NCBI GenBank assembly: GCA_001787205.1
Contig: MFWB01000011.1
Span: 1-47,668, forward strand
Origin: Candidatus Nomurabacteria bacterium RIFOXYB1_FULL_39_16
Lineage (GTDB): Bacteria; Patescibacteriota; Minisyncoccia; Phycocordibacterales; UBA9973
DNA: 47,668 nt
Direction: 5' to 3'
In this document: positions 1 through 47,668 of the stretch, in pieces
Layout of the letters: the number at the start of each line of letters is the position of its first letter
How positions within the stretch are numbered: position 1 is the first letter of the stretch
Program-made: the position numbers and the translations under genes
Notes under the pieces: generated by a model
What the model was told of the DNA's origin: nothing
Database searches by the model: none
What the model saw: the letters and a program-made list of their open reading frames with translations, nothing else

Positions 1-910
<910 letters not shown>

Positions 911-1094
911 TGTTAAGAAATTTAGAAATCACAACCCGCCTTTCGGCGGGACGCTCCTCCGTTTTTACGGAGTAAGCAAAGCCAAAATTTTAACAGAAAT
1001 ATTCTTTCACGACCGCTCGCTACTAAAATATTTTTTTGGCTTTTTTCTGTCTGCGACCGAAAAGACCCTAATTGTGCACCTTGCACCAAGGATA

Positions 1095-1122
1095 ATTATC
1101 GCGACAGAGTTTCAATTTTCAA
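1095..1122 (-). promoter_or_regulatory. Candidate sigma70-type promoter (P2) for 23S rRNA
   Basis: Minus strand TTGAAA (1122-1117), 16-bp spacer, GATAAT (1100-1095); lies downstream of an intrinsic terminator and upstream of 23S. Confidence 0.5.
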
Positions 1123-1144
1123 AGTGTCATTCCGTCCTGATTTT

Positions 1145-1243
1145 TCAAACAAAAAACCGCCTTTTGGGCGGGCCTTACAGACAAAAAGAAAGTCTGCTCT
1201 AACGCCGCCTTCTTAAACTGTTTCTTGTAATTATCATACTGAT
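1145..1243 (-). ncRNA. Candidate ~95-nt small transcript/attenuated leader upstream of 23S
   Basis: Starts just after a near-consensus promoter (1250-1278) and ends at GC hairpin CCCGCCCAAAAGGCGG followed by TTTTTT (1151-1173). Contains mini-ORF MIITRNSLRRRR (1199-1237). Confidence 0.4.
1151..1173 (-). terminator. Intrinsic terminator in the 23S upstream region
   Basis: Minus strand CCCGCCCAAAAGGCGGTTTTTT. Confidence 0.7.
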
Positions 1244-1249
1244 TAAAGG

Positions 1250-1278
1250 AGTATAATCTATAACAAAAAAGATGTCAA
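1250..1278 (-). promoter_or_regulatory. Sigma70-type promoter (P1)
   Basis: Minus strand TTGACA (1278-1273), 17-bp spacer, TATACT (1255-1250). Confidence 0.75.
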
Positions 1279-1295
1279 TGGGGACATCTTTTTTG
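1263..1295 (-). terminator. Intrinsic terminator of the 1322-3040 gene, overlapping the P1 -35 element
   Basis: AAAAAAGATGTC....GACATCTTTTTT inverted repeat; U-tract on either strand. Confidence 0.7.
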
Positions 1296-1321
1296 GGTTA
1301 TAACTGATATTTTGTCTTTAA

Positions 1322-3040
1322 TTAATTAGCAACTTCCAGAGCTGAAATGGATTTGGGCCCTACTACCCCATCAGCCTTTAATCCAGCATTGGCTTGAAAA
1401 GCCTTAACAGCAATAAGAGTTCTCGGACCAAATTTACCATCAGAAATTAAACCTATGCGAGATTGTAGACAGGACACATCTGCACCGGATGAACCTAGTC
1501 TCAATGTACTAGTTATAGTACAGGTAGTTATTGGAGTGATTGTTGTTTTTCCATTACAAAGTTCACCAGTTGTCGAGCTATATCCATAAACTGATGTACA
1601 ACCTGAAGGAAGAGTTTCTAACCGACAAGATTTTCCATCATAAGCGCTGTATCCTTGCGTTGAAGTACAACCACAACGGAAACCAGTTGTTGAATCAAAT
1701 CCGTTTTTGCAAACTGGAGTAGGTGTTGTGGTCGGAGCACAAGAGTTTCCATCATAAGAACTGTAGCCTGAGGTTGACGTACATCCACAACGAAAACCAG
1801 TGTTTACATCATAACCATTTTTACAATCAAAAGTAGGAGGTGTGATGGTTGGTGTTCCAGAAATAATACTAAATGCTGCGTTGCTTGAATCACAATTAGC
1901 TGTACCTGTCTGGCAAACTTTAATCTTATACTTACCTGCAGGAACTTCAAAAGCTGAAGAATCTTGGCTATTTCCAGACCAATTTGGAATTGTCCAATTA
2001 TATGAAGAACCTGATACATTTTTAGCGATTGTACGTGGTTGAAAATAAGGATACGTAGGACAACTATTAGTAGTACAAGGTGGTTGATATAGATTAAGAG
2101 TAACATCATAAGTCCTTGGAGCTGGTGAAACACAATATGCCCCAGGTGGACATGTTGGAAAGTCTATCTTGTCTTTCCATTTAATTATCTGAGTTGTTCC
2201 CTTTACCCAAGCTTCTCCCCCATTTGGAGAAAGAACGGTAACGTTTGAAGTAACAGAATCGGAAATATTTACTGTAACAGTGTTAGATTTATGTGTTTTG
2301 CCATTTTGATATATTTCAACATAAAAGTAACTGGAACCACTAGTATTTGCAGGACCACAAGTCATTGTCCACACTGAATCGCTTGTGGAATTATTACTAC
2401 AAGAGTTTGCATTACCAAAATTCTGATCAAAGAAAAAGGCTCTACTGTATCCACGTCCTAAATTCTTGGGTTCACCAGATATCAAAAATGTACTTCCTGG
2501 ATTAACTGTAATATATTGTCCTGAAACCCCCTCGCTGGACGCAGTCAACATAATAGAGGGTTGAAGTGTTGTCACTTTCCCCACTTGCACATTCAGACTT
2601 GTTGAGGCGCTTTGCCCGTTATCATTTGTAACTATAAATGTTGGTGTATAGTCCCCAGCTTGTGAATAACTGTGAGTGAACGTCGCGGACTGTTGCATAA
2701 TTGGACGTTTTCCTGAACTTGAATCTAACAAAAGAGACGCGTATATTTCATCTCCCCAAACCACACCATATGATAGACTTCCTCCATTTCTATCATAAGC
2801 TTTTACTGTCCAAGTTCCTGTTCCGTTGACATCTAAATATTGTGGTCCAGAAACTCCAGAAATAACCGGAGACTGGTAGTCTGGTGGCATTGTTGTTGTG
2901 CCACAAGGCTCACCCGTTGTTGCACTGTAATTAGTAGTAGAGCTACAACCAGCCACAATTGCCTCCACAGAATCAGTGTTAAAAATAAACAAACCAAGAA
3001 CAAACAGAAGAGCAAACAGACCAAATTTGTATTTTTTCAT
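1322..3040 (-). CDS. Secreted surface protein with PKD/Ig-like region, Cys-motif repeats and C-terminal peptidoglycan-binding (PG_binding_1-like) domain
   Basis: ORF 1322..3091; likely start at MKKYKFGLFALLFVLGLFIF (signal peptide). C-term LRLGSSGADVSCLQSRIGLISDGKFGPRTLIAVKAFQANAGLKADGVVGPKS; repeats of CTS..GYS..(D/TG)..C. Confidence 0.85.
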   Translation of the reverse strand: MKKYKFGLFALLFVLGLFIFNTDSVEAIVAGCSSTTNYSATTGEPCGTTTMPPDYQSPVISGVSGPQYLDVNGTGTWTVKAYDRNGGSLSYGVVWGDEIYASLLLDSSSGKRPIMQQSATFTHSYSQAGDYTPTFIVTNDNGQSASTSLNVQVGKVTTLQPSIMLTASSEGVSGQYITVNPGSTFLISGEPKNLGRGYSRAFFFDQNFGNANSCSNNSTSDSVWTMTCGPANTSGSSYFYVEIYQNGKTHKSNTVTVNISDSVTSNVTVLSPNGGEAWVKGTTQIIKWKDKIDFPTCPPGAYCVSPAPRTYDVTLNLYQPPCTTNSCPTYPYFQPRTIAKNVSGSSYNWTIPNWSGNSQDSSAFEVPAGKYKIKVCQTGTANCDSSNAAFSIISGTPTITPPTFDCKNGYDVNTGFRCGCTSTSGYSSYDGNSCAPTTTPTPVCKNGFDSTTGFRCGCTSTQGYSAYDGKSCRLETLPSGCTSVYGYSSTTGELCNGKTTITPITTCTITSTLRLGSSGADVSCLQSRIGLISDGKFGPRTLIAVKAFQANAGLKADGVVGPKSISALEVAN

Positions 3041-3102
3041 AATATTTAAAATATACCACTTTTTTAAAATATGTAAATACCACAAAACCATACTTTTTTA
3101 AG

Positions 3103-4005
3103 CTAGCTTTGCGCCCAACCGACGAACTTGAAAGTCTTTAGCATTTCTTCAATTTTCGCTGCATTCGGTCCGCTAAATTGATAACCCACATTCCCCTGTC
3201 TAAACCAGTAAAAAGTAACTCCGCTATAAGTGTATACATTAAATGTGGTCTCGCCAATTTTTATACTTTTTATATATGTGTAATTTGGAAGATCATATTT
3301 TACCCACCAAGAAACATCTTTCACATAAGACAGCCCACCGGACGGTAAGGAGATACTAATGTAAGGTCCGCCTTCTGACTCTTCTTCGTGAGGAATATAT
3401 CCTGCGGGTAACTCAATCGTAAATCCGTGATTTTTGTAAGTATAAGTATTTTTGGTTGGTGGTGTTACAAAATAATCTTTCACAAAAACATTCTCCGGAA
3501 CTTTAGTTAATTCTTGGAAGCTGACTATCTCGTTATTTCTCATAAGGCTGACTGTATATGTGCTAATAGAATAAGATGCATCTCCATATTTCTTTACTAA
3601 ATTTTGCCAATCAACAAGGGGGAATTCTCCTTGATTTTTAAAAGTTTCTAAAATTTTAAATTGACCGTTGGTAAAATTCAGTACAGCCATACCCACGCTA
3701 TAACCATCTTCAAAACTTACAAACAAATTGTTATTTCCGATAAATTGAACACTGTAAGGGCTCAACCAAGCTGTCGTTCCTGGATGGGTTGGTCTAAAAG
3801 AAATAGAAGTTTGAATTATTTGCCAATTAGTTTTTAAGCTTGCTAAGATTTCTGTTTCAGTAATTACATTGTTTTGTGTCCCCGCATCAACCACATCAGG
3901 AGCTTCGGCTTTTTGATTTTTATAAATATACACACCGCCACCCACTAATAATAAAATTATTATTCCTAATAGTATGGGCACCACAAAACCATTATTTGTT
4001 TTCAT
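3103..4005 (-). CDS. Single-TM anchored hypothetical extracytoplasmic protein
   Basis: N-terminal TM segment VVPILLGIIILLLVGGGVYIY; no domain recognised in the rest. Confidence 0.75.
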   Translation of the reverse strand: MKTNNGFVVPILLGIIILLLVGGGVYIYKNQKAEAPDVVDAGTQNNVITETEILASLKTNWQIIQTSISFRPTHPGTTAWLSPYSVQFIGNNNLFVSFEDGYSVGMAVLNFTNGQFKILETFKNQGEFPLVDWQNLVKKYGDASYSISTYTVSLMRNNEIVSFQELTKVPENVFVKDYFVTPPTKNTYTYKNHGFTIELPAGYIPHEEESEGGPYISISLPSGGLSYVKDVSWWVKYDLPNYTYIKSIKIGETTFNVYTYSGVTFYWFRQGNVGYQFSGPNAAKIEEMLKTFKFVGWAQS

Positions 4006-4043
4006 ATATCAAGCATACTACTTTTAAATCAGTTCGTTAAATC

Positions 4044-4074
4044 AAAAAGCCCCCGACTAGGTCGGGGGCTTTTT
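4044..4074. terminator. Bidirectional intrinsic terminator
   Basis: AAAAAGCCCCCGACTAGGTCGGGGGCTTTTT. Confidence 0.9.
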
Positions 4075-4107
4075 GTATTCTGAGCGAGGACTACCCTCGC
4101 TCACTTG

Positions 4108-4800
4108 TTATCTTTGTGAAACTTCTTCACTCAATTTGGAGATAAATCGGGAAGCGTGGTCTTTACCACCCAAGCCGAAAGCCAAAGCGCCACCTAGGGC
4201 AACCATAGCGATGATTCCAGAGAAAAGAATACTCATATAATCACCGAGTCCGAGTTTACCGAGCGCGATGATGATAGCGAATACCCAGACAGCGTATTTA
4301 GCGATAGTGGAGAGCAGGTTTGCCGCTTTTAAATCTACTGCCTTTGCAGCAGCCAGCACAGTCTTGGATAAACCTTCAGAAACCACAGCAGCAATAATCA
4401 AAACAAAAGCAGCAATGATAACTTGAGGCAAGAATCCGAGAACGCTTTCTTCCAAGAAAGAGGAAACATCGGTTAAGCCAACCAAATTTAGAGAAGGAAG
4501 CAGGAAGACGATTATAACAAACCACCTTACTACCTGCCCTACAAAATATCCCGTGTTAAGATTTACTCCGGCTTTTCTGAAGAAGCCTTCCGCGCCGATA
4601 GACTTAAAAAGGTTGTCTATTTTTAAGCTGGAAAATACTTGTTCAATCGCTCTAGCGACCACAGAACCGAGCAACCAACCGATAAAAAAGAAAACGACTG
4701 CCATGAGAAGTCTCGGAGTAAACTGAACGAAACCCCACCATAAACTCTGCAATGATGAATTGAAAACATCACCCCAGGTAAGCCAAATGTTATTTACCAT
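4108..4800 (-). CDS. Mechanosensitive-channel-related membrane protein (conserved TM helix repeat type)
   Basis: Multi-TM protein with FIGWLLGSVVARAIEQVFSSLKIDNLFKSIG and LALAFGLGGKDHASRF style motifs typical of small MscS-like/TM_helix proteins. Confidence 0.7.
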   Translation of the reverse strand: MVNNIWLTWGDVFNSSLQSLWWGFVQFTPRLLMAVVFFFIGWLLGSVVARAIEQVFSSLKIDNLFKSIGAEGFFRKAGVNLNTGYFVGQVVRWFVIIVFLLPSLNLVGLTDVSSFLEESVLGFLPQVIIAAFVLIIAAVVSEGLSKTVLAAAKAVDLKAANLLSTIAKYAVWVFAIIIALGKLGLGDYMSILFSGIIAMVALGGALAFGLGGKDHASRFISKLSEEVSQR

Positions 4801-4879
4801 AATAATTAATTATTAATACCAATAAAATACTTTGCTAAGTTTCGACCTTATTAAAGTTATGCTTATATTGTATCAGTTT

Positions 4880-5461
4880 TTAGGCTTTCTGTAAGACTTG
4901 TGTGGATAACTCTTTCGCCTGCAAGACTACCTCGTGCGGATAATCTAAAATATCTCGAACGAGTTTGTCGTACATATTTAATCTATATAGAAATTCTTTT
5001 GTTTCAAAAACAGCATAGACGAGCTCCATACCTATTTCAGCTTCTATTCTTTTTATCCCTTCTTCTATTTTTCCTCTTTTCATCTTATCACCCACAATCA
5101 AGAGATCCACCCTAGAATCATGATTCTTTATAAAAATACCGGAAGTTACAACGAGCTTCATACGCCCAACCTTTTTGAAATTATTTAAAATAGCTTGATT
5201 GCTAAGTGTATCCGAGCCCAGAAGCAAACCCTCAAATTCTTCACCATATTTGAATGCTGAATTATAAGACCAGTCCACCGTTCGTTTTTTAACAAAACCA
5301 ATAGAAGATAGTAAGCGAAGCTCCCGACGAGCAAGGTCAGGATTCACCCGACTTCTCTTTACTACATCTTTTGTCGTAAAACCTTTGCCACGGTTAAGCA
5401 GAAAAAGTCGCATGATTTTTACCCGAGCAGAACTACCTAAAATTTTTCCAAGAATTTCCAT
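4880..5461 (-). CDS. HTH (winged-helix) transcriptional regulator-like protein, nucleotidyltransferase-like C-terminal region
   Basis: ILGSSARVKIMRLFLLNRGKGFTTKDVVKRSRVNPDLARRELRLLSSIGFVKKR wHTH pattern; -10 TATACT placed 7 nt before the ATG. Confidence 0.65.
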   Translation of the reverse strand: MEILGKILGSSARVKIMRLFLLNRGKGFTTKDVVKRSRVNPDLARRELRLLSSIGFVKKRTVDWSYNSAFKYGEEFEGLLLGSDTLSNQAILNNFKKVGRMKLVVTSGIFIKNHDSRVDLLIVGDKMKRGKIEEGIKRIEAEIGMELVYAVFETKEFLYRLNMYDKLVRDILDYPHEVVLQAKELSTQVLQKA

Positions 5462-5510
5462 ATCATCCAGTATACTGCGTTTTTTATAAAAAACAACGTT
5501 TACCTAAACG

Positions 5511-5538
5511 AAAAACACCCCTTTTAGGGGGTGTTTTT
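5511..5538. terminator. Intrinsic terminator
   Basis: AAAAACACCCCTTTTAGGGGGTGTTTTT. Confidence 0.85.
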
Positions 5539-5639
5539 AAAGGTTATTTTAATTCAACGTTGGCCACACATAAATTCTTGCTAGAATTTTGCGCAGCCCC
5601 CGCCTCAGCGCCGACGCGCTTCCGGCCGAAAAGTTGAAC

Positions 5640-6008
5640 CTATTTTAGTTCAACTTTTCCACCAGCCTCTTCTATCTTCTTTTTAAGATCATCAGCTTCC
5701 GCCTTCTTCATTCCCTCTTTAAGGGTTGAAGGGGCAGCATCCACTAAGTCTTTTGCGTCTTTTAAGCCGAGGCCTAGAGCTTCTTTAACGACTTTCATCA
5801 CTGCGATTTTCTGTTCACCCGCAGAAGCTAGGACTACAGTAAATGCATCCTTCTCTTCAGCTGCTTCAGCTCCCGCTGCTGCGCCCGCTCCTACTGATGC
5901 GACTGCCGCTGCAGATACTCCGAACTTTTCCTCAATAGCCTTCACCAAGTCATTCAATTCCAAGACTGATGCGCTCTCGAGATCTTTCATAAATGAATCA
6001 AATTTCAT
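5640..6008 (-). CDS. rplL: 50S ribosomal protein L7/L12
   Basis: Characteristic KTAFTVVL-like hinge and C-terminal domain ([50 protein letters not shown]). Confidence 0.97.
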
Positions 6009-6034
6009 AATTTTATTTTAATTAATTATTAATA

Positions 6035-6514
6035 TTATTTTTTCTTCGACACTTCGTTTACTGCAATAGCCAGACGCTGGATAGGACTCTTGAGCAAGAA
6101 CGCAATCTTGGAAAGCAATACTTCCCTGCTTGGTATCGTTGCCAGCTCCATCATATAAGCGCTGTCTACAAATTTCCCATCAAAAATTCCACCGAGGATG
6201 TTCAACATTCCTTTATGGGTCTTTTGAAAGTTATATACTTCACGTGGTGAAGAAATAGCGTCCGCAGAATACGCAATGGCAACTTCTCCTCCAAGCTCTG
6301 GGACAACTCCTTCCGCTTTTCCTTCAAGGGCTCGCTTCAGAAGAGTCTTCCTTCCTACTTTATAGCTCACTCCTTGTTCTCTCAAGCTACTTCGAAGTTT
6401 TGTCTCATCACTCACTTTTAATCCATGGAAATTCACAAAGACTAAAGATTCGGAGTTTTTTATTGCTCCTTCCAGGTCCTTGATCATTTCTTCTTTTCTT
6501 GATTTTTGTAACAT
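6035..6514 (-). CDS. rplJ: 50S ribosomal protein L10
   Basis: Sequence pattern and synteny with rplL. Confidence 0.95.
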   Translation of the reverse strand: MLQKSRKEEMIKDLEGAIKNSESLVFVNFHGLKVSDETKLRSSLREQGVSYKVGRKTLLKRALEGKAEGVVPELGGEVAIAYSADAISSPREVYNFQKTHKGMLNILGGIFDGKFVDSAYMMELATIPSREVLLSKIAFLLKSPIQRLAIAVNEVSKKK

Positions 6515-6640
6515 ATATTTTTGTTTTTTATCTTAAACGACAAAAACGGCTTTCGCCGCAAGTTTTCCTCCGTCAAATGACAGAATATCGACCCACTAAA
6601 TAGGACTTAATGTTTGCCTACTTTCTCTGCGGTAAATACA
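6515..6640 (-). promoter_or_regulatory. Candidate L10 (rplJL) leader autoregulatory RNA
   Basis: ~120-nt leader before rplJ with structured segments (TTACCGCAGAGAAAGTAGGCAAACATTAAGTCC...; CTTGCGGCGAAAGCCGTTTTTGTCG). Position matches known L10-leader RNAs; no covariance model was run. Confidence 0.5.
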
Positions 6641-6656
6641 ATATAGCACAAATGCC

Positions 6657-6800
6657 CTATTTTGCAAATCCTATCTTATTGTTCAGTGTTTCCATAAACT
6701 CCCCTCCGCCGTCAAAATACATCACCAAATAAACCCCCACCAGCCCGAAAATCACTATTATTGTAAATATAAACAAAGTCTTAAAAAAATGTTTGACCAT
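6657..6800 (-). CDS. Small single-TM hypothetical protein (47 aa)
   Basis: In-frame internal start MVKHFFKTLFIFTIIVIFGLVGVYLVMYFDGGGEFMETLNNKIGFAK, closely following the 1141-aa ORF. Confidence 0.4.
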   Translation of the reverse strand: MVKHFFKTLFIFTIIVIFGLVGVYLVMYFDGGGEFMETLNNKIGFAK

Positions 6801-6813
6801 TGTCTTTAGTATA

Positions 6814-9800
6814 TCAGACTTCCCCGACACCTGGTGTCGGGGTGGGGATAACAACTTCTTCAAGAGGGTCTGGGACAGGCGGAGGAATCTCCTCTGGAAT
6901 CTCCTCCGGAGTATCTGGAGTTTCAGGAGTTTCTTCCCCGACACCTGGTGTCGGGGTGGGGATAACTTCTGGCACTTCTTCTATCATGATCTCTTCTGGG
7001 ACATCTTCTATAATTTCTACCGTAATAGCGTACGGAGAAAGATAATCATTAAATTCACCACCAGCTAAATTTTTGAGATGCAATTTAATTTTATAAATAC
7101 CTTCTTGCAGGGTCGTCCCTTCGCCCGACAAGTTTCCATCCCAATTTTCGGAACAAGTGGTTTTGTTGTCGCAATCATCTCCGGGGTAAAAATATTTGTA
7201 GAGAGTTTCATCGTCTTCCTTTTCAATTTTAAGAGATACCCAATCCACTTCCTCGTCCGCGATGAAATTAATAGAAACAGGTTCAGTCAACGGATTGGTC
7301 GTAATGTCGCCCACTACTCCATTAAATGTATATTCCGTAATTGTCGGCGCAGTGCCGAGTTCGGGCTCTGGATCAACGACGACTGATTCATCTACAATAT
7401 ACACCGTTCCTGCTTCACTTACTCCTCCGTACCCACTCCAACCATTAGCGGTACTTTGCCCAGAAAAAGAAGAAGTTTTAGAATAGAGAGCTATTCTTCC
7501 TCCGCCACCAGGGCCATAACACACGTCAGGACAATACGACCCCCCTCCATCCACTTTGAATTTTCCTACGCCTTCTAAAGTTTCAGTTGTTATAAATATA
7601 CTCCCACCACTTGAAGTATTGTCGCCAATGGCGGAAATTATTCCATCATTTACCAGGGTGTCTTCAACAATCATTCTAATAGCCCCTCCGCCAAAAGGAT
7701 GGTACCCTCCTCCTCCACTTCCGAATTGGGTAGGTTCTGTCTTGGAACCATATATTGATGATGCCACATTGCCACTACCCAATCCTCCGTGACTTGCTCC
7801 AGAATAATTGGCGGTCGGTGCTCCAGGTCCGGCGTTTAAACTGTAACCCTTGCCGTCCGCTAAAATAGACGAGCTTGAGTCAACAGTAATGTTTGGAATC
7901 TCCAAGAAAAGCGTTTTTTCTGGAATAATCGTAATTAGCGAGTTTTCAGTCAATTCGAGAGATTCGGCGTTAATTGTTTCTTCTCCAGAGAGAGTGAGGG
8001 TGGATTTTTCATCAATGATAATTTGCGCAATGTCTAAAACTTGGTCCTTAGCTAAAGCTAAAGAGGAATTGTCCTTGATGAGAATTTTATCTGCCGTGAC
8101 AGAAACGCCTTCTTCCGAAATTACTTTTGCGCCGTTTGAAATAAAAATATTATTAAAGGAAAATGGACCATCATCATTTCTGAATTGCCACGAAGAGTCT
8201 ACATAAAAATCATTCTCCGATTCATCAAATATACCGACGGTGCCATCTTGAGCACAAACTTGAGTCCAACCATCGTAACTTCCACATCCACCTTTTGCTT
8301 CTATCATTCCTTCAAAAGAAGAAGTTTCATAATATAGAGCAATCCTTCCTCCACCACCAGGACTCTTGAAAAAGCCGGTGAAAAAAAGCGCTCCACCGTT
8401 TGCATGCAGTGTGCCATTTCCCGCTATTTTTTTAGTTGATACATAAATACTTCCTCCGCTACTTGCGTTCCCTCCGGAAGCGGAAACTGTTCCGTTGTTG
8501 GTAAAGGTATCCGATACGATCAGCTGGATAGCCCCTCCTCCCCGATGCAACCAAGCTCCTCCACCACTACCCAAGTCAATTGGTCTTATTGCCGAACCAT
8601 AAGTAACTGCAGACAAAGGGTTACCAGTATGGTCACCATGGCTAGCACCAACGGTAGGGTCACTTGAAGTTCCGGGTCCTAAATTTTCTGGACCGTAACC
8701 CTTTTGATCTGCAGAAATAGATGCTCCTTCTGTAATGGTTAAATTAACAGCATTTATTTTTACTCCCTTGAAAGCATTAGTGGATTCCTGGTCTCCTTCT
8801 AGAGTTAAAATTGCGTTATTGGTTATCACTAAATTTTCATAATTATATTCGCCGGGAGCTAGAGTGGTATTCTCATCAATCGTAAAAGTATCCAATTGAA
8901 CAGGATCTTCTGGAACAGGTTCCTCGGGGTCTGATTCTTCTGGATCTGGCTCCTCTGGGTCTGGTTCCGCTGGATCGGGTTCCTCCGGGTCCGGATTTGA
9001 CACGACGGGGTCTTCTTCAGGGTCTTCTGTTTCTGGTTCCGGCTCTGGTTCCACTGGCTCCGGTTCTTCTACTTCTACTTCTGGTTCTGAAGTTGACGAC
9101 CCTCCTCCGCCACCACCGCCACTACTACGACGACGAGGCTTTTCACCAGAATCAGCTATTTCTTTGGTCTTCTCTTCTGTTGGCGCGTCTTCATCTAGAT
9201 TTTCATCCGAAACTGGCATTGGCACTGGTTTTATATTTTTAGGAACTTGTTCCTTAGGAATTTGTTCTTGTGGAGGAGCTACGTCATCCGATTCAGTATC
9301 ATCCGCTGAATTATTTTCATCTGTCGGCGGTAAATCTATGGCCAAGTCACCGCCCTCCGGCAAACTTTCTATGACATTGCCCATCAAAGCATTCCCTATC
9401 GCCATGCCCACGTTGTATGCGCCGACTATTATATCTCTTGCTAAAATTGCCGTCGGGTCTGCCACTGCTAACATTATTTTTAGTATTTTATGTCCCAAAG
9501 TAAGTTCTGGTGGAGAAATACAAGGTCCACTCTCTTCTTGTTCGTCATTTTCTTTGAGGTTGTTGAGCGCGGATTTAATATCTCTGACGATTCTGTCTCC
9601 TTCATATTTCAGGTAAACATTTGAAAAGCTGTGCCCGTTGCCATCAATATCTTGTGAAACTGGTATGTGAACATTCGGCGATAAAATTTTTATAAAACGA
9701 GCTACGCTGGTTGCGATGACGCTATCTGTGTCGGAAGTTAAATATTTTCCTCCGCCCGCAACCCTATTCGCGGGGGTAGCCACACCATACACGCCGATTG

Positions 9801-10239
9801 ATTCTTCTGGCACTCCGCCCTGCTGTGAAGCCGTCTTATCGTAAAAGTTATTAGCATAAAAGTTCCCTTGAGAGTGCGCAACCAATAGAAGCTTTTGCGT
9901 TTCTACATTCTCGCTTGCGTCATTCAACATTTCCGTTAGGTCGTAATCAGACTTTTGTTCAAAAATTCCTTGGGCCACAGCGTCCACAAAATCCCCCACA
10001 CCAGCAAGATGGGTAGGGTTGTAGAGATAATCTATGTTTATCTTTCGCTTTTTGTGTGGTTCACGAAGTTTAAATTTTAAAGCATCTTTATTATATATAG
10101 CACCATCCAAATCAGTAAATATCCCATTAATAGTTAAAATAGTATAACCATTTGGAGAACACGATTCACTTGCAGAAACTTTTGAAAAAAAAGAACAAAA
10201 CAAAACCATAACAAGAATAATATATATTCTGTACTTCAT
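6814..10239 (-). CDS. Large secreted protein: N-terminal alpha/beta-hydrolase (lipase-like) domain, acidic Pro/Glu linker, Gly-rich repeated surface region, PTPTPGVG tail
   Basis: Signal peptide MKYRIYIILVMVLFCSFFSKVSA; TINGI...LLVAHSQGNFYANNFYD (GxSxG-type nucleophile elbow); EEPDPEEPDP linker; two copies of GGGGRIALY(Y/S)(E/K)TSSF(E/S)G. Confidence 0.75.
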   Translation of the reverse strand: MKYRIYIILVMVLFCSFFSKVSASESCSPNGYTILTINGIFTDLDGAIYNKDALKFKLREPHKKRKINIDYLYNPTHLAGVGDFVDAVAQGIFEQKSDYDLTEMLNDASENVETQKLLLVAHSQGNFYANNFYDKTASQQGGVPEESIGVYGVATPANRVAGGGKYLTSDTDSVIATSVARFIKILSPNVHIPVSQDIDGNGHSFSNVYLKYEGDRIVRDIKSALNNLKENDEQEESGPCISPPELTLGHKILKIMLAVADPTAILARDIIVGAYNVGMAIGNALMGNVIESLPEGGDLAIDLPPTDENNSADDTESDDVAPPQEQIPKEQVPKNIKPVPMPVSDENLDEDAPTEEKTKEIADSGEKPRRRSSGGGGGGGSSTSEPEVEVEEPEPVEPEPEPETEDPEEDPVVSNPDPEEPDPAEPDPEEPDPEESDPEEPVPEDPVQLDTFTIDENTTLAPGEYNYENLVITNNAILTLEGDQESTNAFKGVKINAVNLTITEGASISADQKGYGPENLGPGTSSDPTVGASHGDHTGNPLSAVTYGSAIRPIDLGSGGGAWLHRGGGAIQLIVSDTFTNNGTVSASGGNASSGGSIYVSTKKIAGNGTLHANGGALFFTGFFKSPGGGGRIALYYETSSFEGMIEAKGGCGSYDGWTQVCAQDGTVGIFDESENDFYVDSSWQFRNDDGPFSFNNIFISNGAKVISEEGVSVTADKILIKDNSSLALAKDQVLDIAQIIIDEKSTLTLSGEETINAESLELTENSLITIIPEKTLFLEIPNITVDSSSSILADGKGYSLNAGPGAPTANYSGASHGGLGSGNVASSIYGSKTEPTQFGSGGGGYHPFGGGAIRMIVEDTLVNDGIISAIGDNTSSGGSIFITTETLEGVGKFKVDGGGSYCPDVCYGPGGGGRIALYSKTSSFSGQSTANGWSGYGGVSEAGTVYIVDESVVVDPEPELGTAPTITEYTFNGVVGDITTNPLTEPVSINFIADEEVDWVSLKIEKEDDETLYKYFYPGDDCDNKTTCSENWDGNLSGEGTTLQEGIYKIKLHLKNLAGGEFNDYLSPYAITVEIIEDVPEEIMIEEVPEVIPTPTPGVGEETPETPDTPEEIPEEIPPPVPDPLEEVVIPTPTPGVGEV
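6822..6842. repeat. 21-bp palindrome CCCCGACACC-T-GGTGTCGGGG, copy 1 (encodes PTPGVG)
   Basis: Perfect inverted repeat inside the 3' end of the 1141-aa ORF; identical to 6936-6956. Confidence 0.9.
6936..6956. repeat. 21-bp palindrome CCCCGACACC-T-GGTGTCGGGG, copy 2
   Basis: Identical to copy 1, in the same reading frame (TPTPGVG). Confidence 0.9.
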
Positions 10240-10260
10240 ATAAAAAAAATTATTAAGCTT

Positions 10261-10887
10261 TTAATTTGTTAATTTTGAAATATCTATATCACACTCACTA
10301 TCTAAATCTGAATAACTTCTAACTTTTTCTAAAAAGATATTTCTTGCATTTTTTCTTTCTTCAGTATTAAATTCCTTATCTTTTATAGACTTGATTAATG
10401 ATTCGAGTTTTTCAAAAGACTCTTGAGCTTCTTCATTTGAGAAAATATTACCCACACATTGAAACCCCCTACTTTGTTCTCGTACCACCTCCGTCGCTAT
10501 TGTCGTATTTATAAACGGCTGCACTACCTCCATCTGCAAAGCTAGCGCATACTGCAAAAGCACCGCCCTGGTTTTAGCAGAATTTGGATATTCTTTGAAA
10601 ACAGCTAGTTCTACATCGTCGCGGATGCCGTTTTCGTTAGCATCTATGCCTTCTATTGTCTTATCGGCTTCTATCCCCGGGTCTGGTGGTAAGTTATCTC
10701 CCATCACATCGCTCATAGAGAGCTTCGTCGCGTGGATTTTCGCCACTTGCGCTTCTGTTTTATCTAAATTAAAAAAGTGAAATACCCGGACGACTACCAA
10801 GAGCAGATAAGCGGCAATTAAAATCAAAAGAACCCATTTAAAATATTTAAAAAACTTTCCGGAGAACATCATTTTTATTTTTTCCAT
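10261..10887 (-). CDS. Membrane-anchored hypothetical protein with a DxNxNGxxDD calcium-binding-like motif
   Basis: N-terminal TM; IDANENGIRDDVE motif; immediately upstream of the 1141-aa gene; -10 TATAAT 6 nt before the ATG. Confidence 0.65.
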   Translation of the reverse strand: MEKIKMMFSGKFFKYFKWVLLILIAAYLLLVVVRVFHFFNLDKTEAQVAKIHATKLSMSDVMGDNLPPDPGIEADKTIEGIDANENGIRDDVELAVFKEYPNSAKTRAVLLQYALALQMEVVQPFINTTIATEVVREQSRGFQCVGNIFSNEEAQESFEKLESLIKSIKDKEFNTEERKNARNIFLEKVRSYSDLDSECDIDISKLTN

Positions 10888-10940
10888 TTGTAAATTATAT
10901 AATTAAAATAAATTAATCCAAAAATAAAAAGTGCATAACC

Positions 10941-11609
10941 TTACAGGTATCGGATACCTGGGAAAATAGTTTCCCCTCTTTGCTCTCTAATGATAGGAAT
11001 TATCTTTAAACATTCATTCTCAAAATTTTTATTACCCCCGTAAAAATCCAATAAATTATTAGCTTCATTTTTTGAAACTAAGTTAAAATTCATTTTTTCA
11101 TATTCTTTATCGCTAGCCATAATTAAACTATTTTTCTCCTTTGGAATATCGTGAATTAAATAATTTACATTCACATATGGAAATATCTTCAAAAAATATT
11201 GATCATTATCAATTAAATGCGATTTAAATTTGCCTTGAAATAAAGCTCCGCTTCTGTTGTAGACCTTATTAAAGTATCGCGCGTACCCGCCCGACAATCT
11301 TCTTAAAAATTCTGATATACCGCCGTCCACCTTTTGTCTTAAAATGAAATGAAAGTGATTTGGATTAAAACAATAGCATATAATAGAAACCAGCGGGCCT
11401 TCCCCTTTTTCTCTTCTTCTACAATGCCCACAATATAATTTATCTCTCAACGTGTCCCTCAGATTGCCTACAGGTAAAATAGTATTAAATTCTTTTACAC
11501 TTTGAATAAAACGATTGAGATCTTTTTTGCTCATAAAAATATCTCTTTTATCAACACCTCTGTTATATATATGATAGTACTCATCACTCACAAATGGATT
11601 TTTTCTCAT
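10941..11609 (-). mobile_element. REP-associated tyrosine transposase (RAYT, Y1/HUH family)
   Basis: YYHIYNRGVDKRDIF...HFHFILRQ...ARYFNKVYNRSGALFQGKFKSHLID is the typical TnpA_REP pattern; HUH motif in NPNHFHFIL; flanked by palindromes. Confidence 0.9.
10944..10960. repeat. REP-like palindrome CAGGTATC-G-GATACCTG, copy 1
   Basis: Encodes the last residues of the RAYT (PGIRYL) and abuts its stop codon. Coordinates +/-1. Confidence 0.85.
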
Positions 11610-11627
11610 AAAAATAAAAAAAATTAC

Positions 11628-11650
11628 TTACAGGTATCGGATACCTGTAA
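11628..11650. repeat. REP-like palindrome TTACAGGTATC-G-GATACCTGTAA, copy 2
   Basis: Same core, 19 bp upstream of the RAYT start codon. Confidence 0.9.
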
Positions 11651-11730
11651 CTTTGAATTATATTTTTTTAAAAACAGTTATATTATCTCATACGTATAGG
11701 AAAAAATAAATTTTTTATTCCTGTGGAAAA

Positions 11731-11757
11731 CCTTCCAGGTATCGGATACCTGGAAGG
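11731..11757. repeat. REP-like palindrome CCTTCCAGGTATC-G-GATACCTGGAAGG, copy 3
   Basis: Same core with longer arms (13 bp). Confidence 0.9.
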
Positions 11758-11761
11758 AATA

Positions 11762-11950
11762 TTAGTAGCCGTATTGGAGGAAGAGGACGATGATTAGAAT
11801 GAGGACTAAGATAGCGAGGAGGGCGTAGGCCCAATCAATTTCGTAACCGCGCTTGTGCATAAACTTTTTCAGCATTTCATAACCCTCGGTTATTATAATA
11901 ACCGGCAGGAGGTATATCATATACCAAATTTTAGTAATGAATTCAAACAT
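11762..11950 (-). CDS. Small membrane protein (hypothetical)
   Basis: MFEFITKIWYMIYLLPVIIITEGYEMLKKF...ALLAILVLILIIVLFLQYGY, two TM segments. Confidence 0.55.
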   Translation of the reverse strand: MFEFITKIWYMIYLLPVIIITEGYEMLKKFMHKRGYEIDWAYALLAILVLILIIVLFLQYGY

Positions 11951-11957
11951 ACTTCTA

Positions 11958-12296
11958 TTATTCCATAGCAAGATTCAATCCGACTTTTTCTGCAATTTGC
12001 TTTATCCAGCGTTCGTGACGAGTTAATTGAGTAGAAATAGCTGCATATTCTAAACGCAAATCAGAAATCACTTTTGCTAAGTTATCCACAGCAACCATCA
12101 TCCCTTGTATTGATTCTCGTAGGCCTTCTACATCTTTTTTAACATCTTCAATATCAGATTTTAATACAAGAAAGTTGGACTCCAAATCCTGTCTGACCTC
12201 TTGTATGTCAGCTTTAAATTCTTTTCTGATTTCTTGCATATCAGCTTTAGTGGCAAGGATAGAGCTTAATTTTTGAATATCTTTATCATCCAACAT
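11958..12296 (-). CDS. Coiled-coil hypothetical protein
   Basis: Preferred start MLDDKDIQKL, with TATAAT 6 nt upstream of the ATG and TTGCAT 16 bp further; heptad-like repeats. Confidence 0.7.
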   Translation of the reverse strand: MLDDKDIQKLSSILATKADMQEIRKEFKADIQEVRQDLESNFLVLKSDIEDVKKDVEGLRESIQGMMVAVDNLAKVISDLRLEYAAISTQLTRHERWIKQIAEKVGLNLAME

Positions 12297-12356
12297 ACAG
12301 CAATTATACCAAGTGTCATCTTTTATGCAACTTAATAAAATAATCAATTAACATAA

Positions 12357-12387
12357 CCAAAAAACCCGCATAATGCGGGTTTTTTGG
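12357..12387. terminator. Bidirectional intrinsic terminator
   Basis: CCAAAAAACCCGCATAATGCGGGTTTTTTGG. Confidence 0.9.
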
Positions 12388-12394
12388 TTAATTA

Positions 12395-12476
12395 TTCCCC
12401 TCTTGAGGGGTAGCCAAAGGCCGGGGTGGAAAAACTCATCCACCTCCCCCTAAAGGGTACTCCTCAAAGAGGAGAA
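12395..12476. repeat. Composite palindromic (BIME-like) element A
   Basis: CCCCTCTTGAGGGG...CCGGGGTGG...CCACCTCCCCCTAAAGGGTACTCCTCAAAGAGGAG: two related units in inverted orientation. Confidence 0.8.
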
Positions 12477-12478
12477 TT

Positions 12479-13474
12479 TTATTGAGTTTCTGCCTTAGCT
12501 CGGGACATTGCGCCTAGAAAGCCGTCTGCTGTGAGCCCTACAGATACTTGCCAAGCTTTCGCGGCAAGCATAGTCTTCGGTCCACAGTTTCCATCAGCTA
12601 CCAAGCCTGCGCTTGCCTTGTCATTCAAGAACATTTGCCAAGCCTTGCAAGCTTCACTCTTGGTTCCCTCTTTCACCAAGAGCGTTCCGAAAGCATAACC
12701 TTGCGCGTTTGGAGTCGCCGGAGTAGCGGGAGTGACTCCTGGGACAGCAGGTGTCGCCGGAGTAGCGCCACAACGAACGGCGGCTATACCGTTTATCTTT
12801 GCTTTAGTCATCGGTCCGATGAGGCCATCAACTACCAAGCCATTCGTGTTCTGCCATTGCATCATCACGGCAATAGTCTTCGGGCCTAGCGCTCCATCAA
12901 CTACCAAGCCTAGGTTCATCGTCGCATTCAAGAATTTTTGCAATTCCATAACCGCTTCACCTCTACTGCCATTTTTCAAAGTTCCCAATCCGAGATTGTA
13001 AGAACATACTTGTCCAGCACCGATTGCTGGAGGAGTAACTACTACCGGAGGAGTTACCGGCTTTGGTTTTGAGGAACCCCCACTGCTTCCGCTAGTACTA
13101 CTACTAGCAACAACACATTGAGCATCCCCAGGAGTTATGGTGATAGTTTCTGCGTTACCATTAATGACAACAGTTGATACTCCATTTAAACAAGTATTTG
13201 TAACCTCCGAACTAGTGTTGCCTGTAACCGTCAGAGCCCTAACATCGGAAGTTACTGAAAAACTGTTCCCATTAGCAACTACAACCACAATACTTCCCGT
13301 ATTAACGACCAAACTGGTAGCTTCTGAACCAGACAAGATTGTTAAATCAATATCTGGAGATGATAAGTCAATAGTTTGACTCACGCTCCAGTTGAGCGCA
13401 GCAGCGCTTGCAAAACCTACTACGCCAAAAAACGCAAACATTATTATCGCAAACAATTTTAATTTATTTTTCAT
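12479..13474 (-). CDS. Secreted protein with two peptidoglycan-binding domains
   Basis: Signal peptide; LGTLKNGSRGEAVMELQKFLNATMNLGLVVDGALGPKT and LLVKEGTKSEACKAWQMFLNDKASAGLVADGNCGPKT. Confidence 0.85.
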   Translation of the reverse strand: MKNKLKLFAIIMFAFFGVVGFASAAALNWSVSQTIDLSSPDIDLTILSGSEATSLVVNTGSIVVVVANGNSFSVTSDVRALTVTGNTSSEVTNTCLNGVSTVVINGNAETITITPGDAQCVVASSSTSGSSGGSSKPKPVTPPVVVTPPAIGAGQVCSYNLGLGTLKNGSRGEAVMELQKFLNATMNLGLVVDGALGPKTIAVMMQWQNTNGLVVDGLIGPMTKAKINGIAAVRCGATPATPAVPGVTPATPATPNAQGYAFGTLLVKEGTKSEACKAWQMFLNDKASAGLVADGNCGPKTMLAAKAWQVSVGLTADGFLGAMSRAKAETQ

Positions 13475-13533
13475 AATTCTTCTACATTAAGTATGGAAAC
13501 TATTAATACCTATATTATAGACTCAACCACAAC

Positions 13534-13561
13534 AAAAAACCACCCGTTAGGGTGGTTTTTT
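13534..13561. terminator. Intrinsic terminator
   Basis: AAAAAACCACCCGTTAGGGTGGTTTTTT. Confidence 0.85.
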
Positions 13562-13579
13562 GGATTTTAGCCTAAGTAT

Positions 13580-15553
13580 TTATTGCGCTAGGGCTTTTGC
13601 GCGAGACACTGGTCCGAGAAGACCGTCTGCCGTCAAACCCTTGGATACTTGCCATGCTTTTGCAGCAGCGATGGAAAGTTTTCCACACCATCCGTCTGTG
13701 ACGAGGCCTGCATTTGCCTTGTCATTCAAGAACATCTGCCAAGCCTTGCAAGCTTCGCCCTTGGTTCCCAATTTAACTGTATATTGTCCAAATGCATAAG
13801 CATTTCCATTTGGTGTGTTTGAAGAAGTAAATTTTGTACACTTCTTTCCTGTTACAGTGTGATATGCACTTCCCGTAGGACATGTGACCTCCGTCGTAGC
13901 AGAAGTTGTTTCTTCTTCATCCTCGTCATCACTCGAAGAAGATGAGCTTGAAGATGAGGAAGAGGAACTTGAAGACGGGTCTGTTGTTACTGTTACTGTA
14001 CTGGTGCCACTATGAGCAACATCAATACTTCCTGTTGCCCCCACTAAGAAGTAGGTATTATTTGTATGCGCAGCTGGGAGAGTGGAACCAGTTGAACCCC
14101 AGGTACCTGAGGTCTTTGTAGAACCTGCAAGTTTTAGTTTGTTTGCAGTGTTGGCATTTCCTACTAAAGTAGCTGTAGCTGTGCCGGTTGGAGCAATAGA
14201 CAAAGTTTGACCAATGATCGTAGCAGCGGTGAGAGTTTTTGTGCCGCTTCCGGAAAGTGTCAAGTTGCTGTAAGTGCTGGTAGTTCCATCCCGCACTGTT
14301 TGTGCTCCAGCCAAGTTATACACCACCGTATTTCCAGCTGCTGTAGCGGTAAACACAGTAATATCTACAACATCATCACCAATAGTCAAAGTACCAGTCG
14401 CCCCATTTATTATTCCTCCAGTACCTGTCAAAGACGCGGTGGCTGTAATTGCGCCGTTGTTGGTAAGAGTAATTCCAGCTCCAGTGACGGTCAAAGCTGT
14501 AGCTACTGTCAGTGTGCTACTAGCATCAACAGAATGGTTTCCAGTAACAATTGTAACGCTAGGGATTATAGTTGCTGTAGTACCACCGATGGTCTTGGTG
14601 GTAGCTCCATTGAATGTGTGAAGCCCTGTGCTTGCAGTAAAGGTCGTAGCATTGTTTGTCCAATCACCACCAATGGTATAAGTACCAGCACCTATTGATC
14701 CATCCCATACAGCGCCACTATTTAAAGTAACGTTGCCGGTGAAAGTTTTTACGCCTGTACTGAAAGTTATCGTTCCGGTAATAGAAGATGCACCAGTTAC
14801 TGTGAATGTTTGTGTATTAGTAGCGATAGTTCCCGCAGTTAAGGTAAGAGTACCTCCGAAAGTCGTAGCACCGAGCAAAGTTGCCGTACCAGCTCCAGAT
14901 TTAGTCACATTGTTATATGTGGTGTAAGCGCCGATATTTTGTGCATCAGCTGAATTGAAAGTGATTCTTCCTCCAGTACCATCTAAAGTTGCACCAGAAG
15001 GAAAATGACCACCGAAATTCATATCACTGTCTCCAGTAGAAGTAAACTGAACTTGTGCGGCATCAGTCCAAGTACCGCTCACATCTCCGGTAACGGTAAT
15101 TGTTCCTGTGCTAACACTAAGAACCATATTACCAGCCGCAGCTCCGTCGCTAATAACAAGAGTATCGGTGGAAAATGTTCCAGTACCTACTGCGATACTT
15201 GAACCTGCTGCGCCTGTAGTAGCAGTGTATGTAGTAGCTCCAGAAACAGTGAGGGTGTTGCCGGTTAACGCAAGACTGTTTGCCGCAGCCACAGCATCAT
15301 TAAATGTAAGAGCAGTTATAGTAGAACTTCCGCTCATGGTAACCACGGACCCAGTAGGAATAACTACGCTATCAGCCGCTTGTGGAAGAATTCCTCCGCA
15401 ACCAGACCAATTGCCAATAGTATGCCAATCGCCATCTCCTACGAATGTACATGTGTTAGCATATGCACTGTCAGGCGAAGAGCCGAGAACCACGACCGCT
15501 AAAACAAGAACAGAGAAAAAAGAAACTAAACGAAACATTTTTTTATTTAACAT
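13580..15553 (-). CDS. Secreted Thr/Ser/Ala-rich repeat surface protein with C-terminal peptidoglycan-binding domain
   Basis: Signal peptide; repeated TGT/TLT-type beta repeats; Ser/Asp/Glu linker (SSSSSSSSSSSSSSSDDEDEEE); C-term YTVKLGTKGEACKAWQMFLNDKANAGLVTDGWCGKLS. Confidence 0.8.
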   Translation of the reverse strand: MLNKKMFRLVSFFSVLVLAVVVLGSSPDSAYANTCTFVGDGDWHTIGNWSGCGGILPQAADSVVIPTGSVVTMSGSSTITALTFNDAVAAANSLALTGNTLTVSGATTYTATTGAAGSSIAVGTGTFSTDTLVISDGAAAGNMVLSVSTGTITVTGDVSGTWTDAAQVQFTSTGDSDMNFGGHFPSGATLDGTGGRITFNSADAQNIGAYTTYNNVTKSGAGTATLLGATTFGGTLTLTAGTIATNTQTFTVTGASSITGTITFSTGVKTFTGNVTLNSGAVWDGSIGAGTYTIGGDWTNNATTFTASTGLHTFNGATTKTIGGTTATIIPSVTIVTGNHSVDASSTLTVATALTVTGAGITLTNNGAITATASLTGTGGIINGATGTLTIGDDVVDITVFTATAAGNTVVYNLAGAQTVRDGTTSTYSNLTLSGSGTKTLTAATIIGQTLSIAPTGTATATLVGNANTANKLKLAGSTKTSGTWGSTGSTLPAAHTNNTYFLVGATGSIDVAHSGTSTVTVTTDPSSSSSSSSSSSSSSSDDEDEEETTSATTEVTCPTGSAYHTVTGKKCTKFTSSNTPNGNAYAFGQYTVKLGTKGEACKAWQMFLNDKANAGLVTDGWCGKLSIAAAKAWQVSKGLTADGLLGPVSRAKALAQ

Positions 15554-15697
15554 ATAATTTATATTACTAATAATTGCTAATAATAATCTACAACAAAAAG
15601 ACTTGAGTTGATATAATCAACATTACAATTATACAATTAAATACAAGCAATAACACTATTACACACTGTGGATAACTTATTTTTATAAATAAAATAC

Positions 15698-15736
15698 AAA
15701 AAACCCCGGACTCTCGTAAGAGTCGGGGGTTTGTTT
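15698..15736 (-). terminator. Intrinsic terminator
   Basis: AAAAAACCCCGGACTCTCGTAAGAGTCGGGGGTTTGTTT. Confidence 0.8.
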
Positions 15737-15778
15737 GTAATACTTTTTAAGGTGTATTAACCAGAGCTGTCTAAACTA

Positions 15779-17806
15779 CTAGCTAGTTATAAACTTATAA
15801 CCAGTCTGGAAGTCTTCAACAGGAGTCAATGATTGAATCAACTCGTCAACACCGTCAGCCAAGGCTGCAGCTAGATAAGTCTGTACCCCTTCCACATGCA
15901 CGCGCATTGAGGTGGCTAGGTTTTCTGGTACAGTAAGAATCACTTGAAGCGTACAGGTTACTGCATCACCCTCGTCTAGACGATAAGCGGTAGTAGCTTC
16001 AATATCCGCACTACATGTGAATGTTGAAGAGCTAGTACCAGCCATCAAGTCTGTAGAAGGAGCTGCTGTATCTTGGAAGGCATATGAGAATGCCTGGCTG
16101 GCAGAGATAGAAGCAACGGCTGCTTCTTTGTCAGCTGAAAGTCCCAAGTAGCGAGTGTCACCAAACGCAGTTACAGTCAACGGAATGTTGTATGTAACTT
16201 GAGTAGTATCAGCGCCATCAGTAACTGTCTCGTAAGTAACTGTACCCATGTCTACTATCACACCAGAACTGAAGAATGTCTGAATTTCACCGATAGCGGA
16301 ACCGGTAAGGTCGGCAGCGCCGACTGCATCACCGTTCGCATCTTCTACATCAGTGTCAGCATCTTCTAGGTCTGCTGTAGGGAAGCTTACTACGAAAGTA
16401 TCACCTTGTTCAAAGGTATCATCACCAGCTTCGGCAGCAATAGCTCGAATCTTTGCAACAACCTTGAAGTTTACCGTGTCTCCCTCATCAATCAACAAGT
16501 CAAGATTGGTGAAATGAAGATCACCAGTAAGGTCGTCAACGGCGTCAGCATAGGCAGAAATTGAGTCAACCTCATCGCCTTCCATTTCCAGAGAGAGAGA
16601 GGAAACCATATCAGCCCAAGTATCATCAACGCCTACGACAGTACCTGTCATTTCAATAGCGTCAACAGTCATGTCTGAACCTTCCGCTTTCAAAGTAAAC
16701 TCAAGCATAGTTACATCAGTGGTAGCAGTAGTATCAACCTCAACGTTTGCAGCGTCAGGGTTGGCAGAAGCTGCAGTGAGTTTCAATTCAAGGTCACCTG
16801 AAGTTGCAAGGTCATCGAAATCGAAATCTCTTTCGAATGCACCTGCTTCGTCAGCGCTAGCCGCACTACCTGCTTCTGTTGTTGTAACTCCATCCGCATC
16901 CTCAAAGCGTACGCTTATAAGGTCAGCGCCCCAGACGTCAGTGTCAATATCACCTGAGTCAAGATTGCTTGATGCTGTAACAGCTACATAAAAGACTTCT
17001 GTCTCACCAGCATCGATAACCGCGCCGTCAAGAGCAATAGTTTTTGAGTAGTAATTGCTAGTTTCAGAAAAATCATCTGCATCAGCTTCACCAACTTTTT
17101 CACCGCCCATAAAGATAGACACTGAATCAGCATAATCTTCTAGTCGGCGTGAACTTGCTGTGTTTGAATTGAAAAATTCAACTTTTGCAGAAGTGATTTC
17201 TACGTCTGATTCATCATCAGCTTCAACCTCGAAACCAAGAACAGCTACATCTTCATCACCAGCTACAACTTCCTCGTTAGAGTAAGTTGACTTGGCAGTA
17301 AGAGTGATTGATCCTGCTCCACCCTCTAATGAACCATCAGAAGATGAACCAGTTGAACTATCGCATTTTGTTCCTGTCAGAGGAGAGTATCCTGCTGTTG
17401 AAGAACATCCTGCTGGAAGTCCTGCTGAAGTACCAGTATTACATGCTACTCCAGTTGTTGCACTGAATCCGGAAGCTGAAGTACATCCTGCTGGAAAGTT
17501 TCCTGTAGGTGCACCCATCAAAGCTGCACGAGACATAGCGCCGACAACTCCGTCAGCAACTAGACCATGACCTGCTTGCCAAGCCATAACAGCAGCCTTG
17601 GTCATAGGACCAAATTTGCCATCAGCTGTAGCACCGATTATTGTCTGTAGGCAAGAAACTTCTGCGCCTACTGAACCTGCTCTTAAAGTAGTTGTGATTG
17701 TACAATCAGCTGAAGCTGAGTTCACAGACACTGCTGCGAATCCAACAACCATTATTGCTACAACCATAACTCCTAGAAGAAATTTTGATTTTAATAATTT
17801 ACTCAT
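15779..17806 (-). CDS. Probable S-layer-like/abundant surface protein with N-terminal peptidoglycan-binding domain
   Basis: Signal peptide; CTITTTLRAGSVGAEVSCLQTIIGATADGKFGPMTKAAVMAWQAGHGLVADGVVG; GCTSASGFSATTGVAC and GCSSTAGYSPLTGTKC motifs; acidic Thr/Ala-rich body; long leader with a near-consensus promoter. Confidence 0.8.
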   Translation of the reverse strand: MSKLLKSKFLLGVMVVAIMVVGFAAVSVNSASADCTITTTLRAGSVGAEVSCLQTIIGATADGKFGPMTKAAVMAWQAGHGLVADGVVGAMSRAALMGAPTGNFPAGCTSASGFSATTGVACNTGTSAGLPAGCSSTAGYSPLTGTKCDSSTGSSSDGSLEGGAGSITLTAKSTYSNEEVVAGDEDVAVLGFEVEADDESDVEITSAKVEFFNSNTASSRRLEDYADSVSIFMGGEKVGEADADDFSETSNYYSKTIALDGAVIDAGETEVFYVAVTASSNLDSGDIDTDVWGADLISVRFEDADGVTTTEAGSAASADEAGAFERDFDFDDLATSGDLELKLTAASANPDAANVEVDTTATTDVTMLEFTLKAEGSDMTVDAIEMTGTVVGVDDTWADMVSSLSLEMEGDEVDSISAYADAVDDLTGDLHFTNLDLLIDEGDTVNFKVVAKIRAIAAEAGDDTFEQGDTFVVSFPTADLEDADTDVEDANGDAVGAADLTGSAIGEIQTFFSSGVIVDMGTVTYETVTDGADTTQVTYNIPLTVTAFGDTRYLGLSADKEAAVASISASQAFSYAFQDTAAPSTDLMAGTSSSTFTCSADIEATTAYRLDEGDAVTCTLQVILTVPENLATSMRVHVEGVQTYLAAALADGVDELIQSLTPVEDFQTGYKFITS

Positions 17807-18106
17807 AAATTTTTTCTAATTTCTACGCCATTAATAAGTTTCGACAAAACTAAAGGCGTATTTTTTCTTATCGTTATTCCCCTTCCGCTTCTAACTAATA
17901 AATTTTAATAATGTAGCGGATTACGAAATAACGAACAGAGATAAACTACATTGAAAACATAGCTATTAAGTTTTCAATGATCCTTCCTTATTTTCACTCC
18001 TTTCGCTAAAGATTTTTTCGACGAAATCTGAAGAGAAGATGAAGAGAAAATAAATACAATTTGTGAATGCAGAATACACTTTCGTGCACTCCATAATCAC
18101 ATTCAT

Positions 18107-18134
18107 ATTATAATACAGCTCCTAAATAGAGCAA
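18107..18134 (-). promoter_or_regulatory. Promoter for the 15779-17806 surface protein (~295-nt leader)
   Basis: Minus strand TTGCTC (18134-18129), 16-bp spacer, TATAAT (18112-18107). Confidence 0.6.
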
Positions 18135-18218
18135 TGTATTATGTGGATAACTAGCTTTTTACACCAATATCCATAGACACATCTTATCATAATTTAATGC
18201 AAAATGCAAAGAAGATAA

Positions 18219-18290
18219 AACCCCTCCAACCTCCCCTTATCAGGGGAGGCGAATGGTTTCCCCCTGACAAGGGGGAATAAGGGGGGTTAA
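18219..18290. repeat. Composite palindromic element B
   Basis: CCCCTCCAACCTCCCCTTATCAGGGGAGG...TTTCCCCCTGACAAGGGGGAATAAGGGGGGTT, paired inverted hairpins; resembles element F in ftsK. Confidence 0.85.
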
Positions 18291-18291
18291 T

Positions 18292-19161
18292 CTATTTAAT
18301 GAAATATCTGCTCCAACGCTTGGAACCCTCCTTCTTAAGAACACCATCAGAGACCATAGATACGAGCTCTCTTTGGAGTGTCTTTTCGCTATGAGAGTCC
18401 AGGGACCCCACCTGACCAGGCAAGGTGTGCACTTTGTCCTTTATGTCCTTTATAGTGGCGTTCCCGCCTAGAATCTTTATTATATTTAATATATCTTCGC
18501 GTCTTTGTTTCTTTAACAAATCAAAATTGTGCGCTCCGGATATCCCCTTGATGGCCTTCATAAGCGTCCCCGCCTTTTGGACACCTAGACTAGAATGATG
18601 TCCTTTAGAAACTCCTCTCCTCCTTGTGGAGGAGGAGTGCCCGAAGGGCGAGGTGGTGATTAAAGAATTACCACCCCCTGCCCCCTCCTCATTAAGGAGG
18701 GGAGGAATCCCATCTTCAAACAACTCCGCTATATCAATTTTTTTATTTAAAATTTCAACCTTTGGGATAGAGTCTGTAATGCTTTGTTTTAATTTAAAAA
18801 ATTCCTTCCTCAGAATATCACAATTCATTCCAGAGACTATATTCATAGTGCCTGCGATGTCCAGAAAGGACACGATGTCCCCTACTTTTCCAAGTATAAC
18901 GGACGCCATATGTCCAGCCCTACTTTCTTCTAAAGAGCGCATGTCCGATATGATTTCTGTGCCCAATGTCCTTAATTTATTTCTAAGAGGCTCGTCTTTA
19001 TCAATAATGTCCGTGACCATATAGAGAGCGGTAATGAGCTTGTCGGTCTTGGGATAAAGCCCACCCCCTCCTGGCTCCTCCCCCTTAATAAGGGGGAGGT
19101 TGGGTAGGGGTGAGTTTGTGTCCTTTTGGAGGTTCTTGAGATTTTTTTCTTCTCCCAACAT
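18292..19161 (-). CDS. Hypothetical protein with C-terminal winged-helix-like region; two embedded palindromic-repeat inserts
   Basis: C-term LLKKQRREDILNIIKILGGNATIKDIKDKVHTLPGQ...EKTLQRELVSMVSDGVLKKEGSKRWSRYF; inserts SPLPNLPLIKGEEPGGGG and PPLLNEEGAGGGNS. Confidence 0.7.
   Translation of the reverse strand: MLGEEKNLKNLQKDTNSPLPNLPLIKGEEPGGGGLYPKTDKLITALYMVTDIIDKDEPLRNKLRTLGTEIISDMRSLEESRAGHMASVILGKVGDIVSFLDIAGTMNIVSGMNCDILRKEFFKLKQSITDSIPKVEILNKKIDIAELFEDGIPPLLNEEGAGGGNSLITTSPFGHSSSTRRRGVSKGHHSSLGVQKAGTLMKAIKGISGAHNFDLLKKQRREDILNIIKILGGNATIKDIKDKVHTLPGQVGSLDSHSEKTLQRELVSMVSDGVLKKEGSKRWSRYFIK
18611..18711. repeat. Composite palindromic element C (inside CDS)
   Basis: CTCCTCTCCTCCTTGTGGAGGAGGAGTGCCCGAAGGGCGAGGTGGTGATTAAAGAATTACCACCCCCTGCCCCCTCCTCATTAAGGAGGGGAGG; reverse complement aligns with element E in ftsK. 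Confidence 0.9.
19058..19115. repeat. Palindromic element D (inside CDS)
   Basis: CCCACCCCCTCCTGGCTCCTCCCCCTTAATAAGGGGGAGGTTGGGTAGGGGTGAG. Confidence 0.85.
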
Positions 19162-19207
19162 TTGTCCATTATATATAAGACACTAGAAAATGCAAGAGCA
19201 TTTTCTC

Positions 19208-19300
19208 AGGCCCTAGGCTTTAGGCACTAGGCTCTAGCAAAATACAATACAAAAAAAATAAAAAGCTAAAGCCTAATGCCTAGCGCCTAGTGCCTAGCGC
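19208..19300. repeat. Degenerate 7-bp (TAGGCNN/GCCTANN) tandem repeats in a large inverted arrangement
   Basis: AGGCCCTAGGCTTTAGGCACTAGGCTCTAGC (19208-19238) versus GCTAAAGCCTAATGCCTAGCGCCTAGTGCCTAGCGC (19265-19300). Confidence 0.85.
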
Positions 19301-19318
19301 GTGGTAAAATAGTTTTAT

Positions 19319-21568
19319 ATGGCAAAAAATGGAAATGGAAGGAAGGGTGATAAATACGAAAAAAAATTTACGAGTGGATTAAAAACGCAAACTAAACACG
19401 GAATCATCGCAGTTGTATTTTTTGTTCTAGCAGTATTCTTCCTGATGACCTACTTTGATATCGCTGGAGTGGCGGGTCTTTTTATTTTTGAAAAACTGGA
19501 ATACTTGCTCGGCGTCGGATATATCCTATTACCTACTCTCCTCGTCTTGCTCGGAAGTTCATTTATAAAATCAGAAGTGCCAGACATCGGATGGACTCGC
19601 GTCATCTCCGGTATTTTGTTTCTGCTCTCGGGTTTGGGGATGATAGACATCGCTTCGGGGAACCATTCCGGCGGATTTTTCGGAGAAATTTTATCTACAC
19701 CATTCGTCTCTCTGTTTGATGTATATGCCAGTCTCGTTTTCCTCGGAGCAATTTTAATAATTTCAGTTCTGATAATGTTTGACGCCAAGCTTTCCTTCGG
19801 TTCGCTTTTCACGAGAATCAAGGCATTGTTTACGAAGAAAGAAAAAGAGTTCACCTCTGATTTAAATGAAGATGAAATGGAAGAAGTGGAAAAAGTTTCT
19901 ACTCCCCTCCTCAATGAGGAGGGGGATGGGGGTGGTAATTCTAAAAAGAACCACCCCGCTCTAAAGAGCACCCCTCCTCAACAAGGAGGGGAAGAAGAAT
20001 TTGAACTCCCCAAGCTAAAAGCAAAAAGCTACAAGCTAAATACTAATTACGTTCCTCCCCCGCTTGATTTGCTTGAGGAAGATAAAGGTAAACCGAACAC
20101 CGGCGACATCAAGGCTAACGCGAATATCATAAAGCGTACTCTCGCGAACTTCGGCATTGAAGTGGAAATGGATGAGATAACTATCGGACCGACAGTCACC
20201 CGCTACGCGCTTAAGCCAGCCGAAGGAGTGAAGCTCTCCCGCATCGTGGGACTACAGAACGACCTCGCACTCTCCCTCGCGGCGCATCCTATCCGCATAG
20301 AAGCTCCCATCCCAGGCAAGTCTCTCGTCGGTATTGAAATTCCGAATAAATCCAAATCAATAGTCGGGCTCGCCACTCTCCTCTCCGATGATAAGTTCCA
20401 GAATTCTCCGAAGCCACTCACCATCGCGCTCGGACGCAATATTTCCGGCAAAGCGGTCTTCGGTAATTTGGCGAAGATGCCACACGCGCTCGTGGCCGGC
20501 ACGACTGGCTCAGGAAAATCGGTAACCATTCATTCTATGATTACTTCCCTTCTATATAGGAATGGCCCGGAAGATTTGAAGCTCATATTGATAGACCCGA
20601 AACGCGTGGAATTAACTCTTTATAAAAACATCCCTCACCTGCTCACGCCCGTAATTACTGAAGCAAAAAAGACTATTCTAGCCTTAAAATGGGCAGCCAA
20701 AGAGATGGACCGCCGTTACGATATATTAGAGGCGGAATCCGTACGAGACATAGAGTCTTATCATAGTAATGTTTGGGGCAAAAATAAGCAAAAGACCCCC
20801 TCCAGCTCCCCCTTGGCAGGGGGAGAGAATGAGGATACCTCCCCTGATAAGGGGAGGTCAGGTGGGGTTGATCGCCTGCCTTATATTGTCATCATCATAG
20901 ACGAACTGGCGGATATTATGAGCACTTACCCGAGAGAATTGGAAGCGGCCATCGTGCGTCTGGCACAGATGTCACGAGCAGTGGGCATACACTTGATACT
21001 CTCCACACAACGCCCAGAGGTGAATGTCATCACGGGACTCATCAAGGCGAACATCCCCGCCCGTATCGCGCTGAAAGTTTCTTCTCAGATAGACTCCCGC
21101 ACGATATTGGATACAGGCGGAGCGGAAAAGCTCTTGGGCGCCGGTGATATGCTCTACTCTTCGGGTGAAGCTCAGCCAGAACGTCTGCAGAGTGCTTTCA
21201 TCTCCGAAGTAGAGGTGAAAAAAGTAGTGAAATATTTGGCGGATGCCTATGCGGACGAGGTGACAGAAGAGATAACCCTAACCGCGGGCTCTATCTCTGC
21301 CGATAAAAGCATTTTTGAGGCTTCGCTTGATGACGATGATATGGATGACGATGATGAAATGTATGAAGAGGCCCGAGCCTGCGTGATGGAGGCGGGAAAA
21401 GCTTCCACTTCTTATTTGCAAAGAAAATTGAAATTGGGATATGCGCGCGCGGCTAGACTGATGGATAAACTGGAAGAACGCGGAGTGATTGGTCCAGGAG
21501 ACGGCGCAAAGCCGAGAGAGGTGTTGGAAAAAGTAGAAAGAACAGAAGATGGGGAAAATGTGATCTAA
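19319..21568 (+). CDS. ftsK: DNA translocase FtsK/SpoIIIE
   Basis: N-terminal TM helices; PHALVAGTTGSGKSVTIHSMITSLL Walker A; LPYIVIIIDELADIM Walker B; C-terminal gamma wHTH (SYLQRKLKLGYARAARLMDKLEERGVIGP). Confidence 0.97.
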   Translation: MAKNGNGRKGDKYEKKFTSGLKTQTKHGIIAVVFFVLAVFFLMTYFDIAGVAGLFIFEKLEYLLGVGYILLPTLLVLLGSSFIKSEVPDIGWTRVISGILFLLSGLGMIDIASGNHSGGFFGEILSTPFVSLFDVYASLVFLGAILIISVLIMFDAKLSFGSLFTRIKALFTKKEKEFTSDLNEDEMEEVEKVSTPLLNEEGDGGGNSKKNHPALKSTPPQQGGEEEFELPKLKAKSYKLNTNYVPPPLDLLEEDKGKPNTGDIKANANIIKRTLANFGIEVEMDEITIGPTVTRYALKPAEGVKLSRIVGLQNDLALSLAAHPIRIEAPIPGKSLVGIEIPNKSKSIVGLATLLSDDKFQNSPKPLTIALGRNISGKAVFGNLAKMPHALVAGTTGSGKSVTIHSMITSLLYRNGPEDLKLILIDPKRVELTLYKNIPHLLTPVITEAKKTILALKWAAKEMDRRYDILEAESVRDIESYHSNVWGKNKQKTPSSSPLAGGENEDTSPDKGRSGGVDRLPYIVIIIDELADIMSTYPRELEAAIVRLAQMSRAVGIHLILSTQRPEVNVITGLIKANIPARIALKVSSQIDSRTILDTGGAEKLLGAGDMLYSSGEAQPERLQSAFISEVEVKKVVKYLADAYADEVTEEITLTAGSISADKSIFEASLDDDDMDDDDEMYEEARACVMEAGKASTSYLQRKLKLGYARAARLMDKLEERGVIGPGDGAKPREVLEKVERTEDGENVI
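19902..19992. repeat. Composite palindromic element E (inside ftsK linker)
   Basis: CTCCCCTCCTCAATGAGGAGGGGGATGGGGGTGGTAATTCTAAAAAGAACCACCCCGCTCTAAAGAGCACCCCTCCTCAACAAGGAGGGG. Confidence 0.9.
20794..20872. repeat. Composite palindromic element F (inside ftsK motor domain)
   Basis: GACCCCCTCCAGCTCCCCCTTGGCAGGGGGAG...CTCCCCTGATAAGGGGAGGTCAGGTGGGGTT; codes KTPSSSPLAGGENEDTSPDKGRSGGVD just before Walker B. Confidence 0.9.
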
Positions 21569-21641
21569 GTTCCGGTCATTGTTTTTACTCAGGTCCTCGG
21601 AAAAAATCCCCAGACCATTCGTAAAAGCAATGACCGGAACT
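21568..21641. repeat. 74-bp long inverted repeat between ftsK and the 122-aa gene
   Basis: AGTTCCGGTCATTG(T)TTTTAC...GTAAAAGCAATGACCGGAACT, with inner GGTC/GACC. Confidence 0.9.
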
Positions 21642-21648
21642 AAAAACA

Positions 21649-22017
21649 ATGAATCAAGACATTAAAAAAATAATCAAAATAGCGGGTTTTTCTGTTTTTT
21701 TTATTTTAATTATTATTTACGCCATTTTTATTTCTAAAGATTTAATTTTTGGGATAAAGATTACGGAAGTGAACTTGTCGGACGGAGCAGTCTTCACGGA
21801 TAACATAGTAAAACTGACGGGAAACGCGAGAAATGCCATAAAATTAACCTTAAATGGACGGGAAATTTCAATAGACCAAGAAGGAAATTTCAACGAGACA
21901 ATAGCCCTCCTGCCAGGGTATAATATAGTCACCATCAAAGCCCAAGATAAATTCGGCTACATGGACGAAAAAAATTTCCGCCTCATCGGCGGATCAGCCG
22001 AAGAGGCTGAATTATAA
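21649..22017 (+). CDS. Single-TM protein with Ig-like/glucodextranase-B-like extracellular domain
   Basis: N-terminal TM; ITEVNLSDGAVFTDNIVKLTGNARNAIKLTLNGREISIDQEGNFNETIALLPGYNIVTIKAQDKFG. Confidence 0.7.
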   Translation: MNQDIKKIIKIAGFSVFFILIIIYAIFISKDLIFGIKITEVNLSDGAVFTDNIVKLTGNARNAIKLTLNGREISIDQEGNFNETIALLPGYNIVTIKAQDKFGYMDEKNFRLIGGSAEEAEL

Positions 22018-22033
22018 GTAATCTTTAAAAACA

Positions 22034-23110
22034 ATGAATAAAACAAAAAAAGAGAAAAAGGAAGAAAAAACCATGAACGGATCAGTGCTTAGCGATACCC
22101 TGAAGGCCATTCAGACAAAATTCGGAGAAGGTTCCATAATGAAATTAGGTGACACCCCGAAGGTCAACATCAACACCATCCCGACCGGCTCTATCGGCTT
22201 GGATATGGCGCTCGGTGTAGGCGGAATTCCTCGCGGAAGAATTATTGAAATATTCGGTCCGGAATCTTCCGGTAAGACTACCCTATCGCTCCACATCGTG
22301 GCGGAAGCGCAAAAGTTGGGCGGAGTATGCGCCTACATAGACGCGGAGCACGCAATGGACCCGGAATACACAAAGAAACTCGGAGTAAATATAAATGATT
22401 TGCTCATCTCTCAGCCAGACAACGGCGAACAGGCGCTAGAAATAGTGGAAAGTCTCGTGCGCACGGGGAAAATTGACGTAGTGGTGGTGGATTCTGTCGC
22501 CGCTCTCACCCCGAAAGACGAGATAGAAGGAGATATGGGAGCTTATCATGTGGGCAAACAGGCCCGATTGATGTCGCAAGCGCTCCGCAAACTGACCGCC
22601 ATCGTCGCCAGGTCTAAAACTTGTGTCATTTTCATCAACCAAATCCGTATGCAGATAGGAGTGATGTTCGGCAACCCAGAAACGACTCCGGGAGGCAAGG
22701 CTCTCAAGTTCTATACTTCAGTACGCCTTGATATCCGTAAAATTGCTCAAATTAAAAAGGGAGAAGAAATCGTGGGCTCACGCACTCGTGTGAAGGTGGT
22801 AAAAAACAAAGTCGCGGCTCCATTTAAGCAGACGGAATTTGATATCATTTACAACGAAGGCATCTCTAAAGAGGGCGAGATAATGGCCCTCGGAGAAAAA
22901 TTTAAAATTATAGAAAAAAGCGGAAATTCGTACTTCTATACTCCCAGTGGAGAAAAAGAACCCGCCTCCGCCAAAGGCTCCGGCGAGGCAAGGGAAAAAG
23001 TAAAATTGGGCGTGGGTTATGACTCTACTCGCACTTTCCTAAAAGAAAACGAAAAAATCTCCAAGGAAATCTTGAAGGAAATTAAAAAGAAGTTTGCCGA
23101 GGAAGCCTAA
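22034..23110 (+). CDS. recA: Recombinase RecA (start could be the internal ATG at 22073)
   Basis: [38 protein letters not shown] and [36 protein letters not shown]. Confidence 0.98.
22961..22994. repeat. GC-rich imperfect palindrome inside recA
   Basis: CCCGCCTCCGCCAAAGGCTCCGGCGAGGCAAGGG, encodes [12 protein letters not shown]. Confidence 0.6.
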
Positions 23111-23721
23111 ACTCGCTCGACGTAGTCGCCGGTCTCGGTATTTACACGAATCACATCTCCTTCACTTACGAACATTGGAGCGTTTAAAGTAGTGCCGTTT
23201 TCAAGCGTGATTATTTTATTTCCGCCTTTAGAGGTGTCCCCTCTCACCGCCGGAGGAGCTTCTTTGACTTTGAACTCCATCTTGATAGGCAGAGAAACCT
23301 TTATCACCACCTCCTCGTCGTCATTGTCCCACACCAAAGTGGTGACATTTTCATTTTGTTTTAAAAATTTAGCCGCGTTCCCGATAAGCGCTTCATCTAG
23401 TTTGAATCTCTTACTCTTGTCTTCTGGATCGCAGAACCAATACTCTCCCCCGCCTGCATCGCTATGCGAAGCATTGCGGGCAGGTTTGTTGTGATACAAG
23501 AAAGTGGTATCGCGTTTTACGATATCCGCTTCATCGGCTGAGTCAGCTACGTGATAAGTGGCAGGGAAAACTTTCCCGGAAATCAGACTTCGCAATTTTA
23601 CCTGATTTTGAGGTTTCCTTTGCTGAGTGCGGGCAACGTGAGACTCCACCACCTCGCAAGGCTCATCATCATGAATGATTATTTTTTTCTCGCGAATTTC
23701 GTTGTATTGAAGTTGTGACAT
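23107..23721 (-). CDS. efp: Elongation factor P
   Basis: [52 protein letters not shown]-term [21 protein letters not shown]. Confidence 0.95.
23447..23484. repeat. Palindromic element inside efp
   Basis: Minus strand CCTGCCCGCAATGCTTCGCATAGCGATGCAGGCGGGGG; encodes [13 protein letters not shown]. Confidence 0.8.
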
Positions 23722-23735
23722 AAAAAATATGCAGA

Positions 23736-23779
23736 CCATACTCCCGGGATATGGGAATTCCCATATCCCGGGAGTATGG
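23736..23779. repeat. 44-bp perfect palindrome
   Basis: CCATACTCCCGGGATATGGGAATTCCCATATCCCGGGAGTATGG, every position checked as complementary. Confidence 0.97.
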
Positions 23780-23794
23780 GTGTGGATAACTACT

Positions 23795-23995
23795 TTACTT
23801 AACTACGAAAGGAAGCAGGCCCATAAACCTCGCATGCTTGATGGCGGAAGTGAGAGCGCGCTGATTCTTGGAAGTGACGCCGGACCTCTTGTGGCTTACA
23901 ATCTTGCCGTTTGGATTTAAAAATTTCTTTAAGATTTCAATATCCTTGTAGTCTATGTATTTTATGTTGTTGGCTGAAAAATAATCTTGTTTCAT
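23795..23995 (-). CDS. rpsR: 30S ribosomal protein S18
   Basis: IDYKDIEILKKFLNPNGKIVSHKRSGVTSKNQRALTSAIKHARFMGLLPFV. Confidence 0.95.
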   Translation of the reverse strand: MKQDYFSANNIKYIDYKDIEILKKFLNPNGKIVSHKRSGVTSKNQRALTSAIKHARFMGLLPFVVK

Positions 23996-24008
23996 AATTT
24001 TTTATTGA

Positions 24009-24461
24009 TTAAAATGGTATGTCCTCTGAATTAATGTCTTCTTCCGGGTATTCTATAGCGTCAACTTCTCCCTCACTGACAGGGGCTTTGGAGCCTACGC
24101 TGTTTGTGCCTCCATTTCCTCCGGTATTTCCTCCTTTGGGACCAAACTGAGTGCGGTCAGCGACGACTTCGGTACGGTATTTCTTTTCTCCACTGGTTTT
24201 ATCATCCCAACTCCTGGTTTGCATTCTGCCCTCAACTAAGATGGAGCTTCCTTTCTTCATATATTGCGCCACCGTCTCAGCTTGGCGTCCGAAAACCACG
24301 ACATTGTGATAATCAGTAGCTTCTTGGCGAGCGCCACTCTTGTCTTTCCAGACACGATTGGTAGCCAAAGAAAAGGTGCAGACTTTTATACCCGAAGGAA
24401 GAGAGCGAAGTTCCGGATCGCGAGTAAGATTTCCTATTAAAATTGCTTTGTTTAAATACAT
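24009..24461 (-). CDS. ssb: Single-stranded DNA-binding protein
   Basis: MYLNKAILIGNLTRDPELRSLPSG...; acidic C-terminus EDIPF. Confidence 0.97.
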   Translation of the reverse strand: MYLNKAILIGNLTRDPELRSLPSGIKVCTFSLATNRVWKDKSGARQEATDYHNVVVFGRQAETVAQYMKKGSSILVEGRMQTRSWDDKTSGEKKYRTEVVADRTQFGPKGGNTGGNGGTNSVGSKAPVSEGEVDAIEYPEEDINSEDIPF

Positions 24462-24496
24462 GATTCGTAATTTAAAATTTATAATTTGTAATTATC

Positions 24497-25024
24497 TTAC
24501 ACCGCAATCATCGCGTCTATTTCTTTATCAATCTCTTCTTTGTTTATAGGAACAGCTTCTTCTCCTTCTACGGTTTTATGTGTATTGGGCACTCTCTTAT
24601 GTCCTGCATCCCTTCCCACGAACCTTTTGGCCGCGATGGTGTTTTCTTTTACTGTCTTTAATATCAAAAATCTTACAAAGTTAGGGTCAAGGTCAAGCTT
24701 CTTCTTTAATTCCAAGACCTTATCTGAATCCATAACGAATTTGGTCCAGCCGAAATATGCAGTGTTAAATTTGTTGCGGACATTGGAGATGACTTTGACC
24801 ATAGAGTAAGCAAGTGGAATAATTTTCGGCATTTCGTCGGAAATAATTTCTCCCTTGAAAGAAGATACGAGTTCTTTGACGTTGCCGTACATAACCGGTA
24901 AATTTTCTTCGGTAATTGAAGGCACTAAAAGATATCCGAGTTCGTATACCCTCTCGTTTACTCCCGTGTCCGCATCGTTTGATGCGATTTCGTCTTTAAT
25001 TTCGTTATCCTGCATAGGTTTCAT
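24497..25024 (-). CDS. rpsF: 30S ribosomal protein S6
   Basis: YELGYLLVPSITEENLPVMYGNVKELV...; synteny with ssb-rpsR. Confidence 0.9.
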   Translation of the reverse strand: MKPMQDNEIKDEIASNDADTGVNERVYELGYLLVPSITEENLPVMYGNVKELVSSFKGEIISDEMPKIIPLAYSMVKVISNVRNKFNTAYFGWTKFVMDSDKVLELKKKLDLDPNFVRFLILKTVKENTIAAKRFVGRDAGHKRVPNTHKTVEGEEAVPINKEEIDKEIDAMIAV

Positions 25025-25052
25025 AGTAGCAAAAACTTTTTAAAAAAGCAAT

Positions 25053-25092
25053 TCACCTCACCCCAGCCCTCTCCTTAATAAGGAGAGGGGGC
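25053..25092. repeat. Palindromic element G
   Basis: CACCTCACCCCAGCCCTCTCCTTAATAAGGAGAGGG. Confidence 0.9.
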
Positions 25093-25977
25093 CTAGATTC
25101 CGAAAAGTCGTTTGGCATTCGCCACAATAGCCTTCGCCACCTCCTCCTCGGGAAGTTTCTTGATTTCGGCGATTCTTTTAACTATTTCTGCCACATAAAC
25201 AGGTTCGTTGCGTTTGCCTCTATACGGCACAGGCGCCATATATGGAGAATCCGTGTCTGTTAGTATCATATCAAGTGGAAGATCTTTAATTATCCCCTCG
25301 TAGTCGCAACTTCTGCCACTTTTCTTGGGAGGATAGGTAATGGCGCCGGTAAAAGAAATCATAAACCCAAAGGCTATAAAATTTTTCGCATCTTCCAGGT
25401 CGCCCTCAAAAAAATGAACCACTCCTTTGACTTTCGCGTGTTGTTTCAAAATTTCCAAAATGTCGGCGTATGCATTTTTATTTTTTTCTCCTGCCTCGCC
25501 CACAGGCGGGTCATAATTATTCCTCACGTGAATCATTAATGGTCTTTCTGTCTCGTTTGCCAATTCCACCTGCGCGATAAAATTTTCTTTTTGTTTTTTT
25601 ATAGACTCTTCATCCATATGATAATAATCCAGTCCACATTCCCCTATCGCCACCACCTTAGGGTCTTTCAAAAGCTCCCTATAAGCTTCTTTGTCAAAAG
25701 TTTCTCCACGAGAAGTAAATTCTTTTCCTCCTTCTCCTAATTCTTTTTCGTCATGAAATGAGGCTCCGGTGTGGATAGGATGAAGTCCGACAATAGCGTA
25801 CACGCCTTCTTTGTATTTATTTGCCAACTCAACTGCCCTCCTCGAAGTATCTATCTGTGTACCCACATTCATAAACCAAGTGTCGTTGTCTAGAGCACGC
25901 TTAATAACCTCGTCTCTGTCGGCGTCAAAAGCGGTAAAATTCACGTGGCTATGGATGTCTATGTATTTGGGGATCAT
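25093..25977 (-). CDS. tatD: TatD family metal-dependent hydrolase
   Basis: YIDIHSHVNF, GLHPIHTG, AIGECGLDYY, LTDTDSPYMAP motifs. Confidence 0.93.
   Translation of the reverse strand: MIPKYIDIHSHVNFTAFDADRDEVIKRALDNDTWFMNVGTQIDTSRRAVELANKYKEGVYAIVGLHPIHTGASFHDEKELGEGGKEFTSRGETFDKEAYRELLKDPKVVAIGECGLDYYHMDEESIKKQKENFIAQVELANETERPLMIHVRNNYDPPVGEAGEKNKNAYADILEILKQHAKVKGVVHFFEGDLEDAKNFIAFGFMISFTGAITYPPKKSGRSCDYEGIIKDLPLDMILTDTDSPYMAPVPYRGKRNEPVYVAEIVKRIAEIKKLPEEEVAKAIVANAKRLFGI
25490..25510. repeat. Imperfect palindrome inside tatD
   Basis: CCTGCCTCGCCCACAGGCGGG, encodes PPVGEAGE. Confidence 0.6.
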
Positions 25978-25993
25978 GGATTAATTCAATTAA

Positions 25994-26032
25994 GAACCTC
26001 ACCCTGCCCTCTCCTTATTAAGGAGAGGGTGA
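25994..26032. repeat. Palindromic element H
   Basis: GAACCTCACCCTGCCCTCTCCTTATTAAGGAGAGGG; contains the stop codon of the DUF559 ORF. Confidence 0.9.
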
Positions 26033-26377
26033 ATTTAATTCATTGATAATTTTCTTTAATACACTATCTATATTAACATTTACTTCATTATTCCAAAAAC
26101 GAATTACTTTTATACCAAATACAGATAAATAATCGGATCTTTCAATGTCATATTCTTTATTTTCAATATGCTGTGAACCATCAATCTCAATCGCCAACTT
26201 TTTTAACGGACAATAAAAATCCAAAACATACGGACCCACGGAATACTGTCTTTTTATTTTTAAACCTAACTGATTATTTCTTAATTTACCCCAAAGAATT
26301 TCTTCTTCCTTGGTTTGAGATCGCCTTAATAAAACACGCTTGGTTAAATTTTTTGTCTTATTATAGAAAACCGTCAT
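26018..26377 (-). CDS. DUF559 / Vsr-like endonuclease-domain protein, copy 1
   Basis: LRRSQTKEEEILWGKLRNNQLGLKIKRQYSVGPYVLDFYCPLKKLAIEIDGSQH...VIRFWNNEV. Confidence 0.85.
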   Translation of the reverse strand: MTVFYNKTKNLTKRVLLRRSQTKEEEILWGKLRNNQLGLKIKRQYSVGPYVLDFYCPLKKLAIEIDGSQHIENKEYDIERSDYLSVFGIKVIRFWNNEVNVNIDSVLKKIINELNSPSP

Positions 26378-26391
26378 ATGATGAATAAGCT

Positions 26392-26757
26392 CTACTGACT
26401 TTTAGTTGCAACCTCTAAAATATATCCATCTGGGTCTTTAAAATCTACAGTATAAGCGGTTTTGTTTTTGTAAATATAATCAACTGGACCCCTAATAATA
26501 TTTCCATTATTACTTATCAAGAATTCCGCCACTTTATCTACGACACTCCTAGATTCAGCAAGAAAACAAATATGACGTGGTCCTGCACTTTTGATAAACC
26601 CAAAAGGTTGTTCTATAAAATAAATTTTTGTTTCTCCATTACTAAACCCATTTTCATTTATCTTTTGCCAATCAATGACTTGAAATAGGTTTTCATAAAA
26701 ATTTAAAGAAACAGCAAGCTTCGAAACCCAGAATTCTATATGTTTTATTGTTGTCAT
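26392..26757 (-). CDS. VOC family (glyoxalase/bleomycin resistance-like) protein
   Basis: MTTIKHIEFWVSKLAVSLNFYENLF...YTVDFKDPDGYILEV; longer N-terminus in the ORF track is encoded by palindrome I. Confidence 0.85.
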   Translation of the reverse strand: MTTIKHIEFWVSKLAVSLNFYENLFQVIDWQKINENGFSNGETKIYFIEQPFGFIKSAGPRHICFLAESRSVVDKVAEFLISNNGNIIRGPVDYIYKNKTAYTVDFKDPDGYILEVATKSQ

Positions 26758-26766
26758 GTAATTTAT

Positions 26767-26809
26767 TCCCCTCTCCTTAATAAGGAGAGGGGTTGGGGGT
26801 GAGGTTCTC
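26767..26809. repeat. Palindromic element I (inverted relative to H)
   Basis: CCCCTCTCCTTAATAAGGAGAGGGGTTGGGGGTGAGGTTC. Confidence 0.9.
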
Positions 26810-28295
26810 AATCTTTTCTTAAAAACAAAGGTTTCTCGGGTTTTTTGTTGGCTTTAATTAACTCTTGGATTGTTTGAGAAGTTTCAGGCAATATTAGTTC
26901 TAACATCTTTACTATTTTATACAAACGAATAACCATATCGGAAATTAATTCTTTCCCTTTTTTCTCATCTATTTTTACAACTTTAAACGGTTCTGTTTCT
27001 TGGATAGATTTATCCAGTTCGCCAATTTTATCCCAGACAAAGTCCGTCGCTTGTTTGATGTCAAATTTTTCAAAAAAACTAAAATATTCTGTGAAATCTG
27101 TCTCCTCTCCAATCTCTGGACACTTTTCTAAATATTTTTCTGATAATGTAAGTATTCGTGAAGTTAAATTCCCCAACCCATTTGCCAATCCAGAATTATA
27201 AGCATCTTTAAAGCGTTCCATTGTGAAGGGACTATCTTCAAAGGAAGAAACTTCTCGCAAAAGGAAATAGCGGAGCGCGTCGGTGCCGTATTCCGCGACC
27301 AATCCCGTCGGATCTGCGACATTGCCCAAAGTTTTAGACATTTTTACTCCTCCATCCGCTGTAATAAATCCATTCACTACTATTTGATGTGTATTTTTTA
27401 CACCGGCAGCCATCAGCATCGCTTGCCACATTGCAGATTGAAAACGAGTATTATCTTTCCCACAATATTGCGTCGGGTTTCCATTCACCCAATATTTTTC
27501 AAACAAATCCTCCCCTCCTGCCTGAGGAGGGGTGCCCTTTAGGGCGGGGTGGTGGGAGTCTGGCCAACCTAGGGTAGAAATATAATTCGTAAGTGCATCA
27601 AACCACACATACATCACGTGCTCTTCATCCCCCGGCACCGGTATGCCCCAAGACATCTTTGATTTCAAGCGTGAAATAGAGAAATCTTGTAGCCCGCGAG
27701 AGACAAAAGCCTTCATTTCATTAAAGCGAAAATCGGGCACGACAAAATTCGGATTTTCTTCGTAAAATTTCAAAAGTTTTTCACCAAATTCACTATACTT
27801 GAAAAAGTAATTTTCTTCTTCAATAATTTCAAGCGGACGGCCAGGGTGCACGGGGCATTCATCATTTACGAGTTCGGAATCACTCTTCGTTTCTTCGCAA
27901 CCGACACAATATTTCGCTTCATAATTTTTCTTATAGATATATCCATTGTCATTCACCCTCTTCCAGAATTCTTGCGCGGACTTTATGTGATGTTTATCTG
28001 TCGTGCGGACAAAATGCAAAATTTCTTCATCCATCCCGAAAATTTTCACTGATTCTTTGAATTTTAAAAAGTTCTCGTCTACGAATTCTTGTGGCTGTTT
28101 GCCCTGTGAGAGAGCTTTCTCGTAAATCTTCATTCCGTGCTCGTCCGTGCCAGTGTTAAAAAAAACATCAAAACCTTGCAGTTTTTTGTATCTGGCGATG
28201 ACATCCGTCCGCACAAATTCCAGCGCATGCCCCATATGGAGGTCCGCGTTTACGTACGGAAGAGTCGTTGTAATGTAGAAACTAGTTTTTTTCAT
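26808..28295 (-). CDS. metG: Methionyl-tRNA synthetase
   Basis: FYITTTLPYVNADLHMGHALEFVRTDVIARYKKLQG; DGGVKMSKTLGNVADP. Confidence 0.97.
   Translation of the reverse strand: MKKTSFYITTTLPYVNADLHMGHALEFVRTDVIARYKKLQGFDVFFNTGTDEHGMKIYEKALSQGKQPQEFVDENFLKFKESVKIFGMDEEILHFVRTTDKHHIKSAQEFWKRVNDNGYIYKKNYEAKYCVGCEETKSDSELVNDECPVHPGRPLEIIEEENYFFKYSEFGEKLLKFYEENPNFVVPDFRFNEMKAFVSRGLQDFSISRLKSKMSWGIPVPGDEEHVMYVWFDALTNYISTLGWPDSHHPALKGTPPQAGGEDLFEKYWVNGNPTQYCGKDNTRFQSAMWQAMLMAAGVKNTHQIVVNGFITADGGVKMSKTLGNVADPTGLVAEYGTDALRYFLLREVSSFEDSPFTMERFKDAYNSGLANGLGNLTSRILTLSEKYLEKCPEIGEETDFTEYFSFFEKFDIKQATDFVWDKIGELDKSIQETEPFKVVKIDEKKGKELISDMVIRLYKIVKMLELILPETSQTIQELIKANKKPEKPLFLRKD
27508..27560. repeat. Palindromic element J (inside metG)
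   Basis: TCCTCCCCTCCTGCCTGAGGAGGGGTGCCCTTTAGGGCGGGGTGGTGGGA; encodes SHHPALKGTPPQAGGED. Confidence 0.9.
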
Positions 28296-29361
28296 CGCTT
28301 GTTTTTAATAGAGTCTTGTCTTTCTCAATATCATTCAAAAATTCCATCAAAATCACAGACATCGGGATAGAGAGAATGGCTCCCCAAACTCCGCCCAATT
28401 CAAAGCCTATCACCACCGCCAAGATAATGACAATAGGCGAAAGACCCACTATCTTCTTGATAATAAGTGGAGCAAAAAGGAAAACTTCAAATTGGTGAAC
28501 AATGATATAGGCTCCGGTAACCATTACGGCGCTTCCCAGTCCGTCGGAAATGTACGAGAAGAAAAAAGTCGGAACCAAAGCGACTAAAATACCGTAAGGC
28601 ACCATCTCCATTATTCCCGCGATGATGGCAAGCAAGAGCGCGTACTGTATTCCGACAAGCGAGAGTATTAGATAGATCAAAATACCCACCACAACACCGA
28701 GAAGCATCTGCCCCTTTACCCAGAGGCCTATCTTGCGGCTTGAGCGCGCCCACAGGTCAACCACGTAATTTTCATAGGAAATAGGAATAATGATACGAAG
28801 GAAATTCTCTATCCCCTTTTCTTGGATTGAAAGATAAAAAGAAAGAACGATAATCAGGAAAAAGTTGAAGATGCTTCCGAAAGCCACAGAGATGGTGGTA
28901 AAGAATCCTCCAGACAAATTCAAAATGAAAGTCTTGGACACAGACAGAAGCGACGAGACAGAAAAGTCTCCTCCCAGACTGCTCACCACATCTTTCGCCC
29001 CGGAAAACGCTTCGTTTTTGAAAAAATTCAATATGGAAACATCGGGAGCATAAGAGGCTAAGAAAGTGGAGAAGTTATAAATTTCTGTTATTAAAAGCGG
29101 AGCAAAGAGATAAAACATTCCCGACAAAATGGACAACGACACGGCATACGTTATTACAATACCCAAGATTCTGCCAATTCCTATCTTTTGGAAATGGGGC
29201 ACGGATGATTCCATAAAAGAAGCAATCACGATAGCGGTCAAAACCACTAAAACCAAATCTCGCAAGAACCAAAACAGGAACACAGAGATAAGAATCAGAA
29301 CAGCTCGGACTATGCTGCCGGTAGACACTGAAACAGAAGTAATATTTCCTTTCTCAGACAT
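28282..29361 (-). CDS. AI-2E family (PerM/YdiK-like) transporter
   Basis: Multi-TM protein with FYLSIQEKGIENFLRIIIPISYENYVVDLWARSSRKIGLWVKGQMLLGVVVG; start set by -10 TATTAT 6 nt upstream. Confidence 0.88.
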   Translation of the reverse strand: MSEKGNITSVSVSTGSIVRAVLILISVFLFWFLRDLVLVVLTAIVIASFMESSVPHFQKIGIGRILGIVITYAVSLSILSGMFYLFAPLLITEIYNFSTFLASYAPDVSILNFFKNEAFSGAKDVVSSLGGDFSVSSLLSVSKTFILNLSGGFFTTISVAFGSIFNFFLIIVLSFYLSIQEKGIENFLRIIIPISYENYVVDLWARSSRKIGLWVKGQMLLGVVVGILIYLILSLVGIQYALLLAIIAGIMEMVPYGILVALVPTFFFSYISDGLGSAVMVTGAYIIVHQFEVFLFAPLIIKKIVGLSPIVIILAVVIGFELGGVWGAILSIPMSVILMEFLNDIEKDKTLLKTSDEKN

Positions 29362-29382
29362 AAAAATATAATAGCACAAAAA

Positions 29383-30651
29383 CTAGAATTTAAGAATCTT
29401 CAAGAATGGAACCTTTTCCTTAAACGGCCCAATGAGCGCCAAATTCAGCTTTTTGTTTTGAAAGATTTCTCCGGCCAGATTTTGAATTTGTGCTGCTGTA
29501 ACCTTACGTATTTCTAGAGCTTTTTCTTCCATATTGCGGGATTTCCGCTTCAGAAGCTCTTGTCCACCGTAGAAATTGGCGATGTCATCGCTTGATTCCA
29601 GGGAAAGCTTCATATTGCCTATTAGGCATTCTTTCACTTTATTTAATTCCTCTTCCCCCACCTTTTCATTTTTTAATTTTTTACATTCTTCCAAGACTGC
29701 CGAGAGAACTTCATTTATTCTTTTATTGTCCACCCCGGCGGAAATCTGGAAAAATCCGTGGTCGGTATAAGTGTCGTTGTAAGCCCGCACATAATACCCG
29801 ACGCCCATTTCTTCTCTGAGCTTTTGGAAAAGTCTAGAACTCATTCCTCCGCCCAAGACTCCCCCCAGGACCGAGAGCACGGCATTGTTTTTACTAAACA
29901 GGTCATAAGTGCGCACACCCAAGACGAAATGTGTCTGGTCCGTCTGCTTGAAACTTATCAACGCTTCAGGCTTGCTTTGAGCTTCTTTCACTTTTACTTT
30001 GCTCATTTTCTTGCCTCGTTTCACAGAACCGAAAATTTTATTCGCCTCACGCAATACTTCTTTTTCTGTCACCGCTCCTGCTACTATGAGCACAGTGGCT
30101 TCAGGTAAATAATGAGCTTTTTTGTAATTAACAAAATCGTCGCGTTTCATATTCAAAATATTTTTCTTGGAACCGGCTATGTTCCATCCAGCCGGGGCGT
30201 CTCCATAGAGCAACTCCATCATCAAATCCTGCACGTGCCTGTTCGGCAAATCTTCGTACATATTTATTTCTTCTATAATCACACCCTTTTCCTTTTGCAT
30301 TTCAGCCTCCGGAAAAGTGGAATTCAAATAAATATCTGACACCACATCAAAAATTTTACTGAAGTGTTTTGCATCAGATTTTGCATAGTATCCTGTATAT
30401 TCTTGTCCGGTAAAAGCGTTGTACTGACTGCCCAATGCATCTAACTCTTTTGAAATATCAATAGCCTTAGGCCTCTTCACCGTGCCCTTGAAGCACATAT
30501 GCTCCAAAAAGTGAGAAATTCCGTTATTTCTTTTCTCTTCATATTTGGACCCGGCTTCTACCAAGACAAGCACTGTTGCCGTAGGATTCTCCTTCATCGG
30601 AATAGTAACAACCCGCAGTCCATTTTTTAAAACTTTTTTTGAGAATTTCAT
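29383..30651 (-). CDS. M16 family zinc metallopeptidase
   Basis: GISHFLEHMCFKGTVKRP (HxxEH) and downstream Glu region; full-length M16-like pattern. Confidence 0.93.
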   Translation of the reverse strand: MKFSKKVLKNGLRVVTIPMKENPTATVLVLVEAGSKYEEKRNNGISHFLEHMCFKGTVKRPKAIDISKELDALGSQYNAFTGQEYTGYYAKSDAKHFSKIFDVVSDIYLNSTFPEAEMQKEKGVIIEEINMYEDLPNRHVQDLMMELLYGDAPAGWNIAGSKKNILNMKRDDFVNYKKAHYLPEATVLIVAGAVTEKEVLREANKIFGSVKRGKKMSKVKVKEAQSKPEALISFKQTDQTHFVLGVRTYDLFSKNNAVLSVLGGVLGGGMSSRLFQKLREEMGVGYYVRAYNDTYTDHGFFQISAGVDNKRINEVLSAVLEECKKLKNEKVGEEELNKVKECLIGNMKLSLESSDDIANFYGGQELLKRKSRNMEEKALEIRKVTAAQIQNLAGEIFQNKKLNLALIGPFKEKVPFLKILKF

Positions 30652-30672
30652 ATGAATCATATTACCACAGAT

Positions 30673-30715
30673 AGCACCCCACCCCAACCCTCCCCTTGGC
30701 TAATGGGAGGGCGAA
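30673..30715. repeat. Palindromic element K
   Basis: GCACCCCACCCCAACCCTCCCCTTGGCTAATGGGAGGGCG; contains the DUF559 stop codon. Confidence 0.85.
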
Positions 30716-31065
30716 CTCAACCTACTAACAATTTCTTGTAAAACTCCACTTATGTTATTAGTTATCTCACTATTCCAAAAGCGAACTGTCTTTATATCTA
30801 AGGTCAAGAGATAATTATCTCTTTCTTGATCGTATTCTTTGTTATCAAGATGCTGTGCTCCATCCAATTCAATTGCTAGTTTTTTATCAGGACAATAAAA
30901 ATCCAAAATATAGGGTCCTATAGAATGTTGGCGTTTGAATTTAAAACCCAATTGAGCGCCACGCAAATATGCCCACAAAATAACTTCTTGCTGAGTTTGA
31001 TTTTTTCGTAACTCAACTCTCCGAGGTTTTAAAACTGGATGATTGTGGAGTATGGGCATTTGCAT
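30700..31065 (-). CDS. DUF559 / Vsr-like endonuclease-domain protein, copy 2
   Basis: LRKNQTQQEVILWAYLRGAQLGFKFKRQHSIGPYILDFYCPDKKLAIELDGAQH...VRFWNSEI; clear paralogue of 26018-26377. Confidence 0.85.
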   Translation of the reverse strand: MQMPILHNHPVLKPRRVELRKNQTQQEVILWAYLRGAQLGFKFKRQHSIGPYILDFYCPDKKLAIELDGAQHLDNKEYDQERDNYLLTLDIKTVRFWNSEITNNISGVLQEIVSRLSSPSH

Positions 31066-31068
31066 TTT

Positions 31069-31110
31069 CCTCCCCCTTCGCCAAGGGGGAGGCTAGGAGG
31101 GGGTGCTGGT
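31069..31110. repeat. Palindromic element L
   Basis: CCTCCCCCTTCGCCAAGGGGGAGGCTAGGAGGGGGTGCT. Confidence 0.9.
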
Positions 31111-31115
31111 GGTGA

Positions 31116-32453
31116 CTAATTTATCTTGTTTTTTATATATTTAACAAGCTCAGCTACCTTTATTCTCTCCTGTTCCCCTGTATCGCGATCACGCACAGTC
31201 ACCGCATCATCCGAGAGCGTATCAAAGTCCACCACGATGCAAAATGGTGTGCCTATTTCATCTTGGCGACGATAACGCTTGCCAATGTTGCCATTGTCGT
31301 CCCAAGCCACCCAGCCAAATTCTTTTTTTAATTCTGTAAATACGTTTTTTGCGTAAGAAACAAGCTCTGGTTTATTTTTTAATAACGGAGAAACAGCTGC
31401 CTTATACGGAGCGACTGATGGGGGTAATTTTAGATAAACCCTTGTACTGTCTCCCTCCCCATCTTCTCTATAAGCAGAACAAAGGAGCGCTAGAATAGCT
31501 CTATCTATACTAACAGTCGGTTCTATAACATGTGGAACAAATTTCTCTCCCGTTGTTTCATCCAGTACCTCCATTTTTTCACCGGAAAATTCTTGATGTC
31601 TCTTTAAGTCATAATCTCCCCTGTGTGATAAGCCTGTCAGTTCTTTGATTCCAAACGGATATTCAAATTCTAAATCTATCGTTTTTATACTATAGTGTGC
31701 TCGTCCCTCTTTGGGGTGCTCAAATGGATGAAGTTTTTTTACATCAACACCAATTCTGGAAAGCCATTCCTTTTGTTCAAGTAAAAAGTTATCAAAGTAA
31801 GATTCCCATGGAGCATTCGGATGGATAAAATATTCAAATTCCATTATTTCAAATTCACGCAATCTGTAAGTAAAATCCCTGGGGGTTATTTCGTTTCTGA
31901 AAGCTTTTCCTATTTGCGCTATGCCAAAAGGTATTTTGGGCGACAAGGATTGTAAAACATTTTTAAAATTAACAAACATACTTTGAGCCTCTTCCGGCCT
32001 CAAGTAAGTCTTGATCGCTGTTTCTTCCGACGCGCCCATTCTAGTTTCAAGCATCAAGTTAAAATTATTTGGCACACTTAATTTTCCACCGCAGTCTGGA
32101 CAGGCTTCTTTGTTTTCTATTTGGTCCGTACGAAAGCTATGTCCGCAAGACTTACATTTTGAAACAGGATCCACGAAGTTTTCTACGTGACCTGAAGCTT
32201 CCCACACCCTTGGATGCATCAAGATGGGCGTGTCTATCAGATAAATATTTTCTCTGCTACGCACGAAATAATCTACCCAAGAATCTTCAATATTCTTTTT
32301 TAATATTGAGCCAAGCGGACCATAATCGTAAGTTCCCGCCAGTCCTCCATATATCTCCGAGCCTTGGAAAATAAATCCGCGTCTTTTGCAGAGGGAAACT
32401 ATTTTTTCCATTAACTCATTATCTTTATCTTCTTTTTTATTTTCTTTTGTCAT
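31116..32453 (-). CDS. glyS: Glycyl-tRNA synthetase (single-chain GlyQS type)
   Basis: SLCKRRGFIFQGSEIYGGLAGTYDYGPLG; FEIMEFEYF; EPTVSIDRAILALL. Confidence 0.96.
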   Translation of the reverse strand: MTKENKKEDKDNELMEKIVSLCKRRGFIFQGSEIYGGLAGTYDYGPLGSILKKNIEDSWVDYFVRSRENIYLIDTPILMHPRVWEASGHVENFVDPVSKCKSCGHSFRTDQIENKEACPDCGGKLSVPNNFNLMLETRMGASEETAIKTYLRPEEAQSMFVNFKNVLQSLSPKIPFGIAQIGKAFRNEITPRDFTYRLREFEIMEFEYFIHPNAPWESYFDNFLLEQKEWLSRIGVDVKKLHPFEHPKEGRAHYSIKTIDLEFEYPFGIKELTGLSHRGDYDLKRHQEFSGEKMEVLDETTGEKFVPHVIEPTVSIDRAILALLCSAYREDGEGDSTRVYLKLPPSVAPYKAAVSPLLKNKPELVSYAKNVFTELKKEFGWVAWDDNGNIGKRYRRQDEIGTPFCIVVDFDTLSDDAVTVRDRDTGEQERIKVAELVKYIKNKIN

Positions 32454-32466
32454 TTTACTTTATAAC

Positions 32467-34398
32467 TTATGGAACCACGACACCTCCGTTCTGGGGAAAC
32501 GCTTCGTCACTATCAAGCTTGGTAGAAAGTCCGGCTTTGTTTACTCTCACATCTACATTAGCAAAATCGTCATGCCCAGTCAAAATCGCGTCATTGATAA
32601 TAGTCGGGCTCGTGCCAATCTGAGAAACCGAGGGCTTGAAAGCCAACTGAAAGGCGACAGAACGAGCTACTCCATTTATCCCCGCGCCTCTAGAAACTCT
32701 GTCCGCATTCCAAACTATCTCCCTAGTGGAAGAATTGTAAGTCAGATCTTCGTCTGCCGGTGAAATCGTCCCCATAAAGGTCATCCACGGCGGAATAGTG
32801 GAATTAACGCGCACCTTGGAAATGCTGTTGGATGTATTGGATAGGCTCCAAACGACGGTGTACGTCGTCGGCTTTTCAACTTGGGGTGGGATGGAACCGG
32901 TGTTGGTAAAAGGTCCGGAATAATAGAGCGCTTTGCTGGAAAACCCGACATCGGAAATAATTCTCACGGTAGCGGAAGAAGAATTTTGGAGTTCGCTCGT
33001 AGAGAAACCTTCCACTGATTGCTTACCCGAAACATCCACCTCTATATTGATGGAGGGATTGGTGAGTATGCCTCCCGCCGCAGAAAACAATGACAACGGA
33101 GAAAAGAAAAAAGTAACCGAACCGGATTCTCCCGGATCAACTTCTCTCAATTGATTCTGTGAACTTCTGTTCCACGTTATGGTGTCTTTGGATGAATCAT
33201 AAAATCCTCCCTGCGCTATTATCGTTTTTCGATTGAAAGCATTTCCGGAAATTTTAGCCCTTACTTCCATATCATTTATTTTGGTGTCAGAATTATTTAC
33301 AAAACGTATTTCGGCGTTTATTGATGTCTTCGCATCGGTGGCATATTCTCTCTCTGAGACGCCATTGATATAAAGATTGGCTTCAATGAAGGGCTTTTTG
33401 ACTATAAGTGTATTCTTTACAGAGTTGAACACAACACCGATGATTGATTTATCCGTGGCGGATTGTGAACCGCTGGAAACAGTAAAGGTCTTCTCTTCCC
33501 CGTCAAAAACATCAACCATCTTGCCCAAGACTATAATCTCATTTTCTCCGCCTGGAGCCAGGTCTCCCAGATTCCAAACATTATTGCCGAACGAAGGCGC
33601 CGGAGTGGACTTTATAAAAGAAAATCCAACCGGGTAATCAAGCCGTACGAGTATCTTGGGAGCGGGAGTGGTGGCATTAAGCGAAGCTTTTATTTTTAAA
33701 ATGATATCTTGATTGGGGCTGATGGTGGCGGGAGCGTCAACGGTAAGATTTATCGGGGTGGAATTTATATTTACTTCATAAAGTTTCTCCTTCACGAAAA
33801 TGGCGTTAGAACCCGAAACTCTGTACTCCAGAGTTATTTTTATCGGACGAACACTGCCCTGTTCGCCGAAGAGCGTCAGTTTTAGATTTTCATTACGCAC
33901 CGCTCCGGCTGGAATCGTGCCCAAGGATTCCCGGAAGCGTTCCGTGTCTAAAGACAAATCCGAGGCTGAACCCTTCGGATATTCCACCACGAGGTCAACC
34001 AGGTCTAAAGGAGAACTGTTTTTGTTGGTAATGCCAATGATAAGCGGAAGCTCTTCTCCGCCGGCGGTGAAATTGTTGCCGATGATGGATATCTCTATAT
34101 TGTCGTTGGAGACAGTGTTGCTCCCGGCGAAGAAAACATATGCCGCATATCCCAGAGTCAAAACAAAGAAGCTGATAGAGAAAATAAAAAATTTCTTGAA
34201 CAAAGAAGTCTTCATAAAGAACTTCTCCGTGGCGTCGGGCCCGGTCTTTTCTTTGGTCTTCCAAGAATCCAGTACCTCTTTCCTATTCAAATGAGAAAAG
34301 CTGTCGCGGTGTTCTATTTTGGTTTGGTAGCTTTTACTGAAGAGCTTACCCTTCAATTCTTCAAGCCTATTGAGCTTATTTCTATCATTCGTGGACAT
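32467..34398 (-). CDS. Membrane-anchored protein with repeated extracellular beta domains
   Basis: One TM near residue 70-95; DUF11-like repeats; -10 TACAAT 7 nt before the ATG. Confidence 0.7.
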   Translation of the reverse strand: MSTNDRNKLNRLEELKGKLFSKSYQTKIEHRDSFSHLNRKEVLDSWKTKEKTGPDATEKFFMKTSLFKKFFIFSISFFVLTLGYAAYVFFAGSNTVSNDNIEISIIGNNFTAGGEELPLIIGITNKNSSPLDLVDLVVEYPKGSASDLSLDTERFRESLGTIPAGAVRNENLKLTLFGEQGSVRPIKITLEYRVSGSNAIFVKEKLYEVNINSTPINLTVDAPATISPNQDIILKIKASLNATTPAPKILVRLDYPVGFSFIKSTPAPSFGNNVWNLGDLAPGGENEIIVLGKMVDVFDGEEKTFTVSSGSQSATDKSIIGVVFNSVKNTLIVKKPFIEANLYINGVSEREYATDAKTSINAEIRFVNNSDTKINDMEVRAKISGNAFNRKTIIAQGGFYDSSKDTITWNRSSQNQLREVDPGESGSVTFFFSPLSLFSAAGGILTNPSINIEVDVSGKQSVEGFSTSELQNSSSATVRIISDVGFSSKALYYSGPFTNTGSIPPQVEKPTTYTVVWSLSNTSNSISKVRVNSTIPPWMTFMGTISPADEDLTYNSSTREIVWNADRVSRGAGINGVARSVAFQLAFKPSVSQIGTSPTIINDAILTGHDDFANVDVRVNKAGLSTKLDSDEAFPQNGGVVVP

Positions 34399-34455
34399 AT
34401 AGAGAATTGTAACACCCCGAACGAAATTTGGAAAATTTCTGACGGGGCAGGTATT

Positions 34456-35034
34456 TTATAAATGTGTCTCCTTGAGGGCCTTGTTGATTTGGTTCAATAC
34501 TTGGGACTTTGACTTGGAAACTTCAAATATCAGATTTTCTTCAAACGGAGACTTGATGAGGTTCTGCAACACTGCATTGTCGCCTATGTACCCCAAGTTG
34601 TTGAGAATTCGTAAAACTAGGATAATTTCTATATTCTGCAGTTCTTCTTTCCCTGATTTTTCCAAAACAGAAAAACCGTTTATCAAATCGGAAAACAAGG
34701 CTTGGTTCGGCTCAACTCCCGCCAATAATCTTTTTAATAATTTTGCAATATTAGAAACAACTTCAAAAGTTCCGGAATTCTTGGAAAGTTGTTCAAGCTT
34801 GTTGGTTTTAGAAGCGCTGGTTATCCTCCAAAAATCTTTCCCCTGTACTAAATCAATTTTCACATAAGCGAAATCTTGCAAAATGAAACGCAATTTGGAA
34901 GACATTTTGCGCACACCCTGCGCGGATGCATAAATCATCCCCAAGTCACGGGTAAAAATGGGGTAATACCTTCCCGCTTCTCCGTAATTTTTATTTCCCA
35001 ATATTATCCCCTCTGTGTGATAAATGTGATGCAT
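34456..35034 (-). CDS. recO: DNA repair protein RecO (short)
   Basis: HHIYHTEGIILGNKNYGEAGRYYPIFTRDLGMIYASAQGVRKMSSKLRFILQDFAYVKIDLVQGKDFWRIT. Confidence 0.8.
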   Translation of the reverse strand: MHHIYHTEGIILGNKNYGEAGRYYPIFTRDLGMIYASAQGVRKMSSKLRFILQDFAYVKIDLVQGKDFWRITSASKTNKLEQLSKNSGTFEVVSNIAKLLKRLLAGVEPNQALFSDLINGFSVLEKSGKEELQNIEIILVLRILNNLGYIGDNAVLQNLIKSPFEENLIFEVSKSKSQVLNQINKALKETHL

Positions 35035-35675
35035 TAGAATTCTTCTTCTTTGCCCAATTCTGGTTTTTTAAATATTATTCCTGATTCTTGTAGAATTGTT
35101 TCTGGAGTAAACCAAACAGATTTCGCAAAATCTTGTGCAATCGCATCGTGGACCGGAAAACAAATACGTGGATTTATATTTTTCGCATAATCTATGGCTT
35201 CCCTTGTTTTCATCCATGGCCCAATAATGGGAAGCGCTAGTACGTCTACACTGCTGTCGGGATAATTAAACGAATCACCTGGATAACACAAGGCATCAAT
35301 GGTATATCCTGTGTTTTGAACAAGCTTAAAATCTTTATAGATTTCAGCATGAGTATTCCCGAATCCTGTGATATCCACTCCGTTTAAATTATATTTTTGA
35401 CCTTCTTCTATTTTTATATATTTAATTCCAGCCTCATCAAGTAATTTACCAACAGAAGTATTGGTAATAACAATACAGTCTGGGTTGTTTTCTAAAACTT
35501 TTTTTAATGAATCAATATGTAAATGATCATAATGTTCGTGAGTTATTAAAACAGCAGAAATGCTTGTTTCTTCGTTTTGCGTTATAGAAAAGGTACCCGG
35601 GTCGGTCATGATTCTAACCCCCTCCTTGGGTTCAGTAATAAAACAACAATGTCCTAGTTTTTTGATTTTCATCAT
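35034..35675 (-). CDS. MBL-fold metal-dependent hydrolase (UlaG-like)
   Basis: ITHEHYDHLHIDSLKKVLE and C-terminal FPVHDAIAQD. Confidence 0.85.
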   Translation of the reverse strand: MMKIKKLGHCCFITEPKEGVRIMTDPGTFSITQNEETSISAVLITHEHYDHLHIDSLKKVLENNPDCIVITNTSVGKLLDEAGIKYIKIEEGQKYNLNGVDITGFGNTHAEIYKDFKLVQNTGYTIDALCYPGDSFNYPDSSVDVLALPIIGPWMKTREAIDYAKNINPRICFPVHDAIAQDFAKSVWFTPETILQESGIIFKKPELGKEEEF

Positions 35676-35700
35676 TTTATTTTATCACAAAATAAGAAAT

Positions 35701-35724
35701 GCCGGCGACTCTCGAGTCGCCGGC
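35701..35724 (-). terminator. Strong hairpin/terminator downstream of the 67-aa ORF
   Basis: GCCGGCGACT-CTCG-AGTCGCCGGC; minus-strand side is followed by a T-rich tract. Confidence 0.7.
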
Positions 35725-35742
35725 TGAACTTTCTTGGATAGA

Positions 35743-35946
35743 TTAGGGCGCCAATGGCACCCTGTGGCTGAGTGGACAGAAGTCAAAGGTTTTGATCCTC
35801 GACTTCGTCAACCTGACCGTCTTGATGGTGTGCTTCCGCTCCCTTCGCTCAGGGGTCCCATCAGAACGAAATCCCCAGTGGTGAAGGAAACGATTCGCCG
35901 CCCTGACAAGTACCTGTTCGGGGGTTAGATCTCGAGAACTCTTCAC
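35743..35946 (-). CDS. Small basic hypothetical protein (67 aa)
   Basis: GTG start preceded by AGGAGGTG with 7-nt spacing; terminator follows. Confidence 0.55.
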   Translation of the reverse strand: MKSSRDLTPEQVLVRAANRFLHHWGFRSDGTPERRERKHTIKTVRLTKSRIKTFDFCPLSHRVPLAP

Positions 35947-35998
35947 TTTTAGACACCTCCTACTTTATCATCACACTGATTTCATAAAATAGCAAGTA

Positions 35999-38900
35999 TT
36001 ATTTCTCAATTTTTATTTTGAATACTAGCTCGTCTATTTTGACTTCCCCGCCTGCTCCCTCATCGTGAGGGCGGGCAGGTTCCCCATCAGTATTTTTGAA
36101 TTCTATTTTAGATACCAATACAGTCTTTTTGAGATCATTTTCAAATTTTTGAATTAATTTTTTACCAGCATCATCTGTTTCAATGAGAAGCGTGATGACA
36201 TCACTCGGAGTAAGCCCCATCTTTTTTCTCATATCTTGCAGGGCACGAGCAAGCTCTCTATAGTCCCCTTCTTCTTTTAACTCTGGAGTTATTTGTATAT
36301 CTAACTCCACCTCATTTTCAATATTTTTATTTTCTACTACTTCTTTTACGTTAATTTCATCTTTGATGAGTTCCGTGTATTCTTCTCCCAGGGCAAAATT
36401 CTTGATTTCTAATTTACTAAGTGGTTGCCTGACTTTTAGTCCGGCTTTTTGTCTCGCTTCAAGACCCAAAGTGACGATATTTCTGGTCTTTTCCATTTTT
36501 TCTATTATTTTTGACTTATCGTCATAAGAAAAAATCTTAAAAAGACTAACAGCGCTACCATTAAGAGCAAGCCATTCGGTCAAATGAACACTTTCCACTT
36601 CGTCAGTGTTACGCAACCTCAGCCAGATATCTTCCGCGGCAAAAGGTGCAAATGGGGCTAATATTTTAGCCAGGGTTTTCAATATATAATATAAGGATTG
36701 TTTCGCATTAATATCTCCTTCTTTGATTCTGTCCCGAGAACGACGTAAATACCAAGTAGAAAGGTCATCTATAAATAAATCTATTGGCCTAGTCGCCTCT
36801 GCCATATCATAATTCTCCATACCTTTCGTAATCTCATCTATCGTTTGAAGTAACCGTGATAAAATCCACTGATCCAACACGGCCTTACTCTCTTCCACAT
36901 TATTAAATTCACATTTTTTATCTCTATAAAGTTCATAAAAGGCGAGAACATTGAAAAGTCTACCAATTATTTTACTTGAAATATCTTGTACTGCTTTCTC
37001 TGAGAAATTTGCATCTTCGCCTTTCATTAAAGTAGAAGACATCAGATAAATGCGCAGCGCATCCGCGCCATATTTGTCTATGAAGCTCCACGGGTCGGGA
37101 TAATTATTCTTTGACTTGGACATCTTCTCTCCATCTCCAGCTCTTATGGTACCAGTCGTGACGACATTTTCAAATGGTGCTTGATTAAAAAGTATAGTGG
37201 ACACAACGTGCGTATAATAAAACCAAGTTCTAACTTGCCCTATATATTCAGCCACAAAGCCTGCCGGAAAATTATTCTTCTGCCAATCTTTGTTTTCAAA
37301 TGGATAGTGGTCCTGCGCGAAAGGCATAGAGCCGGACTCAAACCAACAGTCCAAAACTTCAGGGATACGTACTAAATCATTTCCACATCCACAAACAAGA
37401 TTAACTTCATCAATATACGGTCGATGTAAATCTAATTGCCCGTTAGCATTTCTCGGTAATGATAAAAAATCACATTGAAAAACTTCTGCATTTTGAATTG
37501 CAGGATATTTTATATTTAAATTATCAAATTCCTCTTTTTCACTCAATGATTCGTAACTAGACAACAATACACGAATTGGGTATTCATGAGAAATTATTAA
37601 AATATTCTTTCCTGAGTATTTTTTTTCTAAATCACTTAAAATACCAATCATTCTCTTTCTGATATCTTCACTATTTTCATCTGGTGATTTTTCTGCGCCG
37701 GCTTCTCTTAATTCTTCATTAATAATGATTTGGTCTTTTTGAATATCAAAAAATTCTGCTACAATTTCTGCTGTTTGTTTAGTTCTAGTAAAACTAGAAG
37801 AAATGATTATATCTGGTTTTTTTTCTAAACTTTCTGCTTTTGTTTTGACTTGCTTTATACCTTCTTCTGTTAAAGCGTCATTCGCTTCCCCAGCTTTCAA
37901 GCTTTCTGCATTTTTTGCATTTGCGATAGAAACACCATGTCGCATGACAAAATATTTATTTCCGGATTTTTTGGTTTTATTTTTCAAATCTTCTAAAGAA
38001 CTTACAAAGGTCTGCTCTTTGCATTTCTCGCATTTCCAAATCGGAAGCGGACTTGCCCAATAACGGTTCCTAGAGATATTCCAGTCCGGGGCATTTTCCA
38101 TTATGTTTTTAAATCTCCCTTCTTTTAAGTGAGCAGGAATCCAATTCATATTCTCCGCCCGCTTTATGACATTTTCTTTTACTTTTTTGATATTTATAAA
38201 CCACGAAGGCAGAGCGTAATAAATGATGGGAGTGTCGCAACGATAACAATGCGGATAAGAGTGGATTATTTTTTCCTTAGCAAAAAGAACATTGCTCTTT
38301 GCTAAATATTTTATTACTTCAACATCCGCTTTTTGATGTCCATCCTTGTCTTCGGATTTTGGTTTTACTTGCATACCCGCAAAGTCAGTGACTTCTGGCT
38401 TAAATCGTCCTGTCTCATCCACGTGGATAATCCAAGGAATGTCGTTCTGTTTAGCCAAATTCATGTCGTCCTCTCCGAAGGCCGGAGCCTCGTGCGCCAT
38501 ACCTGTACCCTTATCCAGAGTTACGAAATCCGCATGCCAAACTTTCCAAATATTTTTATTTTTTGCGGCTTCGGAATCTTTATAATATGGGAAAATTGGT
38601 TTATACTTTTTGCCAACTAAATCTCCACCACTGATTTCTCCTAAAACAGAATATTCTTTGTCTTTAAGAACATTTTGTAGTGTTTCTTTTGCAAGTATAA
38701 AAATTTCATCACCCACTTTTGCTTTAACGTAAGTGAAATTTTTATTTATAGCAATAGCCGTATTGCCTGGAAGTGTCCATGGAGTCGTAGTCCAAGCAAG
38801 AAGATAAGTTTTTGGCTCACCTGCCTGCGCAGGCAGGTCTTCTAGTTCAAACTTTACATATACAGAAATATCAGAAATATCTTTATAACTGTTATCCATC

Positions 38901-39487
38901 GCAATTTCAGAATTTGCTATTGGTGTCTCACATCTAGAACAATAAGCGAGTACTCGCACTCCTTCATAAATTAAATTCTTTTTATTTAATTCAGATAACG
39001 CCCACCAGACAGATTCAATGAAAGTGTTGTCCATAGTTTTATAACTCCCGCGGAAATCCACCCAACGCCCGATGCGTTCTATCCCCTTTTCCCAATCTTT
39101 ATCATATTGCAGGACTTTACTTCGCGCGTATTCAACGAATTTATCAATGCCGTATTCTTCAATTTCTTGATGCCCAGCAATCTTTAACTCTTTTTCAACG
39201 ATATTCTCAATCGGCAATCCGTGGCAATCCCAACCCCACTTACGAGGCACGTGATACCCCTGCATCGTCTGATACCTACCTATGACGTCTTTTGCTGTAC
39301 TCCCCAGTATGTGCCCATAATGTATCTGCCCCGTAGCAAAAGGTGGACCATCATAAAAAACATAGTGCCCCTTGGGCGCCTTCTTCTTTAGCGACTTTTC
39401 AAAAGTTTTACTCTCCCGCCAAAATTCTAAAATGCGCTCTTCACGAAGCGCCGCCTCGGATTTTTTATTTATATTTTTTTCTTCCAT
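35999..39487 (-). CDS. ileS: Isoleucyl-tRNA synthetase with inserted histidine-phosphatase-like domain
   Basis: DGPPFATGQIHYGHILGSTAKD (HIGH), AWTTTPWTLPGN, GTGMAHEAPAFGEDD, DGEKMSKSKNNYPDP (KMSKS); insertion at about aa 508-680. Confidence 0.97.
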   Translation of the reverse strand: MEEKNINKKSEAALREERILEFWRESKTFEKSLKKKAPKGHYVFYDGPPFATGQIHYGHILGSTAKDVIGRYQTMQGYHVPRKWGWDCHGLPIENIVEKELKIAGHQEIEEYGIDKFVEYARSKVLQYDKDWEKGIERIGRWVDFRGSYKTMDNTFIESVWWALSELNKKNLIYEGVRVLAYCSRCETPIANSEIAMDNSYKDISDISVYVKFELEDLPAQAGEPKTYLLAWTTTPWTLPGNTAIAINKNFTYVKAKVGDEIFILAKETLQNVLKDKEYSVLGEISGGDLVGKKYKPIFPYYKDSEAAKNKNIWKVWHADFVTLDKGTGMAHEAPAFGEDDMNLAKQNDIPWIIHVDETGRFKPEVTDFAGMQVKPKSEDKDGHQKADVEVIKYLAKSNVLFAKEKIIHSYPHCYRCDTPIIYYALPSWFINIKKVKENVIKRAENMNWIPAHLKEGRFKNIMENAPDWNISRNRYWASPLPIWKCEKCKEQTFVSSLEDLKNKTKKSGNKYFVMRHGVSIANAKNAESLKAGEANDALTEEGIKQVKTKAESLEKKPDIIISSSFTRTKQTAEIVAEFFDIQKDQIIINEELREAGAEKSPDENSEDIRKRMIGILSDLEKKYSGKNILIISHEYPIRVLLSSYESLSEKEEFDNLNIKYPAIQNAEVFQCDFLSLPRNANGQLDLHRPYIDEVNLVCGCGNDLVRIPEVLDCWFESGSMPFAQDHYPFENKDWQKNNFPAGFVAEYIGQVRTWFYYTHVVSTILFNQAPFENVVTTGTIRAGDGEKMSKSKNNYPDPWSFIDKYGADALRIYLMSSTLMKGEDANFSEKAVQDISSKIIGRLFNVLAFYELYRDKKCEFNNVEESKAVLDQWILSRLLQTIDEITKGMENYDMAEATRPIDLFIDDLSTWYLRRSRDRIKEGDINAKQSLYYILKTLAKILAPFAPFAAEDIWLRLRNTDEVESVHLTEWLALNGSAVSLFKIFSYDDKSKIIEKMEKTRNIVTLGLEARQKAGLKVRQPLSKLEIKNFALGEEYTELIKDEINVKEVVENKNIENEVELDIQITPELKEEGDYRELARALQDMRKKMGLTPSDVITLLIETDDAGKKLIQKFENDLKKTVLVSKIEFKNTDGEPARPHDEGAGGEVKIDELVFKIKIEK
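36046..36079. repeat. Palindromic element in the ileS 3' region
   Basis: Minus strand CCTGCCCGCCCTCACGATGAGGGAGCAGGCGGGG; encodes PARPHDEGAGG. Confidence 0.8.
38819..38838. repeat. 20-bp perfect palindrome inside ileS
   Basis: ACCTGCCTGCGCAGGCAGGT; encodes LPAQAG. Confidence 0.9.
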
Positions 39488-39503
39488 AAAATTATTTTTT
39501 AAT

Positions 39504-39673
39504 AAAAAAACTCGTCCACGTACAACAATTTTAATAATTGCTATACAAGGACGAGTTTCTCGCTCGTGGTACCACCTTGGTTGCTTCTCATTTCCTGCTA
39601 TAACGGGCTTACCCGTCGGGTTCTACTTTGTTTCTTCCCGAAGCTCCAGGGCGATACCCCTTTCAACGCTTAT
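39504..39673 (-). promoter_or_regulatory. T-box riboswitch (tRNA-Ile responsive) upstream of ileS
   Basis: Minus strand AAGGTGGTACCACGAG (39578-39563) T-box/antiterminator bulge, pairing partner CTCGTCCTT; ATC in loop of AGGG-GTATCG-CCCT; terminator hairpin with T7 at 39504-39558. Confidence 0.92.
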
Positions 39674-39770
39674 GAATGAATAATAACACAAAATAATACA
39701 AAAACACAATCTCATTTTTTATATTTCATAATACAAAACCTATTTACACCATGGTTGAAATGTGTAAAAA

Positions 39771-41336
39771 TCAGTTTCTCAACCCAAGTTTTTCAAGCCT
39801 AGCAGTTATTGCCCCTCTTTTTCTGCCGAAACTTTTCATTAAATCAGACACTCCAATGCCAGATATAAATAATCTTTTCAGCTCTTCATCTTGCTCTTTA
39901 CTCCATGGACGATAAGCATTTGTATGTTTTTCTCGAATTTCAGAAAATCCATCTTTCTTTTTTTCTTTTTTTATCTTTCCCCCACAAGCAACAACAAAAT
40001 TATCATGCATCTTTTTGAGCTCGTCTTTTGAAATATTTCCAAAAATTTTTCCGGCATCTTGTGATTTATTTTTAAAATCAATATCTTTCTTTAAAATCTC
40101 CGGATGCACCTTGAGCGCATGTTCGTTGATACCGAGAAGATAAAGCCCAGAGAGCCTACGTACGCGCGAAAGAGCCACATAACCCTGCCCAAACTCAAAA
40201 ACCTGTGACAAATCCATCACCGCTGCATCCATACTCATCCCTTGGCTCTTGTGTACAGTAATAGCCCAAGCAAGGCGAAGTGGAACTTGCGTTATCTGTG
40301 CGCGAATCTTGCCGTTTTCTTCAACACTCCAATCCATGGGTGCGATAGTAATGTTGTATCCTCTTCTAGTCTTGATAATCGGATATCCACTAAATTCTTC
40401 AAAGCCAACCACAACACCCAAGGTGCCGTTCACAAACCTTTCTTTTTGATTATTTTTTGTACACATCACTACCGCCCCCGTTTTTAATTCCAAAACTTCC
40501 GGGGACAAGCATCCCTTTTTGAGGGTTTCTACAATTTTATCATTCCCATCTGAAAGCATTTTAAAAGATTTTATTTCTTCCTCTATCTTTGCAAGCTCTC
40601 CATTATTTACCCTATCTACATCAAAATTATGCGAGAAAAGTTTCGTCACGTTTTCGGGCATATCTTCAAAATCTATTTGTCTTGAAGATATAAGCTCGTG
40701 ATGATTTTCTTTAAAATTATTTGTGCGAATACCAGAAAGCACCGAGAGAAAATCTGCATCATCTTGACGATGTTGCTCCGCTAAATAACATATGACCAAC
40801 CGTGCCCTCTCCCAAGCCCCGGAATCATAGGCGAAAATTCCTAAATTTTTCGTTTCCTTGGCGAATAAATTTTGTTTCGTTTTTGTTTCTTCTTTTTTTA
40901 CGATTGGTGGTAATTGAAAAAAGTCTCCCACCAAAACAGTTTGTATTCCGCCAAAAGTTTCATCATTTTGTTTTATTTCCCGACAAACCATATCTACCAT
41001 ATCAAGCATGTCGGGAGAAAGCATAGAAACTTCATCAATAATTAACACTTTCGTGCGACTTACTCGCCTTACGATATATTCACTGCTCGCTATTTTATCC
41101 AAATCATATTTGTCTAGTTTTGTTTTAATGCCTATACCGCTCCAAGAATGGATGGTCATCCCACCTATGTGCGTCGCGGCGATGCCCGTGGAGGCGGTAA
41201 TGGCCGGCTCTATGTCATGCATACGCAAATAATCCACAAAAGTATTTATGGTATGCGTTTTCCCGGCCCCGGGTTCTCCTGTAAGAAATACATTTGCGCC
41301 AGTTTTTAAAATATCTAAAGCTCGCTCTTGGGTCAC
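39771..41336 (-). CDS. PIF1-like DNA helicase / AAA ATPase
   Basis: NVFLTGEPGAGKTHTINTFVDYL, ITASTGIAATHIGGMTIHSWSGIG, VLIIDEVSML, AITVHKSQGMSMDAAV. Confidence 0.92.
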   Translation of the reverse strand: MTQERALDILKTGANVFLTGEPGAGKTHTINTFVDYLRMHDIEPAITASTGIAATHIGGMTIHSWSGIGIKTKLDKYDLDKIASSEYIVRRVSRTKVLIIDEVSMLSPDMLDMVDMVCREIKQNDETFGGIQTVLVGDFFQLPPIVKKEETKTKQNLFAKETKNLGIFAYDSGAWERARLVICYLAEQHRQDDADFLSVLSGIRTNNFKENHHELISSRQIDFEDMPENVTKLFSHNFDVDRVNNGELAKIEEEIKSFKMLSDGNDKIVETLKKGCLSPEVLELKTGAVVMCTKNNQKERFVNGTLGVVVGFEEFSGYPIIKTRRGYNITIAPMDWSVEENGKIRAQITQVPLRLAWAITVHKSQGMSMDAAVMDLSQVFEFGQGYVALSRVRRLSGLYLLGINEHALKVHPEILKKDIDFKNKSQDAGKIFGNISKDELKKMHDNFVVACGGKIKKEKKKDGFSEIREKHTNAYRPWSKEQDEELKRLFISGIGVSDLMKSFGRKRGAITARLEKLGLRN

Positions 41337-41347
41337 GTTTTATTTTA

Positions 41348-43063
41348 CTACATTTTTTTCGGAGCGGCGATACCCAAGAGGTGGAGACCTGTTTTCATCA
41401 CGAAAGAAAAGGCATAAGTGAGAGCCACTTTATAGGAAGAAGTTTTGTCTTCTTTGTTTACTATGACCATATTTCCATAAAAGCTGTTGTAGGCGCGAGC
41501 AACTTCAATCAAATAATTTGCAATATAATGCGGTTCGTATTCTCGGGCTGACTTCAGCACTATTTCAGGGAATTGATATAATAATTTTTCCACTTCAAAG
41601 GTTTCTTCCGGCGCTACTTCAAAATCCGGCAAGATATTTTCTTTTTGTGCTTTTTCCAAGACTGAATTTGCCCGAGCATAAGAATATTGCAGATACGGCC
41701 CCGAGTCCCCTTCAAAAGAAATTGATTTTTCAAAATCAAAGATGATGTCTCCGCCCGTGGATTGTTTTAGGATTGAATACTTTATCGCGGAGACTCCAAC
41801 GTCGGAGGCAACCTTTTCTCTTTCTTCATTCCCAAAATCGCGGTTCGTCATCCTCTCCAATATCGCGTCACGAACATCATTCAAGAGCGCTTCCCCGGTC
41901 ACCACGTTACCCTTCCTTGAACCCATCTTGCCGGAAGCGAGACGCATCATACCGTGAGAAATATGCAACATTCTATTTTCATAATCCGGATGGAGGAGAG
42001 ACAGGGCTTTCGCCACGACACGCATATAATCCATCTGTTCGTTGGCGGTTATGACGATAGACAAATCCATTTGAGGCATTGTTTTAAACTTTTCTTCTGT
42101 CAGGCCAAGTTCTTTTGCTTCATAAGTAGGTAAGCCTTGGGAAGTGATGAAAACTCTGGTATGAAGCTTCGGGTCGTATTTTTCGGCTTTAAACACAACG
42201 GCGCCGTCCGATTCTTCAAAAACATTTCCCATATTCGCGCGGACGATATCCACGCCGATAGACATCATTTGGCTTTCCAAGAAGTAGAGGTCAAATTTTG
42301 TACCAAGCGTTTTGTATAAATCTTCAAAGGCTTCCATTGTCACTTTGAAACCCCAAGCATATATTTCATTTATTTTCGGATCGCTTTTCGCATAAACTTT
42401 TTTATTAATCTCATCAATTTCCTTTTTTGCTTCTTCGTTGTTTTCATATTCCCCGGCGCCGAACACATACGCCATACCTATATTAGTCGCCTGAAAATTG
42501 TGTGAGCCAACTTTACTTTGTAATTTTTCATTATTAAACAAGCCGTATATGGCCTTCGCAATGTGAAGCCCCACGTCGCCCTGATAATTCGCCCGCGTTG
42601 TTTCTGCTCCAGAGAATTCCACTAGACGAGAAATGGATTCACCAATGGCATTATTCATCAAGTGCCCAATATGGAGAGGTTTGAAGGGGTTCGGCTGAGT
42701 ATATTCCACCATCATTTTCTTTCCTTTTAATAAATCATTTTTGCCGAAATTTTCCGCTTTGTTTAAAATTTCTTCAATGCTATTGGTAAAAAATTTCCTG
42801 GATAGGTAAAAATTTATAAAACCAACACCGGCAATCTCAACTTTTTCTATATTTTTATCCACATTCAATCTATTTATTTCAAACACTATCTCTTCTGCCA
42901 AAACTTTCGGATTTTTATTTAAAAGTTTAGAAATTGCTAAAGCAACGTTCGTAGAATAGTCTCCATTCTTTAAATCTTCCGGATGTTCCAGCGCAATATC
43001 ACTTACTTCTATGGCAAGATTCTTTAACGCGTCTTTAATTAAATTTTTAATTTTTTGTTCCAT
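41348..43063 (-). CDS. argS: Arginyl-tRNA synthetase
   Basis: MVEYTQPNPFKPLHIGHLMNNAIGESISRLVEFSGAE; C-terminal DALR anticodon-binding domain. Confidence 0.96.
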   Translation of the reverse strand: MEQKIKNLIKDALKNLAIEVSDIALEHPEDLKNGDYSTNVALAISKLLNKNPKVLAEEIVFEINRLNVDKNIEKVEIAGVGFINFYLSRKFFTNSIEEILNKAENFGKNDLLKGKKMMVEYTQPNPFKPLHIGHLMNNAIGESISRLVEFSGAETTRANYQGDVGLHIAKAIYGLFNNEKLQSKVGSHNFQATNIGMAYVFGAGEYENNEEAKKEIDEINKKVYAKSDPKINEIYAWGFKVTMEAFEDLYKTLGTKFDLYFLESQMMSIGVDIVRANMGNVFEESDGAVVFKAEKYDPKLHTRVFITSQGLPTYEAKELGLTEEKFKTMPQMDLSIVITANEQMDYMRVVAKALSLLHPDYENRMLHISHGMMRLASGKMGSRKGNVVTGEALLNDVRDAILERMTNRDFGNEEREKVASDVGVSAIKYSILKQSTGGDIIFDFEKSISFEGDSGPYLQYSYARANSVLEKAQKENILPDFEVAPEETFEVEKLLYQFPEIVLKSAREYEPHYIANYLIEVARAYNSFYGNMVIVNKEDKTSSYKVALTYAFSFVMKTGLHLLGIAAPKKM

Positions 43064-43065
43064 AA

Positions 43066-43491
43066 TTATTTTAGCCCAGTACTCCCCTCACGTCCATCTC
43101 CCCGAATAGTTTCAGAAAGCTCATCAGCTTCTAAAATATCACAATGCTCAAATCTCTGAATTACCATTTGTGCTATTTTATGACCTTTTTCTATTATAAC
43201 CTCTTTGTCAGAAGTATTTAATAGACTCATTATAAGTTCGCCTCTATATACAGAATCTATAACACCCCCCATAACCTTTAAACCTAGGTTAAAAGAAATA
43301 CTGGATTTGTCCCAAATAAGTCCAACATATCCCTCTGGAATTTCAACTGCAACACCAGTACCTATTTTCATTTGTTTGCCTGGTGGAAATATAACGTTTT
43401 CTGTAGCATAAAAATCCATACCCGCGTCACCAGGATGCCCGTGTGTTGGCAATTTTGCATTTTCCTTTAATTTTTTAACTTTAATTTGCAT
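43066..43491 (-). CDS. dut: dUTP diphosphatase
   Basis: HPGDAGMDFYAT, GVIDSVYRGELIMSLLN, RGDGREGSTG motifs. Confidence 0.95.
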   Translation of the reverse strand: MQIKVKKLKENAKLPTHGHPGDAGMDFYATENVIFPPGKQMKIGTGVAVEIPEGYVGLIWDKSSISFNLGLKVMGGVIDSVYRGELIMSLLNTSDKEVIIEKGHKIAQMVIQRFEHCDILEADELSETIRGDGREGSTGLK

Positions 43492-44184
43492 TTAAATTAT
43501 TTTTTTAACTTTTCCATAAACTATCTCGTGAATTTGCTCCCGAGATAAAATCTCCTTCTTGGGCGCGCAATCTATTTTTATAAAATTTGGAATTTCTTTT
43601 ACGAGCCACAAGGCGCTTTTTCTGGAGTTTATTAGATGATTAACATCCGCTTCGTGCACATCTTTTTTCTTTTTTAAATATTCCCTCTTCATTTTACTAC
43701 TGTCACGTTCTTTCAAAAGCTGTAAAACAATATTTATCGGCAGACTCAAATACAAGGTAATGTCGGGGCGAGGAATACCGAAAACTTCGTACTCCATCTC
43801 GTCCAACCATTTTATAAAATCATTTCTCTTTTTTGCGTTTTTTATTTTACCCCCTTGGTGAATCTGATTTGCTGAAACATATCGATTCGCTACGACAATG
43901 TATCCCTTTTTCAACCAATTTTGTATTTCTTTACTTGATTCAAAACGGTCTGCCGCATACAAAACAGAAGCAATCTTCGGATGCACGTTTAAGAAATTGT
44001 AATATTGTTCAGAAAGGCAGTGTCCAATAAAAGCTCCGAAGAAATTTTTATAGTATTCTGGAAAATCCACCACCTTTACAGTCTTTCCTTCTTTTTTTAA
44101 TCTTTTTACCAAGAGAGCAACCTGTGTCGCCTTTCCACTTCCATCCGTACCGTCTATTACTATGAGTTTACCTTTCTTAGTCAT
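43492..44184 (-). CDS. tmk: Thymidylate kinase-like nucleoside monophosphate kinase
   Basis: LIVIDGTDGSGKATQVALLVKRL; DRFESSKEIQNWLKKGYIVVANRYVSAN. Confidence 0.85.
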   Translation of the reverse strand: MTKKGKLIVIDGTDGSGKATQVALLVKRLKKEGKTVKVVDFPEYYKNFFGAFIGHCLSEQYYNFLNVHPKIASVLYAADRFESSKEIQNWLKKGYIVVANRYVSANQIHQGGKIKNAKKRNDFIKWLDEMEYEVFGIPRPDITLYLSLPINIVLQLLKERDSSKMKREYLKKKKDVHEADVNHLINSRKSALWLVKEIPNFIKIDCAPKKEILSREQIHEIVYGKVKKII

Positions 44185-44575
44185 TTAAAGATAATAACAC
44201 TTCTTTGAAATATCTGTCCATCGGTTCAAGATTCTTTACTTCTTCCAGAGAAAGCCATTTGTATTCAGAGTGTTCATCACTCAATTTCACTTCACCATCA
44301 GCAAAACCAGTATACGTCAGACGAACGATATGTTTATGTGGTCTTATTATATCTTGTGCTGTTATTAGTTTTGGTTCACCGATTATTTCAAGTCTTGTTT
44401 CTTCCATTACTTCTCTTTTTAAATTTTCAAATAAAATTGAACCAGGATTTATTCTTCCACCTGCAAATTCCCAATGAGATTCTACTTCTGAATATTTTTC
44501 TGGTGAACGACGAAGAGTCAAATACTTTCCATCTTTATTCTTTAGTAAAATTTTTACGCCGACTTGTAGTTCCAT
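44177..44575 (-). CDS. NUDIX hydrolase
   Basis: GGRINPGSILFENLKREVMEETRLEI Nudix box. Confidence 0.92.
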   Translation of the reverse strand: MELQVGVKILLKNKDGKYLTLRRSPEKYSEVESHWEFAGGRINPGSILFENLKREVMEETRLEIIGEPKLITAQDIIRPHKHIVRLTYTGFADGEVKLSDEHSEYKWLSLEEVKNLEPMDRYFKEVLLSLND

Positions 44576-44576
44576 A

Positions 44577-45317
44577 TTATTTTCCTGAAATTGAATATCC
44601 ACCATCGACTAAAATAGTTTGACCAGTAATAAAACTAGCCTTATCACTCGCTAAAAATAAAATCGCTTCTGCTATTTCTTCTGGTCGTGCTACTCTTCCC
44701 AATAAACAACTTTCTGCCTTTTCTAAAAACTTTTTATCAGTTCTAGTTTTAGACATTGGCGTATCAGTAAATCCAGGAGCTATTGCATTAATTGCAATAT
44801 TTGGAGCAAATTGTTTAGCCAATGATGCTGTAAGATTTATAATGGCGCTCTTAGAAACAGAATAAGCTGGGTTGCCACAAGTTCCCGTATATCCCCTAAT
44901 TGAGGCAATATTAATTATTCGGCCATATTTATTTTTTTGCATTTGTGGAATGATAGCTTGGCAAAAATGTGTAGTTCCCAATACATTGGTTTTAAACATA
45001 TCAATCCAAAATTCATCCGTTGATTCTAAAAATTCCTGAATAGGAGATATCCCTGCTGAATTGACTAAAATATCAATTTTTCCAACTTTTTCTAAAATTC
45101 TTTGCACTTCAGATTGTACTGCTTTCTGGTCTCTAACATCACAAAAAATATATTCACAGCTTAATTCTTTTGCTAAATTTTTTAATTCTTCTTTTTCTCT
45201 TCTTCCGTGAACGACAGGTATCGCTCCATATTTTTTAGCCAATCTCGCTGTTGCCATTCCTATACCAGATGACGAACCTGTAATCAAAATAATTTTATCT
45301 TTTAAATCCATAAACAA
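44577..45317 (-). CDS. SDR family oxidoreductase (3-oxoacyl-ACP reductase-like)
   Basis: ITGSSSGIGMATARLAKKYGA, NSAGISP, YSVSKSAIINLTASLAKQFAPNIAINAIAPGFTDTPM, FITGQTILVDGGYS. Confidence 0.92.
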   Translation of the reverse strand: MFMDLKDKIILITGSSSGIGMATARLAKKYGAIPVVHGRREKEELKNLAKELSCEYIFCDVRDQKAVQSEVQRILEKVGKIDILVNSAGISPIQEFLESTDEFWIDMFKTNVLGTTHFCQAIIPQMQKNKYGRIINIASIRGYTGTCGNPAYSVSKSAIINLTASLAKQFAPNIAINAIAPGFTDTPMSKTRTDKKFLEKAESCLLGRVARPEEIAEAILFLASDKASFITGQTILVDGGYSISGK

Positions 45318-45337
45318 TGATTAATTAACTTATAATT

Positions 45338-46582
45338 TTATACAAACCTCTTTGGTATTGGAAATTTTTTAGCTAATTTTTTAATTTCTTTATGCACAGT
45401 TTCTTTTATTTTTTTATTATCTTTATTTTTTAGCACTTCAATCATCAACTCTGCAACCTTTTTACATTCTTTCTCTTTAAATCCTCTAGTAGTGATGGCT
45501 GGAGTACCAAATCTAATACCGGATGGGTCAAGCGGTTTCCTGGTGTCCCCTGCAATAGAGTTCATATTGAGAGTTATGCCCACTTCGTCCAATACCGTCT
45601 GTGCTTCTTTACCTGTGACCCCCAGAGAGCCGAAGACATCAGCGAGAATGAGGTGATTATCTGTGCCGCCTCCAATCATTCTGATTTTATTCTTACGGAA
45701 AACTTCTTCCATCGCTTTCGCATTTTTCAAAATTTGCTTGGCGTACTTTTTATAAGCCGGCTTCATCGCCTCTCCGAAAGCTACAGCCTTCGCAGCGATG
45801 GTATGCATATGCGGACCGCCTTGGATTCCAGGGAAAATTGATTTATCAATCTTTTTAGCTATCTCTTCATCTTCACGAGTCAAAATAATCCCCCCACGAG
45901 GCCCGCGGAGAGTCTTGTGAGTCGTGGAAGTGATAATATCAAAACCATCATCAAAAGGATTACGCAAAACACCCGCAGCAATAAGCCCGGCAATATGCGC
46001 CATATCCGCCATCGTCACCGCCCCGACTTCATGAGCAATCTCCACAAACTTTTTATAATTCAAAGTACGTGAATAAGCAGAAAATCCAGCAAGAATTATT
46101 TTCGGTTTATGTTCCAATGCCACCTTACGTAAATCTTCATAATCAATTTCTCCCGTATCCGGATCTTTCATCTTATAAGTGACAAATTTATAAATCTTTG
46201 CAGGAAGAGTCATCGGATGCCCGTGCGTCAGGTGTCCCCCGTGCGACAAATCCATCCCGAGCACTGTGTCTCCTGGTTGAAGTAATGCTGCATAGACGGC
46301 GAGGTTCGCTGGAGCTCCGGAATGAGGCTGAACATTGGCAAATTTACATTTAAAAAGCTTACAAACGCGTTCTATGGCGAGTCTCTCAACAGCATCAGTA
46401 AAATCCTGCCCGCCGTAATATCTGCGTCCCGGATACCCTTCGGAATATTTATTAGTAAAAACAGAACCATTGGCTTTTAACACATCTTCTGAAACATAGT
46501 TTTCGGAAGGGATTAATTCAAGCCCTTCTCTCTGCCTTTTCTCTTCACTTTTAATGAGTTTTTCTATTAGTTTATCTCGCAT
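45338..46582 (-). CDS. glyA: Serine hydroxymethyltransferase
   Basis: GLELIPSENYVSEDVLKANGSVFTNKYSEGYPGRRYYGG; TTTHKTLRGPRGG. Confidence 0.98.
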   Translation of the reverse strand: MRDKLIEKLIKSEEKRQREGLELIPSENYVSEDVLKANGSVFTNKYSEGYPGRRYYGGQDFTDAVERLAIERVCKLFKCKFANVQPHSGAPANLAVYAALLQPGDTVLGMDLSHGGHLTHGHPMTLPAKIYKFVTYKMKDPDTGEIDYEDLRKVALEHKPKIILAGFSAYSRTLNYKKFVEIAHEVGAVTMADMAHIAGLIAAGVLRNPFDDGFDIITSTTHKTLRGPRGGIILTREDEEIAKKIDKSIFPGIQGGPHMHTIAAKAVAFGEAMKPAYKKYAKQILKNAKAMEEVFRKNKIRMIGGGTDNHLILADVFGSLGVTGKEAQTVLDEVGITLNMNSIAGDTRKPLDPSGIRFGTPAITTRGFKEKECKKVAELMIEVLKNKDNKKIKETVHKEIKKLAKKFPIPKRFV

Positions 46583-47418
46583 ACGCCCATTCTAGCACAT
46601 TTTATAATTATTGTTCCAAGTAAATCGGTACGTAGAATTTTAGCTCCAGATTGTGCCAGAGTGGCAAGAGTGTCAGCGTGTGGGTGACCATATTTATTGT
46701 CCTTACCAACAGAAATCAAAGCATATTCGGGTGAGACCACTTTTACAAACGAAGAAGATGTAGAGGTGCGTGAACCGTGGTGCCCAACTTTTAGAAATGT
46801 GCTCTTTAGTTGCTCTTTTGAATTTTCTGAAAGAATTATTTTCTCGGTTTTTGTTGTGCTGTCACCCGAGAGCATTATAGAAGTGTCCCCATAAGTTAAA
46901 CGAGCGATGATAGACCCATCATTCGTCGTCCACGCAGAAACATCGCGGTCAGGGAACAAAATATCAATCACTGCTCCGCCGCCCAGGTGAAGCTTCATAC
47001 CCTTTTTAACTAAAATATCCGGAATTTTTTGATTTTTAATTTCTGTTTTTAAATTTTGAAAAGTTTTAGAATCGTTTAAGGTGCCAGATTCAAAAACCGC
47101 TCCAACTTTGTAACTTTTAAAAATGTCCGAAAATCCGCCAATGTGGTCTGCATCCGGATTCGTAATGACAACCGCATCTATCGTCCTGTCAAAGGAAGAC
47201 ATCAACTTGGAAAGTGGTCCTAAAACTTTACGCGCCCCTCCAACATCAAACATAATCTGCGTACCGGTCGAAGATTCTATAAAAAGCGCGTCACCCTGCC
47301 CCACATCCAACATCGCAAAAGTAAGAACCCGATGAGAATTCTTCCAGTCTAAACAAAAAAGAAAAACATTTGCCATTAAAAGCAAAAAGGCGAATATCAA
47401 TGAGTAATATTTCTTCAT
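46567..47418 (-). CDS. ComEC/Rec2-like MBL-fold protein (stand-alone hydrolase domain with N-terminal TM)
   Basis: FAMLDVGQGDALFIESSTGTQIMFDVGG; VITNPDADHIGGF; LKVGHHGSRTSTS. Confidence 0.88.
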   Translation of the reverse strand: MKKYYSLIFAFLLLMANVFLFCLDWKNSHRVLTFAMLDVGQGDALFIESSTGTQIMFDVGGARKVLGPLSKLMSSFDRTIDAVVITNPDADHIGGFSDIFKSYKVGAVFESGTLNDSKTFQNLKTEIKNQKIPDILVKKGMKLHLGGGAVIDILFPDRDVSAWTTNDGSIIARLTYGDTSIMLSGDSTTKTEKIILSENSKEQLKSTFLKVGHHGSRTSTSSSFVKVVSPEYALISVGKDNKYGHPHADTLATLAQSGAKILRTDLLGTIIIKCARMGVCEIN

Positions 47419-47454
47419 AATGTCTTCGTCTGACGGATATAGTATAATATGGGT

Positions 47455-47668
47455 ATGAAAAAATATGAAGAAATAAAATTCAATATCGGGGAATTGAAGG
47501 GAATTTCAAAAAAGAATATTGAAGAGCATCTGAAGCTCTATGCGGGTTATGTAAAAAACACTAATTCTATTTTAGAAAAAATTCCAGAGTATGAAGGCTA
47601 TGTCAAAGAAGACACCTTTGCCCCCTATGTCGTGAGTGAGCTTCATCGTAGATTTAGTTTTGAATTCA
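47455..47668 (+). CDS. Fe/Mn superoxide dismutase-like protein (partial, N-terminal 71 aa)
   Basis: MKKYEEIKFNIGELKGISKKNIEEHLKLYAGYVKNTNSILEK... resembles CPR SOD N-termini; truncated by window end. Confidence 0.55.
   Translation, partial: MKKYEEIKFNIGELKGISKKNIEEHLKLYAGYVKNTNSILEKIPEYEGYVKEDTFAPYVVSELHRRFSFEF

Follow-up and report, generated by a model that had tools for sequence, protein, structure and literature searches.

DUF559 nuclease genes between inverted triplex-type repeats: a putative REPtron-like family of bacterial mobile elements

Introduction

Between tatD and metG of Candidatus Nomurabacteria bacterium RIFOXYB1_FULL_39_16, a gene for a DUF559 protein and a gene for a VOC-family protein stand between inverted copies of one palindrome, which raises the question of whether such a unit moves and, if so, by what enzyme. 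The original prediction, made for the 47,668-nt stretch of DNA analyzed here (the window), was a composite-transposon-like unit carrying VOC as its passenger. Palindromic repeats of a related kind, the BoxC/PIT triplex repeats, have been known in Escherichia coli since the 1990s. DUF559/YcjD nucleases are widespread and have no assigned role in most bacteria, so that a link between nuclease and repeat would join two open questions.

Anatomy of the element in the window

Three near-identical copies of CCTCTCCTTATTAAGGAGAGG (at most one mismatch), here called G, H and I, were found in the window, while shuffles of the window contained 0 copies and none would be expected by chance. Orientation was read from the asymmetric loop and the C-rich tail: G and H agree and I is opposite. 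Together with the positions, this bears out the predicted inversion of H and I around the DUF559 and VOC genes between tatD and metG, and the description of G as a third close copy in the orientation of H; the DUF559 stop codon does lie inside the palindrome, namely in H (Table 1). The three are not plain palindromes: each reads C9-loop-G9-(2–3 nt)-G9, by sequence a perfect intrastrand-triplex motif, with a third-strand score of 1.0. Hairpin formation by DNA was predicted for H at –9.7 kcal/mol (z –4.1) and for I with z –4.4.

The H–I interval encodes only DUF559 and VOC: it holds no transposase, HUH Y1 or other, and its ends are repeats of ~40 bp without a gene. What survives of the composite-transposon-like reading is thus a discrete unit with inverted palindrome ends, inserted at tatD–metG; it is not a composite transposon, since neither end is an insertion sequence and the unit contains no transposase.

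The second DUF559–palindrome association of the original prediction was recovered as well, with a palindrome of another family at each end of the gene and the stop codon inside one of them. The window has 12 intrastrand-triplex motifs, all between 18.2 and 31.1 kb, compared with 0 in each of 10 block shuffles, and the 762-kb genome to which it belongs has five DUF559 genes with five different palindrome sequences.

Table 1. Coordinates of genes, repeats and other palindromes in the window
Feature	Position	Strand	Remarks
Palindrome CCCCGACACCTGGTGTCGGGG, two copies	6822-6842, 6936-6956		~100 bp apart, in the 3' part of a 1141-aa open frame
Y1/RAYT-like gene	10941-11609	(-)	three copies of its own palindrome, one over the 3' end
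CAGGTATCGGATACCTG palindromes of the Y1 gene	10944-10960, 11628-11650, 11731-11757
Inverted triplex-motif doublet, REPIN-like	18230..18277		TTATCA-loop family; without nuclease gene
Inverted doublet	19904..19991		CCCTCCTC family; within ftsK open frame
Second inverted doublet in ftsK	20806..20858		TTATCA-loop family; within ftsK open frame
44-bp palindrome CCATACTCCCGGGATATGGGAATTCCCATATCCCGGGAGTATGG	23736-23779		matches no family seen here
Solo element G	25052..25092	(-)	core 25068-25088; family and orientation as H
tatD	25093..25977	(-)	flank of insertion hot spot
Element end H, triplex motif	25994..26029	(-)	core 26008-26028; C-stem CCCTCTCCT, G-stem AGGAGAGGG, spacer CA, third strand GGGTGAGGT; outward tail towards tatD; holds DUF559 stop codon
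DUF559 gene, 119 aa	26018..26377	(-)	PF04480, predicted YcjD/Vsr-like nuclease fold; E 2.3e-33
VOC/glyoxalase-fold gene, 121 aa	26392..26757	(-)	between DUF559 and end I; E 4.4e-11
Element end I, triplex motif	26768..26809	(+)	core 26770-26790; CCCCTCTCC-TTAATAA-GGAGAGGGG-TTG-GGGGTGAGG; inverted relative to H; abuts metG stop codon
metG	26808..28295	(-)	other flank
In-frame element in metG	near 27512-27555		other palindrome family (..SHHPALKGTPPQAGGED..)
Triplex motif, 3' end of second DUF559 gene	30688..30711	(-)
Second DUF559 gene	30700..31065	(-)	other palindrome family; stop codon inside palindrome
Triplex motif, 5' end of second DUF559 gene	31069..31092	(+)

The metG–tatD site in relatives

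Among 30 loci around metG (29 from relatives), tatD mostly followed metG directly, with a gap of 5–15 bp. The spacing is nevertheless not constant, contrary to what would have spoken against an insertion: in one relative the spacer is 69 bp long and holds a solo element (G018), three others have a DUF559 gene between inverted palindromes (G028, G022, G001), and in G004 (L021) the spacer holds a Y1/RAYT-like gene between copies of ACACAGGGTTCCCCTGTGTAAT, different palindromes of its own. The census of DUF559 loci in the genus placed 11 of them at metG–tatD, with five palindrome families, so that the site occurs empty, with a solo repeat, loaded with the nuclease, or loaded with nuclease and passenger. 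The short gap in most relatives, taken with 11 loaded genomes of five families, shows metG–tatD to be a hot spot of repeated insertion; the empty sites of relatives are too diverged to fix exact element borders or a target-site duplication.

DUF559 and its repeats within the genus

DUF559 was present in 44 of the 80 genomes of the genus, from which we took 75 loci. Hairpins cluster right at both ends of the gene, reaching a density of 9.1 per kb within 60 bp upstream as against 0.13–0.27 beyond 200 bp. The two ends of one locus were matching inverted copies in 55 of the 75, above a threshold set at the 95th percentile of the distal windows in those loci. Strict scoring of perfect hairpins found both sides bracketed in only 25/75, a low figure since many stems carry a mismatch, and inverted-repeat and triplex scoring were therefore added. 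On inspection of the 75 loci, the repeat ends read AACCTCACCCC or ACCCCC... The association of DUF559 with the repeats is strong.

Nuclease and repeat also vary together. DUF559 identity correlated with flank similarity (Mantel r 0.55; the maximum of 999 permutations was 0.07), and DUF559 clades carry loops of their own (TTATTAA, TTRTCA, AGANTACT, TGCGA and CCACAAGG), so that the nuclease clades co-diverge with the palindrome families. Shared descent accounts for part of the agreement, given that some loci are orthologous between species, and inheritance of the whole unit can produce co-divergence without any recognition of repeat by enzyme.

Pattern counts over the 80 genomes, with statistics that ignore phylogeny, gave a mean of 9.1 TTRTCA-family copies per genome with the matching nuclease vs. 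2.0 without (P = 7e–6), flanking copies contributing one to three per locus to this count, and 9.8 vs. 2.5 for the TTRTTAA family (P = 0.004). We give little weight to the AGANTACT family, because its copy excess consists largely of flanking copies, mainly with the exception of G012 and G013. For the four counted families, the median was 0 repeats in genomes without DUF559 and 6 in those with it; many genomes have repeats without a matching nuclease.

Triplex motifs, other phyla and E. coli

For 116 hairpins near DUF559, the third-strand score, which measures sequence symmetry and accepts T or A against A, averaged 0.74 vs. 0.23 with shuffled flanks. Triplex motifs were denser near DUF559 than far from it in the genus (2.05 vs. 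0.118 per kb), in other CPR bacteria (2.30 vs. 0.100) and in other phyla (2.90 vs. 0.085), a 17- to 34-fold enrichment across 75 loci in the genus and 80 outside it.

Scanning bacterial genomes yielded 75 usable DUF559 loci; the scan kept the relatives nearest the query, and is thus not a sample of all DUF559 proteins. Matching inverted ends exceeded the control threshold at 20 of 25 CPR loci and at 38 of 50 others, which include Bacteroidota, Desulfobacterota, Nitrospirota, Chloroflexota and Proteobacteria; at 15 of 54 non-CPR loci no triplex motif was found near DUF559. The direction of the tails, tested by regular expression, held in the genus, while in other phyla tails point either way. 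On plasmids of Synechocystis sp. B12 (L191, L192), a DUF1156 gene and a BREX pglX gene are each interrupted by a DUF559 element, and one position of pglX offers three states: no repeat in Planktothrix, an inverted doublet without a gene in Pseudanabaena, and the full DUF559 element in Synechocystis.

The BoxC/PIT/TMECO repeats of E. coli have the consensus CCCTCNCCC-N3-6-GGGNGAGGG-N3-GGGNGAGGG and 23 copies in K-12, and Holder et al. (2015, PMC4666352) reported no mobility gene near them and left their evolutionary origin unanswered. G, H and I match the BoxC-type pattern C9-N3-6-G9-N3-G9, with loops of 5–7 nt that are partly longer than 3–6; judged by base order, the repeats described here have the BoxC/PIT/TMECO intrastrand-triplex architecture. 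The DUF559 gene of E. coli is ycjD, whose 3' end overlaps a C-rich palindrome, with a BoxC-like motif downstream. In an even-step sample of 59 chromosomes the median was 22 BoxC-like places with ycjD vs. 6 without, and ycjD presence follows lineage. We rejected ycjD as a clean insertion: strains lacking it carry the eef efflux operon at its place (PMC12817139), for which reason ycjD looks like an old resident.

Passengers and in-frame copies

VOC matches occurred in 4 of the 80 genomes. The original prediction had VOC as a passenger of the unit; it neighbors DUF559 only in the window's genome, and its two good homologues elsewhere (G079, G027) have neither palindrome nor DUF559 beside them; VOC as a standing companion was rejected. 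Other neighbors of DUF559 were a NUDIX protein, an aminoglycoside nucleotidyltransferase-like protein, a PQ-loop protein and, within leucyl-tRNA synthetase, an alpha/beta hydrolase; given passengers so varied and unlike, VOC is one of several occasional ones. At one locus (L055, G029), an aminoglycoside-2''-adenylyltransferase-like gene (PF10706) directly follows DUF559 and precedes the next C-rich palindrome.

Such variety is what one might expect if the repeats themselves drove recombination, and if homologous recombination or gene conversion among their dispersed copies carried DUF559 along as a frequent passenger, in the manner of VOC; different units at the same site and the instability of triplex sites in E. 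coli (PMC4666352) point the same way. DUF559 is, however, the constant partner, other passengers being rare and dissimilar; its clades match the palindrome families, and the pairing recurs in many phyla. We therefore regard the repeats as agents in their own right as unlikely.

Long open frames enclose nine DUF559 copies; the six that were read are leucyl-tRNA synthetase genes (L042, L047, L048, L054, L062, L038), where DUF559 sits in frame just before the VFTTRPDT motif and the surrounding palindromes are read as peptides; some of these inserts add a hydrolase or NUDIX domain. The in-frame element in metG is common to the window's genome and G004 and absent from most relatives, and the ftsK repeat peptide turns up again in many further open frames across the genus. 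The in-frame copies within metG, ftsK and the genes for leucyl-tRNA synthetase count against the palindromes being transcription terminators or other ordinary regulatory hairpins, as do their paired inverted arrangement, the lack of a T-run behind the stem at the tatD–metG element, and the reported lack of terminator activity of PIT elements (PMC4666352); even though copies frequently stand just behind genes, that explanation is most improbable.

Y1/RAYT transposases as a control

Y1 transposases, found in 55 of the 80 genomes and once in the window, might mobilize the repeats in trans. Yet a hairpin with purine/pyrimidine arms, the repeat type of DUF559, lay within 700 bp of only 1 of 30 Y1 loci, compared with 57 of the 75 DUF559 loci, for which the interval was narrower, and both Y1 loci inspected closely have other palindromes of their own. 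Mobilization by Y1/RAYT or another transposase is accordingly very unlikely. As observations in their own right, the Y1 gene of the window and its palindromes form a classical REPtron, separated from the DUF559 element by 15 kb, and the Y1/RAYT-like gene of G004 occupies a site that DUF559 elements use in other species.

The DUF559 nuclease

The structure of the DUF559 protein at tatD–metG, modeled with confidence (pLDDT 86.9), matched NGO0050 of Neisseria (Z 15.8), I-Bth0305I (Z 12.2) and Vsr (Z 10.2), and DUF559 is thus predicted to be a Vsr/EDxHD-fold nuclease. Among the residues invariant in 56 DUF559 sequences are L17, R18, T22, E25, W29, D53, E64, D66, G67, H70, D77, R80 and R93; compared by their order in the sequence, E25, D53, H70 and D77 follow the EDxHD motif name. 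The median dN/dS of 0.14 indicates purifying selection, and hence that the protein is maintained. Sequence matches in the PDB to enterotoxin B chains (E 0.03 and worse) were taken as chance. In the literature, YcjD was treated in 2005 as a known member of the PD-(D/E)XK superfamily (PMC1189080), a DUF559 gene was called an EDxHD homing endonuclease in passing (PMC9403480), and the Caulobacter DUF559 protein VsrA is reported to be repair-related and is tied to cytosine methylation and DNA damage (PMC12907096).

The modeled Vsr fold and the Caulobacter case (PMC12907096) would suit a repair enzyme kept beside unstable repeats, maintaining but not moving them. That leaves unexplained why the gene is inserted with inverted ends at variable sites, also inside other genes, and why repeat families are specific to a loop; we consider such a role improbable.

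A proposed element family

The anatomy, the states of occupancy and the pairing of enzyme with repeat together suggest a mobile repeat system like REP/RAYT with another enzyme and other ends, and we think it probable that these are REPtron-like elements with DUF559 as nuclease and triplex repeats as ends. The insert at tatD–metG would belong to a widespread family of small mobile elements of bacteria, which we provisionally call DUF559-triplex elements. A full copy has a triplex-type repeat at one end, then the DUF559 gene with or without a small extra gene (VOC in this case), and at the other end the repeat in inverted orientation, the 3' end of DUF559 extending into a repeat. Shorter copies, either solo repeats or inverted doublets, lack the nuclease gene and are scattered in the genome, some in frame in genes.

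On the simplest reading, DUF559 would act on the repeat, and movement would then be driven by the nuclease: DUF559 may bind or nick its own repeat, folded as hairpin or triplex in single-stranded DNA, or may cut the target, after which repair or replication would copy the element to a new site, as RAYT transposases are thought to spread REPs. BoxC/PIT/TMECO in E. coli would be relics or substrates of such a system and ycjD its resident DUF559 gene. More tentatively, and with some doubt, DUF559 could serve as mobility nuclease to a class of elements spread across bacteria, with ends that are recognized as folded three-stranded DNA.

A full-text literature search gave no report of a link between DUF559 and triplex repeats, nor of any DUF559 protein that cleaves or binds the repeat; subscription journals were mostly outside its reach, and the novelty of the link is therefore provisional. 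DUF559 becomes a candidate, and one that can be tested, for the mobility enzyme that long-known triplex repeats have lacked. If true, this would account for where BoxC/PIT repeats come from and for many of the peptides inserted in frame into conserved Patescibacteria genes, define an element class using an intrastrand triplex as end signal, and bring a further type of enzyme into the set that spreads short repeats.

Comparison with known systems

Among the closest known systems are REPtrons and REPINs, in which short palindromic repeats likewise bracket one enzyme gene in inverted orientation (PMC3733652, PMC3116915), with non-autonomous singles and inverted doublets besides; nuclease-free doublets were found here too. 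Here, however, the enzyme is a DUF559 nuclease and not an HUH tyrosine transposase, no GTAG tag was found at the stem foot of the 75 DUF559 loci inspected, and the ends are putative triplex motifs. BoxC/PIT/TMECO repeats share the order of C-stem, loop, G-stem, ~3 nt and second G-strand, and are likewise multi-copy, in inverted pairs and variable in site presence; those of E. coli are described as intergenic and without a mobility gene, whereas the repeats here bracket DUF559, fall into many sequence families and lie in part in frame inside genes. Rickettsia palindromic elements are alike in being palindromic repeats in frame within genes, but the two types classed in PMC3733652 are CGTC repeats without a known enzyme.

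On the side of the enzyme, the EDxHD homing endonuclease I-Bth0305I resembles the DUF559 model in the fold of its catalytic domain; in place of the single cognate site of a homing endonuclease, DUF559 has many unrelated insertion sites, with no intron or intein host at the loci inspected and no extra DNA-binding region. Vsr, YcjD and Caulobacter VsrA have the same predicted nuclease fold as the DUF559 proteins studied here, but in the literature searched they are not described as borne by an element.

Follow-up and report, generated by a model that had tools for sequence, protein, structure and literature searches.

The 435-bp stretch at positions 30673-31107 of the DNA analysed here (the window, 47,668 nucleotides of contig MFWB01000011.1 from Candidatus Nomurabacteria bacterium RIFOXYB1_FULL_39_16) is interpreted as a minimal autonomous mobile element, in which a predicted DUF559 nuclease would act on the ends of its own unit; we give this reading a probability of roughly 0.6. 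That the nuclease gene and its palindromes form one unit, as a preliminary description of this DNA had supposed, and that such units are mobile, is well supported by sequence comparison, namely by the flanking of DUF559 genes with palindromes, by sharp unit ends and by empty sites in relatives.

Structure of the unit and its relatives in the same genome

The unit is composed of an outer tail AGCACCCC, a palindrome, the DUF559 gene, a second palindrome and a second tail. Its left end is AGCACCCCACCCCAACCCTCCCCTTGGC and its right end, as reverse complement, is AGCACCCCCTCCTAGCCTCCCCCTTGGC; direct reading of the window returns both terminal sequences as they had been quoted in the preliminary description. 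The left tail (AGCACCCCACCCCAA, 30673-30687) and the right tail (CTAGGAGGGGGTGCT, 31093-31107), both given on the forward strand, make up a terminal inverted repeat, and similarity among related units elsewhere stops at these two boundaries. Palindrome K (30688-30711) has one stem mismatch and includes the stop codon (30700-30702) of the DUF559 gene, which occupies 30700-31065 on the reverse strand and encodes 121 amino acids, while palindrome L (31069-31092) has a perfect stem and lies 3 bp upstream of the start codon. The near-matching inverted termini around the ORF, the stop codon within K, the start a few bp from L and the location between an M16 peptidase gene and glyS (neighbours named from ORF reading) had all been described beforehand and were recovered here, with outer limits of 30673 and 31107.

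Scored for inverted similarity, the two ends reach 34, while the highest of 2000 shuffles reaches 25. When 471 equally spaced pairs of 100-base stretches were scanned along the window, the top score belonged to the pair covering the unit (start 30601). Pyrimidine-arm palindromes are abundant in the window as a whole, with 30 when one stem mismatch is allowed versus 4-6 in first-order Markov resamplings (n=5). DUF559 is the sole gene of the unit, which has no Y1/HUH transposase gene, and neither end contains a GTAG or CGTC tag. An Rfam search of the window matched no RNA element apart from LSU rRNA, and no self-splicing intron was found around DUF559.

The encoded protein matches PF04480 over residues 17-116 of 121 (9.1e-33, 112.8 bits versus a gathering cut-off of 20.6). 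Its earlier assignment to the Vsr/restriction-endonuclease-like fold group agrees with the predicted structure and with profiles, both of which indicate a Vsr/EDxHD fold. Among solved structures, the AlphaFold2 model (pLDDT 91) comes closest to 3hrl (E 2e-7) and to 3r3p, the homing endonuclease I-Bth0305I (E 7e-4, TM 0.64 on query length), with Vsr (1vsr) lower in the match list. A sequence profile search against the PDB, in which matches with E > 0.03 were taken as chance, gave 3hrl at 3e-34 and 3r3p at 2e-4, and homing endonuclease families in PHROGs match at 1e-6 and 1e-3. D55, E66, D68 and H72, which we take to be the catalytic residues, are invariant in 52 DUF559 sequences. A function in anti-phage defence was considered and rejected, as PADLOC gives weak nuclease-domain matches alone (DpdF 2.5e-6, mREase_II 1.1e-4).

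A profile search of the 762,513-base assembly found PF04480 matches at five places, and all five DUF559 genes have pyrimidine-arm palindromes on each side, with the arms CCTCCCC..GGGGAGG, CCCCTCC..GGAGGGG and CCTCTCC..GGAGAGG; in one of these units (L001) both palindromes share one orientation. The other four proteins are only 32-55% identical to that of the 30673-31107 unit, and the copies therefore appear to be old, distinct lineages and not the product of a single recent burst. A second unit in the window lies between metG and tatD (25998-26806, reverse strand, outer limits approximate) and comprises a palindrome (26007-26029), a DUF559 gene (26018-26377), a Glyoxalase/VOC gene (26392-26811) and another palindrome (26768-26792), with tails outside. 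Its upstream palindrome is about 390 bp from the DUF559 gene, with the Glyoxalase gene included in the unit.

Gene-less elements are also present in the window. A solo palindrome with an outward CACCTCACCCC tail, of the type of the 25998-26806 unit, is found at 25053-25089, and two inverted doublets with the order tail-palindrome-palindrome-tail lie at 18214-18290 and 20796-20873 (outer limits approximate). A further solo palindrome, accompanied by a second hairpin and a GGGGTGGT tail and of the type of a unit on contig C10, lies at 27498-27553 within the metG frame, where it is translated in frame as HHPALKGTPPQAGGEDL; the closest relative, G039, differs at this place. Rickettsia palindromic elements are likewise in-frame and translated. 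Second hairpins between the main palindrome and the tail were observed in units L001, L004 and L013 and in solos L183 and L187, where their sequence is highly variable and their pairing is kept.

Association of palindromes with DUF559 genes and occupancy of sites

The palindromes lie preferentially at DUF559 genes, a point that the preliminary description had put forward for checking. With flanking palindromes scored at up to 150 bases from an ORF, 59 of 75 non-redundant DUF559 ORFs in the family sample (full-length matches in 74 loci from the upper part of the match list) have palindromes on both sides, nine on one side and seven on neither. The corresponding numbers are 11, 99 and 148 for 258 control ORFs, i.e. 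other ORFs with 100 aa or more from the 40 longer stretches, with 35 more left out as too near an edge; eight of the 11 two-sided controls have a DUF559 gene no more than 112 bp away. A multi-phylum sample of 80 loci, two of them without an ORF and seven too near a contig end, left 71 to be scored, and here palindromes flank the DUF559 ORF on both sides in 45, on one side in 20 and on neither in six, against both sides in 10 of 220 controls. Inverted repeats beyond those of shuffles are present at 33 of the 71 DUF559 ORFs and at 11 of the 220 controls.

The full architecture is found on Deinococcus plasmids, where DUF559 occupies three different places of the hpa operon in three species, and in a unit on a Pseudanabaena plasmid. 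Neisseria gonorrhoeae NGO0050, the gene matching the solved structure 3hrl, adjoins such repeats, and Escherichia coli ycjD has downstream palindromes, one bearing a GGTTAGGGTGAGGGG tail. DUF559 loci of Azospirillum, Photobacterium and one Synechocystis B12 plasmid have a palindrome on a single side only, and a locus on a Pseudomonas aeruginosa plasmid has none on either side. The two palindromes upstream of DUF559 in Azospirillum (L104, L306-L309) vary between strains and stay near reverse complements, which suggests concerted change of the two copies.

Among 195 compared pairs of units having both palindromes, 25 lose their similarity at 0-30 bp beyond each of the two palindromes (median 16 and 13 bp) and only four remain similar past both ends; in the remaining pairs similarity breaks off within the unit on one side or both, or continues past one side. 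Units of the AGCACCCC lineage lie between glyS and M16 (G000, G105 and G043), beside M16 (G092), beside secD (G115 and G097) and between metG and tatD (G085), these neighbours being named by reading ORFs and not by family search. Within a unit, the left and right ends are more alike (17.4) than are the ends of different units (7.8), and protein relatedness is correlated with end relatedness (Mantel r = 0.52, 0 of 999 permutations). Between unit ends, the outer 14 bp match at 3.58, compared to at most 1.57 in shuffles, and match more than the inner 14 bp do (p = 8e-4). A crude count of the outward-tail motif gave 39 outward versus 18 inward of 59 on the left side and hardly separated the two directions on the right (32 versus 28).

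Relatives in which the M16-glyS junction is empty, as the preliminary description had proposed to seek, are common. Reading of the junctions in the best 30 matches among genus loci gave three with a palindrome-bounded DUF559, 14 with abutting genes, 10 with other DNA lacking a palindrome and three in which M16 is not adjacent. The junction is empty in G039 (glyS 87% identical), where TCACCACCCCC may, from its sequence, be the scar of another palindrome type. Four junctions (L039, L045, L049 and L051) contain small genes of other kinds that look Nudix-like on inspection and have no palindromes, and the presence of such genes in relatives indicates that the junction often takes in foreign genes. 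The metG-tatD junction, read in the same way at 30 loci, has DUF559 in five, abutting genes in 16 and other genes in two, with three not parsed; gene-less elements account for one single tail-palindrome-tail, two inverted doublets and one decayed single. Because both tails are kept, these gene-less elements seem to have arisen from units by internal deletion, which makes them comparable to MITEs.

Inspection of several units by eye revealed no target-site duplication, the empty sites being too diverged for proof. At 21 syntenic places compared with G039, of which 14 were aligned, solos L183, L199 and L201 are absent from the relative; its intergenic DNA is too diverged to show duplications, and some places hold other short inserts. 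In E. coli, ycjD adjoins sapF in 3365 of 5426 genomes and is found at one place per genome, and so some DUF559 copies look settled. The laboratory strain CJ236 carries ycjD, as does K-12, and in one strain a deletion of about 106 bp extends into the gene. No clean empty site of ycjD was found in E. coli; the two ycjD-negative strains that were read (L310 and L312) carry an efflux-pump insertion, with an RND efflux operon and a TetR regulator upstream of fabI replacing ycjD.

Palindrome load also follows DUF559 at the level of whole genomes, in counts that include the palindromes of the DUF559 units themselves. A scan of 119 family genomes for CTCCCCN{2,8}GGGGAG (118 compared, G000 left out) found at least four copies in 27 of 43 genomes with a full DUF559 (E below 1e-20) versus 1 of 75 without, and when CTCTCCN{2,14}GGAGAG was added at least six copies were found in 36/43 and 4/75, respectively. 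In a phylum sample of 143 genomes, with G000 and one congener left out and a full DUF559 defined by E below 1e-18, at least four palindromes are present in 13 of 24 genomes with DUF559 versus 11 of 119 without. Some genomes are rich in palindromes and lack a full DUF559, among them G081 with 22 copies. The suggestion that solo palindromes are non-autonomous offspring of the nuclease units is supported in part. It is favoured by this load and by the gene-less singles and doublets of the metG-tatD junction, but the expected match between solos and local DUF559 termini was not obtained, since at a coarse level the class of the solos did not follow that of the sampled resident units (p = 0.37, 0.46).

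Candidate mechanism and alternative explanations

In the proposed mechanism, terminal inverted repeats, each a C-rich tail of about 15 bp plus a palindrome, enclose a lone DUF559 gene of the Vsr/EDxHD fold. The nuclease would recognise the palindromic ends, probably extruded as hairpins, and would cut there, after which the unit might be copied or rejoined elsewhere by host repair. If its two ends paired, a unit could collapse to a solo palindrome, and solos could be moved in trans. That DUF559 cuts or spreads the hairpins, as first suggested in the preliminary description, we infer from its fold and its co-occurrence with them.

A homing or retention nuclease, modelled on free-standing homing endonucleases, is the main alternative, though an unlikely one. 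DUF559 would cut alleles without the unit (or without its solo palindromes), recombination with an occupied copy would refill them, and the palindromes would be target and recombination ends, not transposon ends. The closest characterised fold is indeed that of a homing endonuclease, I-Bth0305I, and the accessible part of PMC9403480 counts a DUF559 gene among the EDxHD homing family. The glyS-M16, metG-tatD and secD junctions are repeatedly occupied across genomes, sometimes by differently tailed units, and the 30673-31107 unit is itself flanked by TCACCACC and GTGGTAA stretches that resemble remnants of another palindrome type. However, many unrelated loci carry units and solos, and no palindrome at all is present at most of the empty junctions; the spread therefore cannot result solely from copying into homologous sites that are already occupied. 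Furthermore, the DUF559 domain fills so much of the 121-residue protein that there is little room for the extra DNA-binding parts with which such enzymes are described in the accessible part of PMC3943268, and the Rfam search found no intron in the window.

It is also conceivable, albeit improbable, that another enzyme, of the RAYT-type Y1 class or otherwise, mobilises the ends and that DUF559 is a cargo nuclease. TnpB is a cargo nuclease of this kind in IS200/IS605. The genome that carries the unit has six Y1_Tnp matches, the Glyoxalase gene shows that one unit can hold a further gene, and the GGGGWSAS terminal inverted repeats around TIRYT genes, as given in the accessible part of Di Nocera 2013 (PMC3733652), are matched by some tails here that read GGGGTGAG. 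Against this, Y1 genes bear their own, other palindromes, and none of 34 (from 36 loci, one without a parsed ORF and one at an edge) is bounded on both sides by the pyrimidine-arm type. At least four palindromes are present in two of four genomes with DUF559 and no Y1, one of them having 23, but in only 1 of 40 with Y1 and no DUF559. A RAYT or Y1 enzyme is therefore disfavoured as the mobiliser. It nevertheless counts against the autonomous-element reading that any host enzyme could do the moving.

A RAYT-type Y1 gene lies in the window at 11169-11390 on the reverse strand, with its own palindrome CAGGTATCGGATACCTG, unlike those of DUF559, near 11626-11650 and 11728-11757; the five further Y1 matches are elsewhere in the genome. 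Solo palindrome TGAGCGAGGACTACCCTCGCTCA (4081-4103 of the window, L177) has exactly the sequence found at the two ends of a Y1 gene of contig C16 and, judged by that identity, is a solo copy, REP-like in kind, belonging to a resident RAYT unit.

An immobile Vsr-like repair nuclease, around which terminators or fragile sites have gathered by chance, is already disfavoured and highly improbable: the DUF559-containing VsrA of Caulobacter has been proposed as a mismatch-repair endonuclease (accessible part of PMC12907096), but sharp unit ends at unrelated loci, empty sites, the inverted identity of the ends and gene-less elements missing at syntenic places of a relative all argue against it.

If the autonomous element reading is extended beyond this lineage, the chances are about even that a pan-bacterial and unrecognised class of mobile DNA has DUF559 proteins as its enzymes, its members being palindrome-ended, moved by a single Vsr-fold nuclease without a transposase and the source of many scattered pyrimidine-arm repeats. 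The repeats that flank E. coli ycjD and N. gonorrhoeae NGO0050 would belong to this class. The DUF559 family is very widespread and its function is not agreed upon; nor is a mobiliser known for many of the short palindromic repeats of bacteria, as is stated for CGTC REPs in the accessible part of Di Nocera 2013 (PMC3733652). If the two are consistently paired, both questions would find an answer. The pairing would also represent a single-gene mobile system of 121 residues whose nuclease is of the homing type, and which would stand as a minimal case midway from homing endonucleases to transposons. A literature search that covered few subscription papers and no bioRxiv preprints found no description of palindrome-bounded DUF559 genes, and an earlier description is possible.

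Comparison with known systems

DUF559 units resemble REP/RAYT systems (REPtron, REPIN) in having a small gene between inverted palindromes, in their patchy presence and in their dispersed gene-less copies, which occur as singles and inverted doublets. Unlike those systems, they have no HUH/Y1 transposase and no GTAG or CGTC tag in their ends, and true RAYT-type genes coexist here with other palindromes. The likeness to RAYTs would thus be one of functional role only, with an unrelated enzyme that appears closer to a homing endonuclease. The EDxHD/Vsr-fold enzyme I-Bth0305I shares the catalytic fold (TM 0.64) and presence or absence at fixed sites, whereas DUF559 is without an intron, intein or attached DNA-binding part, is bounded by palindromes and is found at many loci.

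In fungal mitochondria, double-hairpin elements and GC clusters are G+C-rich hairpins dispersed alongside endonuclease genes; they differ in being mitochondrial and in having no fixed gene between the hairpins. Small mobile repeats in cyanobacteria were reportedly described by Elhai in 2008. Among the tails of the window, GGGGTGAG of the second unit fits the GGGGWSAS motif and GGGGTGCT of the 30673-31107 unit does not. As far as the accessible part of Di Nocera 2013 (PMC3733652) goes, the DUF559 units are akin to the TIRYT/TIRtron system in their inverted ends, some tails of which have a motif like GGGGWSAS, and in solos that are single, double or grouped, and differ from it in that the TIRYT enzyme is a tyrosine transposase.

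Follow-up and report, generated by a model that had tools for sequence, protein, structure and literature searches.

T-box riboswitches are divided into classes by the architecture of Stems I and II (PMC10482949), and in class III a short Stem I carries the specifier in an apical penta- or hexanucleotide loop, Stem II is required and regulation is mostly translational (PMC10482949). Our description of class III is taken from that paper and from PMC10651847, the latter reporting that Stem IIA/B is essential for tRNA binding in the Nocardia farcinica ileS leader. The T-box papers which we found deal mainly with Gram-positive phyla, with class III represented chiefly by translational ileS regulators of Actinobacteria; no treatment of T-boxes in CPR/Patescibacteria was found in the open-access literature searched, and a prior description elsewhere is possible.

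The leader examined here lies in a window of 47,668 nucleotides (the whole stretch of DNA that was analysed), on the minus strand between the end of a recD-like helicase gene (39771) and the ATG start codon of ileS at 39487. The ileS gene (35999-39487, minus strand), which we propose to be the regulated gene, encodes an isoleucyl-tRNA synthetase of 1162 amino acids (TIGR00392, E-value 1.8e-252, over the cut-off), and homologues of this enzyme place the organism among Candidatus Nomurabacteria/Paceibacterota, i.e. in the Patescibacteria. We read the leader, with a probability of about nine in ten, as a transcription-attenuating T-box riboswitch for tRNA-Ile which would act by termination, based on its anatomy, covariation, the agreement of specifier and gene, the anticodon and discriminator of the tRNA, two hairpins which exclude each other and a -10 at a fixed position. 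A preliminary description, made from the sequence alone, had proposed a transcriptional T-box with an ultrashort Stem I before ileS in a CPR bacterium; the promoter, the Stem I hairpin with its ATC, the antiterminator and the terminator with seven T all lie where it had placed them, and the covariation of Stem I, the AUC loop found in nearly all ileS relatives, the -10 position, the terminators of 67 of 78 relatives and the Nomurabacteria-type homologues all agree with its proposal.

The scan with an Rfam T-box model which that description had suggested as a check matched RF00230 end to end (model positions 1-219) at 39675..39544 on the minus strand, with 64.0 bits and an E-value of 1.8e-13 in an 801-nt search, or 4.0e-14 in a search of the whole genome, though 64 bits falls short of the gathering score of 93. 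A default Rfam scan of the window at the gathering threshold therefore reported no T-box, and the leader would be missed in routine annotation; we worked with E-values instead. The gathering score is an annotation cut-off and not a biological feature. In the alignment, ~70 distal Stem I positions of the model collapse to 4 nt, and the basal helix, both K-turn strands (GUUGA / GGAGC), Stem II, a CCGUUA element and the antiterminator all align.

Stem I is ultrashort, spanning 31 nt (39641..39671, minus strand, as are all leader elements below), and would form AAGC[GUUGAA]AGGG(GUAUCG)CCCU[GGA]GCUU as RNA: an AAGC/GCTT base, a K-turn-like GTTGAA/GGA and an AGGG/CCCT upper helix closed by the loop GTATCG (hairpin at 39661-39648), with the distal double T-loop module missing. 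The K-turn signature, read from sequence alone, is conserved among aligned leaders. Within the 6-nt apical loop is the predicted specifier AUC (Ile; 39653..39655), followed by the purine G. Stem II with its S-turn (loop E) occupies 39617..39640 (GAAGAAA...AGTAGAA), directly adjoining the end of Stem I at 39641, which amounts to a zero-length linker; in 14 aligned leaders the TAGA of the S-turn strand is invariant and AGTAGAA is conserved. A Stem IIA hairpin (GACGGG/CCCGTT; 39597..39617) comes next, with a downstream F-box-like TATAGC with which a putative IIA/B pseudoknot may form: the IIB pairing is weak in the window itself (2 bp only) and has support at family level, where its observed mean of 3.10 lies above the maximum of 3.05 over 2000 permutations. 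Between this and the antiterminator is the linker AGGAAATGAGAAGCAACC (39579..39596), with a purine-rich GAGAAG, no hairpin beyond IIA and no Stem III helix.

Folding energy alone was uninformative for Stem I and for the antiterminator, so covariation was used as evidence: when the leader is folded without constraints, its minimum-energy structure has a long-range pairing in place of Stem I, and neither the isolated Stem I (z -0.80 against shuffles) nor the isolated antiterminator (z -0.62) is unusually stable. The predicted Stem I is thus founded on covariation and homology, not on a minimum-energy fold. In the covariation test of the structure read from the window, 91.2% of cells in an alignment of 14 leaders were paired, and for 17 of the 27 pairs both sides had changed; none of 500 shuffles reached the observed value, and slid versions of the structure gave 29-51%. 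A covariance model, R1, was built from these 14 leaders, and 79 sequences fitted to it had 92.0% of cells paired and changes on both sides in 26 of 27 pairs (slid controls 36-50%), a result biased towards the model by its alignment and in which the slid controls weigh more than shuffles, which keep relatedness. In these 79 sequences the upper helix of Stem I was 93.8% paired and the Stem II helix 98.7%, each with changes on both sides at all four pairs, the Stem IIA helix was 82.5% paired, again with covariation, and the two antiterminator helices 98.5% (helix 5) and 91.3% (helix 6).

Searches with R1 gave matches in 81 of 297 genomes from the order at E ≤ 1e-3 and, at E ≤ 1e-5, in 84 of 287 genomes from across the phylum, counts which are not all ultrashort forms, since the discriminator domain in R1 is common to long T-boxes. 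With RF00230, matches at E ≤ 0.01 were present in 26 of 60 relatives, none of them above the gathering score, so that in practice this cut-off mostly misses such leaders; across 381 Patescibacteria genomes there were matches in 129 at E ≤ 0.001, and because 13 of the 381 exceeded the gathering score, canonical long T-boxes and ultrashort ones both occur in the phylum, which corrects the first reading of this locus. Among nine named homologous ileS genes the leader precedes four and is absent from five, hence T-box control of ileS is not essential in the group. This sporadic occurrence, together with the score under the Rfam threshold, could be taken to mean that the leader is a decayed remnant without function, yet its helices have stayed paired through changes on both sides, and it retains an intact promoter, terminator, T-box bulge and cognate specifier, with the tRNA discriminator intact as well, which makes decay extremely doubtful.

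The specifier agrees with the gene downstream, as it does in other leaders. In held-out ileS matches, the triplet aligned to AUC was ATC in 31 of 35, whilst held-out aspS matches carried GAC or AAC in 30 of 35, with a further three one base out of register, and the serS and tyrS matches carried AGC and TAC respectively. The genome encodes a tRNA-Ile(GAU) whose discriminator, A73, fits the UGGU of the T-box bulge. The genome also has a second ultrashort T-box, upstream of thrS; its 7-nt apical loop contains ACC and is closed by a covarying stem, and its UGGA bulge fits U73 of tRNA-Thr(GGU). Both tRNA-Asn and tRNA-Asp have G73, and the bulges of aspS leaders are mostly UGGC. AUA decoding in many bacteria relies on a lysidine-modified CAU tRNA; this genome has, besides tRNA-Ile(GAU), a tRNA (L047, 1501-1575) which reads as a tRNA-Ile with a UAU anticodon.

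The specifier of canonical T-boxes is preceded by some 60 nt of Stem I or more, and the position of the -10 leaves no room for a long Stem I here. The candidate promoter (39680..39709) combines a -35 TTGTGT (39709-39704) with an extended -10 TGTTATTAT, of which the hexamer TATTAT is at 39685-39680. Across 68 related leaders with a clear Stem I, the commonest position of the -10-like hexamer is 28-31 nt ahead of the specifier; 62 of them have one starting within -31..-16, compared with a mean of 39.7 and a maximum of 51 in shuffled sequences. Leaders whose Stem I has inserted hairpins or another form, in which the specifier picker failed, were excluded from this count. The TATTAT of the ileS leader is at offset -30, i.e. 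at the peak of its relatives. We used this positional test over related leaders in place of a generic consensus scan, which did not report the proposed ileS promoter. The TTGTGT-18-TATTAT promoter of the preliminary description is thus backed by its extended -10 and by its position at the peak seen across 68 related leaders, but its -35 is weak, agreeing with TTGACA at only 3 of 6 positions. Transcription would start near 39673, ~99 nt ahead of the T-box bulge, close to the ~95 nt between start and T-box estimated previously. As this start is predicted from the sequence and the -35 is weak, the true start might instead be in or before the recD-like gene, with a full-length Stem I upstream; however, Stem I closes on itself through AAGC/GCTT, the alignment to RF00230 begins at model position 1 and skips the distal part, dozens of relatives keep the -10 at a fixed distance from the specifier, and the upstream 99 nt are rich in A and T and contain nothing resembling a Stem I. 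We regard such an arrangement as very improbable.

The antiterminator (39547..39578; A1 AAGG/CCTT, A2 ACGAG/CTCGT) reads AAGG[TGGTACC]ACGAG...CTCGTCCTT, as identified from the RF00230 alignment and covariation, with the T-box bulge TGGTACC at 39568..39574, whose UGGU is complementary to the ACCA 3' end of tRNA. An intrinsic terminator follows at 39504..39557, consisting of a hairpin (39557-39509) and seven T (39510-39504), with a folding energy of -31.2 kcal/mol (z -8.9 against shuffles). The 3' strand of the antiterminator doubles as the 5' arm of this hairpin (shared CUCGUCC), which makes the two hairpins mutually exclusive, and a terminator-like hairpin with a T tract is present in 67 of 78 related ileS, aspS and thrS leaders. 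If the leader acted mainly on translation, in the manner of class III in Actinobacteria, the hairpin and its T7 could be a processing or stability element; against this, the hairpin is strong, shares the antiterminator strand, ends in a U tract and recurs in the relatives, and there is no Shine-Dalgarno-like sequence before the ileS ATG (TTTTTTTATTAAAAAATAATTTTATG), so we consider translational control very unlikely. The output of the leader is very probably transcription termination and not the control of translation initiation that is usual in class III.

From this arrangement we infer tRNA binding, charging sensitivity and read-through at the ileS leader. Transcription would start near 39673, and the 31-nt Stem I would offer AUC in its hexanucleotide loop to the GAU anticodon of tRNA-Ile, a pairing which the S-turn of Stem II would clamp. 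The 3' ACCA of uncharged tRNA-Ile would then pair with the UGGU bulge and stabilise the antiterminator, allowing RNA polymerase to continue into ileS, whilst charged tRNA-Ile would be unable to pair with the bulge, the terminator sharing CUCGUCC would form, and transcription would stop before the ATG.

Compared with the class III ileS T-boxes of Actinobacteria (Nocardia farcinica, Mycobacterium; PMC10482949, PMC10651847), the leader is alike in its proposed control of ileS, its K-turn-like Stem I lacking the distal module for the tRNA elbow, the AUC in a hexanucleotide apical loop, the S-turn Stem II after a zero-length linker, the Stem IIA hairpin, the T-box bulge and the discriminator helix. 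It differs in having an intrinsic terminator instead of a sequestrator, with no Shine-Dalgarno and no Stem III helix, and its relatives differ further, in that they also serve aspS, thrS, serS and tyrS, their apical loops are often 7-8 nt, and some have no Stem IIA/B. With the class I T-boxes of Bacillota (e.g. Bacillus subtilis tyrS) it shares the antiterminator/terminator logic, the UGGN bulge, the specifier-anticodon pairing and the S-turn Stem II, but it has no long Stem I, and its specifier is in an apical loop and not in a side bulge. Like class IV T-boxes (Actinomyces ileS) it has no distal elbow-binding module, but unlike them it has no second Stem I helix, although the inserted hairpins in L013, L017/L036 and L030 recall class IV. 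In all likelihood, judging from the predicted structure, the leader joins a class III (ultrashort Stem I) architecture to transcription termination. The combination of compact architecture and intrinsic termination noted previously is present, but is neither isolated nor specific to ileS, as the ultrashort design precedes ileS, aspS, thrS, serS and tyrS across the Patescibacteria.

Reduced forms of the leader also occur. In L013, L032, L033, L121, L128 and L131 the linker between Stem II and the antiterminator is 22-25 nt with neither IIA/B nor Stem III, and the shortest leaders without IIA/B total ~114-117 nt. The ileS T-boxes L013, L017/L036 and L030 carry an additional hairpin, placed either within the specifier loop, in a class IV-like manner, or within the K-turn strand of their Stem I. 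Several thrS T-boxes (L002 1500-1649, minus strand, L021, L025-L028, L162) appear to have an extra helix, AUA.GA.GAUU ... AAUC-UAU, enclosing Stems I and II; this form, read by eye and unlike that of ileS, is possibly a separate architecture. The leaders L014, L019 and L029 (~1501) have GGCATYCCTCCGTAATCATAGGAAAACCG and GAGGGTTGGG in common and no obvious ordinary Stem I, and the protein downstream of L014 had no NCBIfam match. Among the phylum hits, T-box matches were also found before biosynthetic genes: argG (L012), trpE- and trpD-like genes and a tryptophan-dehydrogenase-like gene (L103, L104, L106).

A palindrome, ATTTCARCCATGGYGTAAAT, is present upstream of the promoters of both T-boxes of this genome, at 39742-39761 (minus strand) for ileS and at ~1500-1520 of L072 for thrS. 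A genome-wide search with up to 2 mismatches returned ~7 sites (reversed control 0), and as further sites occur elsewhere in the genome the palindrome was set aside as a shared operator of the two T-boxes; an operator and a repeat element are both possible readings of it. Within IleS, residues ~505-690 form a histidine phosphatase (branch 1) domain (PF00300, E-value 3.2e-19) inserted in the zinc-ribbon region before the KMSKS half. All ten homologues compared have its RHG motif, whether or not a T-box precedes their gene, the region of the later catalytic His is mostly conserved, and nothing on such an insertion in IleRS was found in the literature searched. The start of a 23S rRNA gene (1-914, minus strand) is cut by the edge of the window.

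We consider it rather probable that transcription-terminating T-boxes with an ultrashort Stem I are numerous in the Patescibacteria, for the most part without annotation, that they are broad in specificity (Ile, Asp, Asn, Thr, Ser, Tyr), and that some of them, at ~114 nt, do without both Stem IIA/B and Stem III; they would be a minimal tRNA-sensing architecture distinct from the translational ileS class of Actinobacteria. The forms without IIA/B raise the question of how the RNA functions without elements which have been reported as essential elsewhere, and compact leaders such as these provide short constructs for structural work. The use of a compact transcriptional T-box for several synthetases in ultra-small bacteria which depend on external amino acids suggests that uncharged tRNA may be a main starvation signal in them.
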